Shown in pieces: positions 1-64,000 of a DNA stretch of 64,000 nt. Every line of letters starts with the position of its first letter. Positions within the stretch are counted from its first letter, which is position 1. The stretch is from Tautonia plasticadhaerens. Its GTDB lineage: Bacteria; Planctomycetota; Planctomycetia; Isosphaerales; Isosphaeraceae. The stretch lies in NCBI RefSeq assembly GCF_007752535.1, contig NZ_CP036426.1, positions 7,874,001-7,938,000 on the forward strand. Direction: 5' to 3'. The position numbers were made by a program, and so were the translations under genes. The notes under the pieces are model-generated. The model was not told the origin of the DNA. It worked only from the letters and a program-made list of their open reading frames with translations, and made no database searches.

Positions 1-55
1 CGCCCCCCACGCTCCCCGGGAGAAGGACGGGCTGGCCCGACGGTCGAGGGGCGAT

Positions 56-65
56 CAGAATGGGC
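56..65 (+). promoter_or_regulatory. Recurring AGAATGG motif, possible -10 element
   Basis: The string CAGAATGGGC lies about 85 bases before the helicase start. Closely similar strings occur upstream of four other genes in this window (3569, 6005, 35720 and, on the minus strand, 59030). None has an evident TTGACA-like box at the usual distance, so it may be a -10-only element or simply a shared word. Confidence 0.3.
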
Positions 66-148
66 TGGTGACACCGCCGGCCCCGGTCGCACTTGCGTGC
101 CGGGTCGGCCCTCGAGTCGCCCGAACCGCACCGCCCGAGCCAGCCGCC

Positions 149-2176
149 ATGTCCCGAAAGATCCGCCTCCAGAAACCCGGCAGCGACCGGCTCCGAGAGC
201 GCTTCGAGCGCGAGTTGAACGAGGCGCAACGCCTCGCGGCCACGGCCCCCGACGGCTTCAACCTGATCCTGGCCGGGCCGGGGTCGGGGAAAACCCGGGT
301 GATCACGTACCGGGTCGCCTACCTGATCGCCCGGGGGGTGGCACCCGAGTCGATCCTGCTGGTCACCTTCACCCGTCGGGCCGCCCGGGAGATGATCTCC
401 CGGCTGGAGGGCATCATCGGCCCGAAGGCGATGAAGGTGTGGGCCGGGACGTTCCACCACGTCGGCAACCGGATCCTCCGGAAGTCGGCCAGGGCAGTCG
501 GCTACGACCCCAATTTCACCATACTCGACGGCGAGGACCAGCGTGACCTGGTCAAGCTCGCTTTGGAGGACGCCGGGCTCGTCGGCACCGGCCGATACGC
601 GCCGAAGCCGGCGACGGTGCAGCACCTCATCAGCTTCGCCTTCAACGTCAAGCGGCCCCTGGCCGAGCTGATCGCCGAGCGGCATCCCGACTGGATCGGC
701 TGGGCCGAGCAGGTCGAGGCCGCCGCCGCCGCGTACGAGCGTCGCAAGCGGGCGAGCAACTGCATGGATTACGACGACCTGCTCGGCCTCTGGTCGAGAC
801 TCATCACCGAGAACGAGGAGCAGCGCTCCGCCTTGGGCCGGATGTTTCGGCACCTGCTGGTCGACGAGATGCAGGACACGAACCTCGTCCAGGTCGAGCT
901 GGTCGAGGCGATCGCCCGGGCCGGCGAGGGGAACCTGACGGCCGTCGGCGACGACGCGCAGTCGATCTACAAGTTCCGGGGGGCCCACTACGACAACATC
1001 CTGAAATTCCCCGAGCGCAACCCCGGCTCCCAGGTCTTCCGGCTGGAGACGAATTACCGGTCGACGCCGGAGATCGTGGCGTTCACCAATGCGTCGATCT
1101 CCAAGAACGCCTCCGGGTTCCCCAAGACGCTCGTCTCCGCCCGGGAGGGGGGGCCGAGGCCGGTGGTCGTCGCCACGGCCGACGCCTACGAGGAGGCCGA
1201 CCTGATCTGTCAGCAGGTCCTGGACTGGCGAGAGGAGGGGATCGGCCTGTCCCGGGTGGCGGTTCTGTACCGGAATCATCACGATTCGATCCTGCTCCAG
1301 GGGGAGCTGGCCCAGCGGGGGATCCCCTACACGGTCCGCAGCGGCATGCGCTTCTTCGAGCAGGCCCACATCAAGGACGTGATGGCGTACCTCCGCGTGC
1401 AGGCCAATCCGAAGGACGAGCCGGCCTGGGCCAGGTTGCTGCCGCTGCTGCCCGGGATCGGGCCGGCGAAGTCGTCGGCGATCCGGGCGAACATCATGGC
1501 CTCGGAGAACCCGATCGTGGCCCTGGAGTCGCCCGAGGCGATGAAGCTGGTTCCGGTCAAGAGCAAGGGGGAGTTCGCCGCGTTCGTGGCCGACCTGCGG
1601 TCGATCCGCAAGGCCGAGCCGGAGTCGAACCCCTCGGCGGCCATCCTCGCCGTGCTCAAGGGGGGATACCCGGGCGTGGCGAAGGCGAGGTACGAGCACC
1701 CGGACCAGCGCCTGGCCGACGTGGAGCAGCTCTCGGTGCTGGCGGCGCGTTACGACAGCCTCGACAAGTTCGTGGCCGACATGCTGCTGGCGGGGGACGT
1801 CTACGGCATGGATTCCCTCGGGGAGGGCGCCGAGCCCGACGGCGAGCAGCTCGTGCTGAGCACGATCCACCAGGCGAAGGGCCTGGAGTGGTTTCGGGTG
1901 ATCGTCCCCCGCCTGGTCGAGCACGGCTTCCCCGGCGACCGGGCGCTGGCCGAGTCCGGGGGAGAGGACGAGGAACGCAGGGTCTTCTACGTCGCCGTCA
2001 CCCGGGCGATGGACGAATTGTGGTTGACCTACCCGCTGATGGTCACCCGGCCCGGCCAGGGGAGCATCCTGACCTCGCCGAGCCGGTTCGTCACCGAGGT
2101 CGACCCGGCGTTGTACGAGGTCGCGGACATCGAGAGCGAGAACGACCTGGCCTGGACCGAAGGGCCACGGGCCTGA
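149..2176 (+). CDS. UvrD/PcrA/Rep-type superfamily 1 ATP-dependent DNA helicase
   Basis: A 675-residue 3'-5' DNA helicase expected to unwind DNA in repair or replication restart. All SF1A motifs are visible: Walker A GPGSGKT at residues 43-49, the Walker B-like VDEMQDTN near 237, motif III GDDAQSIYKFRG near 267, TNYRS near 300, the motif V region HQAKGLEW near 573 and VAVTRA near 615. The protein is close to the usual UvrD/PcrA size, slightly short at the C-terminus. I chose the ATG at 149 because the helicase homology begins just after it; an in-frame GTG at 68 would add 27 low-complexity residues. Its stop overlaps the frame of the histidine kinase that follows, so the two are probably co-transcribed. 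The exact subfamily cannot be fixed by eye. Confidence 0.93.
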   Translation: MSRKIRLQKPGSDRLRERFERELNEAQRLAATAPDGFNLILAGPGSGKTRVITYRVAYLIARGVAPESILLVTFTRRAAREMISRLEGIIGPKAMKVWAGTFHHVGNRILRKSARAVGYDPNFTILDGEDQRDLVKLALEDAGLVGTGRYAPKPATVQHLISFAFNVKRPLAELIAERHPDWIGWAEQVEAAAAAYERRKRASNCMDYDDLLGLWSRLITENEEQRSALGRMFRHLLVDEMQDTNLVQVELVEAIARAGEGNLTAVGDDAQSIYKFRGAHYDNILKFPERNPGSQVFRLETNYRSTPEIVAFTNASISKNASGFPKTLVSAREGGPRPVVVATADAYEEADLICQQVLDWREEGIGLSRVAVLYRNHHDSILLQGELAQRGIPYTVRSGMRFFEQAHIKDVMAYLRVQANPKDEPAWARLLPLLPGIGPAKSSAIRANIMASENPIVALESPEAMKLVPVKSKGEFAAFVADLRSIRKAEPESNPSAAILAVLKGGYPGVAKARYEHPDQRLADVEQLSVLAARYDSLDKFVADMLLAGDVYGMDSLGEGAEPDGEQLVLSTIHQAKGLEWFRVIVPRLVEHGFPGDRALAESGGEDEERRVFYVAVTRAMDELWLTYPLMVTRPGQGSILTSPSRFVTEVDPALYEVADIESENDLAWTEGPRA

Positions 2177-3231
2177 CCGATCGACTCCCGCCCTCCGGCT
2201 GGAGGGGCGTCCCGCGAGGCTCGGACCGCTCGCGGACATCCGCCAGGCTGATCACCAGGGTCGACCTCGACGGCCGCCACCTCTACGTGAACCCGACGGT
2301 CGAGCTCGCCAGCGGCATCCACCGGGGCCGATTCCTCGGGCGGGCGAATCGCGAGCTCGGGTTGCCCGACTCCCTCTGTCGGCTCTGGGAGCAAGTGCTC
2401 CGGGAGGCGATCGCCTCCCGGGGCGAGGTCGGTTTCGCGTTCCGCTTCGACGGCCCGAACGGGGCCCGCTCCTTCCTGGGTCGCTACGTCCCGGAGCTCG
2501 ACCCCGAGGGCCGGGTCGCCTCCGTGCTGGGCATCGGCGTCGACATCACCGAGCGGCGGGCCCTCCAGGAGCAGCTGCTGGCGACCGCCGCGCAGGAGCA
2601 GCGCCGGATCGCCCAGGACCTGCACGACGACGTCGGCCAGGGGCTGACCGGGGCCGCCCTGATGGCCGATGCCATGGTCCAGGCGCTGGCGGCTCAGGGC
2701 CGCCCCGAGGCCGGCCGCGCCGCCCGGCTCCTGGACCTCCTGGGCGGCCTCCAGCAGCGTGTCCGGGTCCTCTGCCGCGGCCTGATGATGGTCGAGATCG
2801 ACTCGGGGAGGCTGATGTCGGCCCTGACGGACCTGGCGGATAAGGTCGACGCGATGGACGGGATCCGATGCACCTTCGAGTGCCCCGATCCGATGGCCGT
2901 GGCCGATCCCCGGACGGCGACCTATCTCTTCCGAATCGCCCAGGAGGCCGTCTCCAACGCCATGAAGCACGGCGGGGCGCAGGCCGTCTGCATCGGGCTC
3001 CGGCGGCAGGATCGGGGAATCCGCCTGGAGATCCGGGACGACGGCCGGGGGTTTCCCCCCTCCTCAAGGCTCCGGGAGGGCATGGGCCTGAAGATCATGC
3101 GCTACCGGGCCGAGTCGATCGGAGGCATGCTGGAGATCCGCCCGGCGCGGGGGGGCGGTTCGAAGGTGGCCTGCCAGATCGAATCGGGAAACGGGGGCGG
3201 ATCGACCCATCACGCCGGACACGATGACTGA
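2173..3231 (+). CDS. PAS-domain sensor histidine kinase (HisKA_3 / NarX-DegS type)
   Basis: The N-terminal part is a PAS fold ending in VDITERRALQEQ. It is followed by a HisKA_3 dimerisation segment with the phospho-acceptor histidine in QDLHDDVGQGL and a HATPase domain with EAVSNAMKHGG (N box) and DDGRGFPP (G1). No membrane segment is visible, so a cytoplasmic sensor is likely. The start is a problem: no ATG, GTG or TTG lies in frame between the helicase stop and the PAS domain. A CTG at 2173 overlaps the helicase TGA, and a GTG at 2287 would cut into the PAS domain; the open frame also extends back inside the helicase. A non-standard start or loss of the N-terminus are both possible. The cognate regulator downstream appears degenerate. 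The kinase assignment is firm; the start is not. Confidence 0.8.
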   Translation: MTDRLPPSGWRGVPRGSDRSRTSARLITRVDLDGRHLYVNPTVELASGIHRGRFLGRANRELGLPDSLCRLWEQVLREAIASRGEVGFAFRFDGPNGARSFLGRYVPELDPEGRVASVLGIGVDITERRALQEQLLATAAQEQRRIAQDLHDDVGQGLTGAALMADAMVQALAAQGRPEAGRAARLLDLLGGLQQRVRVLCRGLMMVEIDSGRLMSALTDLADKVDAMDGIRCTFECPDPMAVADPRTATYLFRIAQEAVSNAMKHGGAQAVCIGLRRQDRGIRLEIRDDGRGFPPSSRLREGMGLKIMRYRAESIGGMLEIRPARGGGSKVACQIESGNGGGSTHHAGHDD

Positions 3232-3571
3232 GCGGACGGCCCGGATCCGGATCGTCGACGATCCCCTCGCGGCCCGCGAGGGGATCGCGCCGGCCTCTCG
3301 AGACGATGGTGTCCTCTGCGAGCCTGAACCTCCTCAGGTCGTCGCCCATGTCCGGAGCCTCTTGCGTGGGGCGATGGCCCGGAGCTCATCCTCGGTCGCG
3401 CCCGAGCCTGGGGCGGATCGGGCCCACAGCCGGACCGGTCCGAGGTGGGACCGGGGGCCGGCGAGTCGCATCGGAGCTGGCCGACAGCCCCGCGCTTCAA
3501 GCCGATCCGAGGCCGATCCAAGCCCGCGCCGACAATCGGATCGATGGACCGGCCCGGGGATGCCAGCATAG
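3224..3571 (+). pseudogene. Decayed NarL/FixJ-type response regulator
   Basis: The frame opens with an ATG overlapping the kinase stop by 8 bases, the usual arrangement of a kinase-regulator pair. The first residues, TARIRIVDDPLAAREGIA, resemble a receiver start (normally LLVDDHPLVREGL) with the H after DD missing. SRDDGVLCEPEP and VVAHVRSL then resemble the next receiver helix. From about 3379 the likely continuation PELIL-GGSG appears only in another frame, and the phospho-acceptor aspartate is absent. No helix-turn-helix output domain follows. Resemblance fades by about 3415. I infer a frameshifted, deleted remnant. The alternative is an unrelated short protein, but position and motif order argue for a remnant. 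Confidence 0.55.
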
Positions 3572-3574
3572 AAT
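3569..3574 (+). promoter_or_regulatory. TAGAAT motif, possible -10 element
   Basis: TAGAATGGC lies about 90 bases before the start of the large unknown protein. It matches the recurring YAGAATGG word seen before several other genes. There is no obvious -35 box at 16-18 bases. Confidence 0.3.
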
Positions 3575-3664
3575 GGCTGGGTCGATCCAAGACCCGACGA
3601 ACGAAGTATTCTAGCGACGCCCCGAGCGGGACGCGTCCACCACTCCCCGGACGAGGAGCGATCG

Positions 3665-5302
3665 ATGGCACCGCTCCCGATCGGCCCCGGCCCCGATCGG
3701 CCCCCCGCGCCGGGGGACGCCGACCGGTTGATCGACGAACTCGCCCTGATCCCCGAGGACGAGGGCAACCCCGATCTCCTCGACCACCCGTGGCTCGACA
3801 CGCTCCCCCCCGAGGCCCTCGCACTCGCCGTCCGTTCGGCCCTCGGCGACCTGTCCTCTCCCCGGGGCCTCGGGGCCATCCGCCTGGTCGTCGCCCTGGC
3901 CGACCCCACGCTCCTCGACACCCTGGCCGACGCCCTGGCCGGCCAGCCCGGGCTCCCCGTCGATCGCCTCTGGCACGCCCTGGAGGCGCTCGAAGGGACC
4001 GGCAGGATCGAGCGGAGCCCGGAGCTGTTCGCCCTGAGAGAGGAGTTGGTCGAGCTCATCGACGGCGATGACGCCAGCCTTGAGGGCCTGATCGAGCAGA
4101 TCGAGGAGGAACCCGAGGACGTCTGGATCCCGCTCCAGGGGCTTGCCGAGATCGAACCGGAGGTCCGCGCCGAGATCGTCGCCGAGCTCGGGACGGGGGG
4201 GGCGATCGGGCCCGGAACCGTCGAGCTGCTCCGCCTGCTCTGCTACTCGTCCGAGCCGGGCCTCCGACGGTCGGCCCTCGAGTCCCTCGAATCCGCCGGT
4301 CCGGTCGCCCCGGACGAGCTGGGGGAGCCGGACCACCGCCTCGCCGCCTGGCTCGACCTGGGTGCACACCACCCCGACCCGGAGGTCGCTTCCCGGGCCC
4401 GCCGCAACCTGGGGGGACGGACGAGGACCGAACGGAGCCTGCCGGCGAGGCGGTCCGCCCCTCGGATCGTGTCGAGCCTGGTGACCGGCCTCGACGGCCG
4501 GGGCCGAGGCCAGATCGCCCTGGTGGCCGAGGACCAGGGGCGTTCCCGTCGCGTCGCCGCCGCCTTCGCCTGCGACGTGATCGAGGGGGTCTTCGCCGTG
4601 GTCGGCCGGATCGCCCCGATCGACGACCCGGAACCGGCCGAGGCCCTGCTCTCCGAACTCCGCTCGCTGCCCGATCGCGACGCGGTCGAGGGGGCCCACG
4701 CGCTCGCCCTCGGCCTGCTCGCCGGCTCCCTCCTGTTCTGCGGCCCGGGCACGACCCCGGCCCTGCGCTACTGGCTGGAACGGACCGTCGGGCCCGACTT
4801 CCGCCCCAAGCCCTTCGCCGGCCTCGCCGACGTCGACGGCGATCCCCCCCCCCTCCCCCCGCCGTTCGAGGAGATGGCCGGTCGCGCCAGGCACGTGCTC
4901 GACGCCTGCCCCGGGTGGCTCGACGACTCCGACCTGACCTTCGAGCTGGCGGAGGAACTGCTGCTCCGTTGGTCGGGCGCCCTGCCCGACCCCGCCCGCG
5001 ATGCCGGCGCCTATCGTTTCCTGTTCGAGCACCGACTCGTCGGCCAGCTGGAGCTGTACCGTCGCCTGCTCTCCTGGATGGGCTGGCTCTGGAGGGCCGA
5101 TGGGGCACTGGAGCTGTCCCGATCGGCCCTGGCGATGGCGGAGCAGCTCTCCGACCCGCAGCACGTCGTCCCTGCCCACCCCTTCACCTCCGCCCTCTCG
5201 ACGCGGAGCCTCGCCGCCGCGCAGGCGATGCTCCGCCGGGGCGTGGACCTCCGCGACCCCTCCGCCCGGGCCCGGGTCGATGCCGATGGCTGGCCCTCCT
5301 GA
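3665..5302 (+). CDS. Unknown 545-residue protein, probably helical-repeat (HEAT-like)
   Basis: I do not recognise this family. The protein is predicted soluble, with no signal peptide or membrane helix, and is rich in Leu, Glu, Asp, Ala and Pro. The first 300 residues are a series of short amphipathic helices (for example LIDELALIPEDEG, LRRSALESLESAG, DPEVASRARRNLGG) with the spacing expected of HEAT or ARM repeats. The C-terminal 200 residues include several Trp-rich helices, such as LLSWMGWLWRAD. It stands alone between the decayed two-component pair and the CsbD-like gene. A scaffold role would be a guess. Reading-frame quality and strong third-position GC bias support it as a real gene. 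Confidence 0.75.
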   Translation: MAPLPIGPGPDRPPAPGDADRLIDELALIPEDEGNPDLLDHPWLDTLPPEALALAVRSALGDLSSPRGLGAIRLVVALADPTLLDTLADALAGQPGLPVDRLWHALEALEGTGRIERSPELFALREELVELIDGDDASLEGLIEQIEEEPEDVWIPLQGLAEIEPEVRAEIVAELGTGGAIGPGTVELLRLLCYSSEPGLRRSALESLESAGPVAPDELGEPDHRLAAWLDLGAHHPDPEVASRARRNLGGRTRTERSLPARRSAPRIVSSLVTGLDGRGRGQIALVAEDQGRSRRVAAAFACDVIEGVFAVVGRIAPIDDPEPAEALLSELRSLPDRDAVEGAHALALGLLAGSLLFCGPGTTPALRYWLERTVGPDFRPKPFAGLADVDGDPPPLPPPFEEMAGRARHVLDACPGWLDDSDLTFELAEELLLRWSGALPDPARDAGAYRFLFEHRLVGQLELYRRLLSWMGWLWRADGALELSRSALAMAEQLSDPQHVVPAHPFTSALSTRSLAAAQAMLRRGVDLRDPSARARVDADGWPS

Positions 5303-5352
5303 GGGCGGCATCGCGGCCGTCGCCGTCGCGTCGGACGGCCCGGAGCCGGTCA

Positions 5353-5377
5353 ACCGGACCGGACCGGACCGGACCGG
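5353..5377. repeat. Five tandem copies of the pentamer ACCGG
   Basis: ACCGG is repeated five times without interruption directly downstream of the 545-residue protein gene. It is a small microsatellite in non-coding DNA with no visible role. Confidence 0.7.
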
Positions 5378-5554
5378 AGTTGCCGGGTGGCGCGGGGTCG
5401 CGGCCGACCTGGCCGACGATCCGGGCCGAGCCGACCAGGAGCGATCTCCCTCAAGGCGGCCGCTCACGAAGCGGCCAACCGTGGCTGTCCCGGCCGATCA
5501 CGACCTCCGGACGACTGACATTCGCCTTGCTGAGCTTCAACAGAAAAGAAAGCG

Positions 5555-5580
5555 GATCAATATGGCCAAAACGATTGATC
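5555..5580. promoter_or_regulatory. Inverted repeat GATCAAT-N12-ATTGATC, possible operator
   Basis: GATCAAT at 5555-5561 and ATTGATC at 5574-5580 form a perfect 7-base inverted repeat with a 12-base spacer, 85 bases before the CsbD-like start. CsbD-type genes are often stress-regulated, so a control site is plausible, but this is inference. Confidence 0.35.
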
Positions 5581-5664
5581 TGGCACCTCGTTTGCCGTGC
5601 CGAATGGCCGGACCGTCGACGCCTCGGCATGCGTCGACCTCCGCAACCCGAGGAGGACGAGACG

Positions 5665-5862
5665 ATGAACTGGGATCAGATCAAAGGAAATTGGACCCAA
5701 CTCAAGGGCAAGGTCCGGGAGGCCTATGGCGACCTGACGGACGACGAGGTCGAGCAGACCAAGGGCGAGTGGGATCAGCTCGTCGGGAAAATCCAGTCCC
5801 GGTATGGCAAGACCAAGGAGGAGGTCGAGCGAGAGCTGTCCGAGGTCAGCCGGTCCTGGTGA
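5665..5862 (+). CDS. CsbD-like small stress-response protein
   Basis: A 65-residue hydrophilic helical protein with the CsbD signature: MNWDQIKGNWTQLKGKVRE at the N-terminus and a second half-repeat, KGEWDQLVGKIQSRYGKTKEE. The ATG at 5665 is set by a strong AGGAGG Shine-Dalgarno 8 bases upstream; longer frames through this region are artefacts. CsbD proteins belong to general stress or phosphate-starvation responses in other bacteria, but their molecular role is unknown. It is a single-gene unit. Confidence 0.92.
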   Translation: MNWDQIKGNWTQLKGKVREAYGDLTDDEVEQTKGEWDQLVGKIQSRYGKTKEEVERELSEVSRSW

Positions 5863-6004
5863 CCGCCCACCCGGGCCCGGGGTCAGGGACCCGGTCCGGG
5901 CCGCTGCCCCCGGGCCCCGGCCAATCCCCTTACTCGAATGCATCGAACCACATCCCTCCCCCCCTACCCTTGCCTGGCCCCGGGCGAGTCGATCCCCGTC
6001 CCGA

Positions 6005-6010
6005 TAGAAT
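6005..6010 (+). promoter_or_regulatory. TAGAAT motif, possible -10 element
   Basis: TAGAATGGCC lies 80 bases before the creatininase-family gene. It is another copy of the recurring YAGAATGG word, again without a normally spaced -35 box. Confidence 0.35.
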
Positions 6011-6090
6011 GGCCCCCGGGGTCGGTCGATGCGACGTGAGACTCGCATCCCGATCAGGCGACGCCGACACCGAGGGAGACCACCGCGACC

Positions 6091-6858
6091 ATGGCACGCT
6101 GGAACCTGGCCGAGCTGACTTACGACGACGTCCGATCGCAGCCCCCCCCGGAGGTGGCCGTGCTGCCGCTCGGTGCCACGGAGCCGCACAACCTACACCT
6201 CCCCTACGGCACCGACACCTTCCAGGTCGACGCCATCGGCCGGCTCGCCTGCGATCGGGCCGCCGGCCGGGGGGCGCGGGTCGTGCTGCTGCCGGCCCTG
6301 CCCTACGGCACCGAGACCAACCAGATGGCCTACCCCCTGGCCATGAACCTCGACCCCTCGACCGTCGCCCTGGTGGTCGGCGACCTGGTCGCCTCCCTGG
6401 AGACGCACGGCATCCGCAAGTGCGTGCTGCTCAACGGCCATGGGGGGAACGACCTGAAATGGTACTTGCGCGAAGCGTACGGCAAGACGACGGTCCACCT
6501 CTTCCTTTGCAACTGGTATCACGTGGGGGCCGACCGTTACGGCGAGCTCTTCGAGGACGCCGGCGATCACGCCGGCGAATTGGAGACCAGCATGGGCCTG
6601 GCCCACTTCCCCGAGCTCGTCCGGCTCGACCGCGCCGACGACGGCGCGACGGCGGCGACTCGGTTCGAGGCGGTCAATCGGGGCTGGGTCGGCATCACCC
6701 GCCCCTGGCACCTGCTGACGACCAACTCCGGGGCCGGCGACCCGCGCCCCGCCTCGGCCGAGAAGGGTCGGGCGGTCACCGAGCTGGTGGTCGATCGCCT
6801 CGCCTCCTTCCTCGTCGAGTTGTCGGAGTGCCCGATCGACGACCGCTTCCCGTACTGA
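6091..6858 (+). CDS. Creatininase-family amidohydrolase
   Basis: A 255-residue cytoplasmic enzyme. The metal-binding signatures of the creatininase/MftE family are present: LGATEPHNLHLPYGTDT (residues about 30-46), LNGHGGN (about 114) and HAGELETS (about 168). Family members hydrolyse cyclic amides or related C-N bonds with two divalent metals; some act in cofactor maturation (mycofactocin, FAPy deformylase-like). The first motif has E-P-H where classical creatininases often have E-Q-H, a common variant. No pathway gene lies next to it, so the substrate is unknown. It is followed by a hairpin and then the Sco-like gene. Confidence 0.9.
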   Translation: MARWNLAELTYDDVRSQPPPEVAVLPLGATEPHNLHLPYGTDTFQVDAIGRLACDRAAGRGARVVLLPALPYGTETNQMAYPLAMNLDPSTVALVVGDLVASLETHGIRKCVLLNGHGGNDLKWYLREAYGKTTVHLFLCNWYHVGADRYGELFEDAGDHAGELETSMGLAHFPELVRLDRADDGATAATRFEAVNRGWVGITRPWHLLTTNSGAGDPRPASAEKGRAVTELVVDRLASFLVELSECPIDDRFPY

Positions 6859-6919
6859 TCGGGGCGGGGCTCGACCCGATCGACGGCGGATGGCCCCCCC
6901 AAGGGCTCGCCGCCGACCG

Positions 6920-6941
6920 GGCGTCGGGCCCGGGCGACGCC
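6920..6941 (+). terminator. Terminator-like hairpin after the creatininase gene
   Basis: GGCGTCG and CGACGCC pair as a 7-base perfect stem around an 8-base GC-rich loop, about 60 bases after the stop. No T-run follows. Confidence 0.4.
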
Positions 6942-7107
6942 GCCCCTCGCCGACGCAATGACCCGGTTTCATGAATGTCGGGTGCCGAGTTTCAGATTCT
7001 AGCCGCCATGCCGGCCCAAATCCCTGGATTCTCGCCCCGGGATCTGAGATCATCGCGTGACGATGTGAGTCCCTCGTCCGGATCAGCCCTCCCCCGTGCC
7101 CCCCGCC

Positions 7108-8109
7108 ATGCCGACCCTGCCCTCGCCCCGCACCCTCCTGGCCTCCTCGCTCGTCGCCCTGGTGATCGTCCCTGCGTGCGAGGGCCCGGCGCCCGATCCC
7201 GGGCCGGGAAAGGAGGCCCCCGGCCCGGCCGGGGCGTCTCCCCGCCCGGACTCGGCCCAGGCGCCGCCGGCCGGCCCCTCGACCTACACGCTCGAGGGGG
7301 TCGTACGACTGACCGACCGTGACGATGGCGTCGTCTCCATCGACCACGAGGAGATCCCCGGCCTCATGCCGGCGATGCTGATGGACTTCCGCCTCGAGGA
7401 CCCCTCGCTGCTCGACGACGTCGTCGTCGACGACGAGGTCGTCGGCACCCTGGAGGTCGACCGGGACGGATCGGGCCGGGTCATCCGGATGGAGATGGTG
7501 GACCTCGTCGTCTCCCGCCCCGCCCCCCCCCGCCCGGCGACGGCCCCCTCGGCCCTCCCGCCCCTCCTGCCCGAGCTGATGCCGGGGCAACCGGTCCCGG
7601 ACTTCGAAATGACGACGCAGGACGGGGAATCCATGCGGCTGTCCGACCTGCGCGGGAAGGTCGTGGTGTTGACGTTCATCTTCACGAGATGCCCTCAGCC
7701 CGAGTTCTGCCCGTTGATGGACCGAAAGTTCGGGACCCTGGCCGCTCGGGTCTCCCGGTCCCCCGATCGGGCCGGGCGGGTCCGGCTGCTCTCGGTCAGT
7801 TTCGATCCGGAGCACGACACGCCGGGGGTCCTGGCCGAACACGCCCGGCGGGTTGGGGCCGGGCCTCCGCTCTGGACCTTCGCGGTCGCCTCCCACGAGG
7901 AGTTGGCGAAGGTCGCCCAACCGCTCGGCCTCTCCTACGCCCCGATGACCGACCAGATCCGGCACACGCTGAGCACGGCGGTCATCGCCCCCGACGGCAC
8001 GCTGTCGCGGCTGGAGAAGGGGAATGGCTGGGGGGCGGGCGATCTCGATGGCGAGATCCGATCCCTCCTCGGCGACCCGGGCGACTCGCCGGCCAAATTG
8101 AACAAATGA
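7108..8109 (+). CDS. Lipoprotein fusing a CusF-like copper-binding domain to a Sco1/SenC domain
   Basis: A lipobox (VIVPAC, about residue 25) gives an exported, membrane-anchored protein of 333 residues. Residues about 55-140 resemble the CusF/YdeI copper-binding fold, including HEEIPGLMPAMLMDF, which parallels the H and M ligands of CusF. The second half is a thioredoxin-like Sco1/SenC domain with TRCPQPEFCPLMD (two Cys spaced CX5C rather than the classic CX3C) and the conserved histidine in RHTLSTAV. Sco proteins deliver copper to cytochrome oxidase or reduce its cysteines. I used the ATG at 7108; a GTG at 7096 is possible. An ArsR-type regulator follows. A copper relay is inferred from domains. 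Confidence 0.88.
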   Translation: MPTLPSPRTLLASSLVALVIVPACEGPAPDPGPGKEAPGPAGASPRPDSAQAPPAGPSTYTLEGVVRLTDRDDGVVSIDHEEIPGLMPAMLMDFRLEDPSLLDDVVVDDEVVGTLEVDRDGSGRVIRMEMVDLVVSRPAPPRPATAPSALPPLLPELMPGQPVPDFEMTTQDGESMRLSDLRGKVVVLTFIFTRCPQPEFCPLMDRKFGTLAARVSRSPDRAGRVRLLSVSFDPEHDTPGVLAEHARRVGAGPPLWTFAVASHEELAKVAQPLGLSYAPMTDQIRHTLSTAVIAPDGTLSRLEKGNGWGAGDLDGEIRSLLGDPGDSPAKLNK

Positions 8110-8179
8110 GCGGAACGCCGATTTCATCCCGTAGTCCCGAACACCCGGACGCGATTCGCAAATCCGCGCCGTTAACGCC

Positions 8180-8207
8180 TTGCAAAACAAGCACAGGTCG
8201 ATATACT
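8180..8207 (+). promoter_or_regulatory. Sigma-70-like promoter TTGCAA-16-TATACT
   Basis: TTGCAA at 8180-8185 and TATACT at 8202-8207 are separated by 16 bases, in a locally A/T-rich patch just after the Sco-like gene. The first real downstream gene starts 275 bases later. Confidence 0.45.
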
Positions 8208-8350
8208 CCCGAAATTGGATCACGGCGATGGCCGCCGCGGACCACTCCCTCCCGCGCCCTCCCCAAGGACTGGGTCGAGCGACCGGTGCCCGGCCAGCGA
8301 GTTGGCGGGCCGACCCCGACCGCGGAGGTCATTCGAAGCGTACTCGGATG

Positions 8351-8378
8351 TTGTCTTCTGACAAACCCGTGATATAAT
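8351..8378 (+). promoter_or_regulatory. Sigma-70-like promoter TTGTCT-16-TATAAT
   Basis: A perfect TATAAT at 8373-8378 lies 16 bases from TTGTCT at 8351-8356, about 100 bases before the ArsR-type gene. This is one of the best promoter matches in the window. Confidence 0.6.
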
Positions 8379-8482
8379 CGCAAATGGACATACGCCGTCC
8401 GTCGCTCACGGCGGCGTCCCACTCGATCCGCCCCATCCGTCGGCCACCCGGCCCGGGGGGCCCAGCCGGAGGATTTCCCGCC

Positions 8483-8836
8483 ATGGCCGCGACCAAGACG
8501 GCGACCCGGACAACGACGACCCGGTCCGCGACGGCCTCGAAGAAGAGCCAGAAGGAAGCCGATCAGCGGGCGCAGCAGGCCCGCCGCGCCTCGGTGCTGT
8601 TGAAGCACGTCAGCGACCCGACCCGGCTCCAGGTCATCCTGATCCTCGCCGATGGCGAACGCCACGTCGGCGCCCTCTGCGAGCAACTCAGCCAGAGCCA
8701 GCCGGCCGTCAGCCACCACCTCGCGCTGCTCCGACACGGCGGGATCATCGCCCCGCGACGCCAGGGCAAGAACAACTTCTACAGCCTCACCGAGACCGGC
8801 GAGTCGTTGGCTAGCGTCGTCAAGGGCCTGATCTGA
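8483..8836 (+). CDS. ArsR-family winged-helix transcriptional regulator
   Basis: A 117-residue DNA-binding repressor candidate. After a Lys/Thr-rich N-terminal tail comes the ArsR fold: LKHVSDPTRLQVILIL, CEQLSQSQPAVSHHLALLR (recognition helix) and a wing around RRQGKNNFYSLT. The ATG at 8483 has GGAGG about 10 bases upstream; an upstream ATG at 8384 lacks support and starts inside the promoter region. The usual metal-sensing CxC motif is not evident: only one Cys, beside the recognition helix, is seen, so the signal is unknown. Its position after the Sco-like copper gene suggests, without proving, a link to metal or redox control. Confidence 0.9.
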   Translation: MAATKTATRTTTTRSATASKKSQKEADQRAQQARRASVLLKHVSDPTRLQVILILADGERHVGALCEQLSQSQPAVSHHLALLRHGGIIAPRRQGKNNFYSLTETGESLASVVKGLI

Positions 8837-9226
8837 GGCAGGGCCCGAGCCCTGGGGGCCCTCGTCGATCGTCCGAGGGCGGGGGCGCAAGGGGGATCCG
8901 CGCCAGGACAAGGATTCCCGAGTGGAATCGGTCGACCCGCCCTTCCCTCGCCCTCCGGCTACCGCGGATGCTTGGTCGATGGCCGATGTTTCGCCGTCGC
9001 CGGGCCGGGGCCATCGGACCACGATCGTCCCGAGATCCCCCGGGTTTCCGGCCCTGCCAGGGCCCGCTTCGGACGCTTCGCCCCCAAGGACGAGCCCTGC
9101 CTCATGGTCGGGGAATGCCTGGCAAAGGTCCCCGTACCTGCCTCGTAAGCGCAGACACGACGCGGTCCGGTCTGCGACAATGGTGCCAGATTCGACGGGA
9201 CCCTTGAGGATCCGAGGCGAAGCACC
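8837..9226. other. Intergenic stretch without a recognisable gene
   Basis: I see no supportable gene, promoter or strong hairpin in these 390 bases. Short open frames on both strands look like composition artefacts. Confidence 0.4.
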
Positions 9227-10585
9227 GTGGCAGATCGTGGTCTTGATCGCTTCTGGGGCGAGTGCGGCTCATCCGCTCCGCTTCGCTTGCTCATCTGGGA
9301 ACGCGGCCGGCGCGAGCCCGTCGAACACCGCCTGGACCGCCCATTCGCCATCATCGGCCGGACGGAACCTGCTGACTTGGTCCTGGACCACCCCCAGGTC
9401 AGCCGCCGGCACGCCTTCCTCCAGGTGATGGGCGGCCGAGTGTACTGCCTCGACCTGGGAAGTCGGTCGGCCCTCGGATGGGGAGGCGGGATTCGCCGAT
9501 CCGGCTGGATCGATCCGGGTCGTCCGGTCGAGATCGGCCCGTATCGCATCGGCCTGGGCACCGAGGATGCCCGAGCTCGTCCCGCGCAATCCCCCCCGAA
9601 CCTCCTCATCGATCCCGGCATCCCGGGTGACCGGATCGCCCTCGAATCAAGCGCCGAGGTGACCCCCGGGCTTCATCGAAGGGCGGTCGACCGCCCCCTC
9701 ATCACCGTCGGTCGCGCACCGGAGTGCGACCTGAGGCTCTCCGATCTGAGCGTCTCCCGCCTCCATTGCGCCCTGATCCGGGTGGGCGAGTCCCTTTGGG
9801 TCGTCGACTTGCTCGGCCGAGGCGGTGTCCAGGTCGACGGCAATCGAAGGCGATGGGCCCCGCTGGGGGCCGGCTCGCAACTGAAGGTGGGCCGATACTT
9901 GTACACGATTCGGATCGAATCGCTCCCGACGCTCCGGCTCCGTGGGCCCGAACGCCCCTCGCCCGGACTCCCCTCACCGGGGGAGCCCGGCTCCCCGACC
10001 CTCCCGGCTCTGGCCCAGTTGCCCGCTCGGCGTCCCGGACACGGCCTCTCGGGCTCGATCGGCCCTGCCGCGGCGGTGCTCCGCGCCCACCTCCCGGAGC
10101 CGGTCACCGTCGAATTCCCGCAGGCCGATGCGACCCGGATCGCGGAGGCCATGATCGGCCCGCTGGTTGACCAGTTCGACCTGATGCAGCAACAGCTGTT
10201 CGACCAATATCATCACTCTATGATGGAAATGATGGCCGTATTTGCCCGCCTCCATCAGGGCCGACAGGACCACGTCGATCGCGAGTTGAAGAAGATCCGG
10301 CGTCTGACGCGGGAGGTCCGCTCGCTTCGCAAGGAACTGGACCGTCAGGACGGGGAATCGGGCCGGGAGTCCGGTCCTGCTCCGCCCCGTTCATCCGACC
10401 TCGACCGTGCGACCTCCACGGGCGAGTCGCCCCTCCAATCGACCCCCCGAGGCGCCCCTGGGGACTACCGGGCGGCCCAGGCTCGGATCATCGCCCGGAT
10501 GAACGAACTCCAGCGAGAGCGCCAGGGTCGATGGCAACGCCTCCTCGGCCGGCTCTCCGGGGGCGGTCCGGACGAGGAGCGGTGA
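9227..10585 (+). CDS. Double FHA-domain protein with C-terminal coiled coil
   Basis: A 452-residue soluble protein starting at a GTG. Two FHA domains, which bind phosphothreonine, are visible. The first spans about residues 20-105 (IIGRTEPADLVLDHPQVSRRHAF) and the second about 150-235 (TVGRAPECDLRLSDLSVSRLHCAL); both keep the GR, S and RxH signature residues. A Pro-rich linker follows, then an amphipathic coiled coil around residues 300-380 (EFPQADATRIAEAM; KKIRRLTREVRSLRKELD). The protein probably recruits phosphorylated partners of Ser/Thr kinases, a class also present at the end of this window. No neighbour identifies its pathway. Confidence 0.88.
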   Translation: MADRGLDRFWGECGSSAPLRLLIWERGRREPVEHRLDRPFAIIGRTEPADLVLDHPQVSRRHAFLQVMGGRVYCLDLGSRSALGWGGGIRRSGWIDPGRPVEIGPYRIGLGTEDARARPAQSPPNLLIDPGIPGDRIALESSAEVTPGLHRRAVDRPLITVGRAPECDLRLSDLSVSRLHCALIRVGESLWVVDLLGRGGVQVDGNRRRWAPLGAGSQLKVGRYLYTIRIESLPTLRLRGPERPSPGLPSPGEPGSPTLPALAQLPARRPGHGLSGSIGPAAAVLRAHLPEPVTVEFPQADATRIAEAMIGPLVDQFDLMQQQLFDQYHHSMMEMMAVFARLHQGRQDHVDRELKKIRRLTREVRSLRKELDRQDGESGRESGPAPPRSSDLDRATSTGESPLQSTPRGAPGDYRAAQARIIARMNELQRERQGRWQRLLGRLSGGGPDEER

Positions 10586-10694
10586 TTACCTCCCGGCAGT
10601 CCTGGCCCGGATCCGGTCCCGCCGTTCGCTGAGCGGGCCCTCGCCGAGGGAGGCCGAGGGGCCTTGATCGGCCGCACGCTCACTCACCTGTCCA

Positions 10695-10722
10695 CCCCCT
10701 CCCCCTGAGACGGGGGAGGGGG
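10695..10722. terminator. Hairpin between convergent genes (11-base stem), repeated element
   Basis: CCCCCTCCCCC and GGGGGAGGGGG pair perfectly around a 6-base loop between the ends of the FHA gene and the WD40 gene. It may serve both as a terminator. A nearly identical palindrome lies at 59122-59149, so it belongs to a dispersed palindrome type. Confidence 0.6.
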
Positions 10723-10792
10723 CCCGGGTCGATCGGCCCGTCCCTCGATGCGGCCGACGGGCATTCGCCTCCGAGGCGCCCCTCGGTCCTGT

Positions 10793-12238
10793 TCAGCGAG
10801 CGTCGGCCGTCTCGGCGTCGGGATGACCGGGGACGGCGATGAGGGTGGAGCGGAGGGTGCCGTCGGCCGGATTCCAGACCTTGATCGAGCCGTCCCAGCA
10901 GCCGGACGCGACCGACGAGCCGTCGGGGGAGACGGCCAGCCGGTAGACCCAGTCCTCGTGCCCCTGGAGGGCGTGTGACTGGGCGCCGTCGGCGGCGTTG
11001 AAGAGGCGGACGACGGGGTCTGCCCCGCTGGCGGCGAGGCTCTGGCCGTCGGCGAACAGCTTCAGGTCGAACACGGGGCCGCTGAAGCCCCCGAGTTCCC
11101 GGACCTGCTTGGCGTCCTCGTCGGGATTCCAGTTGCGGACCCGGGCGTCCCCCCCGCCGCTGAAGACGGTCTTGCCGTCCCCGGAGAAGCCGACGCAGTA
11201 GACCGCCTCGCCGTGGCCGGGGAAGGTGACGAGGGATTCATACGAGTTGGCGTCGAAGAGCTTGCTCGTCTTGTCCCGGCTGGCGGTGGCGAGCCTCGAC
11301 CCGTCGGGGCTGAAGGCGACGTCGAGCACCCAGTCGGCGTGGTCCTCGACTTCGGCCAGGCGATCACCGCTCGCCACGTCGAAGACTCGGATCGTCCGGT
11401 CGGCCCCGCCGACGGCCAGGCGCTTCCCGTCGGGGCTGAAGGCGACGCAGTAGAGCGCGTCGTCCGACTCGACCAGCCGCTTCGGTTCGGTGAACTCCCC
11501 CGCATCGGTCACACCCCACAGCGTCGCCTCGCCGAGCCGGCCGGGATCCCCCGCGGCCACGGCGAGCCGTGTGCCGTCGGGGCTGAAGGCGAGATCATAG
11601 ACCCGTTCGGCGACCCCCGGGGAGCGGCGGACGAGCGACCCGTCGGCGATCGCGTAGGTGTTCAGCTCGTGATAGCCCGAGGCGACGATGTGCTCCCCCC
11701 CCGGGGCGAAGGCGATGGCGGTGATCGGCATCGGGTACGGGTAGGCGTCGGGGATGACGACCTCCCGGGTGCGGTTGACCAGCGCGACCCAGTCGGACGA
11801 GGGGTCCTCGCCGTCGTACTCGGCTCCCTCGGCGACCCATCGCTCGATGACCATCCGCTTCTGCTCGTCGAGCGGGTCGGCCTTCCAGGGCATCCGCGGG
11901 GCACCCTCGGGGCGGATCAGCTCGACGAAGTAGCTCAAGTCCGGGTCGCCCGGTTCGAGCATGATCCCCTCTCCCATCGCTCCCCCCTTGGCGAGCAAGG
12001 CGAAGGTGGTCAGGTCGTACCGGCTTTCGGCCTTCTTCGGGTTATGGCAGCCGACGCAATTCTCGACCAGGATCGGGGCCACGTCCTTCAGGAAGCTGAC
12101 CTCGGCCTCGGCATCGACCTCGGGTACGGCGATCGCCTCGGGCTCGGTCTCGTCCTGGGCCCGAGCGGGGATGCCGAGGAGCAGGGCCGAGGCGAAGAGG
12201 GCGAGCAGGCCGAGGCCGATCGGGTGCTGGCGGGTCAT
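10793..12238 (-). CDS. Secreted planctomycete cytochrome-c-like (PSCyt1) and WD40 protein
   Basis: A signal peptide (LGLLALFASALLLGIPARAQ) is followed by a haem-binding segment, VENCVGCHNPKKAES, in the context VSFLKDVAPILVENC typical of the PSCyt1 domain. Seven WD40 blades then follow (about residues 170-470), enough for one full propeller. The start at 12238 has GGAGG about 10 bases upstream; the longer frame reaches into the PPC gene stop. It directly follows the PPC-domain gene on the same strand and is probably co-transcribed with it. Such pairs are abundant in Planctomycetes; roles in the periplasm are not established. The DUF1549/DUF1553 partners often found with them are absent here. 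Confidence 0.87.
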   Translation of the reverse strand: MTRQHPIGLGLLALFASALLLGIPARAQDETEPEAIAVPEVDAEAEVSFLKDVAPILVENCVGCHNPKKAESRYDLTTFALLAKGGAMGEGIMLEPGDPDLSYFVELIRPEGAPRMPWKADPLDEQKRMVIERWVAEGAEYDGEDPSSDWVALVNRTREVVIPDAYPYPMPITAIAFAPGGEHIVASGYHELNTYAIADGSLVRRSPGVAERVYDLAFSPDGTRLAVAAGDPGRLGEATLWGVTDAGEFTEPKRLVESDDALYCVAFSPDGKRLAVGGADRTIRVFDVASGDRLAEVEDHADWVLDVAFSPDGSRLATASRDKTSKLFDANSYESLVTFPGHGEAVYCVGFSGDGKTVFSGGGDARVRNWNPDEDAKQVRELGGFSGPVFDLKLFADGQSLAASGADPVVRLFNAADGAQSHALQGHEDWVYRLAVSPDGSSVASGCWDGSIKVWNPADGTLRSTLIAVPGHPDAETADAR

Positions 12239-12294
12239 GGGGCGTCGTCCTCCGGGCGGGTCGGATGGGTCGAGGTGGTCTGGGAGCCGGGTGG

Positions 12295-14646
12295 TCACGG
12301 GCCTTCCCCCGGAGCGACGTGGACGGCCAGCGGGGCCGAGAGCGGGGGATAGTCCGTGTCCCCCAGCTTGAAGGCGGTGTTGGCCTTGGCGTCTCCCTTG
12401 CCGGCGGCGGCTTCGGGGGCGGCCTTCAGGGTGATTGTGAACATGGTCGCGTCGCCGGCCACGGCGACGGGGTCGGCGGTCACGCCGGCGGGCAGGCCCT
12501 CCAGCGAGACCGTCACTTCCTGGGTGAACGGGGCCTTGCGGTCGAGTGTCCCGGCGACCTCGGCCGACGCGCCGGGCGTCAATGAGACCTCCGCCACCGC
12601 CAGGGCCAGCGAGGCGGGCGGGACGACCTCCACCGCCACGGCGGGCACTGCGAACGTGCGGTCGGCGTCGTCGACCTTCCCCTTGGCGGTGAAGGCGACC
12701 ATCCCCGGGCCGGTCGGTGCATCGGGGGCGGCGCTGACCGTGACCGGGCCACTCGTCTCCCCCTCGGCGATGGTGGCCTTGGCGACGCTCAACCCGCCGG
12801 GGGGCGACAGCCCTTCGACCTCCAGGGCCGCGGCAGCCCCCTCGGCCCGTGTGAGGGTGAGCGGCACCTCGACGCCGAAGCCCTGGACGACCTCGATCGG
12901 CCCGGCCGGCGACTCGACCGTGATCGGCGTCGGCAGGGCATCGGCGACCGGCAAGCCCCGCTGGCTGCCGACCCTGGTCGGGAACCCGCCGAGGGAGGCG
13001 AACGTCACTTCGATCTCGCCCTCGGCGACGACCGGCCCCGACGGGCCCTCACCCGTGCCGACCACCTTGAGCGGGACGGCGGGCAGGTCGGCCTCGGCAG
13101 TCGCCATCAGCGAAATGACCCCGTTCGACTGGCCTGCGGGCACGATCCCGGATCGGACGGCCAGCCCGGCGGGGGCGTCGGGGACCGAGAGCGTCACCGG
13201 CCCGGCGAAGCCGTACCGGGCGACATTGACGGGGACGTTGGCGGTTCCCCCCCGGGGCACGCTGGCCTCGGACGCCATCAGCTCGACCTCGAAGGTCGGC
13301 TCGACCGGCTCGACCGTGATGCGATACGCATGGCCAATCCCCCCCCGGCTGCTCAGGTCCCGCAGGGCGATCGTGACCTCGGTCACGCCCTCGGGCACGT
13401 CGAATTCGGCGGAGGGGTCGGGCGAGTTCAACTTGACCGCGTCACTCTGCCCCTTCTTCGAGAGCTGGATCTCCGAATCGTCCCCCTGGGCGATCTGGGA
13501 GCCGTCGGGCTTGAGCACGCGGAGCACACCATCGATCGCCGAGCCGAGCGCCGCCGCCTCGACCCGGGTCCGATACTTCTTGCCCGGCTGGACGACCACG
13601 ACGTACCGATCCTCGTCCCCTTCCAGTTCGAGTCGGCCGTTGATCGAGACCGGGGGCGCGACCCGGATCGGCGGGGCCTCGGGGTCGACCGGCTCCCGGG
13701 CCTCGGGATACGCGCCGACGGCCAGGGGGGCCGGGACTTCGATGTCGAGGTCGAACCCGGCGCCGAGCCGTCGGCCGGGGAAGGCCGGCGAGACGGCGGC
13801 GGTCACCCCGGTGCCATCGATCGTCTGGGCGGCGGTGATCATCCCGTCCAGCATCCCCCCGCGAAGCTCCAGGCCGAGCGTGTCCCCCCGACGGCCACCG
13901 AGGGGGAAAACCTCGTCGGCCACCGGGATCGGGCCGATCAGCAGTCGGTAGTTCGGGCGATTGGCGCCGCGATACTGCGAGTCGGACAGCTCGATCAGGT
14001 AGTCCCCGTCTTCGGGCAGTTCGACGACCAGCCGGGCGTCGGTCAGGAACCCCGGCGAGTCGTCGTCGGAGGCGACGTAGCGGCCCGATGCGGTGGTCAG
14101 GCGGACGGTCGGGTCCAGGCCGGAGCCGATCCGGGCGCACCGTGCATCGACGACGATCCGGTCCCCCCTGCGGCCGGGGAAGCGGATGAGGTCGACGTCA
14201 TTGGCGGCGGCCTTGCCGTCGACGACGCAGGGCAGCGTCACCGCCTGGGCCTGGTCGGTCGCGTCGTTCGGCTCCTGCTCCACGACCTGGGGGGCCTGGC
14301 CGACTTCGATCAGCACGGGGTTCGACAGGCCGTCGTCGGTGCGGACCCGCACCGGATAGGTTCCCACGGGGGTGTCGATCGGCACGGTCAGGCGGAACAG
14401 CCAGTTGGAAGCGTCCGATGCCTTCCCCTCGGGTGCCGGGGCGACTTCGACGGGGATCGACGAGACGAGCCTCGGGCTGTTGTCCAGGTTGCCTCCGGAA
14501 ATCGTCACCGCCGAGGCGACCCCGCGCTGGACCCCGGCCGGGGTGATGTCGGCGATCGACGGCGTGCCCGCCCGGCCTGGGGAGGCCCAGAGCGTCAGCG
14601 TCGCCAGTGCCAGAAGGGGCACGAGGGCCATCGGGGGGCGGGGCAT
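12295..14646 (-). CDS. Exported protein with PPC (bacterial pre-peptidase) domains
   Basis: A 783-residue secreted protein. After a signal peptide (ALVPLLALATLTLWASPGRAG) comes an IPT/TIG-like segment (ITPAGVQRGVASAVTISGGNL). PPC domains follow, recognisable by EQEPNDATDQAQAV and by beta-rich repeats such as YVASDDDSPGFLTDARL and GDYLIELSDSQYRG. The remainder is Ig-like beta sandwiches rich in Val, Thr and Gly. The ATG at 14646 has AGGAGG about 12 bases upstream. It is probably the first gene of a two-gene unit with the cytochrome/WD40 protein. Function unknown; such proteins are presumed to act at the cell surface or in the periplasm. Confidence 0.85.
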   Translation of the reverse strand: MPRPPMALVPLLALATLTLWASPGRAGTPSIADITPAGVQRGVASAVTISGGNLDNSPRLVSSIPVEVAPAPEGKASDASNWLFRLTVPIDTPVGTYPVRVRTDDGLSNPVLIEVGQAPQVVEQEPNDATDQAQAVTLPCVVDGKAAANDVDLIRFPGRRGDRIVVDARCARIGSGLDPTVRLTTASGRYVASDDDSPGFLTDARLVVELPEDGDYLIELSDSQYRGANRPNYRLLIGPIPVADEVFPLGGRRGDTLGLELRGGMLDGMITAAQTIDGTGVTAAVSPAFPGRRLGAGFDLDIEVPAPLAVGAYPEAREPVDPEAPPIRVAPPVSINGRLELEGDEDRYVVVVQPGKKYRTRVEAAALGSAIDGVLRVLKPDGSQIAQGDDSEIQLSKKGQSDAVKLNSPDPSAEFDVPEGVTEVTIALRDLSSRGGIGHAYRITVEPVEPTFEVELMASEASVPRGGTANVPVNVARYGFAGPVTLSVPDAPAGLAVRSGIVPAGQSNGVISLMATAEADLPAVPLKVVGTGEGPSGPVVAEGEIEVTFASLGGFPTRVGSQRGLPVADALPTPITVESPAGPIEVVQGFGVEVPLTLTRAEGAAAALEVEGLSPPGGLSVAKATIAEGETSGPVTVSAAPDAPTGPGMVAFTAKGKVDDADRTFAVPAVAVEVVPPASLALAVAEVSLTPGASAEVAGTLDRKAPFTQEVTVSLEGLPAGVTADPVAVAGDATMFTITLKAAPEAAAGKGDAKANTAFKLGDTDYPPLSAPLAVHVAPGEGP

Positions 14647-15073
14647 GGCGGACCTCCTGGGAGTCGGGCCGGGCGGTTCAGGCGGGGGCATCAGGCGGGG
14701 GCAGCGCGGGACGATCGGCCCGGCCTCGGCCGGCCTCCCTGGCCGGCGGGCCGATCCGCCGCGAGGACCACCGTCGCACGGTGTTCAACGCTTGTCAAGC
14801 GTCCGGACGACGTCGAGTCTGGGCGGGCTCGCCGTACCGAACCGCCCGGAACTGCCCTATCCCGACGGGGACGGTTGTGGTAGAGGATGCGGCTCACCTC
14901 GTCTCGACCGCGTGCCGGCCGCGAACCGTCCGGCCCCGACTGTTGACCGCCGGACGACCTGCCCCCCTCGATCGGACCGGGCGGGCCGTCGTCGATCGAT
15001 CCCGAGCGAGCCCGCCCGACATCGGGGCCGGGGCTCGCCATACCGACGCCCCGGTTGCTTGGAGGCCCGAGCG
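14647..15073. other. Divergent intergenic region with two adjacent palindromes
   Basis: It separates the leftward PPC gene from the rightward LEPR-like protein gene. No gene is seen. Two perfect palindromes at 14769-14802 are the only clear structure. A TTGACA box occurs on the minus strand within the second palindrome, but no good -10 box lies at the right distance. Confidence 0.45.
14769..14802. promoter_or_regulatory. Two adjacent palindromes, operator-like
   Basis: CACCGT-CGC-ACGGTG (14769-14783) and ACGCTTG-T-CAAGCGT (14788-14802) are both perfect inverted repeats, with centres 19 bases apart, in the divergent region. The spacing, about two helix turns, suits a regulator binding side by side. 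Confidence 0.4.
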
Positions 15074-15823
15074 ATGCAACGCCGACTCCGCCGCTACGTC
15101 CCCGGATCCGAGGGGCTGGAGGGCCGTAGGCTGCTCAGCTCCGCCCAGCTCGTCGCGACCCCTCCGGCGGAGGTCGCCTCGGTCACCTCCACGGGAGAGG
15201 GCGACCCGGCCGCCACCTCAGCCCGTCAGGCCTCGACCGCGACCGTCGCCCAGCAACGCCAGGGACCGGCGACCCGGCCGCTCACCCAGGCGCAGGAGCA
15301 GGCCAGGGAGGAGATGATCGCGACCCGCCTCCAGCGGATCGATCGCCTGCCGGCGTTCCTCCAACTCCTCGACCCCGGTCGGCCGCTGCCCGAGGAAGCC
15401 GTCGCCGTCCTGCAGCAAGAACTCCGGGGGTTCGTCTCCCGGCTCCGACCGCCGGCCGGGCCGATCGCCGAGGGGTTCGTCGACCTGCTCCGGGACGCGA
15501 TCTCCGAGGCGTCGGTCAAGCCCGAGACGGTGGCCGGGCTGAACGCGGGCACGGCCGCCCTGCTCGGCTCGGCGGGGGCGTCCGAGCAGAGCATCGACCG
15601 GATCACCGACGCGATGACCGCGTTGGCCCGGACCGCCGCCGGCTCCCGGCAGCCGATCGTGGTGCTGACCAATGACTACGCCTTGGTGCTCCAGACCGCC
15701 CTCGGCGTCGGTCGCCCGATCACCCGGCTCGATCTCCTCGCCACTCAGTTGCCGACGGCCACCTTGAACCCCCAGACGGCCGGCCTGGGCTCACCGACCG
15801 GCGGCCAGGCCATCGGCCGGTGA
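15074..15823 (+). CDS. Exported planctomycete protein with LEPR-like N-terminal signature
   Basis: A 249-residue protein preceded by GGAGG 8 bases before the ATG. The N-terminus carries PGSEGLEGRRLLSSAQL, which resembles the LEPR-XLL signature found at the start of many large exported planctomycete proteins. The rest is Ala/Gln/Arg-rich and mainly helical (EEMIATRLQRIDRLPAFLQLL; LPEEAVAVLQQELRGF), with no catalytic motif I recognise. It is short for this class, whose members are usually giant. Function unknown. Confidence 0.75.
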   Translation: MQRRLRRYVPGSEGLEGRRLLSSAQLVATPPAEVASVTSTGEGDPAATSARQASTATVAQQRQGPATRPLTQAQEQAREEMIATRLQRIDRLPAFLQLLDPGRPLPEEAVAVLQQELRGFVSRLRPPAGPIAEGFVDLLRDAISEASVKPETVAGLNAGTAALLGSAGASEQSIDRITDAMTALARTAAGSRQPIVVLTNDYALVLQTALGVGRPITRLDLLATQLPTATLNPQTAGLGSPTGGQAIGR

Positions 15824-15935
15824 GCGTCGGCCTGAGGACCTCGATATTTGATGCAAGACGGCCGACGGCCGGGGGGATGGCCGCGGTCCGGCCGACGGAG
15901 TCGTCGGTCGGGTGGCCGATGTCCCAGGTGTCGAC

Positions 15936-15974
15936 GAGGCCGGGACGCCCCCCAACGGGGCGTCTCCCGGCCTC
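15936..15974 (+). terminator. Strong terminator-like hairpin after the LEPR-like gene
   Basis: The arm at 15936-15951 pairs with 15957-15974 through 16 base pairs, with a 2-base bulge in the right arm and a CCAAC loop. It lies 113 bases after the stop and before the lipoprotein gene. No T-run follows. Confidence 0.5.
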
Positions 15975-16110
15975 GGGCTGGCATCGGCCATCGGCCCCCG
16001 GTACGGGGATTGCTTGACTGTCCCGGACGAAACCACGAGCGCCCCGATCGTCGAGGCCGTGCCAGTTGCACGCGCGGTCGGAGGCGGCCCCTCCTCGGGA
16101 GAAATCGTCC

Positions 16111-16452
16111 ATGTCCATGTGCAGAATCTTTACCCATGCCGCCCTCGTCGCCGTCCCGGTCCTGCTGCTCGGCTGCGACGGGAACAATGCCGAGGAGTCG
16201 GTCCGGGAGGTCTCCGGCGTCGAGGAGGGGACCGAGTCCCAGACCGTCGATGTCGAAGAGAAGGCGTATATCGTCGAGGAGATCGACCGCATTAAAGACG
16301 CCGAGACCGGCGAGGTCGTCGGCGAGAAGAAGAGCCAGACCGAGGTCGTCGTCCAGGAGGAGACCACCGTCGAGAAGGATGTGGACGTGAAATCCGGCCG
16401 GACCGCCGAGCAGACCACCGGGTACGTGCCCGAGGAACTGGAAGACAACTGA
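16111..16452 (+). CDS. Small acidic lipoprotein, unknown function
   Basis: A 113-residue protein with a short signal peptide and lipobox (VLLLGC, about residue 19). The mature part is strikingly acidic and repetitive, with motifs such as EEIDRIKDAETGEVVGEKK and VVVQEETTVEKDVDVKSG that look like short beta repeats. The ATG at 16111 has GGGAGA 6 bases upstream. No enzymatic motif is visible. It is probably exported and anchored to a membrane. Confidence 0.8.
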   Translation: MSMCRIFTHAALVAVPVLLLGCDGNNAEESVREVSGVEEGTESQTVDVEEKAYIVEEIDRIKDAETGEVVGEKKSQTEVVVQEETTVEKDVDVKSGRTAEQTTGYVPEELEDN

Positions 16453-16488
16453 TCCCATATCGAGGGGATCGGCGGGTTCGGACTCGCA

Positions 16489-16525
16489 TCGCCTCGGCCG
16501 ATCGCCCCTCGGCCGGCCGAGGCGA
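16489..16525. terminator. Hairpin between convergent lipoprotein and BlaI genes
   Basis: TCGCCTCGGCC and GGCCGAGGCGA form an 11-base perfect stem with a 15-base loop. Lying between two gene ends, it could terminate transcription from both sides. Confidence 0.5.
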
Positions 16526-16637
16526 ATCCTGCGTGGACGAGGGCCGGGGTGAGAGTGACGCCCCCGGCTCCTCAGCCTCCTGCCCGGGACGGGCCCGCGT
16601 CTCGGCCGGGCTCCCCGGGCACGGCATCGCCTCGCGA

Positions 16638-17042
16638 CTAGCTCCGAGCGGGCGGGTCAGCCTCGGCGTCGAGTTGTTCGAGCAGGGCTCGGACCTCCCG
16701 GGCGTGGTCGGGGGCCAGGCGATGCTGCTGGAGCAGATGGAGCACCAGCAGGCCGGGCTCCCCCTCGTAGAGCTTGTCGACGAGACTGTCCAGCCGCTTG
16801 CGGCGGACCTCCTGCTCGGCGATCGCCGGGGTATAGACGAACGCCAGGTCGCTGCGGTCGCTGGTGACCATCCCCTTCTGTTCCAGCCGGTCGAGTAGGG
16901 TGGCGACCGTGGCATAAGACCACTGGCGGCCGGCGCCCTTGAGGGTGTCGAGCACCTCGCGGACGGTGCCCTTGCCGCGGTCCCACAAGACCTTCAGGAC
17001 GTCCAGCTCCGAGTCGGGGATGGTTGGGGGTCGCTTGGCCAT
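16638..17042 (-). CDS. BlaI/MecI-family transcriptional repressor
   Basis: A 134-residue winged-helix repressor: IPDSELDVLKVLWDRG, TVREVLDTLKG, WSYATVATLLDRLEQKGMV (recognition helix) and a wing around FVYTPAI. BlaI/MecI proteins are dimeric repressors, classically released by cleavage triggered by a BlaR-type membrane metalloprotease. The start at 17042 gives the usual family length and fits GGAAGG upstream; the longer open frame runs into the promoter. It faces an M48 peptidase gene across a region with two BlaI-like operators, so self-repression and control of the peptidase are likely. No BlaR (M56) receptor is in the window. Confidence 0.92.
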   Translation of the reverse strand: MAKRPPTIPDSELDVLKVLWDRGKGTVREVLDTLKGAGRQWSYATVATLLDRLEQKGMVTSDRSDLAFVYTPAIAEQEVRRKRLDSLVDKLYEGEPGLLVLHLLQQHRLAPDHAREVRALLEQLDAEADPPARS

Positions 17043-17173
17043 CGCTCGGGGACCTTCCACGCTTCGGGTCGAAATCGGATGATGGATCGAGGCCTCGGCG
17101 GCGCGGGGGGGCCCCCGGTCCGAATCCGGACCCGGGGGCACGCGCGGGGAGGGTGGGTGCATGTCGGACGGGG

Positions 17174-17227
17174 TTGACTCGATCGCCCCGGCCCCCGTAT
17201 CCTAAGACGTTTGTCCCAGAAGGTCAA
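17174..17227. promoter_or_regulatory. Overlapping divergent promoters for blaI-like and M48 genes
   Basis: Rightward: TTGACT (17174-17179), 18 bases, TATCCT (17198-17203). Leftward: TTGACC read on the minus strand (17222-17227), 17 bases, TAGGAT (17199-17204). The two -10 boxes occupy the same bases, so the promoters must compete, and one operator lies within this overlap. Confidence 0.65.
17205..17216. promoter_or_regulatory. BlaI-type operator 1
   Basis: AGACGTTTGTCC is an imperfect palindrome. Read on the minus strand it matches operator 2 at 9 of 12 positions. It lies in the spacer of the leftward promoter and at the predicted start point of the rightward one. Confidence 0.55.
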
Positions 17228-17236
17228 CGCCCAATC

Positions 17237-17248
17237 GGACAACTGTCC
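17237..17248. promoter_or_regulatory. BlaI-type operator 2
   Basis: GGACAACTGTCC is an inverted repeat of GGACA and TGTCC with the ACA-N2-TGT core known for BlaI/MecI sites. Its centre is 32 bases (three helix turns) from operator 1, allowing two dimers to bind the same face of the DNA. Confidence 0.6.
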
Positions 17249-17279
17249 GTCCGAATTGCGGGGATCGGGAGGCCAGCCG

Positions 17280-18377
17280 GTGGGCGGAGCCGACGTCGAT
17301 CGGGAGGCGGGGCCGACGATCGGCGGGCTCGGCCTCCACCTGCGGGGGCTCGGCCTGGGGGCGGTCGAACTGGCCTTCCCGATCGGCAATACCCTGGGTG
17401 CCTGGGCGATGCTGGCGGTCGGCGGATTCGTCCCCGTGCTCGGCGGCTGGCTGGACGACCGCGTGGGCTGCTGGGCGGACGTGGTGAGCCGCCTCGGCGG
17501 GGTCTGCCCCTCGACCATCGTCGGGGATCCCGACGCCGACCACGGCCCGGTCCTGGGTCGGGCCGACGCGCCAGAGCTGTTCGACGAGGTCCGCGCCCTG
17601 GCACGACACGCCGGCGCCCGCCCCCCGGGCCAGCTCCGGCTGAGCTACCTCCCCTGCTGCGGGGCGACGGCCTGGGGGCGAAATGGCCGGGCATTGCTGA
17701 TCGGCCTGCCGCTGCTGTCGGTGCTCAACCGGATCGAGCTGCGGGCGGTGCTGGCCCACGAGCTCGCCCACCTGGCCCGCGGGGACGCGACCCACTCGGC
17801 CCGGTCGGCCCGATTCGTCGAGGCGCTCGGCCGGGCGATCGAAACGGCACCGAGGGGGTCGATCAGTCCGCTGCGGGGCTGGGCCCACCTCTGTCTCGGG
17901 CTGGGTTCGCGCCTGCTCTCGCCGATCGCCCGGGGGCAGGAGGCCCGCGCCGACCGCTTCGCCGCGGGAGTCGCCGGGGGGGACGCGACCGCCTCGGCCC
18001 TGGTGAAGGTCGCCCTGGTGCAGCCGATGTTCCGCGAGGTGCTCGGCCACTACGACCCGAGGTCCTCGCCCGGCCTGCCGAACCTCTACGCCTACTTCCG
18101 CTCCTTCTGGCAACGGCTCCCCGAACCCCTGCTCGTCGCCATGCGCCACCGGCTCCTGAGCGATTCGCCGGGCCGTTCCGACGCCGCCCACCCGGCCCTG
18201 ATCGATCGGCTGACCATCGTCCAGTCTTACCCCAACCGCTCCTGTTCGCCCGTCGACCTCTCCCCGGCGGAATCGGTGCTGGGCGACCCGCTGAGCCTAG
18301 AGCAGATGCTCCACAATCGACTCTTCGGGCTGGCCCCCATGCCGGGGCCGAGCATCTTCCATCGCGCGGGCAGTTGA
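17280..18377 (+). CDS. M48-type zinc metallopeptidase
   Basis: A 365-residue peptidase with the zinc motif HELAHLARGD (HExxH plus D) and the third ligand region GQEARADRFAA, as in M48/HtpX enzymes. Near the N-terminus one or two hydrophobic stretches (LGLGAVELAFPIGNTLGAW; LAVGGFVPVLGGW) suggest loose membrane association. I chose the GTG at 17280 because GGGAGG lies 7 bases upstream; a longer frame from TTG 17211 would start at the transcription start and inside an operator. It is divergent from the BlaI-type repressor and shares its operators, implying repression until an unknown signal. It replaces the usual BlaR (M56) partner in this arrangement. Confidence 0.85.
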   Translation: MGGADVDREAGPTIGGLGLHLRGLGLGAVELAFPIGNTLGAWAMLAVGGFVPVLGGWLDDRVGCWADVVSRLGGVCPSTIVGDPDADHGPVLGRADAPELFDEVRALARHAGARPPGQLRLSYLPCCGATAWGRNGRALLIGLPLLSVLNRIELRAVLAHELAHLARGDATHSARSARFVEALGRAIETAPRGSISPLRGWAHLCLGLGSRLLSPIARGQEARADRFAAGVAGGDATASALVKVALVQPMFREVLGHYDPRSSPGLPNLYAYFRSFWQRLPEPLLVAMRHRLLSDSPGRSDAAHPALIDRLTIVQSYPNRSCSPVDLSPAESVLGDPLSLEQMLHNRLFGLAPMPGPSIFHRAGS

Positions 18378-18790
18378 CGGGCCGGGCCGGGCGAGGGCGG
18401 AATCGCATGGATGGCCGACGGCCCGCCTTCCGGGCGATGGGCATCCCGGCCGATGTCCGTGCCCCCGGTGTCCTCGGGAGCTGATCGCTCGCGTCGGCCT
18501 CGGCTCGATCGGCTCGACCCCCCGGGGTCGATCGTCATCCCGCACCCCTCCCCGAATCCGAGAGGCACATATGGGACGGATCCGGTGGGTGTTCCTGGCC
18601 CTCGTGCCCGATCGCCTCGCCCGGTCGATGGAGGCCGAGTCGAGGAGCTGGGTGGTGCGGGTCGTGCGGGTACGTCTTCCTCGGCCGGCTGGAACGCCGG
18701 AAGGACGCCACCCGAGGGTCCGACCCGGGGCTCGACTGATCGCCTGAAGTCGAGACACCCGGGCCGGGGAGGTCAGTCCATCCATCCCGG
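18378..18790. other. Gap between convergent genes, holds a decayed small gene
   Basis: Between the M48 and sugar-dehydrogenase gene ends. The only structure I can support is the broken small zinc-ribbon-like reading frame at 18571-18747. Confidence 0.4.
18571..18747 (+). pseudogene. Possible frameshifted small zinc-ribbon protein
   Basis: An ATG with GAGAGG upstream opens a 58-residue frame beginning MGRIRWVFLALVPDRLARS and MEAESRSWVVR. At that point the other frame reads CGSCGYVFLGRLERR to a TGA at 18737, giving a Cys-x-x-Cys ribbon. A single base insertion or a 5-base deletion near 18655 would explain this. I infer a decayed gene; I know small proteins ending ESRxWVVxC-xxC from planctomycetes only by general impression. 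Confidence 0.35.
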
Positions 18791-20068
18791 TCAGCGCAGG
18801 GGGCTGAGGCGGTGGATCCGGCCGTCGAAGGCGAGGATGTAGAGATTCGCCTCGGCGTCCTCGCCGAAGGCGGCGATGTTCAGCTTCGGCTGCCGGGAGG
18901 AGGACAGTTCGATCAGCTCGGCACTGGCCGTGACCGAGTCGTCTTCATCCACCCGGACTCCCCAGATCCGGCCGGTCTCGAAGTCGCCGTAGACATACGC
19001 GCCGACCAGCTCCGGGATGCGATCGCCCCGGTAGACATACCCGCCGGTGATGCTCTTGCCCACGTCGTCCCGGCCCCGGCGCTGGGAGGCGGGCAACTCG
19101 GGATGGGGATACTCGACGATCGGCGGCAGCGGCGGCGACGACCGTTCGACCCGGTTCCCCCGGATCTGGAACGGGTGGAACGCCTCGTAGACATTCCAGC
19201 CGTAATTCCCCGCGTTCACGACCTTGACCACCTCCTCCCACTTGTTCTGGCCGACGTCGCCGGCCCACAGGTCGCCGGTCTCCCGGTCGAAGGAGAACTT
19301 CCAGACGTTCCTCAGCCCGATGGCGAAGACCTCGGGGGCCCAGTGGGAGAACTTCGGGTCGCGCCTCGCCGGGTTGTCGGCGGGGATGCCGTACGGCTTG
19401 CCACCCTCGGGGTGGTCCACGTCGATCCGGAGGATGGAGGCGAACCAGTCGGTCGGATCCTGCCCGGTGCGGAGCGGGTCGTCGGCCAGGCCGCCGTCGC
19501 CGAGGGTGATGTAGAGGAATCCGTCGGGGCCGAAGTCGATGTGGCCGCCGTTGTGGTTGCCGTAGGGGTCCTGGGCCGATTCCCAGATCACCTGCTCGCT
19601 CTCCGGATCGGCCTTGCGCGGGTCGTCCTTCGAGACGGTGAATCGGGAGACCACCGAACGCCTGGGTTCGGTGGCCGAGTAGTAGACGAAGAACTGCCCG
19701 TTCTCCGAATAGTCCGGGTGGAAGGCCAGGCCGAGCAGGCCTTCCTCGTTATCCTTGCCGATGGTCCGGGGCAGGTCGAGGAAGAGCGTGGCGTCCTCGG
19801 TGCGCTCCTCGTTCGGGAAGGAGAAGATCCGGGCGGTGTGCTGCTCGACGACGAACAGCAGGCCGCGGTCGTCCTTCGGGTAGGCGAGCACGACCGGGCG
19901 GTCGAATGTGAGGTTGGGGAAGGCCACCTCGGTGACGAGCTTCGGCAGGGGCTGGCCCTCCCCCTGCGGCCTGGCGGCCGAGGCGGGTCGGCCGGCGAAG
20001 GCGGCGACGGCCAGAGCCAGCCCGGCGAGCAGGCCGAGGCGACTCGGGACGATCGTCGATGGGCGCAT
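18791..20068 (-). CDS. Exported PQQ-dependent sugar dehydrogenase-type beta-propeller
   Basis: A 425-residue exported protein: signal peptide (LGLLAGLALAVAAFAGRPASA), then the GSDH/sorbosone-dehydrogenase propeller. Typical motifs are GLLGLAFHPDY, YGNHNGGHIDFGPDGFLYI, GDGGLADDP, GLRNVWKFSFD and DVGQNKWEEV. In characterised relatives PQQ oxidises aldoses in the periplasm; many planctomycete homologues have no proven cofactor. The ATG at 20068 begins the signal peptide; a promoter at 20194-20222 supports this direction. Convergent with the M48 gene. Confidence 0.88.
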   Translation of the reverse strand: MRPSTIVPSRLGLLAGLALAVAAFAGRPASAARPQGEGQPLPKLVTEVAFPNLTFDRPVVLAYPKDDRGLLFVVEQHTARIFSFPNEERTEDATLFLDLPRTIGKDNEEGLLGLAFHPDYSENGQFFVYYSATEPRRSVVSRFTVSKDDPRKADPESEQVIWESAQDPYGNHNGGHIDFGPDGFLYITLGDGGLADDPLRTGQDPTDWFASILRIDVDHPEGGKPYGIPADNPARRDPKFSHWAPEVFAIGLRNVWKFSFDRETGDLWAGDVGQNKWEEVVKVVNAGNYGWNVYEAFHPFQIRGNRVERSSPPLPPIVEYPHPELPASQRRGRDDVGKSITGGYVYRGDRIPELVGAYVYGDFETGRIWGVRVDEDDSVTASAELIELSSSRQPKLNIAAFGEDAEANLYILAFDGRIHRLSPLR

Positions 20069-20193
20069 GCGGTGGATCTCCGGGGTTCGGTGCAGTGCGG
20101 TGCGGATCGGGCGGCGGGAGCGGCCGGCCACGGTCTTCGCGACCGGCGGGGGGCGGATCGGTCGGTCCGGGCGCATCGGCCCGTCTCCCCTCT

Positions 20194-20222
20194 AGTAAAG
20201 ACGGCTCGCCCCCGAGCGTCAA
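20194..20222 (-). promoter_or_regulatory. Promoter TTGACG-17-TTTACT for the sugar dehydrogenase gene
   Basis: On the minus strand TTGACG (20217-20222) and TTTACT (20194-20199) have a 17-base spacer. Start would be near 20187. Confidence 0.5.
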
Positions 20223-20456
20223 ACCATCCCCCCCCCCGCTCGGGGCATCCCGGGGGGGAGCCGGCACCTCGACCTCCCCGTGCATTCCTTCCCATCGCCG
20301 GTCGAGTCACTCCCGATCCCCTGGATCGGGCCGGCTCGCCCGGGCCGGGGTCGAACTCGACCCGCCCCGCCGCCTGCCTCCCGCGTCGACTTGTCCCGAC
20401 CCGCCTGGGCCGGACACCGGTCGACATCGTCCGAGGAGGTCGGGCGGGGCGACTCG

Positions 20457-20484
20457 TTGAGCCCCGGCACCGGGCGGGTATGAT
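20457..20484 (+). promoter_or_regulatory. Promoter TTGAGC-16-TATGAT for fdhD
   Basis: TTGAGC at 20457-20462 and TATGAT at 20479-20484 are spaced by 16 bases, 65 bases before the fdhD start. Confidence 0.55.
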
Positions 20485-20548
20485 TGAATGCGGGGCAACC
20501 CGGCCGCGGCCCTTCGCGGCGCACTAGCTCGATCGAGGGGCGGGGCCA

Positions 20549-21469
20549 ATGTCCGTTCCGGGGTCCGTGAGAAGCCGTGTGCAGAAGATCCGCGCCGACG
20601 AGTTCGGCGGCGGCGGGGGGGAAGTCGTCTGGGATCTGCTCGCGGCCGAGGAGCCGATGGAGATCCGGGTCGGCTGCGGCCCGGTCGACCGCCGATCGGT
20701 GCGGACCATCGGCGTCACCATGCGCACTCCCGGCCACGACGACGAGCTCGCCGTCGGCTTCCTGCTCGGGGAGCGGATCATCACCTCGCCCGAGCAGATC
20801 GACGAGGTCGCCCGGGAGGAGCCCGAGGACGCCGGCCGGTCGATCGACCGGATCGTCCGGGTCGACCTGAAGCCCGGGGTGGAGGTGGACCTCGACCGGT
20901 TCGCCCGGAGCGTGCTGACCAACTCCAGCTGCGGCGTCTGCGGCACGGCCACCCTCCGGGCCCTGAACCTCGACGGCTGCCGGCCGAACCCCGGTCACGG
21001 CCCGGTCGTGGACGCCGAGGTCATCCACCGGCTGCCCGAGGCGCTGATCGACCGCCAACTCGTCTTCAACCGGACCGGCGGCCTGCATGCGGCCGCCCTG
21101 GTCGATGCCGAAGGCGGCCTGATCGCCGTCCGGGAGGACATCGGCCGGCACAACACCGTCGACAAGCTCGTCGGCGCCCGGGCGATCGGCACGCTCGACG
21201 GCCCGGCCGGCGGCGCCGGGGCCGAGGCGGCCATCCTGTTCGTCAGCGGCCGGGCGGGATTCGAGATCGTGCAGAAGGCCGTGACGGCGGCGATCCCGAT
21301 CGTCTCGGCCGTGGGTGCGCCGTCGAGCCTGGCGGTGGAGGTGGCCGAGGCCTTCGGGCTGACCCTGCTCGGCTTCGTCGGACCCGAACGGTTCAACGTC
21401 TACAGCGGGCCGTGGCGGATCCGAGTCGGCCCGGGGCGACCGGCCCCGAACCCGACCCATCGAGATTGA
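20549..21469 (+). CDS. fdhD: FdhD sulfurtransferase, molybdenum cofactor sulfuration
   Basis: A 306-residue cytoplasmic protein with FdhD hallmarks: NSSCGVCG (the active cysteine pair, about residues 130-137), GVTMRTPGHDDELAVGFLLGE, REDIGRHNTVDKLVGA and FVSGRAGFEIVQKA. FdhD passes sulfur from a cysteine desulfurase to the bis-MGD molybdenum cofactor of formate dehydrogenase-type enzymes. The gene lies 29 bases before a YdeP-type molybdoenzyme, almost certainly its client, and shares a promoter with it. Confidence 0.95.
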   Translation: MSVPGSVRSRVQKIRADEFGGGGGEVVWDLLAAEEPMEIRVGCGPVDRRSVRTIGVTMRTPGHDDELAVGFLLGERIITSPEQIDEVAREEPEDAGRSIDRIVRVDLKPGVEVDLDRFARSVLTNSSCGVCGTATLRALNLDGCRPNPGHGPVVDAEVIHRLPEALIDRQLVFNRTGGLHAAALVDAEGGLIAVREDIGRHNTVDKLVGARAIGTLDGPAGGAGAEAAILFVSGRAGFEIVQKAVTAAIPIVSAVGAPSSLAVEVAEAFGLTLLGFVGPERFNVYSGPWRIRVGPGRPAPNPTHRD

Positions 21470-21498
21470 CCCGCCCCTGACTCCGAGGAGGTGGACCG

Positions 21499-23886
21499 AT
21501 GGCACCCGATTTCGAGACCCCGCAGGCCCGGCCCCCCCTCGGATCGACGCCGGACGACCCGTTCGACGACTCCCACGGCCATCCCGCCGACGAGCCCCCG
21601 GCCGAGTTCTCCGACCTGCACCTGCACCGGGCCGAGCACAAGGCCGCCGGCCCGGAGGCCGTCTACCACGCCATGAAGAAGGTCTCGCGCGAGGCCGGGC
21701 TCGTCCGGGGGCTCACCATCCTCACGAAGGTCAACCAGGCGGGCGGCTTCGACTGCCCGAGCTGCGCCTGGCCCGACCCCGAGCCCGGCGATCGCGCGAG
21801 CTTCGAGTTCTGCGAGAACGGCGCCAAGGCCGTCGCCGCCGAGACCACCACCCGCCGCGTCGACCGCGCCTTCTTCGCCCGACACTCCGTCGCCGAGCTC
21901 GCCTCCCACGGCGACGACTGGCTCGACGCCCAGGGCCGACTGGCCGAGCCGATGGCCCTTCTCCCCGGCGCCGACCACTATGAGCCGATCCCCTGGGACG
22001 ACGCCTTCCGCCTGATCGCCGACGAGCTGGACGCCCTGGACTCCCCCGACGAGGCGGTCTTCTACACCTCCGGGCGTACCAGCAACGAGGCCGCATTCCT
22101 CTACCAACTGTTCGTTCGCCAGTACGGCACGAACAACCTGCCCGACTGCTCGAACCTCTGCCACGAGTCCAGCGGCGCCGCCCTGGGGATGTCGCTCGGA
22201 GTCGGCAAGGGCTCGGTCCGGCTGGAGGACTTCCGACAGGCCGACCTGATCCTGCTCGTCGGCCAGAACCCGGGCACGAACCACCCCCGGATGCTGACCA
22301 CGCTCCAGGCGGCGGTCGAGCACGGCGCGAAGCTCGTCGCCATCAACCCGCTGAAGGAGGCCGGGCTCCTCGCCTTCGCCCACCCGCAGCACGTCCGGGG
22401 CATGCTCGGCATCTCGACGACGCTGGCCGACACCTATCTCCAGGTGAAGATCAACGGGGACCAGGCCCTCTTCCGGGGCCTCTGCAAGGCGCTCTTCGAG
22501 GAGGAAGCACGCAGGCCGGGCGAGGTGATCGACCGCGCCTTCGTCGACCAGTCGACGGCCGGGTTCGAGGAATATCGCCGGGCCGTCGGGGCGACCTCCT
22601 GGGACGAAATCGAGCGCCGGGGCGGCATCGACCGCCCCCGGATCGAGGCGCTGGCCCGCCGGGCCGCCGCGACCGACCGGATCATCTGCTGCTGGGCGAT
22701 GGGGCTGACCCAGCACCGCAACGCGGTCGCCACGATCCGGGAGGTGGTCAACTTCCTGCTGCTCCGGGGGGCCCTCGGCAAGCCCGGCTCCGGCGTCTGC
22801 CCCGTGCGGGGGCACAGCAACGTGCAGGGGGACCGCACGATGGGCATCTGGGAGCGGATGCCCGACCGCTGGCTCGACCGCCTCGGCGCCGCCTTCGACT
22901 TCCACCCCCCCCGCCATCACGGATTCGACACCGTGCAGGCCATCTCGGCCATGCACGAGGGGCGTGCCCGCGTGTTCTTCGGCCTCGGCGGCAACTTCCT
23001 CTCGGCCAGCCCGGACACCCACTACACCTCCGAGGCGCTCCGCCGCTGCCGGCTGACGGCCCAGGTCTCGACCAAGCTCAACCGGGCCCACCTCGTCACC
23101 GGCAGGACCGCCTTGATCCTCCCCTGCCTCGGCCGGAGCGAACGTGACCTCCAGGCCGGGGGCGAGCAGTTCGTCTCGGTCGAGAACTCGATGGGGATCG
23201 TCCACCAGTCGCACGGCCCGTTTTCCCCGGCCTCGCCGCACCTGTTGAGCGAGCCGGCGATCGTCGCCCGCCTGGCCCGGGCCGTGCTGGGCGATCGGTC
23301 GACGGTCCGCTGGGAGTGGCTCGTCGAGGATTACGACCGCATCCGGGACGCGATCGGCCGGGTGGTCCCCGGCTTCGACGACTACAACGCCCGGATCCGA
23401 CGGCCCGGTGGGTTCCCGCTCGACCATCCGGTCCGCGACCGGGTCTTCCCGACCCCCGACGGCAAGGCGCACTTCTCCGACGCTCCCCTCGGCGGGGTCG
23501 AGCCGGGCCCGGGGCAGCTCCTGCTCATGACGATCCGCAGCCACGACCAGTTCAATACGACCATCTACAGCCGGGACGACCGCTACCGGGGCATCCACAA
23601 CGAGCGTCGGGTCGTCTTCCTGAACGCCGAGGACATGGCCGACCTCGGCGTCTCCCCGCAACAGCCGGTGGACCTGACCGGCATCGACCCGGATAGCCAC
23701 GGCCGCCCCCGGGTCGCCCGGCGCTTCCTGGCGATCCCCTACGACATCCCCCGGGGCTGCGCGGCCGCGTACTTCCCCGAGGCGAACGTCCTGGTGCCGA
23801 TCGACCAGACGGCGGAGGTCAGCAACACCCCGGCGTCGAAGTCGATCCTCATCACGGTCTCACCGGCAGCCCGGCCGGGCTCCTGA
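21499..23886 (+). CDS. FdhF/YdeP-family molybdopterin oxidoreductase
   Basis: A 795-residue molybdoenzyme. The family context is clear: GGFDCPSCAWPDP near the N-terminus, YTSGRTSNEAAFLYQLFVRQ, NLCHESSGAALG, GQNPGTNHPRML and GHSNVQGDRTMGIWERMP, plus a C-terminal molydop-binding domain (SHDQFNTTIYSRDDRYRG). YdeP-type proteins are linked to acid resistance in Escherichia coli and resemble formate dehydrogenase H without its four-Cys cluster. No signal peptide is seen, so a cytoplasmic enzyme is expected. AGGAGG precedes the ATG. It is paired with fdhD; substrate and electron partner are unknown. Confidence 0.92.
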   Translation: MAPDFETPQARPPLGSTPDDPFDDSHGHPADEPPAEFSDLHLHRAEHKAAGPEAVYHAMKKVSREAGLVRGLTILTKVNQAGGFDCPSCAWPDPEPGDRASFEFCENGAKAVAAETTTRRVDRAFFARHSVAELASHGDDWLDAQGRLAEPMALLPGADHYEPIPWDDAFRLIADELDALDSPDEAVFYTSGRTSNEAAFLYQLFVRQYGTNNLPDCSNLCHESSGAALGMSLGVGKGSVRLEDFRQADLILLVGQNPGTNHPRMLTTLQAAVEHGAKLVAINPLKEAGLLAFAHPQHVRGMLGISTTLADTYLQVKINGDQALFRGLCKALFEEEARRPGEVIDRAFVDQSTAGFEEYRRAVGATSWDEIERRGGIDRPRIEALARRAAATDRIICCWAMGLTQHRNAVATIREVVNFLLLRGALGKPGSGVCPVRGHSNVQGDRTMGIWERMPDRWLDRLGAAFDFHPPRHHGFDTVQAISAMHEGRARVFFGLGGNFLSASPDTHYTSEALRRCRLTAQVSTKLNRAHLVTGRTALILPCLGRSERDLQAGGEQFVSVENSMGIVHQSHGPFSPASPHLLSEPAIVARLARAVLGDRSTVRWEWLVEDYDRIRDAIGRVVPGFDDYNARIRRPGGFPLDHPVRDRVFPTPDGKAHFSDAPLGGVEPGPGQLLLMTIRSHDQFNTTIYSRDDRYRGIHNERRVVFLNAEDMADLGVSPQQPVDLTGIDPDSHGRPRVARRFLAIPYDIPRGCAAAYFPEANVLVPIDQTAEVSNTPASKSILITVSPAARPGS

Positions 23887-23929
23887 TGCCCTGCCTCCCC
23901 CCCTGCACTCCGCATCCCGAGGAGACGCC

Positions 23930-25903
23930 ATGCGACGCCGACCGTCGCCCGAGACCGCCTGCCTGATGGCCGTCCTGCTGCTGGTCGCCCCTCCCGCGAC
24001 GGCCGAAGAGCCGATCATCCTGGCCGACTTCGAGGACACCGACTACGGCACCTGGGATGCCTCCGGCGAGGCGTTCGGCCCCGGCCCGGCCCAGGGGACG
24101 CTGCCCGGGCAGATGCACGTGGGAGGCTACCTGGGCAACGGCCTGGTCAACTCGTTCCACGGGGGGGACCGATCGAGGGGTGCGCTGACCTCGCCCGACT
24201 TCACGATCAATCGGGACTACATCTGGTTCCTCATCGGCGGGGGGGCGGGTCCGAACGAGACCTGCATCGAGCTCATCGCCGGCGCCCAGGTCGCCCGATC
24301 GGCGACCGGCCGGGGCACCGCCTCGGGGGGCTCGGAATGGCTGACGCCCCACCTCTGGGACGTCCGGGATCTGAAGGGCCAACCCGCCCGCATCCGAATC
24401 GTCGACGAACGGACCGGCGGCTGGGGGCACGTCTCCGTCGACCACATCATGCTCTGCGACGAGCCCCCCACCCTGCCGGACCAACGCCAGGAGCTGCTGG
24501 CGAGGGCCGAGGCGGCCGTCGCCGAGGCCGCCGTCCGACTCGGGGACGACCCCACCCGACCCGCCTTCCACTTCCGCCCCCCCGCGCAGTGGATGAACGA
24601 CCCGAACGGGACCATCTACCACGACGGCTATTACCACCTGTTCTACCAGCACAACCCCTACGAGGACCGCTGGGGCAACATGCACTGGGGACACGCCCGG
24701 AGCCGGGACCTCGTCCGCTGGGAACACCTCCCCATTGCGCTCTGGCCCTCGCAGGAGGACGGTGAGGAGCACATCTTCTCCGGCTGCGCGGCCGTGAATG
24801 GGGAAGACGAGCTGATGCTGTTCTACACCAGCGTCGCGCCCGGCCGGCCGAATGAGCAGCGGGCGGCCCTGCCCCTGGATCCCGCCGGCCTGGCCTGGCG
24901 GAAGCACCCCGACAACCCGCTGATCACCACGAGGATGCCCGACGGCACCACCTTCGGCGACGGCATGCGCGACCCCTTCATCTTCGAGGCCGACGGCCGA
25001 ACCCTCATGGTCGTGGGAGCCGACACGGAGGACGAGGCCGTCGTCCCGATCTTCGAGGCGGCCGACCCGTCGTTGGCCCGCTGGGACTACAAGGGAATCC
25101 TCTGGGGCGTCCCTAAGGACACGATGCAATTCCCCGAGTGCCCGAACTTCTTCTCGCTGGGGGGCAAGTTCGTGCTGCTGAACTCCCCCTACCGGGCGGT
25201 CGAGTACCGCGTCGGTTCGTTGGATCTGGACTCGTTGAAATTCGACGTCGAGGCGGAGGGCCGGCTCGACCACAGCCCCCAGTTCTATGCCACCAACACC
25301 GCCACCGCCCCCGACGGCCGCTGCATCCTCTTCGGCTGGGTCCGAGGGTTCCCGGACGGGCTGGGCTGGAACGGCTGCCTCGCCCTGCCCAGGGAGCTGA
25401 TCATCGGCCGGGACGGCCATCCCCGGCAACGCCCGGTGCGGGAGCTGGAGGCACTCCGGGGGGAGCATCGGGGGACGACGCGCCCGGTCCGGCTCGCGAC
25501 GGACGAGGAGCGGCCGATCGGCCTGCCGGGCGATCGGCTGGAGATCCGCCTCCGGTTGCAGGCAATGGGCCCGGGTGGGCCGGCGGAGAGCCGGCGGCTG
25601 GGACTCCGACTGAGGGGGCCCGGCGGCGAGAAGGTCGCGGAGGTGCTCCTCGACCACGGCACGCTCGCCGTGGCGGGCCAGACCGCGGAGATCGGGCCGA
25701 TGACCGGACTGGACCTCGCCGTCTTCGTCGACAGATCGGTCCTGGAGGTCTTCGTGAACGGCGGCCGACACGTCGTCACGCGGGTCATCCCGTATCGCGG
25801 AGGCGCCTTGCAGGCCTCCGCGTTCGGCGAAGGCTGGGAGTCCGCGCTCATGGAGTTCAACGCCTGGACGCTGGACCGAATCTGGCCCGCTGCGGGCGAT
25901 TAA
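23930..25903 (+). CDS. Secreted GH32 beta-fructosidase (levanase/inulinase type)
   Basis: A 657-residue exported protein with a signal peptide ending near residue 25. Residues about 30-190 are a beta-rich accessory domain (ADFEDTDYGTWDASGEAFG). The GH32 five-bladed propeller follows with its catalytic motifs: QWMNDPNG (nucleophile Asp), GMRDPFIF and FPECPNFF (acid/base Glu). A C-terminal beta sandwich includes FVDRSVLEVFVNGG. GH32 enzymes hydrolyse fructans or sucrose. GAGGAG lies before the ATG. No transporter or kinase for fructose is adjacent, so regulation is unclear. Confidence 0.93.
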   Translation: MRRRPSPETACLMAVLLLVAPPATAEEPIILADFEDTDYGTWDASGEAFGPGPAQGTLPGQMHVGGYLGNGLVNSFHGGDRSRGALTSPDFTINRDYIWFLIGGGAGPNETCIELIAGAQVARSATGRGTASGGSEWLTPHLWDVRDLKGQPARIRIVDERTGGWGHVSVDHIMLCDEPPTLPDQRQELLARAEAAVAEAAVRLGDDPTRPAFHFRPPAQWMNDPNGTIYHDGYYHLFYQHNPYEDRWGNMHWGHARSRDLVRWEHLPIALWPSQEDGEEHIFSGCAAVNGEDELMLFYTSVAPGRPNEQRAALPLDPAGLAWRKHPDNPLITTRMPDGTTFGDGMRDPFIFEADGRTLMVVGADTEDEAVVPIFEAADPSLARWDYKGILWGVPKDTMQFPECPNFFSLGGKFVLLNSPYRAVEYRVGSLDLDSLKFDVEAEGRLDHSPQFYATNTATAPDGRCILFGWVRGFPDGLGWNGCLALPRELIIGRDGHPRQRPVRELEALRGEHRGTTRPVRLATDEERPIGLPGDRLEIRLRLQAMGPGGPAESRRLGLRLRGPGGEKVAEVLLDHGTLAVAGQTAEIGPMTGLDLAVFVDRSVLEVFVNGGRHVVTRVIPYRGGALQASAFGEGWESALMEFNAWTLDRIWPAAGD

Positions 25904-26038
25904 TCGGGGCCGTCTCACCCCTGGCCCTCCGACGAGTTCGAGACGGGAGGTCGGACCGCGGCGAGTCGCCCCTCGGCGGCCTCGTCAACGCAGGGGCATC
26001 ACACCTCGGCACGCTGCCGACGATCGATGAATGGGGAA

Positions 26039-26084
26039 CGCCCTCGACCTCCCTCACGGAACCCGGGGGGAGAGGTCGAGGGCG
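26039..26084. terminator. Hairpin between convergent GH32 and sigma-factor genes
   Basis: CGCCCTCGACCTC (26039-26051) and GAGGTCGAGGGCG (26072-26084) form a perfect 13-base stem with a 20-base loop. It lies between two gene ends and may terminate both. Confidence 0.6.
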
Positions 26085-26142
26085 GGGGCCTGGGATCGGG
26101 TGCTCATGATCGAGGTCAAGAAAACACGACTCCCGGACGCAA

Positions 26143-28062
26143 TCAGAAGGGACCCGAGCGGTCACTCGAACGCGTCCTGTCGTCCTTGAAGAGCTTGGTC
26201 CGGGCTTTGGAGGTGGCCCGGTCGACCCCGAAGGGGTCGGGACGATCATTGGAGCTCGTCCGATCGTCCAGGGACTCCAGGAGGCGGTCGATCTTCCGCT
26301 CCAGGTCGTCGAGCCGCTCCAGCCGCTCCTCGATCCGGGAGAGCCGTTTCTCCAGGGCGCCGCCATCGGGGCGGCCGACCACCGTGGCGGCCGAAGGCGG
26401 CGTGGGCGGGACCGGCGGGGCGGCGACATCGGCGGGAGGGGCCGGCGGCGCGGGAGGGGCCGGCGGGACGGGAGGGGCCGGGGCGTCGCCTGATCGGCGG
26501 ATCACGATCCGGCGCTCACTCTGCCCGTCGGGCCGGCCGATGATCTCGTCGGTCTCGACCTCGACATCCACCTCGCCCTCGCCCTCGCCCTCGATGCGGG
26601 CGATCCCGTCGGAGTCGATCTTGACCTCGATCCGGCCCTCGACGGCCCGGGCGACGGCCTCGGCGGCGCGGGCGGCCATCTCCTCGGCCCGGCGCTGCAT
26701 GTCCTCGGCCGCGGCCTCGGCCCGGCGGCGGGCGGATTCGGCCACCTCCTCGGCGCGGCCCCGGGCGACCTCGGCCACCTCCTCGGCGCGGCGTCGGGCG
26801 ACCTCGGCCAATTCCCGAGCCTCGGCCCGGCGTCGGCCCGACTCGTCGGCCCGGTCCTGGCCCTCGGAGCGGGGGGACCCGGTTCGGTCGGCCTGGCCCT
26901 GGGCCTCGGCGAGCTGCTCCTTCATGCGGGCGAGCTGGACCTCCAGCTGTTCGATGGCAGCCTTCAGGGCCTCCTCCCGTTCGAGCGGCACGGCACGGAT
27001 GACCCGGACTGCATCGGGGGAGTCTTGCTGGGCTCGAATCTCGACGACGACCTCGCGGCTCTCGTCGGCGTCCTTACCGTCTCGAGCGCCATCCCGAGAC
27101 TCGGCGCGGTCCGACGCGTCGTCATCGTCCTGGTCCGCCACGGCGGCGGTGATGCTAGGACCGAAGCCAAGCCCGCCCTCGGGGGCGTAAACGCCAGCCA
27201 GGCCGATCGAGCCGCCGACTGCGAGCGCGGGGATCAACCCGGCGGCGAGGGTCGAGAACTTCCAGAGTGTCATGGTTCGGAGTGCTCCCTGGGCGAGGAG
27301 GAATGCGGGGGCCGAAGCCAGGCCGACGGCGGCCACCTTCGAACCGGTGGTGCCGCCGACGGCCAGGGCGACGGCCTGTTTCACGAGCGGGAGCGACGGG
27401 CTCGGGCGGCCGGTCCAGGCGGCGAGCATCGGGGACAACAGGGCGGACTGGTCCCGGAATCCCCGGTGTTCGAGCCGGGCCCGGAGGCGATCGCGCCCCC
27501 TCGCCAGCCGGCTGCGGGCCGTGCCGACGGGGATCCCCAGGCGGTCGGCCGCCTGGTCGATCGTCAGGCCGGAGAGGTAGCAGAGCACGATCGGCCGACG
27601 CTGGGCCTCGGGGAGTCGGGCGATCTCGTCGTCCAGCGCCTCCAGGGCCTCCGACTTCTCCGAGCTCGCCCCGCAAGGCGGGCCGGGGAGGTCGTCCAGC
27701 TCCGACCGTTCGGCCGACTTCCGCCGCATCTCCTGCGACCGCACCCGGCGGGAGACCCGGTGGGCGACGCCGAACAGCCAGGGGGCCAGTCGGCTGCCGT
27801 CCCGGATGTCGCCGGCGCGTCGGGCGAGGACGAGGAAGGTGGCCTGGAAGGCGTCGTCCGCGGCGTGCCGGTCGCCGAGCATCCGGCGGCAGACGCCGAG
27901 GACCATCGGCCCGAGCCGCCGGACGATCGCCTCGAAGGCCGCCTCGTCGCCGTCGGCGGCGAAGCGTTCGAGCAATTCGGCCTCGCTCAGCCCCGCCAGG
28001 CTGCCGCCCTGGAAGAGGCGGCGGAACTCGCGGAGGGCGACCGACTCGGTGCGTCGGACCAT
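26143..28062 (-). CDS. ECF sigma factor with membrane segment and long coiled-coil extension
   Basis: A 639-residue protein. Sigma-2 (about residues 35-110, with LGDRHAADDAFQATFLVLARR) and sigma-4 (about 140-195, with GLTIDQAADRLGIPVGTARSRL) form a complete ECF factor. After about residue 265 comes one probable transmembrane helix (FSTLAAGLIPALAVGGSIGL), an acidic segment, a long Arg/Ala/Glu coiled coil with repeats of RRAEEVAEVARGRAEEV (about 410-470), a Pro-Ala-Val linker (about 528-558) and a short second coiled coil. The ATG at 28062 fits the sigma-2 start; a GTG three bases upstream is equally possible. Extended, membrane-attached ECF factors are known in Planctomycetes. No anti-sigma gene is adjacent, so the tail may be the control module. 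Confidence 0.88.
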   Translation of the reverse strand: MVRRTESVALREFRRLFQGGSLAGLSEAELLERFAADGDEAAFEAIVRRLGPMVLGVCRRMLGDRHAADDAFQATFLVLARRAGDIRDGSRLAPWLFGVAHRVSRRVRSQEMRRKSAERSELDDLPGPPCGASSEKSEALEALDDEIARLPEAQRRPIVLCYLSGLTIDQAADRLGIPVGTARSRLARGRDRLRARLEHRGFRDQSALLSPMLAAWTGRPSPSLPLVKQAVALAVGGTTGSKVAAVGLASAPAFLLAQGALRTMTLWKFSTLAAGLIPALAVGGSIGLAGVYAPEGGLGFGPSITAAVADQDDDDASDRAESRDGARDGKDADESREVVVEIRAQQDSPDAVRVIRAVPLEREEALKAAIEQLEVQLARMKEQLAEAQGQADRTGSPRSEGQDRADESGRRRAEARELAEVARRRAEEVAEVARGRAEEVAESARRRAEAAAEDMQRRAEEMAARAAEAVARAVEGRIEVKIDSDGIARIEGEGEGEVDVEVETDEIIGRPDGQSERRIVIRRSGDAPAPPVPPAPPAPPAPPADVAAPPVPPTPPSAATVVGRPDGGALEKRLSRIEERLERLDDLERKIDRLLESLDDRTSSNDRPDPFGVDRATSKARTKLFKDDRTRSSDRSGPF

Positions 28063-28427
28063 CACGCTGCTGCTCCCTCGGGAATCGGCCGGGAGGCCCT
28101 CTCGAGCCGCCGCGGCCCCGTCGCTCCCACCCGGATACTGCACCCGGGAAGGGAATCTATCCCGAATTCGCCGGGAAGACCGAGTTCTTCTCCGGAAAGC
28201 CCTCGATGACGCATCCTGGGAGAGGCCGAGACGATCCGGATCCCTCGCTTCTCGACCGTCGGGAGGGCCGATTCGAGGTGGGGTGCCTTGAACGCCGGCC
28301 CCGATCATCATTCGGGCCACCCACCCGGACTCTCATCCCCGCTCCCCACAACGGGAGAGCGCCTGCCGGAAGGCCCTGACGACCGGCCGACGGGCGTGAG
28401 GGGGTGGGCAGGCGTCGTGAGCCGGGA
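28063..28427. other. Gap upstream of the sigma-factor gene
   Basis: Between the sigma-factor start and the end of the amidohydrolase gene (both leftward). No gene and no confident promoter is visible; a weak bulged hairpin lies near 28339-28361. Confidence 0.35.
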
Positions 28428-29750
28428 TCAGTCGGCCGGGGAGTCGGGCCGGGCGGACTTGATGACCACGCCCCCCTTCATCACGAAGACGACCCGCCCG
28501 GTGGCCTCGATGTCCTCCGTGGGGTCGCCGGGGATGGCGACGAGGTCGGCGAGCTTGCCGGGCTCGAGGGTGCCGACCTGATCGGCCATGTCGATCAGGT
28601 CGGCGGCGGAGGAGGTGGCGGCCCGCAGTGCGGCGATCGGGTCCATGCCGAGCCCGACCATCAGGGCGAATTCGCCGGGGTTCTCGCCGTGCGGGAAGAC
28701 GCCCGCGTCGGTGCCGAAGGCGATCGGCACGCCGAGCCTGATCGCATCGCGGAACATCCGATCGACGGAGTCGATCGCCGCCCTCGCCTTCTCGGCGATC
28801 TCGGGGGGGAAGTCGTCGAGCCGGTCCTCCAGCGAGTGCCCGGCCATGAGCGTGGGCACGAGATAGGTGCCTCGGTCCTTCATCATCGCGAGCGTCTCGT
28901 CGGAGAGGAACGAGCCGTGCTCGATCGAGTCGACGCCGCAGCGGATGGCGTCCTGCGCCGCCGAGTCGCCGTGGCAGTGGGCGGCGACGGTCTTGCGGAG
29001 GCGGTGGGCCTCGTCGATCAGGGCGGTCATCTCCTCGACGGTCAACTGCGGCGTGTCGACCTCGTCGCCGGGCGAGAGGACGCCGCCGGAGGCGTGGAAC
29101 TTGATCACGTCGGCGCCGTACTTGACCCGATGACGGACGGCGTCCCGGAATCCGTCGGCCCCGACCGCGATCCCCTCGTCGCGGCCCGTCTGATCGTCGC
29201 CGAAGGCGTCGTGGCGGAAGCCGGTGACGTCGCCGTGGCCCCCCCGGGCGCCGAGGCTGCCGGCCGAGACGAGCATCCGGGGCCCGATCACAAGGCCCGC
29301 GTCGATCCCATTGCGCAGACCGACATCAATGTAATCGCCGGCCCCCACGTCCCGGACGGTGGTGAACCCGGCCTCGATCGTCCTGCGGGCGTGCTGGGCC
29401 GCGTACAGGGTCTGCTCGGGGACCTCGCGTCTCAGGCCCCGGACGATGATCGCGTTGAAGTCCGCGTCGAGCTGGTCGGAGAGATGGGTGTGGCAGTCGA
29501 TGAACCCGGGGGAGAGGGTGGCGTCCCCCAGGTCGATCACCTCGGCGTCCTCGGGGATCTCGGCGTCGGGGCCGACGGCGACGACCCGACTGCCCTCGAC
29601 GACGACGAGGCCCGGCTCGACGAGGCGGTCGGAGGTGCCGTCGAACAGGCGGGCGGCCTTGACCACGAGGGGACGGTCCCCCCCGTCTCCCTCCTGGAAG
29701 GCGGGTGTGAGCAGGGCAAGCCCGAGGGCGATGGGAAGTGCGGATGACAT
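28428..29750 (-). CDS. Exported metal-dependent amidohydrolase (prolidase/imidazolonepropionase type)
   Basis: A 440-residue amidohydrolase-superfamily enzyme. A signal peptide is predicted (MSSALPIALGLALLTPAF). The TIM-barrel metal ligands are visible: FIDCHTHL, VIKFHASGG (carbamylated Lys candidate), VAAHCHGD, SIEHGSFL and FGTDAGVFPH. The closest well-known relatives hydrolyse dipeptides, arylhydrolases or cyclic amides; the substrate cannot be read from sequence. Located between a sigma factor and an exonuclease, with no obvious shared pathway. Confidence 0.9.
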   Translation of the reverse strand: MSSALPIALGLALLTPAFQEGDGGDRPLVVKAARLFDGTSDRLVEPGLVVVEGSRVVAVGPDAEIPEDAEVIDLGDATLSPGFIDCHTHLSDQLDADFNAIIVRGLRREVPEQTLYAAQHARRTIEAGFTTVRDVGAGDYIDVGLRNGIDAGLVIGPRMLVSAGSLGARGGHGDVTGFRHDAFGDDQTGRDEGIAVGADGFRDAVRHRVKYGADVIKFHASGGVLSPGDEVDTPQLTVEEMTALIDEAHRLRKTVAAHCHGDSAAQDAIRCGVDSIEHGSFLSDETLAMMKDRGTYLVPTLMAGHSLEDRLDDFPPEIAEKARAAIDSVDRMFRDAIRLGVPIAFGTDAGVFPHGENPGEFALMVGLGMDPIAALRAATSSAADLIDMADQVGTLEPGKLADLVAIPGDPTEDIEATGRVVFVMKGGVVIKSARPDSPAD

Positions 29751-29856
29751 GGGGGGTCACTCTCGGGGGATGGGAAGGGTCGGCGATCCGCCGGGCGAAT
29801 CTAGCCGATCCGAGTGGGCCGGGCCACGGACTGCCTCCGGGGAGGGCGGCGGGGGA

Positions 29857-30378
29857 TCAGGAGAGCTTGATCCGCAGGCCCAGCTCCCGCTTCATCGCCA
29901 GCAAGGCCTCGGCGTTGCCCCGGGCGTCGTCGAGCGGGTCGTGGGTGTGGGGCGTCTTGCGCAGGTGCTTGAACGACTGGAACACGTCCTTGACCATCCC
30001 CTTGTACAGGCTACCCAGGTGGGTAGACGAGTGGCCGAACGGGTTCTCGCCGAGGAAATGGTGGAAGTACCAGTTGACGAACTGCCAGTCGAATCCGGCG
30101 TTGTCGCTGACGAACATGGGGCGGTCTCGGTTGACCCGTTCGATCCAGTCCCGGAAGCGGGCCATGACGACCTCGGGCGGCTCGAACGCGAGCGTCTGCT
30201 CGCGAGTATGGCCCGAGACGGCCAGGGCCGAGGGGATCCAGCGGTCGGAGATGGGGCGGATCAGGGCGCGGAAGGTGCGGTCCAGCGCCGGGTCGACGAT
30301 GATGGCGCCGAGGGCGATCATCGAGTAGTCCCCCGGGATCGGGCCGTCGGCCTCGACGTCGACCATGAAGTAGGACAT
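29857..30378 (-). CDS. DEDDh-type 3'-5' exonuclease (RNase T/DnaQ fold)
   Basis: A 173-residue nuclease. The DEDDh residues are visible in MVDVEADGPIPG (exo I), SDNAGFDWQFVNWYFHHF (exo II) and THDPLDDARGNAEALL (exo III, with the H and D). The start at 30378 fits the family, which begins right at the first motif. Such single-domain enzymes trim RNA or DNA 3' ends. It is one gene in a leftward block, with the CDF transporter upstream and the amidohydrolase downstream. Confidence 0.88.
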   Translation of the reverse strand: MSYFMVDVEADGPIPGDYSMIALGAIIVDPALDRTFRALIRPISDRWIPSALAVSGHTREQTLAFEPPEVVMARFRDWIERVNRDRPMFVSDNAGFDWQFVNWYFHHFLGENPFGHSSTHLGSLYKGMVKDVFQSFKHLRKTPHTHDPLDDARGNAEALLAMKRELGLRIKLS

Positions 30379-30777
30379 GAAATCGGTCCTCCGCTCGGGC
30401 CGGGCGGGACGGGACGGGACGGGGTCCCACCCGGCGACCGGCAATCACTCGCATTCGTGTTCGCCCCCCTCGTCCTCCTCGCCCGCTCCATCCTCATCGT
30501 CGACGGGGGAGAGGACTGGGGAAGGCATGGGAGAGTCTACTCCCTCGACGGATCCCCGGTCGGCGCCCCGGGCGATGGCGTTGCCGACCCCGTCAGGTTC
30601 GATTCGGGCGGGGAGTTGCTCGGAGGTGGCCGGCCCGGGCTCGGGTCGGACGGAGTGGGTCCATGGCTCGGGCGGTGGCGTCGGCCCGGATCGACCTCGA
30701 GGACGGCCTGCTCATCTTCGTCGAGGTCGAGCCGCCCCCGGGTTCAGGTCGTCGGGCCGAACCGGCCCCGAGCCTCG
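30379..30777. other. Gap between exonuclease and CDF transporter genes
   Basis: No gene I can support. On the minus strand a short open frame ends in an acidic string (DDEDGAGEEDEGG) with only an internal ATG and no ribosome site; I treat it as chance. Confidence 0.35.
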
Positions 30778-31731
30778 TCACTCGGCCGGGGCGTGATCGG
30801 GGAAGTGCGGGGACGGCTCGAGGTGCACGAGCACGTCCCGGAGCGTGGGGAAGGCCCGGAGCAGGCGATCCTTGACCCGATGGCCGATCCGGTGGCCCTC
30901 GGCGATGGTGAGCCCCGGGTCGATCTCCAGGTGGAGATCGGCGAAGAATTCGAGCCCGGACTTCCGGACCCAGAGCGTCTCCACCCCGAGCACATCCGGG
31001 TCGGCCAGGGCCTCGGCCTCGATCCGGGAGACGAAGGCGCCCTCGGCCTGGGCGTCCATCAGCTCATGGGCGCTGTCCCAGACGAGGGAGAAGGCCGATC
31101 GGAGGATGATCGCCACCACGACCAGCGCCGCCAACTCGTCGGCGAACAGGTAGCGCGGCCCCCCCCAGCGGACCATCGCCAGGCCGACCAGCACGGCCAG
31201 GGCGCTGAAGGCGTCGGCCCGGTGGTCCCAGGCGTGGGCCATCAGGGCTCGGGAGCCGGTCCGCTGCCCGATCCGGATCTTGTAGCGGAACAGGACCTCC
31301 TTGATGACCACGTTCGCCCCGGCGATCCAGAGCGTCCAGCCCGGCGAGACCTCGTGAGCCAGCGGCAGCCGTCGGATCGCCTCGGCGCCGACCAGCAGCG
31401 CCGAGCCGAGCACGAGCAACGAGACGCTCAGCCCCGCGATCGCCTCCGCCCGGGTGTGGCCGTAGGGGTGCTCCGGGTCGGGCGGGCGCTGGGCCAAACG
31501 CAGCGCGAACAGGACGACCAGCGACGTGACCACGTCTCCCAGGGAGTTGACCGCGTCGGAGACCAGCGCGAACGAATGGCCGACCAGCCCCCCGGCCAGC
31601 TTCGCCAGCCCGAGGCCGGTGTTGACCGCCAGGCCGAGCACGGCCGCGTTGACCACCTCGCGATACAAGGCGGCCCGGGACCGTTCCCGCTGGGCCAGCG
31701 GCCCCTCGTCCCCACCGCCCTGCCGCCTCAT
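30778..31731 (-). CDS. Cation diffusion facilitator (CDF) metal transporter
   Basis: A 317-residue inner-membrane protein with about six transmembrane helices and the CDF metal-binding motifs: GHSFALVSDAVNSLGD (helix II), HPYGHTRAEA (loop), and AHAWDHRADAFSALAV (helix V with H and D). A C-terminal cytoplasmic domain (LGVETLWVRKSGLEFFADL) follows. CDF proteins export Zn, Fe, Co or Mn in exchange for protons. The metal cannot be fixed by eye, but helix II S/D and helix V H/D patterns fit zinc or iron. It lies downstream of the BON protein gene. Confidence 0.92.
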   Translation of the reverse strand: MRRQGGGDEGPLAQRERSRAALYREVVNAAVLGLAVNTGLGLAKLAGGLVGHSFALVSDAVNSLGDVVTSLVVLFALRLAQRPPDPEHPYGHTRAEAIAGLSVSLLVLGSALLVGAEAIRRLPLAHEVSPGWTLWIAGANVVIKEVLFRYKIRIGQRTGSRALMAHAWDHRADAFSALAVLVGLAMVRWGGPRYLFADELAALVVVAIILRSAFSLVWDSAHELMDAQAEGAFVSRIEAEALADPDVLGVETLWVRKSGLEFFADLHLEIDPGLTIAEGHRIGHRVKDRLLRAFPTLRDVLVHLEPSPHFPDHAPAE

Positions 31732-31878
31732 CCGATCCCGCCCGTCACCATGCGTCCCCCCCCCGGCCCGACCAACCCCGGCGTCGCCCCGCCCCTCGGG
31801 GGGATCGGAACGATTCTCGCCCGTTCCGGCGCGTCTCGGAACCTCAATCCGACCCGGAACCGGATCCGGAGAGGACGC

Positions 31879-31907
31879 CGCCCGCCCGCGTGATCTGCGG
31901 GCGGGCG
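31879..31907 (-). terminator. Terminator-like hairpin after the BON-domain gene
   Basis: CGCCCGCCCGC and GCGGGCGGGCG form a perfect 11-base stem with a 7-base loop, directly after the leftward BON gene. Confidence 0.6.
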
Positions 31908-31935
31908 AGTGCGGCCCCCATCCTCGGGCAGACGC

Positions 31936-32550
31936 TCAGGGCATGGGCGGCCGCACGGTGGGGGAGGGCACGGGGTCGGTGATCGGGTCGGGCGCGGGCG
32001 CCGGCCGGGGGTCGGGGGTGACCCGGGGCAATGGATCGAGCTCGGGCTCCGGCTCCACCTCCGGCAACGGGGGCCGCACCGTCGGGTCGGCCGGGGAGGC
32101 CGATCCGGGGACGACGACCTCCGCCCGATCGGGTGCGACCAGCTCGCTGACGACCTGCGAGACGCCCAAGGTCGACGCCGCCAGGGCGACGGCCCGATCG
32201 GCGGCCTCCGCGCTGGGCACGCTCCCCCGGAGCAAGACCACGCCGCCGGGCCGGGACTCCAGATACAGCCGGGAGCCGGCCAGCTGCTTGTCCCAGTGCA
32301 GTCGGCTGTAGACCCGGGCGATCACCTCCATCGACTCGACGGCCCCCCTGGTCCGGGCGAAGGCCGTCCTCAGGCCCCGCTCGACGGCCCGGCCGGCCGT
32401 GTCGAGCGCCCCGCCCACGACCTCCCCGACCTGCTCCGCCGGGCCGTCGGGCCGGAGGAGCTGGGCGTTCCCGGTCGAGGCCGGCACGAGCATCCCGGCG
32501 AGGGTCACTGTCAGGCAGGTCACGGCGCCGAATCGCGTGCGGGTCCGCAT
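31936..32550 (-). CDS. Exported BON-domain protein with Pro-rich tail
   Basis: A 204-residue protein with a signal peptide (VTCLTVTLAGMLVPASTGNAQ). The middle carries one BON domain (VYSRLHWDKQLAGSRLY, RGSVPSAEAADRAVALA, VSQVVSELV), which in other bacteria binds phospholipid or peptidoglycan and supports envelope integrity. The last 60 residues are Pro/Glu/Asp-rich repeats. An AGAGGA 7-8 bases upstream supports the start at 32550. It lies between the molybdopterin enzyme and the CDF transporter. Confidence 0.82.
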   Translation of the reverse strand: MRTRTRFGAVTCLTVTLAGMLVPASTGNAQLLRPDGPAEQVGEVVGGALDTAGRAVERGLRTAFARTRGAVESMEVIARVYSRLHWDKQLAGSRLYLESRPGGVVLLRGSVPSAEAADRAVALAASTLGVSQVVSELVAPDRAEVVVPGSASPADPTVRPPLPEVEPEPELDPLPRVTPDPRPAPAPDPITDPVPSPTVRPPMP

Positions 32551-32770
32551 CGTCGCATCCTCTTTTCTCATCATGCAGGCTCGGGGTCCGGGTTCGATCG
32601 CGACGGGTCGCCTCCCGACGGGCCGGGCAGGACGAAGCATCAATACCCATCGCTCGGGTCGGAGTCGAGCCGGATTGTCCGATTCGAGAGGTGTGTGTCG
32701 TGGTGGGCCGGGCTCGACGCTTGATCCACCGCAAGCCCCATGCCAGGTCCCCCCCGGGTGTCGGAGGGCG

Positions 32771-32802
32771 GGCCGCAACGGCCCCGGGGGGCCGTTGCGG
32801 CC
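32771..32802 (-). terminator. Terminator-like hairpin after the molybdopterin oxidoreductase gene
   Basis: GGCCGCAACGGCC and GGCCGTTGCGGCC form a perfect 13-base stem with a 6-base loop, just after the stop of the leftward gene. Confidence 0.6.
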
Positions 32803-32812
32803 GGGGTCGTCG

Positions 32813-34927
32813 TCAGCGATCGAGGGGCGACGACGGCGGCGGGCCGTCGAGCCTCCGGACCTGGACGAGGTTGTCGAAGAACGTCGCGCCGCCTCCCATG
32901 TCGGTGAGGGCGGACGAGGTGGTGGCGTTGACTCCCGAGCCCCCCGGGACGAGCCTCGACCAGTAGATGCCCGGGCTCGTCGCCGACCCCGACCTCACGG
33001 CCCCGGTCAGGGCCACCCGGGCGACGAACCGGCCCCGGTCATTGAAGACCTCGGCCCAGTCCCCCTCGGCCATCCCCCGCGAGGCGGCGTCCTCGGCCGA
33101 GAGCTCGATCGTCGGGTCGCCGGCGGCCTTGCGGTGGGACTCGGAGTTGGCGAACGTCGAGTTGAGGAACTGCGGCCGAGGCGGGCTGAGGAGCTGGATC
33201 GGGAACCGGGAGGCAAGCTCGGGCCGGGTCTGAGGGTCCTCGTGCGGCGGGACGAAGGAGGGCAGCGGGTCGAGCCCGTCGGCCTCCATCCGCGCCGAGT
33301 ACAGCTCGCACTTTCCCGATGGGGTGGGGAAGACGCCGTCGGCGAACGGGCGATAGTCGTCGGGGAGGTCCAGGCGGATCGACCCGGCCTCCTTCAGCCG
33401 ATCCGGCGCGATGCCGGCCAGGGCCGGGCCCCCGTCGAGGGCCTGACGCATCAGCGTCTCGTCGTCCGGGAACAGTTCGGGAGCGAACCCGAGCCGGGCG
33501 GCGAGGGCCCGGAAGACGTCGGCGTTCGACCGGCTCTCGCCCATCGGGGCGATCGCCCGGGGGTTGTGCATGACGAAGTGGTGGCCGTAGGACGTGTGGA
33601 TGTCCTCGTGTTCCAGCTGCGAGGTGGCCGGCAGCACCACGTCGGCGTAGTCGACCGTGTCGGTCGGGAACAGCTCGTGGACGACGGTGAACAGGTCCTC
33701 TCGGAGAAATCCCTCGACCACCTTCCCCTGGTCCGGCGCCACGGCGGCCGGGTTGCAGTTGTAGACGTACAGGGCCCGGACCGGGGGGCCGGGCAGCTCG
33801 CCGAGCAGCGCCTCGCCCAGCCGATTCATGTTGATCGACCTCGTGCCGGGAGGGGACAGGTCGGGGCGGGTGAGGGCCATCGAGTTGAGCCCGTAGGTGC
33901 CGCTGGTCGACAGCAGCACGCCGCCGCCCCGATGGCGCCAGGCGCCGACGATCGCCGGCAGGCAGGCGATCGTCCGGACGGCCATCCCGCCCCCGCCGTG
34001 CCGCTGGAGCCCGTAGTTCACCCGGATCAGCGACGGGTGCTCGGTCGCATACCGCCGGGCCAGGGCCTCGATCTCCTCGGCGGCGACGCCGGTGATCTCC
34101 GACACCCGATCCGGCGGATACTCGTCCAAGGCCCGATCTCGGAGCCGATCGGCCCCGACGGTGCCCCGGTCGAGGTAGTCCTGGTCCTGCAAAAGGTCGC
34201 GCCAGATGACGTGCATCAGGCCCAGCGCCAGGGCGGCGTCGGTGCCGGGGCGGGGCTGCAGGTGCCAGTCGGAGCGTCGGGCGGTGGGGCTCCTGTAGGG
34301 GTCGATGGTGACGATCGTCGCGCCCCGCCGCTTGCGGGCCTCGATCATCAGGCTCCAGAGGTGGCTGTTGGTGTTCGCCGTGTTCGAGCCCCAGTTGATG
34401 ACCAGCCGGCAGTCGACCGCCCCCATCGGGTCGGCGCCGAGGCGTCCGGCCCCCATCGTGTACTCGTAGCCCACCCCCCCGGCGGTGGCGCAGATCGTCC
34501 GGTCGAGCTTCGAGGCGCCGAGGAGGTGGAAGAAGCGGCGGTCCAGGCTCTCGGCCTGGATCTTCCCCATCGTGCCGTAATAGCTGTACGGCAGGATCGC
34601 CTGCGGCCCGTCGGGTGACCCGGCGACGGACCGGAACCGCTCGGCGATCAGGTCGATCGCCTCGTCCCAGCCGATCCGCTCGAACCGCCCCCGGCCCGGG
34701 CCCTTCGGGCCGACCCGACGCATCGGGTGCATCAGCCGATCGGGGCTGTAGACCCGGTCGAGGTACCTCGCCATCTTTTGGCAGAGGAACCCCCGGGTGA
34801 ACGGGTGGTCGCGATCACCCCTCAGGTCGACCGCGACGCCGTCCCGCACGGTGACGACCATGCTGCACGTGTCCGGGCAGTCGAGCGGGCAGACGTTCTT
34901 GACGACGGTCAGCGGGGCGGTAGCCAA
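32813..34927 (-). CDS. Molybdopterin oxidoreductase with an N-terminal 4Fe-4S motif
   Basis: A 704-residue bis-MGD enzyme of the DMSO-reductase superfamily. The N-terminus has the 4Fe-4S ligands CPLDCPDTC and GFLCQKM, followed by the molybdopterin domains (INWGSNTANTNSH; TSGTYGLNSMALTRPDL; VYNCNPAAVAPDQGKV; PATSQLEHEDIHTSY) and a C-terminal molydop-binding fold. The best start is a TTG at 34927 with GGAG about 10 bases upstream; no ATG precedes the cluster. No Tat signal is visible, so it is probably cytoplasmic. It has no adjacent iron-sulfur or membrane subunit, so its electron partner is unknown. It is a different family from the YdeP enzyme at 21.5 kb. Confidence 0.9.
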   Translation of the reverse strand: MATAPLTVVKNVCPLDCPDTCSMVVTVRDGVAVDLRGDRDHPFTRGFLCQKMARYLDRVYSPDRLMHPMRRVGPKGPGRGRFERIGWDEAIDLIAERFRSVAGSPDGPQAILPYSYYGTMGKIQAESLDRRFFHLLGASKLDRTICATAGGVGYEYTMGAGRLGADPMGAVDCRLVINWGSNTANTNSHLWSLMIEARKRRGATIVTIDPYRSPTARRSDWHLQPRPGTDAALALGLMHVIWRDLLQDQDYLDRGTVGADRLRDRALDEYPPDRVSEITGVAAEEIEALARRYATEHPSLIRVNYGLQRHGGGGMAVRTIACLPAIVGAWRHRGGGVLLSTSGTYGLNSMALTRPDLSPPGTRSINMNRLGEALLGELPGPPVRALYVYNCNPAAVAPDQGKVVEGFLREDLFTVVHELFPTDTVDYADVVLPATSQLEHEDIHTSYGHHFVMHNPRAIAPMGESRSNADVFRALAARLGFAPELFPDDETLMRQALDGGPALAGIAPDRLKEAGSIRLDLPDDYRPFADGVFPTPSGKCELYSARMEADGLDPLPSFVPPHEDPQTRPELASRFPIQLLSPPRPQFLNSTFANSESHRKAAGDPTIELSAEDAASRGMAEGDWAEVFNDRGRFVARVALTGAVRSGSATSPGIYWSRLVPGGSGVNATTSSALTDMGGGATFFDNLVQVRRLDGPPPSSPLDR

Positions 34928-35019
34928 GGGGGCCGGTCTCCGATGGGAAGTTCGAGGGCTCGATGCCCCGTGGTCGGGAAGGCCCGAGCCGGGAGTCGAC
35001 TCCGGGAGATCCGAGCTGA

Positions 35020-35526
35020 TCAGGAGGCGATCGGCCGGACCGGGGGCTCGGGCCCCCGGCGCTCGGCATCCCGGACCGACCGCAGCAGGATCCCGCCGGC
35101 CAGGGCGGCTCCCACGATCGGGAGGATCCAGGTGAGGGTGAGCATCGACACATAAAGCAGTTCGACCAGGACCGAACCGGACGCCCGAAACGTCGCCTCC
35201 ACCAGGGGCCACCAGAGGCGCTCGGCCCGGACATGGTAGCCGTACCAGAATTCACCGAGCGGGGAGCCGGGCGAGGACCGGCCCGCGAGGTACGACCCGG
35301 CCGCGATGCCGCCCCCCCAGAGGAAGCCGAGCCAGAACTCCCGGGCCCGGCCCCGTCCCCGAACGGCGAGCAAACCCCCGAAGTTGAACGCCAGCAGCAG
35401 CACGGCCCCCCCGATCCGCAACTCGAGCCCATGGCCGGCGATCATGGCCCGGACGGCCCCGAGGTCCGCGGCGAGCACCCCCACCGCGATCATCATCTGA
35501 CCGATCTGGAACCGGAACCGCCACAT
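35020..35526 (-). CDS. Small integral membrane protein, unknown function
   Basis: A 168-residue protein with about four hydrophobic segments: FQIGQMMIAVGVLAADLGAV, IGGAVLLLAFNFGGLLAV, REFWLGFLWGGGIAAGSYLA and LLYVSMLTLTWILPIVGAAL. The MWRFRFQIGQMM start is typical of a set of small planctomycete membrane proteins. Longer open frames on this strand run through the neighbouring gene and are artefacts. No function can be read. Confidence 0.72.
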   Translation of the reverse strand: MWRFRFQIGQMMIAVGVLAADLGAVRAMIAGHGLELRIGGAVLLLAFNFGGLLAVRGRGRAREFWLGFLWGGGIAAGSYLAGRSSPGSPLGEFWYGYHVRAERLWWPLVEATFRASGSVLVELLYVSMLTLTWILPIVGAALAGGILLRSVRDAERRGPEPPVRPIAS

Positions 35527-35719
35527 CCGGCACGCCCCCAGGCCCGGGTCGTCGCCCCGCCTCACTCCCTGCCGGTCCACGCTCGCACAGCACGAGGGCC
35601 GAGACAAGGAGAATGCCGGCCCATCCGCCCCCCCGATCCGGGGGTGACAGCCCCCCATCCCCGCCGACACCCCCGGGCCCCGGGACGTTCGCCCGCTTGC
35701 CTGAGGATCGCCCCGCGCC

Positions 35720-35725
35720 CAGAAT
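35720..35725 (+). promoter_or_regulatory. CAGAAT motif next to the start of the FMN-binding protein gene
   Basis: CAGAATAGCC lies only 6 bases before the ATG at 35732. If it is a -10 element, as in similar sites in this window, the transcript would be leaderless. Confidence 0.25.
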
Positions 35726-35731
35726 AGCCCC

Positions 35732-36325
35732 ATGAACGATCCCCCCTGGCGAATCGCGATCGAACGGGCATTGACCCTCCAGGGCCACGACCCGGCCTCT
35801 CGCTGGGTGCAACTGGCGACCGTCGCCCTCGACGGGGCGCCGGCGGTGAGGACGGTCGTCTTCCGGGGGTTCCTGCCGGGCGCCGACACGCTCGAATTCA
35901 CCACCGATCTCCGCAGCGCCAAGGCCGAGCAGCTCGCCGAGGATTCCCGGGCCGAGGCCTGCTGGCTGTTCCGGGAGAGCCGGGAGCAATTCCGCCTGGC
36001 CGGGCGGCTCCGGCTGGTCGCCGAGGACCACCCCGAGGCCGACCTGGCCGCAGCCCGGCTCGCGAGATGGGGGGAGGCGCCGACCTCGACCCGCCTGAGC
36101 TTCTCCTGGCCCGACCCCGGCGCCCCCCGGGCCGAGCCCAGGCGGTTCCGCGTCCCGGCCCCCGAGCCCGACCGCCCCCCGCCCACCTTCGCCCTGCTGC
36201 TGCTGGAGCCCGACCGGGTCGACCACCTGGACCTCCGCCCCGATCCCCACGCCCGGATCCGCTACCACCGCCCCGGAGGACCAGGCGGCAGGGCCCCCTG
36301 GGAGGCGGTCGAGGTCAACCCCTGA
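35732..36325 (+). CDS. Pyridoxamine-phosphate-oxidase-like FMN-binding protein
   Basis: A 197-residue split-barrel protein. WVQLATVALDGAPAVRTVVFRGF followed by TTDLRSAKAEQL matches the Alr4036/Npun_F5749-type pyridoxamine 5'-phosphate oxidase-like family, which binds FMN. The C-terminal half is Pro/Arg-rich with WEAVEVNP at the end. It is divergent from the small membrane protein. No Shine-Dalgarno is visible before the ATG, in line with a possible leaderless transcript. Substrate unknown. Confidence 0.85.
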   Translation: MNDPPWRIAIERALTLQGHDPASRWVQLATVALDGAPAVRTVVFRGFLPGADTLEFTTDLRSAKAEQLAEDSRAEACWLFRESREQFRLAGRLRLVAEDHPEADLAAARLARWGEAPTSTRLSFSWPDPGAPRAEPRRFRVPAPEPDRPPPTFALLLLEPDRVDHLDLRPDPHARIRYHRPGGPGGRAPWEAVEVNP

Positions 36326-36350
36326 GCCCGGAGGAGCCCTATCGTGCTCC

Positions 36351-36370
36351 CCTCGGGCAGCACCCCGAGG
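36351..36370. terminator. Small hairpin between convergent genes
   Basis: CCTCGGG and CCCGAGG form a 7-base stem with a 6-base loop between the FMN-binding gene and the leftward small protein gene. Confidence 0.35.
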
Positions 36371-36397
36371 CCGAGGCCGAGCGGCTCCGCAGGCCGA

Positions 36398-36751
36398 TCA
36401 GCGCCCGGGCGTCTGCGGGCGCTCGTCTTCGTCGACCGAGACCCCGTCCATGATCTCCTCGACCCGGGACTCTCCGAAGACTCGGATGACCTCGGCCCGG
36501 AGGCGGTCGAGATCCTCGGCCGAATCGACTTCCCCGGACAGGGATGCCGCCCCGATCGACAGTTCCTCGATCTCGACCCCGGAGAACGCGGGATCGGCGG
36601 CGAGGATCGGCTTGAGGAGCGCCCGATCGTCGAGAAATCGGCGATGGTAGGCGTTCGTCTCGCCCTGCAGGCCGCCGACCGCCCAGCCAATCCCGAACGA
36701 GACGGCCAGGGCCCCGAGCAGGGCGGCCACGCGCGATAGCCGGCCGATCAT
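36398..36751 (-). CDS. Small membrane-anchored protein, BON-like C-terminal part
   Basis: A 117-residue protein with an N-terminal membrane segment or uncleaved signal (VAALLGALAVSFGIGWAVGG), then a domain ending GVEIEELSIGAASLSGEVDS and DRLRAEVIRVFGESRVEEI. The alternating beta-alpha pattern resembles a BON domain, but this is a weak resemblance. Its start overlaps the CYTH gene stop by 4 bases (ATGA), so the two are translationally coupled. Confidence 0.75.
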   Translation of the reverse strand: MIGRLSRVAALLGALAVSFGIGWAVGGLQGETNAYHRRFLDDRALLKPILAADPAFSGVEIEELSIGAASLSGEVDSAEDLDRLRAEVIRVFGESRVEEIMDGVSVDEDERPQTPGR

Positions 36752-37332
36752 GCCGGCGCCCCTCCTCGATCGAGCCGCTCCATCAGCAACCGCAAGTACG
36801 AGCGCACCTCGACCTGATCGGCCCCCAGGCCGAGCCGGCCGGCCAGCTCCAGGACGTATTGCTGGGCCTCGGGAAGGTCCGCCGGCCCGTGGGCGATCGC
36901 CTCGACCTCGGCGAAGACCCCGAGGCCGTCGACCGTGTCGAGCCCCACCTGCATGGGCCTCCCCTCGAAGCTCAGGCGGTAGCCGATGCGCGTCTTCCGC
37001 ACCGTCGCCACCGGGCGGAAGCCGAGGTTGACGAACAGCCGCTCCATCCGGGCCAGGGAGTCGGCGCCGGCCTCGTAGGTCAGCTCCAGCTCCTCCCGGG
37101 TCTTGGTCGGGCCCGCGAGCTTCGGCCCCTTGTACGTGACCCGGTTCTCCGCCCCATCGCGGCGGAGTCGGAGCGCCTCGTCCGTCTCACGGAAGTCGCG
37201 GGACGGGTGCGACAAATAAATATCCTCTTGTTCGACCGCTTCCCCCGCCTGCCCCCCCAGCTCCGCCAGGAGACGCGCTAGCGCCGCGTGGTCGGCCCCC
37301 CGGAACTTCATCTCGACCTCGAACGGGCTCAT
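36748..37332 (-). CDS. CYTH-domain protein, class IV adenylate cyclase/thiamine triphosphatase type
   Basis: A 194-residue CYTH tunnel-fold protein. The signature FEVEMKFR (ExExK) opens the protein, followed by LRLRRDGAENRVTYKGPK and TREELELTYEAG, and a closing VFAEVEAI. CYTH proteins act on triphosphates: class IV adenylate cyclase (CyaB) or inorganic/thiamine triphosphatase; sequence alone does not decide. The ATG at 37332 fits the first beta strand. The 4-base overlap with the small downstream protein implies an operon. Confidence 0.88.
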   Translation of the reverse strand: MSPFEVEMKFRGADHAALARLLAELGGQAGEAVEQEDIYLSHPSRDFRETDEALRLRRDGAENRVTYKGPKLAGPTKTREELELTYEAGADSLARMERLFVNLGFRPVATVRKTRIGYRLSFEGRPMQVGLDTVDGLGVFAEVEAIAHGPADLPEAQQYVLELAGRLGLGADQVEVRSYLRLLMERLDRGGAPA

Positions 37333-37584
37333 CGTCAATGCTCCGGAACATGCCTGCATGATGAGGGATCGAGATGGGCGGATACGCGGCAGCCTATCCC
37401 TCCCCCCCCGGCCGGTCAACCGCCCCCCCGGCCGGGACTCGACTTCGGGCCTCCCGCCTCCTACGATTCCCCCACACATCCGACAGTTGTCCCAGGGGCC
37501 CCGGACGCGGGGAGCCCCCGGGGCGGTCGACCGACCGATCGGGCCTTCCCACCCGTCTCCCGAACCGATCGAGGCTTGAGGATC

Positions 37585-39345
37585 ATGAACGCCGACGCCC
37601 CCCGACCGCCGCAGCAGGCCCGACTCCGGGGCCCAGGGCTGGGACCTCGCGGCCTGATGCGATGGGTCTACACGAGCAACCCCTTCTACGTCATCAGCGC
37701 CGGGCTGGTCTTCCTCGGGCTGCGAGCCTCCTTCGACGCGAGGGGGCCGGCCGTCGAGACCGGGGCCTTGATGGTCGGCCTGGCCTCCTACACCCTCCTG
37801 CTGGCGGCCACGGCGGTGTTCCTGGTGCGACGGGGCAAGGTCTGGGACGACGTGAGGACGGTCCTCCTGCTCGTCGTCCTCATGTTCCTGGCCACCTCGG
37901 TTGCCTTCGACGAGACGCTCGCCGGCAGCCCGGCGACGGGGGGGACGCTGTACCTGGTCGGCCTCGGATTCGCCATGCTCGTCAGCGAGTCGGTGCTCCG
38001 GAGGCTCGGGCTCGGGCTGAGGGCGTGGTATCGCCTGCCCTATCACCTGATGCTCGCGCTCTTCTTCCTCTACCCGATCGGCCTGGCGACCCGGGTCGGC
38101 CGCCCCGACGACCCGGGCCTGATGTGGGCCCTCTTCGGCTTCTCGCCGATGGCGGGGCTGGCCTGCCTGGCCCTGCTGCCGGCGGCGAGGCGAGGCCCGC
38201 CCTACGCCGAGAAGGACGGCAGCCCCTGGCGATGGCCCCTCTACCCCTGGGTCCTGTTCGGCCTTCTCGCCGCGGCGGCCTGCGCCCGGTCCTACTCGCT
38301 CTGCGTGTCGTTCCACTTCGTGATGGAGGACCGGTCGATCTTCGGTCCCTATTTCCTCGTGCCCGTCCTGATGCCCTGCGCGGTCCTGCTGCTGGAACTG
38401 GGCCGATCGAGCCGAGGCAAGGGGGCGGGCCGGGTCTCCACGACCCTGGCCCTGCTGGCCCCGATCGGCCTGCTGGCCCTGGCGATGCTCGGCCACGACC
38501 GGCCGGACCCGGTCTACCATCGGTTCCTCTCCGAGTTCCGGGGCCGGCTCGGGGGCACCCCGGCCTTCCTCACCCTGCTGGGCGCCCTGCCCCTCTACAT
38601 CCTGGCGATCCGACGCCGGGTCCCCGGCGGGCTCGACGCCCTGTCCCTGGCCCTGGTGGCCCTGGCGGTCGTCGGGCCGACGACCCTGGACCTCGACTCG
38701 CTCTCCCCCGCTCGGCCGATGCCGTTGGCGCTGGCATCGCTGGTCCAGGCGATCCCGGCGATCCGGCGCCGGGACGAGGCCCGAGGGCTGATCGCCTCGG
38801 CCTTCGCGATCGGTTCGGTCGCCTCGGCGATGCCCGACTCGGCACCGGGGGCGCTCCCGGTGATCGTCGCGGCCCACCTGGCGTTGCTCGCGGCGATGGG
38901 GTTCGGCCTGCGGCCGGGGGATCTCGGCGGACTGTCGCGCGACCTCGCCCTGGCGATGATCCCGATGCTCGGGCTGGCCTGGCTCTCCGGCGGCTTCGCC
39001 AACCTGTTCGACCGGCTCGGGCCGGCGGCCGACGCGTGCTACCTGCCGGCGCTGGCGTGCCTGTCCGGATCGTACGCGGCGATCGGCGGCGGCCGGCCGT
39101 TCTCCCGGGCGGCGGTGATCCTGCTGGCGGGCTGGTCGCTCCTCTACGGGGCCCGATGGTATCTCGCCCTGCGTCGGTTCGTCCCCGGGCTCGACCAGAT
39201 CATGCTCGGCCTGCTCTCGTTCCTGGTCGCGACGCTGATCAGCCTGGCCAAGGCCGGCCTCCTGCCCCGGCGGAGGCCGCCGGGCTGCCTCGCCCTGCCC
39301 GGGGAATCCGAGGGCCCGCCTCGGGGCCCCTCGGGCTGCCCTTGA
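37585..39345 (+). CDS. Multi-pass membrane protein, unknown function
   Basis: A 586-residue hydrophobic protein with roughly twelve or more transmembrane helices (for example VISAGLVFLGLRASF, LLLAATAVFLV, LLVVLMFLATSV, LALAMLGHDRP-side helices, ILLAGWSLLYGARWYLAL). No transport or enzyme signature is recognisable. The ATG at 37585 is preceded by GAGG and follows a non-coding spacer; longer frames are artefacts. It stands alone between the CYTH gene (divergent) and a terminator. Confidence 0.82.
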   Translation: MNADAPRPPQQARLRGPGLGPRGLMRWVYTSNPFYVISAGLVFLGLRASFDARGPAVETGALMVGLASYTLLLAATAVFLVRRGKVWDDVRTVLLLVVLMFLATSVAFDETLAGSPATGGTLYLVGLGFAMLVSESVLRRLGLGLRAWYRLPYHLMLALFFLYPIGLATRVGRPDDPGLMWALFGFSPMAGLACLALLPAARRGPPYAEKDGSPWRWPLYPWVLFGLLAAAACARSYSLCVSFHFVMEDRSIFGPYFLVPVLMPCAVLLLELGRSSRGKGAGRVSTTLALLAPIGLLALAMLGHDRPDPVYHRFLSEFRGRLGGTPAFLTLLGALPLYILAIRRRVPGGLDALSLALVALAVVGPTTLDLDSLSPARPMPLALASLVQAIPAIRRRDEARGLIASAFAIGSVASAMPDSAPGALPVIVAAHLALLAAMGFGLRPGDLGGLSRDLALAMIPMLGLAWLSGGFANLFDRLGPAADACYLPALACLSGSYAAIGGGRPFSRAAVILLAGWSLLYGARWYLALRRFVPGLDQIMLGLLSFLVATLISLAKAGLLPRRRPPGCLALPGESEGPPRGPSGCP

Positions 39346-39438
39346 TCCGGCCCGACAGCCATGGACTCGGGGATCGAGGCCCGGGGGACTCCTCCGATCG
39401 GCGAGGGTCCGGCGTCCCCCGGGCGTACCTCCCGAAGC

Positions 39439-39466
39439 CCGTCGTCGGACCATGCTCCGACGACGG
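39439..39466. terminator. Hairpin between convergent genes
   Basis: CCGTCGTCGGA and TCCGACGACGG form a perfect 11-base stem with a 6-base loop between the membrane protein gene and the leftward small protein gene. Confidence 0.55.
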
Positions 39467-39474
39467 CTCCAGGA

Positions 39475-39822
39475 TCAGCCGAGCCACTCCGGCGCGTGCC
39501 GGGCGTCGTCCGGGACATGCTCGGAGAGGAGGTCGCGGAGGTCCAGCCGCATCAGCTCGGCCAGGCGCTTGCTCGGCGTACGCTCGATCTCCTGGACGAG
39601 CTTCAGCGCCAGCACGTGCCACTCGGTCGCCGCGTGGGGGCAGGTGAAGACGTCCCGCCGCCGCTTCGAGCCGGCCATCGATTCGGCCAGGCCGGCGGCG
39701 GTGGGCACGTCTCGCCTGGCGTCGCAGGCCGTCCCGCAGACGCGGCAACGGGCCTCGTCGAGCTCGCCGGGCTCGGCGTAGATGATGTCATAGCCTTTGT
39801 GGTGCATCTCAATACAGCTCAT
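39475..39822 (-). CDS. Small protein with CxxC-type motif, unknown
   Basis: A 115-residue soluble protein. It contains CRVCGTACDAR and, later, FTCPHAATEWH, together a likely zinc- or redox-binding set of four Cys. The middle has helices with Lys/Arg (ALKLVQEIERTPSKRLAELM). The start overlaps the end of the frameshifted aspartic-protease gene; the second ATG, five codons in, is also possible. The tight packing suggests it belongs with that gene. Confidence 0.7.
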   Translation of the reverse strand: MSCIEMHHKGYDIIYAEPGELDEARCRVCGTACDARRDVPTAAGLAESMAGSKRRRDVFTCPHAATEWHVLALKLVQEIERTPSKRLAELMRLDLRDLLSEHVPDDARHAPEWLG

Positions 39823-40242
39823 AGATGTGCTCGCCGCCGTGCGCCGGGTTGCCGATGAGCGTCCGGCTGCGGAGGTCGACCACGAAGTCCAGGTGCTCCA
39901 GCGGCAACTGGCCGATCAGCGCCGGGGTCCCGTCAGGGACTTCGAGCACGTCCATGGTGCAACTCCGGCCCCGATCGTCAGCCGGACTGCCTCGTACATG
40001 CCGGCCTCGCCGACCCCGGAGCTGCTCCGGACCCGCCTGGTGCCCGTCCGGGAGAGGCCGAGGCGTCGGATCATCTCGGTCGGCAACGAGAGCAGGGTGG
40101 CTCCCGTGTCGACGAGGGCATCGGGCACCGTCTCGGCTCGGGCCTCGTCCGGGGTCATCACTCCCTTCTTCACGGCCCAGAGATCCTCGAGGTTTTCGAT
40201 CCTGGCCTCGGTCACGGCTCGACCCACCGGTTCCGTCTCCAT
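39809..40242 (-). pseudogene. Retropepsin-like aspartic protease, frameshifted
   Basis: The first part (start 40242, AGGAGG upstream) reads METEPVGRAVTEARIEN, then PDALVDTGATLLSLP, the DTG active-site motif of retropepsin-like proteins. The frame breaks after EAVRLTI at a four-G run (plus strand CCCC near 39969-39972). One extra base would join it to the second part, RGRSCTMDVLEVPDG, ALIGQLPLEHLDFVV and LIGNPAHGGEHIYELY, a family-typical C-terminus. This may be a true mutation or a sequencing error in the homopolymer. It lies in a leftward block with glycine oxidase upstream. Confidence 0.75.
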
Positions 40243-40337
40243 CGGTTTGCCTCCTTCGAGACGATGACTCCCACTCGGCCATGCGATCGGAAAGGATCCG
40301 CCCTCGGCCAACTCCGCGACCCGGGCCGGAGGGAGGC

Positions 40338-41489
40338 TCACGACCGGAAGGCCTCCGGCACCGGCGGGGCGGCCGGACGGTCGGGGCGGAAGTCGGTCAG
40401 GTCGACGAACGGGCGGCGCCCGAGCAGCAGGTCCGCCACGACCTCGGCGGTCGCGGGCGAGAGCTGCAAGCCCGACCGGCGGTGGCCGGCGGCCACGATC
40501 AGGTTTTCATACCCCGGGACGACCCCGATGATGGGCCGCGAGTCCATGCTGCCGGGCCTCAACCCGGCCCAGGTGGCCTCGACGGCCGAGTCGGCCAGCA
40601 CCGGGCAGAGGCGGATCGCCAGGTCGATCAGGTCCCTCGAAGCCGAGGCGGTCGGCCGGGCGTCGAAGCCGGCGTCCTCCTCGGTGGCGCCGACGAGCAC
40701 CCGGCCGTCGTCCCGGGGGACGAGGTACCGGCTGCCCAGCTCGACGATCCGCCGCAGGACCGGCCGCTCCGACCGCAGCAGGACGATCTGCCCCTTCACC
40801 GGGGGCGTCGCCACCCGGACTCCCAGCGAGCCGAGCAGATCCCCGGTCCACGGCCCCGCCGAGACGACCGCCGAGCCGCAGGGGATCGGCCCCGCCGGCG
40901 TCTTCACGGCGATCACCCGACCGCCGCTGACCTCGAATCCGGTGCATGGCACGCCGGGGAGGAGCCTCGCCCCCCGCCGCCCGGCCGAGTCGGCCAGCGC
41001 CCGCAAGTGCCGGGGGTTGCGGATCTGGGCGCGGTCGGGCACGAAGTAGGCAACCCGGAGCTCGGGGCTCAGTGCCGGCTCGACCCGGTCGAAGTCCCTC
41101 GGCTCCAGCCGCTCGAAGGCGATCCCCTCGGCCCGCCAGCGGCCCGCGGCGGCCATCAGGTCGTTCTCCCCCTTGGGATCGAAGGCGACGTCGACGGCGC
41201 CGGACCGTCGGTAGCCGTTGTCGATGCCCGTCTCCTCCCGGAGCCGCTCCGACCACTCGGGGTACAGGCCGGCGCTCCGGGTCCGGAGCCTGGCCATCGG
41301 CAGCGCCTGGGGGATCTCCGAACCCGGGGCGATGATCCCCGCCCCCGCCCAGCTCGCCTCCCGTCCCAGCTCCCGGCGGTCGAGCACGACCGGCCGCAAC
41401 CCCTCCCGCGCGAGCAGGTAGGCGATCGACAGGCCGATCACGCCGCCGCCGACGACGACGACATCCGGGTGCGACTTCGATTCGGGCAT
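40338..41489 (-). CDS. thiO: Glycine oxidase ThiO, thiamine biosynthesis
   Basis: A 383-residue FAD enzyme of the DAO family. The Rossmann start VVVVGGGVIGLSIAYLLARE, GREASWAGAGIIAPGSE, GQIVLLRSERPVL, GRVLVGATEEDAGFD and WAGLRPGSMDSRPIIG are characteristic of ThiO. It oxidises glycine to dehydroglycine for the thiazole ring of thiamine. No other thiamine gene is nearby, so the gene name is likely but a general D-amino-acid oxidase cannot be excluded. Divergent from the xanthine-dehydrogenase-type operon. Confidence 0.85.
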   Translation of the reverse strand: MPESKSHPDVVVVGGGVIGLSIAYLLAREGLRPVVLDRRELGREASWAGAGIIAPGSEIPQALPMARLRTRSAGLYPEWSERLREETGIDNGYRRSGAVDVAFDPKGENDLMAAAGRWRAEGIAFERLEPRDFDRVEPALSPELRVAYFVPDRAQIRNPRHLRALADSAGRRGARLLPGVPCTGFEVSGGRVIAVKTPAGPIPCGSAVVSAGPWTGDLLGSLGVRVATPPVKGQIVLLRSERPVLRRIVELGSRYLVPRDDGRVLVGATEEDAGFDARPTASASRDLIDLAIRLCPVLADSAVEATWAGLRPGSMDSRPIIGVVPGYENLIVAAGHRRSGLQLSPATAEVVADLLLGRRPFVDLTDFRPDRPAAPPVPEAFRS

Positions 41490-41847
41490 CGGTCCTCCTT
41501 CGAGTCGATCCTAGCAGAACGGCCCGATCGGCGCCGATCCGGTGGGGATGCGGGGCGGGCGAGCGTCGAGCGGCCTGCGAGGCCGGGGCTCGCCCGGCCG
41601 GCCCCGATCCATCCCCACCCTCCCCGGGACGGCATGCCGTCCCCCTCCCCCCTCCTAGGCGACCCGGCGAGGGTTCCCCCTCCCGGCCCCGGGTTTCGAC
41701 CTGGGCCCTTGCCAACGGCCGATCGGCCGACCATAGTGCACACTGCGCGGCCCCACCCCGCCCGTCGACCGAGGCCGCCCCGTGTCGGCATCTTCCGCGA
41801 CGCGATGCGACGCGAGACGCCATCGCCCCCCAGGGAGGTCCCCCCCG
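41490..41847. other. Divergent intergenic region before the molybdoenzyme operon
   Basis: It separates thiO and the 2Fe-2S subunit gene. The best element is a rightward promoter at 41709-41737. No gene is visible. Confidence 0.45.
41709..41737 (+). promoter_or_regulatory. Promoter TTGCCA-17-CATAGT for the molybdoenzyme operon
   Basis: TTGCCA at 41709-41714 and CATAGT at 41732-41737 have a 17-base spacer, 110 bases before the first operon gene. Each box matches the consensus at four of six positions. Confidence 0.4.
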
Positions 41848-42498
41848 ATGCCACCTGAAGACATCAAGGCCCCGGACGCCGTCGAGCGACCGGGCCACAG
41901 CCGCCGCGACTTCCTGCGGGGCTCGGGCCTGGCCGCCGCCGGCGTCGCGCTGGCCGGATCGGCCGCCGACGAGGCCCGAGCCGACGTCGAGACCGTCGAC
42001 GGCGTCGAGATCTATTCCGGCTCCTGCCCGATCGAGCTGCAGGTCAACGGCGAGGCGATGAGCGTCACCGTCGAGCCGCGCTCGACCCTGCTCGATACGC
42101 TCCGCAACCGGCTCGACGTGACCGGCCCGAAGCGCGTCTGCGACCGGGCCAGCTGCGGCGCCTGCACCGTCATCCTCGACGGCGACGCGGTCTACTCCTG
42201 CACCACCCTGGCGATCTCCTGCACCGGCCACGAGGTCCGCACGCTGGAGAGCTTCGAGACCGCCGAGGGGAGCGTGCCGCACGCCTTCCACCAGAACGAC
42301 GCCCTGATGTGCGGCTACTGCACGCCGGGCTTCGTCACCGCTTGCCAGGCCTGGCTGGAGAAGAACCCCGGCGAGGAGCCGACCATCGACGACATCAAGC
42401 AGGGGCTCGACGGCAACATCTGTCGCTGCGGCACGTACATCGGCGTCTTCCAGGCGGCCCTCGACGCCGCCAAGGCCATGCAGAACGGGAGGGCCTGA
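41848..42498 (+). CDS. Xanthine-dehydrogenase-family 2Fe-2S subunit, Tat-exported
   Basis: A 216-residue iron-sulfur subunit. A twin-arginine signal (SRRDFLRGSGLAAAGVALAG) precedes the plant-type ferredoxin domain with CDRASCGACTVILDG and a C-terminal domain with CGYCTPGF and CRCGTYIGVFQAAL, which holds the second 2Fe-2S cluster. It resembles the periplasmic aldehyde oxidoreductase subunit PaoA/YagT. It is the first gene of a three-subunit operon, with 3 bases before the molybdenum subunit. The complex is predicted to work in the periplasm. Confidence 0.93.
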   Translation: MPPEDIKAPDAVERPGHSRRDFLRGSGLAAAGVALAGSAADEARADVETVDGVEIYSGSCPIELQVNGEAMSVTVEPRSTLLDTLRNRLDVTGPKRVCDRASCGACTVILDGDAVYSCTTLAISCTGHEVRTLESFETAEGSVPHAFHQNDALMCGYCTPGFVTACQAWLEKNPGEEPTIDDIKQGLDGNICRCGTYIGVFQAALDAAKAMQNGRA

Positions 42499-42501
42499 GC
42501 C

Positions 42502-44658
42502 ATGGCGACCTGGCCCGAAACCACCAAGGTCATCCACACCGAGGTCCCCCGGCTCGACGGCCTGGCCAAGGCCTCCGGCCGAGCCAAGTACCCCTCGGAC
42601 GAGCGGCCCGACGGCCTCCTCTTCGCCGTCGTGCTGCACAGCCCCCACGCCCACGCCAAGATCACCAAGATCGACACCTCCGAGGCCGAGTCGATCCCCG
42701 GCGTCAAGGCCGTCCACCTGATCGCCCAGGAGGGGGCCACCGTCCGCTACCACGGCGAGGAGATCGCCGCCGTCGCCGCCGAGACCGAGGAACTCGCCCG
42801 GGACGGCTGCCGCGCCATCAAGATCGACTTCGAGGTCCTCCCCCACGCCGCCACCGAGGAGCAGGCCCTCGCCGAGGGCGCCCCCAAGCTCACCCCCCGG
42901 GGCAACACCCAGGAGGGCCGGGCCCAGGAGGACGGCGACCCCGACGCAGCGCTGGAGCAGGCCGCCGCCAAGGTCGAGGGGCACTACTCCCTGCCGGTCA
43001 TCACCCACGTCTGCTTGGAGACCCACGGCCAGGTCGTCCGCTGGGACGGCCCGGACAAGATGACCGTCTGGGCCAGCACCCAGAACGTCGACGGCGTCGA
43101 GGCCGAGATGGCCGGGGCCTTCGAGATCCCGGCCCCCAACGTCACCGTCTTCACCGAGGTCATGGGCGGCGGCTTCGGCTCCAAGTTCGGCGCCGACAGC
43201 TGGGGCGTCACCGCCGGGGAGCTCGCCAAGAAGGCCGGCCAGCCCGTCTGGCTGTTCCTCGACCGCGTCCAGGAGCACCTCACCGCCGGCAACCGCCCCA
43301 GCGCCTCGGCGAAGATCACCCTGGCCGCCGACCAGGACGGCAAGATCACCGCCCTGGTGGCCGAGACCCAGGGCACCGGCGGCATCTCCCGGGGGGCCGC
43401 CTTCCCGCTGCCCTACGTCTACGAGGTGCCCAACAGCCGACGGGTCCACGTCGACGTCCGCGTCAACGGCGGCAACGCCCGCGCCATGCGCGCCCCGGGA
43501 CACCCCCAGGGCTGCGCCATGATGGAGTTCGCCGTCGACGACCTGGCCGAGACGCTCGGCATGGACCCGCTTCAGGTCCGCCTCAAGAGCCTCGCCCAGG
43601 AGGACATCGTCCCCAGCGGGGCCGGGGACCCGGTCAACCGGACCGAGGTCTACAAGGAGCAGGTCGAGCTGGGCAGCAAGGCCATCGGCTGGGACCGGCG
43701 CAAGAGCCGGGCCGACAACGCCAAGGCCGAGGGCCCGCTCAAGCGCGGCTTCGGCATGGCCCTGCACCAGTGGGGCGGCGGCGGGCGGCCCGACAAGCAG
43801 GTCACCTGCATCGTCAACCCCGACGGCTCGGTCGAGATCCGCAGCGCCACCCAGGACATCGGCACCGGCTGCCGCACGATCCTCGCCCAGATCGCCGCCG
43901 AGGTCTTCGGCCTGAAGACCACCGACATCACCTCCAACATCGGCAACTCCCAGTTCCCGCCCGGCCAGGCCTCCGGCGGCTCGACCACCACCCCGTCGAT
44001 GGCCCCCCCGGCGTATAACGCCGCGCTGAAGGCCCGGGAGGCCCTCTTCGCCAAGATCGCCGGCGCCCTGGACGCCGAGCCGGGCGACCTGGAGGCCCGC
44101 GACGGCGTCATCCTCGTCAAGGGCGAGCGCGAGGTCCCCTGGAAGGAGGCCTGCCGCAAGCTCGGCACCATGCCGGTCAACGTCACCGAGGGCTACCTCG
44201 AAGGGCTCACCGCCCAGGGCGTCGCCGGCTGCCAGTTCGCCGACGTGACCGTCGACGTCGAGACCGGCGTGGTCAAGCTCAACAAGATCGTCGCCGTGCA
44301 GGACACCGGCCTGATCCTCAACCCCCTGACCTGGAAGAGCCAGGTCTACGGCGGCGTGATCATGGGCCTCAACTACGGCCTCTTCGAAGAACTCGTGATG
44401 GACCCGACCACCGGCCTGTCCCTGAACCCCGACATGGAGCTCTACAAGCTCGCCGGGGCCAGCGACATCCCGGAGATCGAGATCATCCCCTTCGACAACG
44501 AGCAGATGCGCAAGCGGGGCGTGATCGGCGTCGGCGAGCCGCCGACGATCGCCACCGCCGCCGCCATCGGCAACGCCGTGGCCAACGCCCTCGGCACCCG
44601 CGTCCCCAGCTTCCCCATGTCCCCCTGGAACGTCCTCAACGCCCTGGCCAAGGCCTGA
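42502..44658 (+). CDS. Xanthine-dehydrogenase-family molybdopterin-binding subunit
   Basis: A 718-residue catalytic subunit of the xanthine oxidase/aldehyde oxidoreductase family (PaoC/YagR-like). Visible motifs: VTVFTEVMGGGFGSKFGAD near residue 215, AMRAPGHPQG near 330, GGSTTTPSMAPPAYN near 495 and a C-terminal GVIGVGEPPTIATAAAI region. The Glu expected in the active site near the end is in this GEPP segment. No signal peptide is seen; it is probably exported as a folded complex through the Tat signal of the iron-sulfur subunit. Substrate (aldehyde or purine) cannot be decided. Confidence 0.92.
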   Translation: MATWPETTKVIHTEVPRLDGLAKASGRAKYPSDERPDGLLFAVVLHSPHAHAKITKIDTSEAESIPGVKAVHLIAQEGATVRYHGEEIAAVAAETEELARDGCRAIKIDFEVLPHAATEEQALAEGAPKLTPRGNTQEGRAQEDGDPDAALEQAAAKVEGHYSLPVITHVCLETHGQVVRWDGPDKMTVWASTQNVDGVEAEMAGAFEIPAPNVTVFTEVMGGGFGSKFGADSWGVTAGELAKKAGQPVWLFLDRVQEHLTAGNRPSASAKITLAADQDGKITALVAETQGTGGISRGAAFPLPYVYEVPNSRRVHVDVRVNGGNARAMRAPGHPQGCAMMEFAVDDLAETLGMDPLQVRLKSLAQEDIVPSGAGDPVNRTEVYKEQVELGSKAIGWDRRKSRADNAKAEGPLKRGFGMALHQWGGGGRPDKQVTCIVNPDGSVEIRSATQDIGTGCRTILAQIAAEVFGLKTTDITSNIGNSQFPPGQASGGSTTTPSMAPPAYNAALKAREALFAKIAGALDAEPGDLEARDGVILVKGEREVPWKEACRKLGTMPVNVTEGYLEGLTAQGVAGCQFADVTVDVETGVVKLNKIVAVQDTGLILNPLTWKSQVYGGVIMGLNYGLFEELVMDPTTGLSLNPDMELYKLAGASDIPEIEIIPFDNEQMRKRGVIGVGEPPTIATAAAIGNAVANALGTRVPSFPMSPWNVLNALAKA

Positions 44659-44874
44659 TCCCCCGCCGTCGGCGACCGGTCGCCGGAGCCGTCGGGCCGA
44701 TGCGATGAGACACGAGCGATGACGCATGGCGGATGGTGGATGACCGACTTGAGTTGACCGCCCGAGCCCGGGACCCCGGTCATCCGGCATCCGACATCCT
44801 CGCTCGCCCATCCATCGGCCCGCCCCCCCGCCCGGAGCCGCCCCGAGGATCGCCCCGAGGAGCTACCGATTCCC

Positions 44875-45960
44875 ATGAATGCCTTCGAATACGCCAGCCC
44901 GACCAGCGTCGAGCAGGCCGTTCGGGCCCTGGCCGGCGCCCAGTCCAGCGAGGGCCTCTCCGGCGGCACGGACCTGCTCTGCCGCCTGAAGGATTACATC
45001 TCCAGCCCCGACCGCGTCGTCTACCTCAAGGCGATCGGCGACGAGGGCTTCCGCGGCATCACCGCCGAGGGCGACAAACTCGCCATCGGTGCCGGCACCA
45101 CGTTGGCCCAGTTGCTCGAGGACGAGACGATCGCCTCGAAGTACCCGGCCCTCAAGCAGGCCGCCCGGTCGATCGCCACGCCGCAGATCCGCAACATGGC
45201 GACCGTCGCCGGCAACCTGCTCCAGCGCCCCCGGTGCTGGTACTATCGCTCGGGCTTCGGCCTGCTCGGCGGCCGCCGCGACGAGGGCTCCCAGGAGAAG
45301 CTCGTCCGGGAGTTGGAGGGCGAGTTCGCCCCCTACAACATCAACCTCGTCGGCCTGCCCGAGGACGGCCACCTCGTCCGGCTGGGCGACAACCGCTACC
45401 ACGCCATCTTCATGACCGACGGCGACGCCCTCTACGTCAACCCCTCCAACCTCGCACCCGCCCTGATCGCCCTGGGGGCCGAGGCCGAGGTCGTCGGTTC
45501 GAACGGCAAGCGCACCGTCCCGGTCGCCGAGCTGTACCGCGTCCCGACCGAGGAGGGAGAGCGCGAGCTGACCACCTCGACCGACGAGGTCATGACCCGG
45601 GTCGTCGTCCCCGCCCCCAAGGGCACGAGCGCCTTCTACGAGATTCGCCAGAAGATCTCGCACGACTGGCCGATCGTCATCGCCGCGGTGAGCCTGGCGA
45701 TGGACGGCGACACCGTCTCCGAGGCGTCGATCATGCTCGGCGGCGTCGCGCCGATCCCCTACCGGGCCGAGGCCGCCGAGGCCGCGATCAAGGGCAAGGC
45801 GATCGACCGCTCCACCGCCGAGGCCGCCGGCCAGGCCGCCACCGAGGGGGCCCAGCCGCTCTCGAAGAACGCCTACAAGGTCCCCCTGGTCAAGACCGCC
45901 GTCAAGCGCGCCCTGCTCCGGGCCGCCGGCGACGAGTACTGGTCGAAGATGGAGGCCTGA
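44875..45960 (+). CDS. Xanthine-dehydrogenase-family FAD subunit
   Basis: A 361-residue FAD-binding subunit (PaoB/YagS-like): GGTDLLCRLKD, GAGTTLAQLLEDE, ATVAGNLLQRPRCWYYR and the CO-dehydrogenase flavoprotein C-domain (RQKISHDWPIVIAAVSLA). It passes electrons from the 2Fe-2S clusters. It follows the catalytic subunit by 216 bases and is read in the same direction. The spacer holds no gene. Confidence 0.92.
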   Translation: MNAFEYASPTSVEQAVRALAGAQSSEGLSGGTDLLCRLKDYISSPDRVVYLKAIGDEGFRGITAEGDKLAIGAGTTLAQLLEDETIASKYPALKQAARSIATPQIRNMATVAGNLLQRPRCWYYRSGFGLLGGRRDEGSQEKLVRELEGEFAPYNINLVGLPEDGHLVRLGDNRYHAIFMTDGDALYVNPSNLAPALIALGAEAEVVGSNGKRTVPVAELYRVPTEEGERELTTSTDEVMTRVVVPAPKGTSAFYEIRQKISHDWPIVIAAVSLAMDGDTVSEASIMLGGVAPIPYRAEAAEAAIKGKAIDRSTAEAAGQAATEGAQPLSKNAYKVPLVKTAVKRALLRAAGDEYWSKMEA

Positions 45961-45964
45961 CCTC

Positions 45965-46276
45965 GTGCGCTCGATGAAGCCCAAGCCGGATCCGGCGGCG
46001 GCCCCCGAGCCCGACCCCGAGGCCGCCGCCCCCCCGGCCCCCGAGCCGGCCGAGCCGCCGCCGCCCCCGGAATACCAGATGGTCGGCCCCCCCTGCGCCA
46101 AGCTCCGCAGCAAGGGCATGTACGTCTACACCGACGGCTCCTACGAGTCGCACGGCGACTACGACAACACCATCTACTGGTGCCTCCGCACCCACAAATC
46201 CTTCGGGCCCGACGACGACCTCGCCCAGAAAGACCTCTGCTGCGACCCCTCCCGGTCCTGCTACGAGCCCCTCTGA
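45965..46276 (+). CDS. Small Cys-containing protein in the molybdoenzyme operon
   Basis: A 103-residue protein starting at GTG 45965, with GGAGG 9 bases upstream and only 4 bases after the FAD subunit stop. The first third is Pro/Ala/Glu-rich; the rest is MVGPPCAKLRSKGMYVYTDG, DNTIYWCLRTHKSF and LCCDPSRSCYEPL, with five Cys. I do not recognise it. Tight coupling with the three-subunit enzyme suggests an accessory or electron-transfer role; there is no signal peptide. Confidence 0.7.
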   Translation: MRSMKPKPDPAAAPEPDPEAAAPPAPEPAEPPPPPEYQMVGPPCAKLRSKGMYVYTDGSYESHGDYDNTIYWCLRTHKSFGPDDDLAQKDLCCDPSRSCYEPL

Positions 46277-46776
46277 ACCGGACGGGGCCGAGCCGGCCCT
46301 CCCGACACCCCCACCGCCCCGATCCGGCGATCCCCCCTGGACCGCCGGAGTCGGGGCGTTCGAGCATCCCGACGCGGCACGTTTCGCGTCGCGCCGCGGG
46401 GCCCGACGCACAGGCCGACCTCCCGACCGCACAACAGGTTAAGCCGCACACTGCCTCCCGAATCGGAGGTCCGCGCCGGGGGCCCGGGGGGCGAGTCGGC
46501 GATGGTTCCCCGATTTTCTCGCCCATGTGGGGAAAACTGCGGAGCCCTTGCAAACAAATTGTCGCTCAATTAGATTGGTCATTGAGATCGTGCTGGCGTG
46601 CCAATCGTGTCGACGATAACACACGCGAACGATTGAACTGCCCGATTGGAGACGGACAGCGACAGGTCCGAGCCACCCGGGGTCGGGGTCGCATCCATCT
46701 TCGCATGATCAGGATTCGTTCGAGACCGTCGGAGCCGGTGTCCGGCGGATCGAATTCAGGCTGAGGTCGTTCATCC
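46277..46776. other. A/T-richer intergenic region before a small lipoprotein gene
   Basis: The 500 bases hold a promoter candidate (46548-46576) and are visibly less GC-rich from about 46510 to 46630. A weak inverted repeat CAATCGT / ACGATTG flanks about 24 bases near 46602-46640. No gene is seen. The long leader before the lipoprotein might fold, but nothing specific is recognisable. Confidence 0.4.
46548..46576 (+). promoter_or_regulatory. Promoter TTGCAA-17-TAGATT
   Basis: TTGCAA at 46548-46553 and TAGATT at 46571-46576 have a 17-base spacer within the A/T-richest part of the region, about 200 bases before the lipoprotein gene. Confidence 0.45.
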
Positions 46777-46986
46777 ATGCCGTTCGCATCCTCGTTTCGT
46801 CGTGCCTCGGCGCTCGCGCTGGCCGTCGCTAGCCTGTTTGTCGTCGCGGGTTGCTCGGGGGGAGGCGACGAGCCTGCTCCCGTCCCGAATATCACGGTGA
46901 ATCCGTTAGCGGCCCCGCCGCCGGGCGGCGCGGAGACCAACGCCGGTCCCGGCTCCAGCGCCGCGACCGACTCGACCTTGAATTAA
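46777..46986 (+). CDS. Small exported lipoprotein, unknown function
   Basis: A 69-residue protein with a classic lipoprotein signal (ASALALAVASLFVVAGCSGG) and a Pro/Ala/Gly/Asn-rich mature part. It is probably anchored in a membrane. It may belong to the same unit as the DUF1559 protein downstream. No further function can be read. Confidence 0.75.
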   Translation: MPFASSFRRASALALAVASLFVVAGCSGGGDEPAPVPNITVNPLAAPPPGGAETNAGPGSSAATDSTLN

Positions 46987-47251
46987 ACCGATCCTCAGCC
47001 CCGCGGCCGGTCGGCGCGGCTCCCCACCCCGCGACCGACTCGCCCCTGAATCATCGCCCACCGAGGAGCTACCGCGACCTCACTCGCGGGTGGCTCGCGT
47101 TCTTTGTTTGATTTCAGGCCCGGTCGGCTCGGTCCGCCCGGGTGCGGGGCGGCGGCAGTTGACCCCGTTGTGCCGCGCCATGCCCACGGGCGAGACGCGA
47201 CTCCAGCGGGGTGTGATTTCCTCTCTCATCCCTCTTCCGGAAGGCATGTCC

Positions 47252-48412
47252 ATGGGTTGTTTCCATCGGAACGATCGACGGGGTTTCACCCTGATCGAAT
47301 TGCTGGTGGTGATCGCCATCATCGGTGTCTTAATCGCCCTGCTGCTGCCCGCGGTGCAGAGCGCCCGCGAGGCGGCCCGACGCGCCCAGTGCACCAACAA
47401 CCTCAAGCAGCTCGGCCTGGCGCTGGCGAACTACGAATCGTCCACCCAGTCGTTCCCGCTCGGCGGCAACAATGGCCCCGGCGGGCCGACGACCAACGAC
47501 AACCGCTACTGGGGCGCCTGGAGCCCCCACGCGATGCTCCTGCCGTTCATGGAGCAGACCCAGGTCTACAACGCCATCAACTTCAACTACTTGGGCCGCA
47601 GCGACGGGAACGGCGAGCGGGGCAACTATACCGGCGTCTCCACCCGGATCAACACCCTCCTGTGCCCATCGAGTTCGCCCCCGAGGACCACCTGGAACGT
47701 TGACTCCAACCTGGGGATGAACAAGCTCTTCGCCGGCAACAACTACTTCGCCAGCACCGGCTCGTCGATCATGTGGATCGGTTGGCCGACCGACATCCCG
47801 AATGGTCTGTTCGCCGTCGGCGGCGTCCCCTTCAGCTCGCGCGACATCACGGATGGCACCTCGAACACGGTTGCCTTCGGCGAGTTCCGCACCGGCGACT
47901 ACGACGACTCCAAGAACTCGATCCAGGACTTCGTGGGGATCCAATGGAATGCGAGCGCCTTCCCCAACATGCCGAACCGGAACATGGACCGGCCGCCCGG
48001 CAACATGCCGGGCCCCGGCAACGTCGGCGCCGCCGCGCTGCTGACGGATCTTCAGACCGCTGGAGCCTTGTGGGCCTCCCGGACGCCCAACAACTACGGC
48101 CAGAACCCCAGCGTTCCGAGTAACCAGCGGAGCTGGAATGGCCGGATGTGGCACGTCGGCAACTACGGCCACGCCCTGGGCAACCTGCTGGTGCCCCCGA
48201 ACTCCCAGTATCCCTACATCCAGTACTGGGACTCCAACAGTGACTTCGACTCGGCCGGCATCGTCGGCCTGACGAGCCAGCACCCCGGCGGTGCCAACGT
48301 CTGTTTCGCCGACGGCTCGGTGAGGTTCCTCAAATCAACCCTCGCCTACCAGGTCCTCTGGGGGCTTGGCTCGCGAGACGGTGGCGAGGTCGTCAGCTCC
48401 GACCAGTATTGA
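47252..48412 (+). CDS. DUF1559 protein with type IV pilin-like N-terminus
   Basis: A 386-residue exported protein of a family hugely expanded in Planctomycetes. The prepilin leader RRGFTLIELLVVIAIIGVL (cleavage before Phe) is followed by SAREAARRAQCTNNLKQLGLAL and a beta-rich body (DITDGTSNTVAFGE; LTSQHPGGANVCFADGSVRF), both DUF1559 signatures. These proteins are processed by a prepilin peptidase and are thought to form surface or secretion structures. The ATG at 47252 has GGAAGG 8 bases upstream; the ATG at 47246 is too close to the site. A strong hairpin follows the gene. Confidence 0.93.
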   Translation: MGCFHRNDRRGFTLIELLVVIAIIGVLIALLLPAVQSAREAARRAQCTNNLKQLGLALANYESSTQSFPLGGNNGPGGPTTNDNRYWGAWSPHAMLLPFMEQTQVYNAINFNYLGRSDGNGERGNYTGVSTRINTLLCPSSSPPRTTWNVDSNLGMNKLFAGNNYFASTGSSIMWIGWPTDIPNGLFAVGGVPFSSRDITDGTSNTVAFGEFRTGDYDDSKNSIQDFVGIQWNASAFPNMPNRNMDRPPGNMPGPGNVGAAALLTDLQTAGALWASRTPNNYGQNPSVPSNQRSWNGRMWHVGNYGHALGNLLVPPNSQYPYIQYWDSNSDFDSAGIVGLTSQHPGGANVCFADGSVRFLKSTLAYQVLWGLGSRDGGEVVSSDQY

Positions 48413-48454
48413 TCCCGATGCCGACCGGCCCGATCCGGCCGGCAAGGCGAGCAT

Positions 48455-48500
48455 CGAGGCGGGGGCGGCGGGCCGGATTCGGGCCGCCGCCCCCGCCTCG
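48455..48500 (+). terminator. Very stable terminator hairpin after the DUF1559 gene
   Basis: The arms at 48455-48471 and 48484-48500 pair perfectly over 17 bases with a 12-base loop that can itself close CCG with CGG. It starts 43 bases after the stop. Confidence 0.7.
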
Positions 48501-48658
48501 TTGCGCCCGGGTCGGGGTCCGGATGGCGGCGGCGGGGCGACTCGGCCTACAATACCGGCAAGGCCCGGATCCCGGCCGGCGACGGCCCGGCCGATCCGAC
48601 CGGCCCGGTGACCGGACCGCCCCGCCGGGCCTCGACGGCCGAACCCCCGAGACCGCCG

Positions 48659-51600
48659 ATGTCCAGCCGCAACGCCGCCGGCCACCCCGCCGGCGCCCGC
48701 ACCCGAATCGCCCCCGCCCGGTCGATCGACCGCCTCCGAGGCCGCCTGGCCGACGCCACCCGCGCCGAGATCCGCTTCGACCGGGGCAGTCGGGGGCTCT
48801 ACGCCACGGACGCCAGCCTCTACCAGATCATGCCCGTCGGCGTGGTCGTCCCCCGCACCGTCGAGGACGTGGCCGCCACGGTCCGGGTCGCCGCCGAGGA
48901 AGGCGTGCCGATCATCCCCCGAGGCGGCGCGACCAGCCTCTCGGGCCAGGCCATCGGCGCCGGGATCGTCCTCGACGCCTCGAAGCACCTCACCCGGATC
49001 GGCACCGTCGACCGGGACCGGATGACCGTCCGTGTCCAGCCCGGCGTGGTCCTCGGCCGCCTCAATGCCGAGTTGAAGCCGCTCGGCCTGATGTTCGCCC
49101 CGGACGTCTCCACCACCGACCGCGCCACCCTCGGCGGCATGATCGGCAACAACTCCGCCGGCGCCCGGTCGCTCCGGTTCGGCAAGACGGTCGACAGCGT
49201 CCGCTCCCTCGACGTCGTGCTCGCCGACGGCTCCACCGCCACCCTCGGCCCCCTCGGCCCGGCCGAACTGGCCGCCGCCTGCGCCCTCGACGGCATCGTC
49301 GGCCGGACTCACCGGACGGTCCGGGACCTGGTGAGGGACCACGAGGATGCCATCCGGAGGCACTTCCCCCACCTGCTCCGACGGGTCAGCGGCTACAACC
49401 TCGACGAGTTCGTCCCCGGCCTCCCGGTCCGGGCCCCGCAGGCCCCCGACGACCCCTGGGCCTTCAACCTCGCCAAGCTCGTCGTCGGCTCCGAGGGCAC
49501 CCTGGCCGTCGTCACCGGCGCCGAGCTGAAGCTCGTCCCCGCCCCGGAGCACCAGGGCCTCGTCGTCCTCTCCTTCGCCACCATCCCGGCCGCGCTCGAC
49601 CGTCTCCAGGAGATGCTGGAGACCGGGCCCGTGGCCGTCGAGATGGTCGACCGCGCGATCATGGACCTCGCCGCGAAGAACCCGGAATACGCCAAGAGCC
49701 TCGGCTTCGCCGCCGGCCACCCCGAGGCCGTGCTCGCCGCCCAGTTCTACGCCGATTCGCATGACGAGCTGGTCGAGAAGACCGCCGACCTCGCCCGACG
49801 CTTTTCGGGCGCACCCGGCGTGCTCGGCATCCGGACCACCCTGCAGGACGCCGCCCGGGACGACTTCTGGAAGGTCCGAAAGGCCGGCTTGTCGCTGCTG
49901 ATGGGCATGGTCGGCGACCCCAAGCCAGTCGCCTTCGTCGAGGACACCGCCGTCCCCGTCGAGCGGCTCCCCGCCTTCTACGACCGCTTCCGGGCCATCG
50001 TCGACCGCCACGGCACCGTCGCCTCCTGCTACGGCCACGCCGACGTCGGCTGCCTGCACATCCGCCCCGTCCTGAACATGAAGGCGCAGGAGGACGTCGA
50101 CAAACTCCGATCCATCGCCGCCGAGGTCTCCGACCTCGTCCTCGAATTCGGCGGCTCCATGAGCGGCGAGCACGGCGACGGCCTCGCCCGGAGCCGGTGG
50201 AACCGCAAGCTCTTCGGCGACGAAATCTACGGCGCCTTCCGCTCCATCAAGGACGCCTTCGACCCGCACGACCTGATGAACCCCGGCAAGGTCGTCGCCG
50301 AGCCCGACCCCGGCGTCGACCTCCGCTTCGGCGCCTCCTACCGCACCCCGCTTGAGCCCCGGCAGACCGCCTTCGACTTCTCCGACCAGGGCGGCTTCGC
50401 CCGGGCCGTCGAGCTCTGCTCCGGCGTCGGCGCCTGCCGCAAGACCGGCACCGGCACCATGTGCCCCAGCTACATGGTCACCCTCGACGAGGACCACTCC
50501 ACCCGAGGGCGGGCCAACCTGATGCGCCTGGTCATGTCCGGCGCCTTGCCGAGCGAGGGCATGGTCAGCGCGGATCTGGAGCGGGCCCTCGACCTCTGCC
50601 TCCAGTGCAAGGCCTGCAAGACCGAGTGCCCGTCGAACGTCGACATGTCCCGGCTCAAGTCGGAGTACCTGCACCAGAAGTATCGGACTCGGTCCATCCC
50701 GCTCGGCTCCCTGCTGGTCGCCCACGTGCATCGGCTCAACGCGATCGGCTCCGCGACGGCTCCCCTGTCGAACGCCCTGGCGAAGTGGTCCCCCGTCCGT
50801 TGGCTCATGGAGCAGATCGCCGGGTTCGACCGCCGCCGGGTCGTCCCCGAATTCGATCGGGACCATCTCCGACGCTGGTTCCGCCGCCATCGGCCGGATC
50901 CGAGGGCCGGTTCCCGGGGCCGGGTCATCCTGCTCGACGACTGCTTCACCACCTACAACCAGCCCGCCGTCGGCCGGGCCGCCGTGTCCGTGCTGGAGGC
51001 CTCCGGCTACTCGGTCGAGCTCGCCGGACTCCCCTGCTGCGGGCGGCCCGCCATCTCCAAGGGCCTGCTCGACCTCGCCGGCCACTGGGCGAGGCAGAAC
51101 GTGGCGAAGCTCGCGGCCGACGCCCGAGACGGGGTGCCGATCCTCGGCTGCGAGCCCTCCTGCATCCTCACCCTGGCCGACGAGTACCGCGCCCTCCGCC
51201 TCGGCCCCGACGCCGACGCGGTGGCCGACGCCTCGATGATGATCGACCGCTTCCTCGCCGACCCCGGCCGGGTCCCCGACCTCCCCCTCCGGCCCCGGCC
51301 GGGCCGGGTCCTGCTGCACGGCCACTGCCAGCAGAAGGCGACGGTCGGCACGGCGGACACCGTCGCCGCGTTGCGTCTCATCCCCGGCCTGGAGGTGGCA
51401 ACCCTCGACTCCGGCTGTTGCGGCATGGCCGGCTCGTTCGGCTACGAACTCGGCCACTACGACGTGAGCGTCGCCCTGGCCGAGCGCGTCCTCCTGCCCG
51501 CCGCCCGGGCCGAGCCGGACGCCCCCCTCCTCGCCCCCGGCTTCTCCTGCCGGAGCCAGGTCCACGGCCTGGAGGGGATCGACGCGCTCCACCCCATCGA

Positions 51601-51670
51601 GCTGATCGCCGCACAACTCGACGCCGCCGCCCCCACCGCGCAAGCTCCCCGTGCCGAGGCCACCCGATGA
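48659..51670 (+). CDS. FAD-linked oxidase fused to Fe-S domains (D-lactate/glycolate dehydrogenase type)
   Basis: A 1003-residue fusion. The N-terminal half is an FAD_binding_4/FAD-oxidase_C flavoprotein (IIPRGGATSLSGQAIGAG; GMIGNNSAGARS; GEHGDGLARSRW). The C-terminal half has 4Fe-4S motifs (CSGVGACRKTGTGTMCPSY; CLQCKACKTECPSN) and two CCG domains (GLPCCGRPAISKG; CEPSC; GCCGMAGSFGYE), like GlcF/DLD-type subunits. It probably oxidises a 2-hydroxyacid such as D-lactate and passes electrons to the respiratory chain. The ATG at 48659 gives the best N-terminus; one at 48608 is possible. Its stop overlaps the next start by 4 bases. Confidence 0.92.
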   Translation: MSSRNAAGHPAGARTRIAPARSIDRLRGRLADATRAEIRFDRGSRGLYATDASLYQIMPVGVVVPRTVEDVAATVRVAAEEGVPIIPRGGATSLSGQAIGAGIVLDASKHLTRIGTVDRDRMTVRVQPGVVLGRLNAELKPLGLMFAPDVSTTDRATLGGMIGNNSAGARSLRFGKTVDSVRSLDVVLADGSTATLGPLGPAELAAACALDGIVGRTHRTVRDLVRDHEDAIRRHFPHLLRRVSGYNLDEFVPGLPVRAPQAPDDPWAFNLAKLVVGSEGTLAVVTGAELKLVPAPEHQGLVVLSFATIPAALDRLQEMLETGPVAVEMVDRAIMDLAAKNPEYAKSLGFAAGHPEAVLAAQFYADSHDELVEKTADLARRFSGAPGVLGIRTTLQDAARDDFWKVRKAGLSLLMGMVGDPKPVAFVEDTAVPVERLPAFYDRFRAIVDRHGTVASCYGHADVGCLHIRPVLNMKAQEDVDKLRSIAAEVSDLVLEFGGSMSGEHGDGLARSRWNRKLFGDEIYGAFRSIKDAFDPHDLMNPGKVVAEPDPGVDLRFGASYRTPLEPRQTAFDFSDQGGFARAVELCSGVGACRKTGTGTMCPSYMVTLDEDHSTRGRANLMRLVMSGALPSEGMVSADLERALDLCLQCKACKTECPSNVDMSRLKSEYLHQKYRTRSIPLGSLLVAHVHRLNAIGSATAPLSNALAKWSPVRWLMEQIAGFDRRRVVPEFDRDHLRRWFRRHRPDPRAGSRGRVILLDDCFTTYNQPAVGRAAVSVLEASGYSVELAGLPCCGRPAISKGLLDLAGHWARQNVAKLAADARDGVPILGCEPSCILTLADEYRALRLGPDADAVADASMMIDRFLADPGRVPDLPLRPRPGRVLLHGHCQQKATVGTADTVAALRLIPGLEVATLDSGCCGMAGSFGYELGHYDVSVALAERVLLPAARAEPDAPLLAPGFSCRSQVHGLEGIDALHPIELIAAQLDAAAPTAQAPRAEATR

Positions 51671-52611
51671 CGACCGCGACCGCCCGAATCCCGTTCGCGT
51701 CGGTCCTCCTGATCACCACTCCGGTCCTCGCCATCGCGGACGGCCCCGCGCCGCCGGCCGGCCGGATCGCCGCCGACGTGGCTGCATTGGTCGGCTTCGG
51801 CACCCGGCACTCGCTCTCGGACCAGAACGACCGGGCCGCCGACTGGCTCGCAGGCCGATTCCGCGAACTCGGCTACGACGAGGTCGGTTTCCACGAGTTC
51901 GCGATCGGCGGCCGGACCCGGCGGAACGTGATCGCGACGATCCGGGGCACCTCGCACGCCGATGAGGTCGTCCTAGTCGGCGCCCACTACGATTCCCGGA
52001 ACCGCCGCATCGGCGACGCCGAGGGCCCCGCCCCCGGAGCCGTCGACAACGCCTCGGGCACCGCCGCCCTGCTGGAACTGGCCCGCTCCCTCGCCGGAGA
52101 CGCCGATCGGCCCGGCCGCACCGTCCGGCTCATCGCCTTCAGCGGCGAGGAGCAGGGGCTCGTCGGCTCGCGTGCCTATGCGAACACGGCGAAGGAGGCC
52201 GGCACGACGATCGCGCTGATGATCAACCTCGACATGATCGCCCACCCCATGGACGAGGACGGCCTCGCGATCGTCGTCGAGCGTGACTCCGGCCTCCGCG
52301 ACCCCGAGAACGACGAGGACTCCGCCTCCTGGGCCTCCCGGCTCGAATCGCACGTCAGGGACGCCGGCCTGATCCCCAGCCCCGGCCCGCTGTACGGCAG
52401 CGACTACATGCCGTTCGAGGCGATCGGCGTCCCCTGCGTCGGCCTCTTCGACGGCGCCGACCGCGCCCCCTTCTACCACGACGAGGCCGACACGCCGGAC
52501 CGGGTCGACCCGGACTACTGCGCCGCCGCCACCCTCGCCACCCTGTCCCTCATCCGAGAGGCGGCCGACCCGGGTTTCGCCCCCGGCCGAAGGGGACACG
52601 AGGCGCCCTGA
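51667..52611 (+). CDS. M28-family zinc aminopeptidase, exported
   Basis: A 314-residue enzyme with a predicted signal (FASVLLITTPVLAIADGP). The two-zinc site of M28 peptidases is clear: GAHYDSR (H), GAVDNASG (D), SGEEQGLVG (E/E), INLDMIAHP (D) and PFYHDEAD (H). It removes amino-terminal residues or acts as a glutaminyl-peptide cyclotransferase; both fit. Its ATG overlaps the upstream oxidoreductase stop (ATGA), so it is translated coupled to it, although no functional link is evident. Confidence 0.92.
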   Translation: MTTATARIPFASVLLITTPVLAIADGPAPPAGRIAADVAALVGFGTRHSLSDQNDRAADWLAGRFRELGYDEVGFHEFAIGGRTRRNVIATIRGTSHADEVVLVGAHYDSRNRRIGDAEGPAPGAVDNASGTAALLELARSLAGDADRPGRTVRLIAFSGEEQGLVGSRAYANTAKEAGTTIALMINLDMIAHPMDEDGLAIVVERDSGLRDPENDEDSASWASRLESHVRDAGLIPSPGPLYGSDYMPFEAIGVPCVGLFDGADRAPFYHDEADTPDRVDPDYCAAATLATLSLIREAADPGFAPGRRGHEAP

Positions 52612-52612
52612 C

Positions 52613-52644
52613 CGCCCGGTCGAGGGGACGGGGCCCCCCGGGCG
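52613..52644. terminator. Hairpin between convergent M28 and DUF5872-like genes
   Basis: CGCCCGG and CCGGGCG form a 7-base stem over an 18-base GC-rich loop in the 33 bases between two gene ends. Confidence 0.4.
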
Positions 52645-53217
52645 TCACCTCGCCGTTTCGATCGCCCGCCGCAACTGGACCTTGGTCATCCTGGAACGGC
52701 CGGAGACGCCGAGCTGCTTCGCCCGATCGTACAGCTCATCCCGAGTCATGGGACTGCCCGAGCCCGGTGATCCCGACTTCGAATCCGACGCCGAGCCTCC
52801 CTGCTCGACCTCCTCGAAGGCCCGCTTGATCGCCGGGGTCCAGGGGACGTACTGCTTGCCCGCCTTGCTCTTCGTCGTCTTGGTCCGCTCGGCCTCGCGC
52901 CTCTCCTCGTCGCTGAGGGCTTGCCAGACCATCTTCGGCAGGTAGCGTTTGGTCTTGCCGCCCTCGCGGGCGTCTCCCTCCCCATCGACGGTCTGCCAGT
53001 CCTGGTCGGTCCATTTCTCCAGGGACTTCGCCGCCTCGTCCTTGGTGCCGGAGGTGTAGCCTCCCCCCCGCTTCTCGTACTCCCGCACCAGCAGTTGGCT
53101 CTTGCGGGCCGACCACTGGCCGGGCGTGCCGCCCTTGTCGGAGGCCTTGAGGTCCTCCTTGATCTCCGCTCGGAGTTCCGGCCTGGTGTACTTGCTCTTG
53201 GTCTTCTTCCGGGCCAT
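52645..53217 (-). CDS. DUF5872-like protein with C-terminal SAP/Rho-N-like motif
   Basis: A 190-residue very basic protein. The body matches the DUF5872 pattern: LRAEIKEDLKASDKGGTPGQW, SQLLVREYEKRGGGY, LEKWTDQDWQTVDG, YLPKMVWQALSDEER and a Lys/Thr-rich tract. The end (DELYDRAKQLGVSGRSRMTK, VQLRRAI) is a short helix-turn-helix typical of SAP or Rho N-terminal domains, which bind nucleic acid. It is cytoplasmic. The start at 53217 fits the family; upstream codons are Pro/Arg-rich and unlikely. Function unknown. Confidence 0.82.
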   Translation of the reverse strand: MARKKTKSKYTRPELRAEIKEDLKASDKGGTPGQWSARKSQLLVREYEKRGGGYTSGTKDEAAKSLEKWTDQDWQTVDGEGDAREGGKTKRYLPKMVWQALSDEERREAERTKTTKSKAGKQYVPWTPAIKRAFEEVEQGGSASDSKSGSPGSGSPMTRDELYDRAKQLGVSGRSRMTKVQLRRAIETAR

Positions 53218-53320
53218 GGCGCGGTGCTCCGGGGCCGCCGATCGTCGGGCGGAATCGGTCGGTCGATTCATCGGAGCAAGCCGCGTTCCGATCCGACCCG
53301 ATCCGGACCCGGGCGGGCGA

Positions 53321-54346
53321 TCAGGAGTTGGAGTAGATCCGCCCCGGCCGCTCCCAGGAGTTCCACTTCGGCTCCCGGCGATACCAGCCCAGCCCGGCCG
53401 CGTTGCGGTAGCAGGTGCGGCCGAGGACGTGCATGATCACCATCGCCTCGTACAGCACGAACACCCAGAAGGCCCACAGGCCCAGCCCCGCCGCCGTCAC
53501 GGTCGGCGCGTGGTACATGACCAGTCGCCAGCCGAAGACTGCCAGGAACAGGGCGAAGGCCGTCAGCATGCACGGGGCGAGATATTCCCGGCCGATCACC
53601 CGGACGGCGTGGGCGATGCTCACCGGGTGTGCCAGCGCGAAGTTGTCGTGCAGGATCGCCGCCGCCAGGCCCATCTGCACGTAACCGGCGGCCAGGCCGA
53701 CCAGCGCCGCGATGGCCACCCAGTCGACCGGCCCCAGCTCCCCCCGGAGTTTCACGTACAGCACGATCGGCAGGGCCCCCACCCCCAGCCCGACGATCCC
53801 CGCCCAGACCCAGCGGGCCAGGCCTTCGAGGATCGTGTGCCGCTCCCAGATCGGGAACTTCGGGTGGTCGGTGCGGCCCATCGCCCCGTCGGTCAGCACC
53901 AGGGCGAGGTACAGGAGCACGTACCCCGCGACGAAGGTGAAGCTGATCACCAGCGGCAGGGCGAACGGCAAGAGCAGGAGCGCCAGCGGGTTGAACCCGC
54001 CCCGGGGCGCGTCCCGGAAGAACATGACGATGTCGAAGACCGGCACCGACATGAACGTCAGGAACGGGGGGAAGAAGACCAGCAGCATCAGCCCCGGCCC
54101 GTCGACCAGCGGGAAGGCCAGGGCCTCCCCCAGCCCCAGCGGCCTCCCCCGCTTCGGGTACTGCTCCGACGGCCGTTTCCGCCCGACCAGCCGGCGGAAG
54201 AACCCGACCTGCTCGGACGGCTCGGCATCCCGGATCTGGCCATCGGCGCCGACCACCCGCCCGCACGAGGGGCATCGGCCGAACCCGCCCTCATCCGGGT
54301 CGGGTGCCTTCAGCCACGAGCCGCACTTGCAGATGACGATCGCCAT
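53321..54346 (-). CDS. Membrane protein with N-terminal zinc ribbon
   Basis: A 341-residue protein. It begins MAIVICKCGSWLKAPDPDEG with a second pair FGRCPSCGRVVG, a four-Cys zinc ribbon on the cytoplasmic side. About six transmembrane helices follow (LMLLVFFPPFLTFMSV, LLLLPFALPLVISFTFVAG, AGIVGLGVGALPIVLYV, AAGLGLWAFWVFVLY). Similar zinc-ribbon plus DUF4013-like membrane proteins are common in Planctomycetes. No function can be assigned. Confidence 0.85.
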   Translation of the reverse strand: MAIVICKCGSWLKAPDPDEGGFGRCPSCGRVVGADGQIRDAEPSEQVGFFRRLVGRKRPSEQYPKRGRPLGLGEALAFPLVDGPGLMLLVFFPPFLTFMSVPVFDIVMFFRDAPRGGFNPLALLLLPFALPLVISFTFVAGYVLLYLALVLTDGAMGRTDHPKFPIWERHTILEGLARWVWAGIVGLGVGALPIVLYVKLRGELGPVDWVAIAALVGLAAGYVQMGLAAAILHDNFALAHPVSIAHAVRVIGREYLAPCMLTAFALFLAVFGWRLVMYHAPTVTAAGLGLWAFWVFVLYEAMVIMHVLGRTCYRNAAGLGWYRREPKWNSWERPGRIYSNS

Positions 54347-54467
54347 GGGCGTCCCGGATCCGTCCGAAGTGATTCGATCCGATGCGGGCGTCGGGCCCGA
54401 TCGGGCCCGGGAGGGGATCGCGTCGCGGCCGTCCCGGTCCGACTCGATGGGGGCTGCGGCATCCCCC

Positions 54468-54746
54468 TCATGATCGCCGATCCCGCCCCCGGGCGGAACC
54501 CCCCGGTTCAGCGGGGGCGTCGGCGGGCCTCCCCGACGGCCCCGGGTCGGTCGCCCCCGGCCCCGGATCCGGGTCGACGTCGAAGCCGATCGGCCCGACC
54601 GCCGTGGCCCCCGGGATCGGCCCCCAGGCCGGTTCGCACCGGGCCCGGCCCGCCTCCCTCGCGCCGATCGACCCGGCCAGCGCCAGGGCGCCGATCGCCG
54701 CACCGGCCAGGAGTTGCTGCCTCGGGGTCGGTCGGGCGTCGTTCAT
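54468..54746 (-). CDS. Small membrane-anchored protein, unknown
   Basis: A 92-residue protein with an N-terminal hydrophobic helix (QQLLAGAAIGALALAGSIGA) followed by a Pro/Gly/Asp-rich tail. The start at 54746 is preferred over a longer frame whose extension has no codon bias. It lies between the zinc-ribbon membrane protein and the solute-binding protein. Support is modest. Confidence 0.5.
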   Translation of the reverse strand: MNDARPTPRQQLLAGAAIGALALAGSIGAREAGRARCEPAWGPIPGATAVGPIGFDVDPDPGPGATDPGPSGRPADAPAEPGGSARGRDRRS

Positions 54747-54893
54747 GGTCGCATGGCCTTCGGGGACGGGAGCCGCCTCGATCCGATCGCCCTCGGCGCC
54801 GCGTGGGCCGGGCGATCCCGACCCAATCGTACGGGCCCCCGGCAAGCCCCCGCAACGGCCCCTTCGAGTCCTCACCAATCCCGGGGCCCGCCG

Positions 54894-56819
54894 TCAGGCC
54901 GGCTCCGACGAGGTCCGATCGCCTTCGCCCGGCGCCGGCCGGTCGCCCGGGGCCCGGGGCCCGGGCGGCTGCATCGCGAGGCGGACGACCCAGGCGACGA
55001 AGGCGATGGCCAGCACGTTGAGCGCCGTCGACAGGATGGCGGCGGCCGTCGAGTCCTCGTCATCGGCCTCGGCCGGGCGCCGGCCCCAGGAGGAGGGGAG
55101 CGTGGGGTCGGGGGCCTCGGGCACGCCGGTGGCGACGGCCAGGGCCTCGACCTCCTCGGGATCCAGCGGCAGCCCGGCGATCGTCAGCGCCGAGGCCGGG
55201 CCGCTGTTGGCCGTCAGGGGCACGGCCCGTCGGCTCGGCCCGGCGAGCAGCACCTGCACCCCCAGCGTCTCGACCGGCCCGTCCTGCCCGGCGTAGCTGC
55301 CGGCGGCGATCCGGGCCGGCCTCAGGAACGGCATCCGGACCGCCCGGCCCGGCGTCAACCAGCCGGGCAGCGGGCGGAGCCCCAGGGGGGGGCCGTCCCC
55401 CGACCTCCGCGAGAGCCCCGGCACCTCGCCGGCCGGGGCCAGCACGATCGCCGCGTCGAGTCCCCCCCGGCGGACCGCCTCGACCAGTTCCCGGTCGGTC
55501 CCGGCCAGTTCGGGCTCGCGGCCCCGGCCGAGGATCCGTCGGGCGATCGCCCCCGAGCCGCTCCCCTCCGGGGGCACGCCGACCCGCCCCGAGAGGGGAT
55601 CCTCGGCCCCGTCCCCGAGGCGTCGGACGAGGTGGACCAGCCGGAAGCCGACCACGGCCGCCGCCTCCACCCGGGTCTCCCGATCCGGGCCGCCGTCGAT
55701 CAGGCCGGGGAAGAAGCGCTCGGCCCCCATCAGGGCCATCCTCGCGTCCCCCCGGGCGACCGCCTCGGCCGGGTCGTCGACCCGGGTGCTCGACACCGGG
55801 CGGTCGGGGAACGCCGACCGGGCCGCCACGACCGCCTCGGCCTCCAGGTCGCCGAAGTCGTCCCGGCGGTCGATCGCCAGCGCCAGCTCCGTCGAGGTCG
55901 ACACCAAGCCCCCCTCCGGCTCGGCCGGCAGGAGCCCCCGGTCGACCAGGAACTCCCGGGCGACGATCGCCGGCCGGCGGCCCTGGATCTCGACCCGGGC
56001 GTTCAGCGCCCGCATCGCCTCCGCGTCGAGCCTCCCCGAGAGCGGCGCCAGCGCCCCCTCGATCGCCGGCCAGCGCCGGAGCGCCTCGTCCCGGACGACG
56101 AACGCCGCCTCATACGGGGGGAAGAACCCTTTCGGGTCGTCCAGCACCCGCAGGCCCAGCCCGGGGATCACGCCGTCGGTGCCGACGCCGATCGCCACGT
56201 CCACCCGGCCCCCCTCCAGCGCCCGCATCCGGTCCAACACGTCGGGGATGACCGCCGGCGGCGACGACAGCCGGATGCCGTACGCCTCCACCAGCGGCCC
56301 GAGCCCGTCCCCCGGCCTCCGGAGGAACTCCGGGGGGCAGGCCACCCGGATCCCCCCGGGGAACTTGCCCGGATCCGAGAGGTCGTCGATGCTCGCGAGC
56401 CCCAGCGCCGACGCCCGGCCCGAGGGGACGAGCACCGCGTAGCCGTTGTCGAACCCGAGCGGCCCCAGCCATCGCAGCCCCAGCGGGCCGTACGCGTGCC
56501 TGGCCGCCTCGATCGACGACCCGGCCTCGCCCCCCGGGGCCTCCCCGCCGATCAGGTTCAGGGCCGTGCCCGAATACTCCGCCATCAGGTCGACGGCCCC
56601 TTCCCTCAGGTTCGCCTGGGCCTGGTAGCTGTCCGTCGCCGTCTTGATCCGGGAGACGGGCACCCCGGCCTCCCGCAGCAGGCCGGCGGCCATCTCGGCG
56701 AGGATCGCCTGCTCGACGAAGTCCTTCGAGCCGATCGCCACCGAGTCCCGCCCCCCACCGCAGCCGGGGAGCACCGTCGAGGCCAGGAGCAGGCCAATGA
56801 TGCAACTGCGCGTCTTCAT
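54894..56819 (-). CDS. Lipoprotein combining OpuAC-type and TAXI-type solute-binding domains
   Basis: A 641-residue lipoprotein (LLASTVLPGCGG lipobox). The first domain (about residues 25-290) is an OpuAC/ProX-like glycine-betaine-type binder (VAIGSKDFVEQAILAEMAAG; QANLREGAVDLMAEYSGTAL; FDNGYAVLVP). The second (about 310-530) carries TAXI-family features of TRAP transporters (GRVGVPPEGSGSGAIARRIL; ARIAAGSYAGQDGPVETLGV). A C-terminal transmembrane helix (AAILSTALNVLAIAFVAWVV) tethers the other end. It begins 3 bases after the BCCT transporter gene, so the pair is one operon. No ABC permease or ATPase is present. The exact partner relationship is inferred. Confidence 0.85.
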   Translation of the reverse strand: MKTRSCIIGLLLASTVLPGCGGGRDSVAIGSKDFVEQAILAEMAAGLLREAGVPVSRIKTATDSYQAQANLREGAVDLMAEYSGTALNLIGGEAPGGEAGSSIEAARHAYGPLGLRWLGPLGFDNGYAVLVPSGRASALGLASIDDLSDPGKFPGGIRVACPPEFLRRPGDGLGPLVEAYGIRLSSPPAVIPDVLDRMRALEGGRVDVAIGVGTDGVIPGLGLRVLDDPKGFFPPYEAAFVVRDEALRRWPAIEGALAPLSGRLDAEAMRALNARVEIQGRRPAIVAREFLVDRGLLPAEPEGGLVSTSTELALAIDRRDDFGDLEAEAVVAARSAFPDRPVSSTRVDDPAEAVARGDARMALMGAERFFPGLIDGGPDRETRVEAAAVVGFRLVHLVRRLGDGAEDPLSGRVGVPPEGSGSGAIARRILGRGREPELAGTDRELVEAVRRGGLDAAIVLAPAGEVPGLSRRSGDGPPLGLRPLPGWLTPGRAVRMPFLRPARIAAGSYAGQDGPVETLGVQVLLAGPSRRAVPLTANSGPASALTIAGLPLDPEEVEALAVATGVPEAPDPTLPSSWGRRPAEADDEDSTAAAILSTALNVLAIAFVAWVVRLAMQPPGPRAPGDRPAPGEGDRTSSEPA

Positions 56820-56822
56820 CGG

Positions 56823-58394
56823 TCAGGCCTCCTCCACGCCGGGCCGAGGCCGGTCGACCGCCGCGCCTTCCGTGCGCCCCGATCCCCGGGCCCGCCCCGG
56901 GTCGGTGGCGAGCGACCGGACCAGCGCCGCCGCCTGCAGGAGCAGGATGAGCGTCAGGGGCAGGGCGAAGCTGATCGCCCCGGCCCGGACCACCGCGATG
57001 TTCTTGCTCAGCGTCAGCGCGGCCCCGAGGGCCGCCAGGGTGATCCCCCAGGCGAACTTCCGGGACCGAGGGGGGTCCATCGCCCCCCGGCTCGTCAGCA
57101 TGCCGAGCACGTACGTGGCGCTGTCCACGCTCGTCACCACGAAGACGAACAGCAGCACGAGGGCCGTCCCCATCAGCAACGCCGGGGCCGGCAGGCGGTC
57201 CAGCAGCGCGAACAGCGCCGTCGTCACGTCCTCCTCCACCACCGAGGCGATCCCGCCGGCCCCGTGGGTCTCCTCGTAGATCCCCATGCCGCCGAAGACG
57301 GAGAACCAGACCAGCGAGAAGGCCGTCGGCACCAGCAGGACGCCCGCGACGAACCCCCGGATCGTCCTCCCCTTGCTGATCCGGGCGATGAAGATCCCCA
57401 CGAACGGCGCCCAGGCGATCCACCAGATGAAATAGGTCAACGTCCAGGAGCCCACCCACTCCCTCAGATCTTCATGGGGGTAGAGCCGGAACGAGAGGCT
57501 CGGCAGCGCCGAGAGGTAGTCCCCCAGGCCGGTGATGAGGCAGCGGAGCAGGAACGGCGTCGGCCCGACGAGCAGGACGAAGGCCATCAGCAGGATCGCC
57601 AGCGACATGTTCACGTTGCTGAGGATCTTGATCCCCTTGTCCAGCGAGGTCGCCGCCGAGGTCATGAAGGCGGCGAAGAGGACGAGCAGCAGGAGCAACG
57701 CGAACCAGGTCGCGTCGGCCGGCGTGCCCACCACCAGGTTCAGGCCCGTCTGGAGCTGGAAGACCCCCATCGCCAGCGACCCCGCCACGCCCAGGGCCAC
57801 CGCCAGCACCGCGACCAGGTCGGCCAGGTCCGCCACCGGCCTCACCCACCTCCCGGTGAAGGCCGCCCGGATCGGCGCCCCGGCCAGGAAGGAGGTCCCC
57901 CTGCGGTAGTGGAAATACGCCAGCACCAGGGCCCCGACGCTGTAGACCGCCCAGGCGTGGAAGCCCCAGTGCAGCATCGTCAGCACGATCGCCTGCCTCG
58001 CCGCCTCGGGGGAAAGCGGCTCACCCAGCGGGGGCGAGGCGAAGTGGGTCATCGGCTCGGCGACGCCCCAGAACAGCAGCCCCACCCCCATGCCCGCCGC
58101 GAAGAGCATCGCCAGCCAGGAGGCCGTGGAGAACTCCGGCGTGTCCCCCGGCCGGCCCAGCGTGATCGACCCATACGGCCCGATCGCCAGCCAGGCGGCC
58201 AGCACCAGGAACCCGGTCACCGAGCCCATGAAGAACCAGTCGAGCGTCTCGAAGAACGTCGAGGTCAGTTCGGAGACGGCGCCGGAGAACGTCTCGGGCC
58301 AGAGGATCCCGGTCAGGGCCACGATCACGCAGCTCGGCAAGGCGACGTGAAACAGCCCGATCCGCCCCCTCCCGGGGCGAGGTCGGTCGTCCAT
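56823..58394 (-). CDS. BCCT-family betaine/choline/carnitine transporter
   Basis: A 523-residue secondary transporter with about twelve transmembrane helices. The BCCT signature is seen in GMGVGLLFWGVAEPMTHF and in WTLTYFIWWIAWAPFVGIFI, followed by RISKGRTIRGF. BCCT carriers import betaine, choline or carnitine with sodium or protons, often for osmoprotection. The gene starts the leftward unit and is followed after 3 bases by the dual solute-binding lipoprotein. A regulatory C-terminal tail is short here. The arrangement with a binding protein is not typical for BCCT carriers. Confidence 0.93.
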   Translation of the reverse strand: MDDRPRPGRGRIGLFHVALPSCVIVALTGILWPETFSGAVSELTSTFFETLDWFFMGSVTGFLVLAAWLAIGPYGSITLGRPGDTPEFSTASWLAMLFAAGMGVGLLFWGVAEPMTHFASPPLGEPLSPEAARQAIVLTMLHWGFHAWAVYSVGALVLAYFHYRRGTSFLAGAPIRAAFTGRWVRPVADLADLVAVLAVALGVAGSLAMGVFQLQTGLNLVVGTPADATWFALLLLLVLFAAFMTSAATSLDKGIKILSNVNMSLAILLMAFVLLVGPTPFLLRCLITGLGDYLSALPSLSFRLYPHEDLREWVGSWTLTYFIWWIAWAPFVGIFIARISKGRTIRGFVAGVLLVPTAFSLVWFSVFGGMGIYEETHGAGGIASVVEEDVTTALFALLDRLPAPALLMGTALVLLFVFVVTSVDSATYVLGMLTSRGAMDPPRSRKFAWGITLAALGAALTLSKNIAVVRAGAISFALPLTLILLLQAAALVRSLATDPGRARGSGRTEGAAVDRPRPGVEEA

Positions 58395-58535
58395 TCGATC
58401 ACTCTCATCCCAAAGACCAACGGGAGCAGGTCGGCCGGGCGCATCGACGCGTCACCGGCCCGAGACGGCCCCCCCGAGCCTAACGGCATCCCCCGGCCGA
58501 AGACAGGTCCCATCCCCGGGCCGCCGCCCCGGGCC

Positions 58536-58982
58536 TCAGCCGTCCCTCGGCGCGAACCGGGCGGCGGCCTCGGCCGAGGGGGTGTCGATCGGCGACAGCT
58601 CCCCGGCGTCGAGCCGGGAGACGCGATCGGCCACCAGCCGGTCGAGCATCGGGTCGGGCCCCAGCGGGGGCCCGAGCAGGAACGACACCCCCGGGTGCCG
58701 GGCGGCCAGGCCCTCCCGGGCGGCGGTCAGGTCCCGCAGCAGGTGGACGCCCATCGACAGGAAGTACGGCAACATCAGGACCCGGGTCGCCCCCCGGGAG
58801 ACGCATCGGTCCCCCGCCTCGGGGATCTCCGGCGTCGTCAGCTCCAGGAATCCGGGCTCGACGATCGGGTAGCGGCCCTCGCCCGCCATCCGGGCGGCGA
58901 GCCGTCGCAGGTCGGCGTTGGCCGGCTCATGCCGGCTGCCGTGGGCGATGAGCAGCACGGCGGTCACGTCGTCTCGGGGCAT
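58536..58982 (-). CDS. CbiX-type sirohydrochlorin chelatase
   Basis: A 148-residue single-domain protein. LLIAHGSRHEPANADL and MLPYFLSMGVHLLRDL are the CbiX signatures; the two His are the expected metal-binding pair. CbiX inserts cobalt (or iron) into sirohydrochlorin on the way to cobalamin or siroheme. The length fits the short, dimeric form. No other cobalamin gene is nearby. A TAGAAT-like site lies 48 bases upstream. Confidence 0.87.
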   Translation of the reverse strand: MPRDDVTAVLLIAHGSRHEPANADLRRLAARMAGEGRYPIVEPGFLELTTPEIPEAGDRCVSRGATRVLMLPYFLSMGVHLLRDLTAAREGLAARHPGVSFLLGPPLGPDPMLDRLVADRVSRLDAGELSPIDTPSAEAAARFAPRDG

Positions 58983-59029
58983 GATCGGGCTCGGTCTGCT
59001 CGAGTGCGGGCGGGAGGATCGCCCCCCCC

Positions 59030-59035
59030 ATTCTA
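59030..59035 (-). promoter_or_regulatory. TAGAAT motif, possible -10 element for the CbiX gene
   Basis: On the minus strand TAGAATGGGG lies 48 bases before the chelatase start. It is the fourth clear copy of the YAGAATGG word in the window. Confidence 0.35.
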
Positions 59036-59121
59036 CCACAGGAGCCCCCGACCGATCACCCCGATCGGGCCCGCCCCGTGGCCCACGCGGGGGGAGCCCT
59101 GACGGGATCGGTCGTCTCCGA

Positions 59122-59149
59122 CCCCCTCCCCTGCATGCGGGGGAGGGGG
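59122..59149. terminator. Palindrome after the LuxR-type gene, repeated element
   Basis: CCCCCTCCCC and GGGGGAGGGG pair perfectly over 10 bases around TGCATGC. Nearly the same palindrome lies at 10695-10722. It is downstream of the leftward LuxR-type gene and may terminate it. Confidence 0.55.
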
Positions 59150-59243
59150 TGGCCGGAGGCCGAGTAGGCCGATTGTGAGGAAGTCGAGGCGGAACTCGTA
59201 GGAGCCATACCGACGGCGGCCCCACCCGAACGGGGCGGCGGCC

Positions 59244-60026
59244 TCACCGGGCCTGCAGGCGGAGGCAGCGGGCGAGCAGCTCCGCCCGGCTCGACACCTC
59301 GAAGCGCCGGTACAGGGCCGTCACGTACTCGTGCACGGTGGGGCGGCTCAGCCCCAGCCGCACCGCGACCTGCTTCTCACTATCCCCTTCGAGCAAACAC
59401 TCGAGGACCTGGCGGAGCCGGGGCGGGAGCCCGGTGATGACCCGGTCCGGCTCGCGGAGCAGCACCGGGCCCACCAGCCGAGCGAGCTCGTGGTGGAGCA
59501 GGTGCACCAGGCGACGCTCCCGCTCGGCGAACCGCGCCGCGCCGGGCGGGCGGAGCAGGACGATGAGGTGGATCGCCCGCGGATCGCCCAGCGCGGATAG
59601 CGAGTGGACCCAGTCATCCACCCCGGAGGTCCGACGATACTCGTTGAAGACGGCCGAGGAGTACCAGGCGTCGTCGGCGATGAGCTGCTCGCGCCTCCGC
59701 GTCACCAGCGGCCGCGCCAGGCCGACCAGCGGCGCGAAGGTGACGTCGTCTGCCGGGCTCCGCTCCATCTCGAAGTCCATCAGCACCGCCCGGGCGGCGG
59801 CCGAGTCCCAGCCGACGTCGGCCGGCGCGTGCAGGGCCTCCTTCCAGGTGGGCCCGTCGCCGCGCACCTCTGCCGCCAGGCCGACCTGGGCGCCGACGAG
59901 GCGACGGAGCCCGGCGAGCAGGTGCTCCCTCCAATCCCGCACCCGGCCGCCGAGGTCGCGGCACTCGCCGACCAGGCGGTACGCATCCCTGAGCTCGCGC
60001 AGCCGGGGCCTGGACGACTTGCCCAT
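59244..60026 (-). CDS. LuxR-type transcriptional regulator
   Basis: A 260-residue protein. The C-terminal 65 residues are a LuxR helix-turn-helix (LPPRLRQVLECLLEGDSEKQVAVRLGLSRPTVHEYVTALYRRFEV-like pattern, with key residues G-SEKQVA and RPTVHEYV). The N-terminal 190 residues have a GAF-like mixed alpha/beta pattern with no clear ligand site and no receiver domain (the usual DD and phospho-Asp are missing). It is divergent from the kinase/WD40 gene and may control it, although this is inference. Confidence 0.86.
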   Translation of the reverse strand: MGKSSRPRLRELRDAYRLVGECRDLGGRVRDWREHLLAGLRRLVGAQVGLAAEVRGDGPTWKEALHAPADVGWDSAAARAVLMDFEMERSPADDVTFAPLVGLARPLVTRRREQLIADDAWYSSAVFNEYRRTSGVDDWVHSLSALGDPRAIHLIVLLRPPGAARFAERERRLVHLLHHELARLVGPVLLREPDRVITGLPPRLRQVLECLLEGDSEKQVAVRLGLSRPTVHEYVTALYRRFEVSSRAELLARCLRLQAR

Positions 60027-60159
60027 GAGGCGCTCCCCCGCCCGGGCGGCGCGGGACGACCCCTCTGTTTAGAGGGATGGATCGAAAGGAACCGTGCCTT
60101 TACTCATGATAATGATCCCGCCGGTTGAATGGATAGAATTTTTTCCCGGGGGGCAACTC
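60027..60159. other. Divergent region between LuxR-type and kinase genes
   Basis: A small A/T-rich stretch with a TAGAAT at 60134-60139, a perfect 6-base hairpin CCCTCT-GTTT-AGAGGG (60061-60076) in the LuxR leader, and a near-palindrome ATGATAATGATC around 60106-60117. Operators are plausible but unproven. Confidence 0.4.
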
Positions 60160-63759
<3,600 letters not shown>

Positions 63760-63965
63760 CGACCACCGCGATGCCCCCGGCCCGCGGCCTCGACCGGCCC
63801 CGTGGGCCGAACGTCATCGATCGTCTGATACGGAATTGCGTCGAGCCGTAACCATTGCGGACCGGGGTGGCCGGGCGCACGACCGCCGACCGGCCCGATG
63901 CCCGCCGTCCACGCCTTCCGCTTCCGGGCCCAAGACGTGGCGATCGGACAACTCAGGACGAATTG
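63760..63965. other. Intergenic end region
   Basis: No gene or strong promoter is visible. A weak 5-base inverted repeat (TACGG / CCGTA) lies near 63832-63852. Confidence 0.3.
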
Positions 63966-64000
63966 ATGACGACGGCTCTGCCGAAAGTCGACAGCCTGGC
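63966..64000 (+). CDS. Start of a gene cut by the window edge
   Basis: An ATG with AGGA 7 bases upstream opens a frame beginning MTTALPKVDSL that runs off the end. Only eleven complete codons are visible, so no function can be given. Confidence 0.4.
   Translation, partial: MTTALPKVDSL

Follow-up and report, generated by a model that had tools for sequence, protein, structure and literature searches.

In a window of 64,000 nucleotides of the Tautonia plasticadhaerens genome, by which we mean the whole stretch of DNA that was analysed, the gene of a BCCT carrier is followed by the gene of a lipoprotein that combines an OpuAC domain, a TAXI-type domain and a C-terminal transmembrane helix. We found that this pair of genes is a conserved module. 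Judging from the sequence comparisons described below, the two genes probably encode a single secondary transporter that depends on its binding protein and carries a betaine-like solute of the quaternary ammonium (or sulfonium) type.

Both open reading frames of the pair are as the initial annotation gave them (56819-54894 and 58394-56823, both on the minus strand). The carrier belongs to the Pfam family BCCT (PF02028; 537.7 bits, profile positions 2-484/485) and is the sole BCCT of the T. plasticadhaerens genome. The features of both gene products are listed in Table 1.

Table 1. Position of the gene pair in the window and of the features discussed in the text
Feature	Position	Strand	Remarks
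BCCT carrier gene	56823..58394	-	523 aa; Pfam BCCT E=2.8e-161; partnered BCCT clade
OpuAC-TAXI-TM lipoprotein gene	54894..56819	-	641 aa; start 3 bases past the BCCT stop
Lipobox L17-P-G-C20 (VLPGC)	56760..56771	-	Cys20, lipidated; conserved in 15/15 homologues
OpuAC domain, residues 26-291	55947..56744	-	Pfam E=1.7e-46; Z about 33 to OpuAC/OpuBC
TAXI-type domain, residues 305-576	55092..55907	-	homologue profiles and AF2 fold; TAXI ligand motif absent
C-terminal transmembrane helix, residues 590-616	54972..55052	-	AF2 helix; hydrophobic helix in homologues
BCCT T320	57435..57437	-	position of BetP F369 / DddT F316; TM8 entry path
BCCT V199	57798..57800	-	position of BetP Na1-site T246; Val in 16/16 partnered BCCTs

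Domains of the lipoprotein

The N-terminal domain of the lipoprotein is an OpuAC domain. Its score of 159.4 bits lies far above the gathering score of PF04069 (21.2 bits), and the match covers positions 2-255 of the 257 profile positions. In the AF2 model of the lipoprotein, which has a mean pLDDT of 72.7 and was built on six sequences, the OpuAC region (residues 25-298) reaches Z values of up to 33 to OpuAC/OpuBC of B. subtilis and ProX (VIA-align). The initial annotation had described this part as an OpuAC/ProX-type betaine binder and had assumed a lipid anchor at the start and a transmembrane helix at the end of the polypeptide. All three elements were recovered, the anchor as a lipobox whose cysteine is kept in every homologue compared and the helix as a prediction of the AF2 model. 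The homologues likewise have a hydrophobic helix close to the C-terminus, and in several of them basic residues are located behind it.

For the C-terminal half the window protein alone gives no Pfam match, and against TRAP_TAXI (TIGR02122) it stays below the curated cut-off (E=0.015; 14.2 bits vs 84.35). The homologues add the missing signal: TRAP_TAXI is matched by 9/9 sequences of the first C-terminal alignment (best E-value 1.1e-11), and NMT1_3 (PF16868) by five of the six full-length members (best 7.4e-12). A profile of the C-terminal domain with nine rows finds the TAXI structures 1us4/1us5 at E=1.3e-13 and VcGluP (8s4j) at 4.5e-6. Residues 305-576 of the AF2 model align to the TAXI structures 4ddd, 1us4 and 8s4j with Z values of 19.2, 17.5 and 17.3, respectively. 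In profile searches of whole genomes the module proteins have E-values below 1e-57, compared to about 1e-4 to 1e-16 for weaker TAXI-like matches. The TAXI identity is weak from the window sequence alone and firm with the relatives and the fold; the C-terminal domain is TAXI-derived and related to TAXI proteins, and is not a canonical member of that family.

A TAXI domain at residues 310-530 had been claimed in the initial annotation, which also held that a failure of this domain to match TAXI profiles would speak against its proposal. The domain was matched through homologues and fold. The window sequence by itself remained sub-threshold, and the extent had been given too short, since the model aligns to the TAXI structures over residues 305-576. 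Elsewhere in the T. plasticadhaerens genome we noticed one weak TRAP_TAXI match (L050).

Distribution and neighbourhood of the gene pair

A contig search with the single window protein gave no homologues; a search with the C-terminal alignment found them. Two of the three congeners (G040 and G041) carry the pair, with identities of 61-63% for the binding protein and 81% for the BCCT, and the third (G042) contains neither the BCCT nor the binding protein. Among the other Planctomycetota, full-length homologues are present in Ca. Uabimicrobium amorphum and in a MAG of its family. Alphaproteobacterial ones were identified in Roseovarius atlanticus, Defluviimonas salinarum, Paracoccus aminovorans, Martelella, a Rhizobiales MAG and the genome G775, and further ones in one Deltaproteobacteria MAG and five genomes from the phylum of that MAG. 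Besides two distant planctomycete families, the range of the module includes Alphaproteobacteria and the phylum to which the Deltaproteobacteria MAG belongs. It is rare: of 392 genomes sampled from the window's phylum, 25 have a BCCT match, and only 3 of those 25 contain the module. At 29 other BCCT loci of Alphaproteobacteria, no OpuAC-TAXI neighbour was found within 1.5 kb.

Two kinds of candidates were discarded during this survey. Family members contain sequences that match the N-terminal half at ~32-42%; these are ABC permease-OpuAC fusions and were rejected as relatives. We also rejected a split of the Ca. Uabimicrobium gene into two genes: the frame changes within an A-rich stretch of the interdomain region, most likely through a sequencing indel.

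The genomic context was readable for 16 of the full-length homologues, and every one of these is immediately preceded by a BCCT gene in the same orientation. The distance from the BCCT stop to the start of the binding protein varies between -4 and +24 bases at these 16 loci, an ATGA-type overlap of 4 bases being the commonest arrangement, and the genes overlap by 1 or 4 bases in at least 8 of them. A 17th homologue (G1090) is split over two contigs, with OpuAC sequence beside the BCCT on the contig of the latter. Because the arrangement is conserved across phyla, a chance adjacency of BCCT and binding protein was rejected.

These data agree with the initial annotation in that the binding-protein gene directly follows the BCCT gene, in the window with a gap of three bases. 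A gene usually found beside an ABC permease had been named there as an observation that would count against the proposal; the neighbour was a BCCT at every readable locus. The absence of an ABC permease or ATPase from the locus, which had also been noted, was confirmed with Pfam: neither is fused to the lipoprotein gene or found among the flanking genes tested. These encode an FAD-linked oxidase, an M28 peptidase, CbiX, a LuxR-type regulator and a kinase-WD40 protein and include no transporter parts, nor was a TRAP membrane gene (DctM/DctQ-type) detected among those tested in the window.

OpuAC is a family of ABC binding domains, and an ABC permease-OpuAC fusion is present elsewhere in the T. 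plasticadhaerens genome. Both points would suit a lipoprotein that is an orphan binding protein for an ABC transporter encoded elsewhere, placed in an operon with the BCCT for co-regulation only. We give this explanation very little credence, considering the direct BCCT neighbour at 16/16 readable loci and the fact that the ABC systems of the family bring their own fused OpuAC. The occurrence of such separate fusions in the family, including the one in the T. plasticadhaerens genome, is also to be counted against the reading of the gene pair as one transporter.

Further arguments against an orphan ABC binding protein come from the trees and from the co-evolution of the binding protein with the BCCT. 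The OpuAC domains of the module split from ABC OpuAC domains with a support of 99/99, and a tree of 47 BCCTs places the partnered ones on one side of a single branch (support 100/100), apart from the unpartnered BCCTs. Distances between BCCTs correlate with those between OpuAC domains (r=0.94) and between TAXI domains (r=0.90; permutation p=0.0002), to which shared species history contributes. In both trees the planctomycete genus is placed among members of the Deltaproteobacteria-MAG phylum and away from other planctomycetes, which points to a transfer of BCCT and binding protein as a unit.

Ligand-site residues and the entry path of the carrier

The OpuAC residues K32, Y82, T85, Y127, R168 and Y236 are invariant in 15/15 homologues. 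From the ProX/AfProX structures, and with an alignment made with OpuCC, we take these to be the cation-box tyrosines and the carboxylate contacts. At residue 212, 13 of the 15 homologues have Y or F; the window protein has V, and on account of this replacement the affinity or the ligand of the window's OpuAC may differ from those of its homologues.

VcGluP has two critical TAXI ligand residues, Y45 and Q93 (PMC11574862). Their equivalents, the motif G-x-Y-[YF]-P-x-G and the ligand Gln, are absent from all 15 module proteins. Another set of residues in the TAXI domain (R340, F370, H396, R500, T518 and Q522) is invariant in 15/15 homologues. The simplest reading would assign the ligand to OpuAC and a structural role, newly acquired, to the TAXI-derived domain. 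One could also imagine that the TAXI-derived domain alone delivers a substrate of a new kind, with OpuAC as an independent second binding function and a carrier substrate other than betaine; the conserved residue set of the domain and V212 in the window's OpuAC would be in line with this. It appears highly unlikely to us, as no module protein retains the known TAXI ligand residues, and both the OpuAC residue set and the Trp box of the BCCT are intact.

Regarding the carrier, all 16 partnered BCCTs retain the Trp-box residues of BetP (W189, W194, Y197 and W374) and the Thr/Ser of the BetP Na2 site. Differences were found in TM8 when the sample of 16 partnered BCCTs was compared to 22 other BCCTs. 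At the position of BetP F369 all 22 others have an aromatic residue and all 16 partnered ones a non-aromatic residue (T, I, M or V). The position of BetP W371 is W in 20 of the 22 others and F or L in the partnered BCCTs. By the same spacing of the TM8 motif we equated BetP F369 with F316 of DddT, which is located on the proposed substrate-entry path and whose exchange in F316A leads to a loss of activity (PMC13270143). The position of BetP Na1 T246 is Val in all 16 partnered BCCTs, and DddT is also without the BetP Na1 residues. An altered entry path would fit a hand-over of the substrate by the partner protein; a changed substrate could also account for the exchanged residues, which speaks against the transporter reading.

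Among the functions that the initial annotation had offered for the lipoprotein (delivery, sensing or scaffolding), the findings favour a combination in which OpuAC would deliver the solute and the TAXI-derived domain would serve as scaffold. OpuAC would be the high-affinity binder that captures the solute in the periplasm. As dock and tether, the TAXI-derived domain and the transmembrane helix would keep the lipoprotein at the periplasmic side of the BCCT, and the carrier would receive the solute and move it inward on an ion gradient. Within this proposal the entry path of the BCCT would be altered because its substrate arrives from the binding protein and not from bulk solution. We know of no characterised BCCT that does not function without a binding protein, and we count this against the proposal. 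As to its origin, we see even chances that OpuAC stems from ABC importers, that the TAXI fold was recycled as a ligand-free dock, and that the carrier lost part of its entry path and needs the hand-over.

The lipoprotein might instead be a solute sensor or regulator, in which ligand binding on the periplasmic side gates or activates a BCCT that still loads from solution, thereby replacing the osmosensing cytoplasmic tail of BetP. The cytoplasmic C-tails of the partnered BCCTs are indeed short (6-34 residues), although many other BCCTs have similar ones, and the double tether by lipid and transmembrane helix would suit a sensor. So would a universal stress protein gene that is next in the operon at four alphaproteobacterial loci; a comparable companion, TeaD, exists for the TRAP transporter TeaABC. 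We nevertheless consider a sensor unlikely: the entry aromatic position is changed in every partnered BCCT, which delivery predicts better than regulation, and the ligand type of OpuAC agrees with the carrier family.

Relation to known transport systems

The module belongs to none of the TAXI-GltS, TRAP and ABC Opu systems, and from its sequence features it would be best filed within binding-protein-dependent secondary transport. Nearest in kind is TAXI-GltS of Bordetella pertussis (BP0403/BP0402; PMC12344293, 2025), which was absent from the initial annotation. Common to both is a multi-domain lipoprotein that contains a TAXI domain and is translationally coupled to a normally solitary carrier, with no TRAP membrane gene. 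In TAXI-GltS the ligand is bound by the TAXI domain, and the carrier is the glutamate carrier GltS, whose model is of the elevator type (PMC12344293). The module differs from it by its LeuT-fold BCCT, by OpuAC as the likely ligand domain, by a TAXI domain without the ligand motif and by the C-terminal transmembrane helix.

With TAXI-type TRAP transporters (VcGluP-VcGluQM, PMC11574862) the module shares the TAXI fold, located in its C-terminal half, and a binding protein that would feed a secondary carrier; it has, however, no TRAP membrane component and no equivalents of VcGluP Y45 and Q93. The OpuAC domain with its site of quaternary-ammonium type is shared with Opu/ProU-type ABC importers (OpuB/OpuC/ProX and the permease-OpuAC fusions). 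In contrast to these, the module lacks permease and ATPase, its OpuAC is fused to TAXI and a transmembrane helix, and it forms a separate clade. Like BetP, BetT, CaiT and DddT, the carrier is a complete BCCT; it has the Trp box and the BetP Na2 Thr/Ser. Unlike these binding-protein-free carriers, the partnered BCCTs are without the F369/F316 aromatic residue and have Val at the position of BetP Na1 Thr246. The earlier view that no system of this form had been described is in accordance with our searches of the accessible literature for BCCTs with binding proteins, which gave no description.

BCCT carriers have a LeuT-like fold and are not elevators. TRAP and TTT were the only secondary transporters known to have binding proteins until 2025, when TAXI-GltS joined them. 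The authors of that study raised the question of why these partnerships are so uncommon, suggested that the elevator mechanism may be a prerequisite and regarded further classes as the test (PMC12344293). Should a BCCT need a binding protein, this would therefore be a direct argument against an elevator requirement. If our reading is true, the module would be the first binding-protein-dependent system on a LeuT-fold carrier, and with the partnership confirmed a mechanically different type of carrier would join the few transporters that are fed by binding proteins. Homologues in cultured strains (Roseovarius atlanticus, Martelella) make this question testable. The lipoprotein furthermore unites two binding-protein folds of different transporter classes in one polypeptide, one of which has apparently become a docking part.

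Universal stress protein gene behind the pair

At four alphaproteobacterial loci the genes for the BCCT carrier and the OpuAC-TAXI-TM lipoprotein are directly followed by a universal stress protein gene, forming a three-gene cassette. This gene was identified by a Pfam test at one locus, by annotation at another and by sequence similarity at the remaining two.

Universal stress protein genes at the loci of homologous pairs
Locus	Coordinates	Placement
L102	5508-5960	
L103	about 8925-9377	
L105	9814-10308	
L157		downstream of the binding-protein gene

Interrupted frames in homologous pairs

On plasmid IV of Paracoccus aminovorans the BCCT gene of the pair is interrupted and falls into two frames (L105 6458-7959), possibly as a pseudogene or through a sequencing error, whereas the binding-protein gene is open. 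In Ca. Uabimicrobium amorphum (L090 and L100) the frame shifts inside an A-rich run at the OpuAC/TAXI junction (around L090 7930-7990), reflecting either a sequencing indel or a true split into two genes.

Neighboring genes in the window

Immediately 3' of the lipoprotein gene lies a 460-aa ORF. A frame within it (53324-54343, minus strand) contains hydrophobic stretches, as judged by eye, and gave no Pfam match at E≤0.001; it would encode a putative membrane protein. A long frame with a C-terminal M28 peptidase domain (50461-52611, plus strand) shares part of its length with the ORF before it, that of an FAD-linked oxidase (48608-51670); the real start of the peptidase frame is probably located further inside. 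A LuxR-type regulator (59244-60026) adjoins a gene in which a long WD40-repeat run is fused to a protein kinase domain (60094-63759, plus strand).
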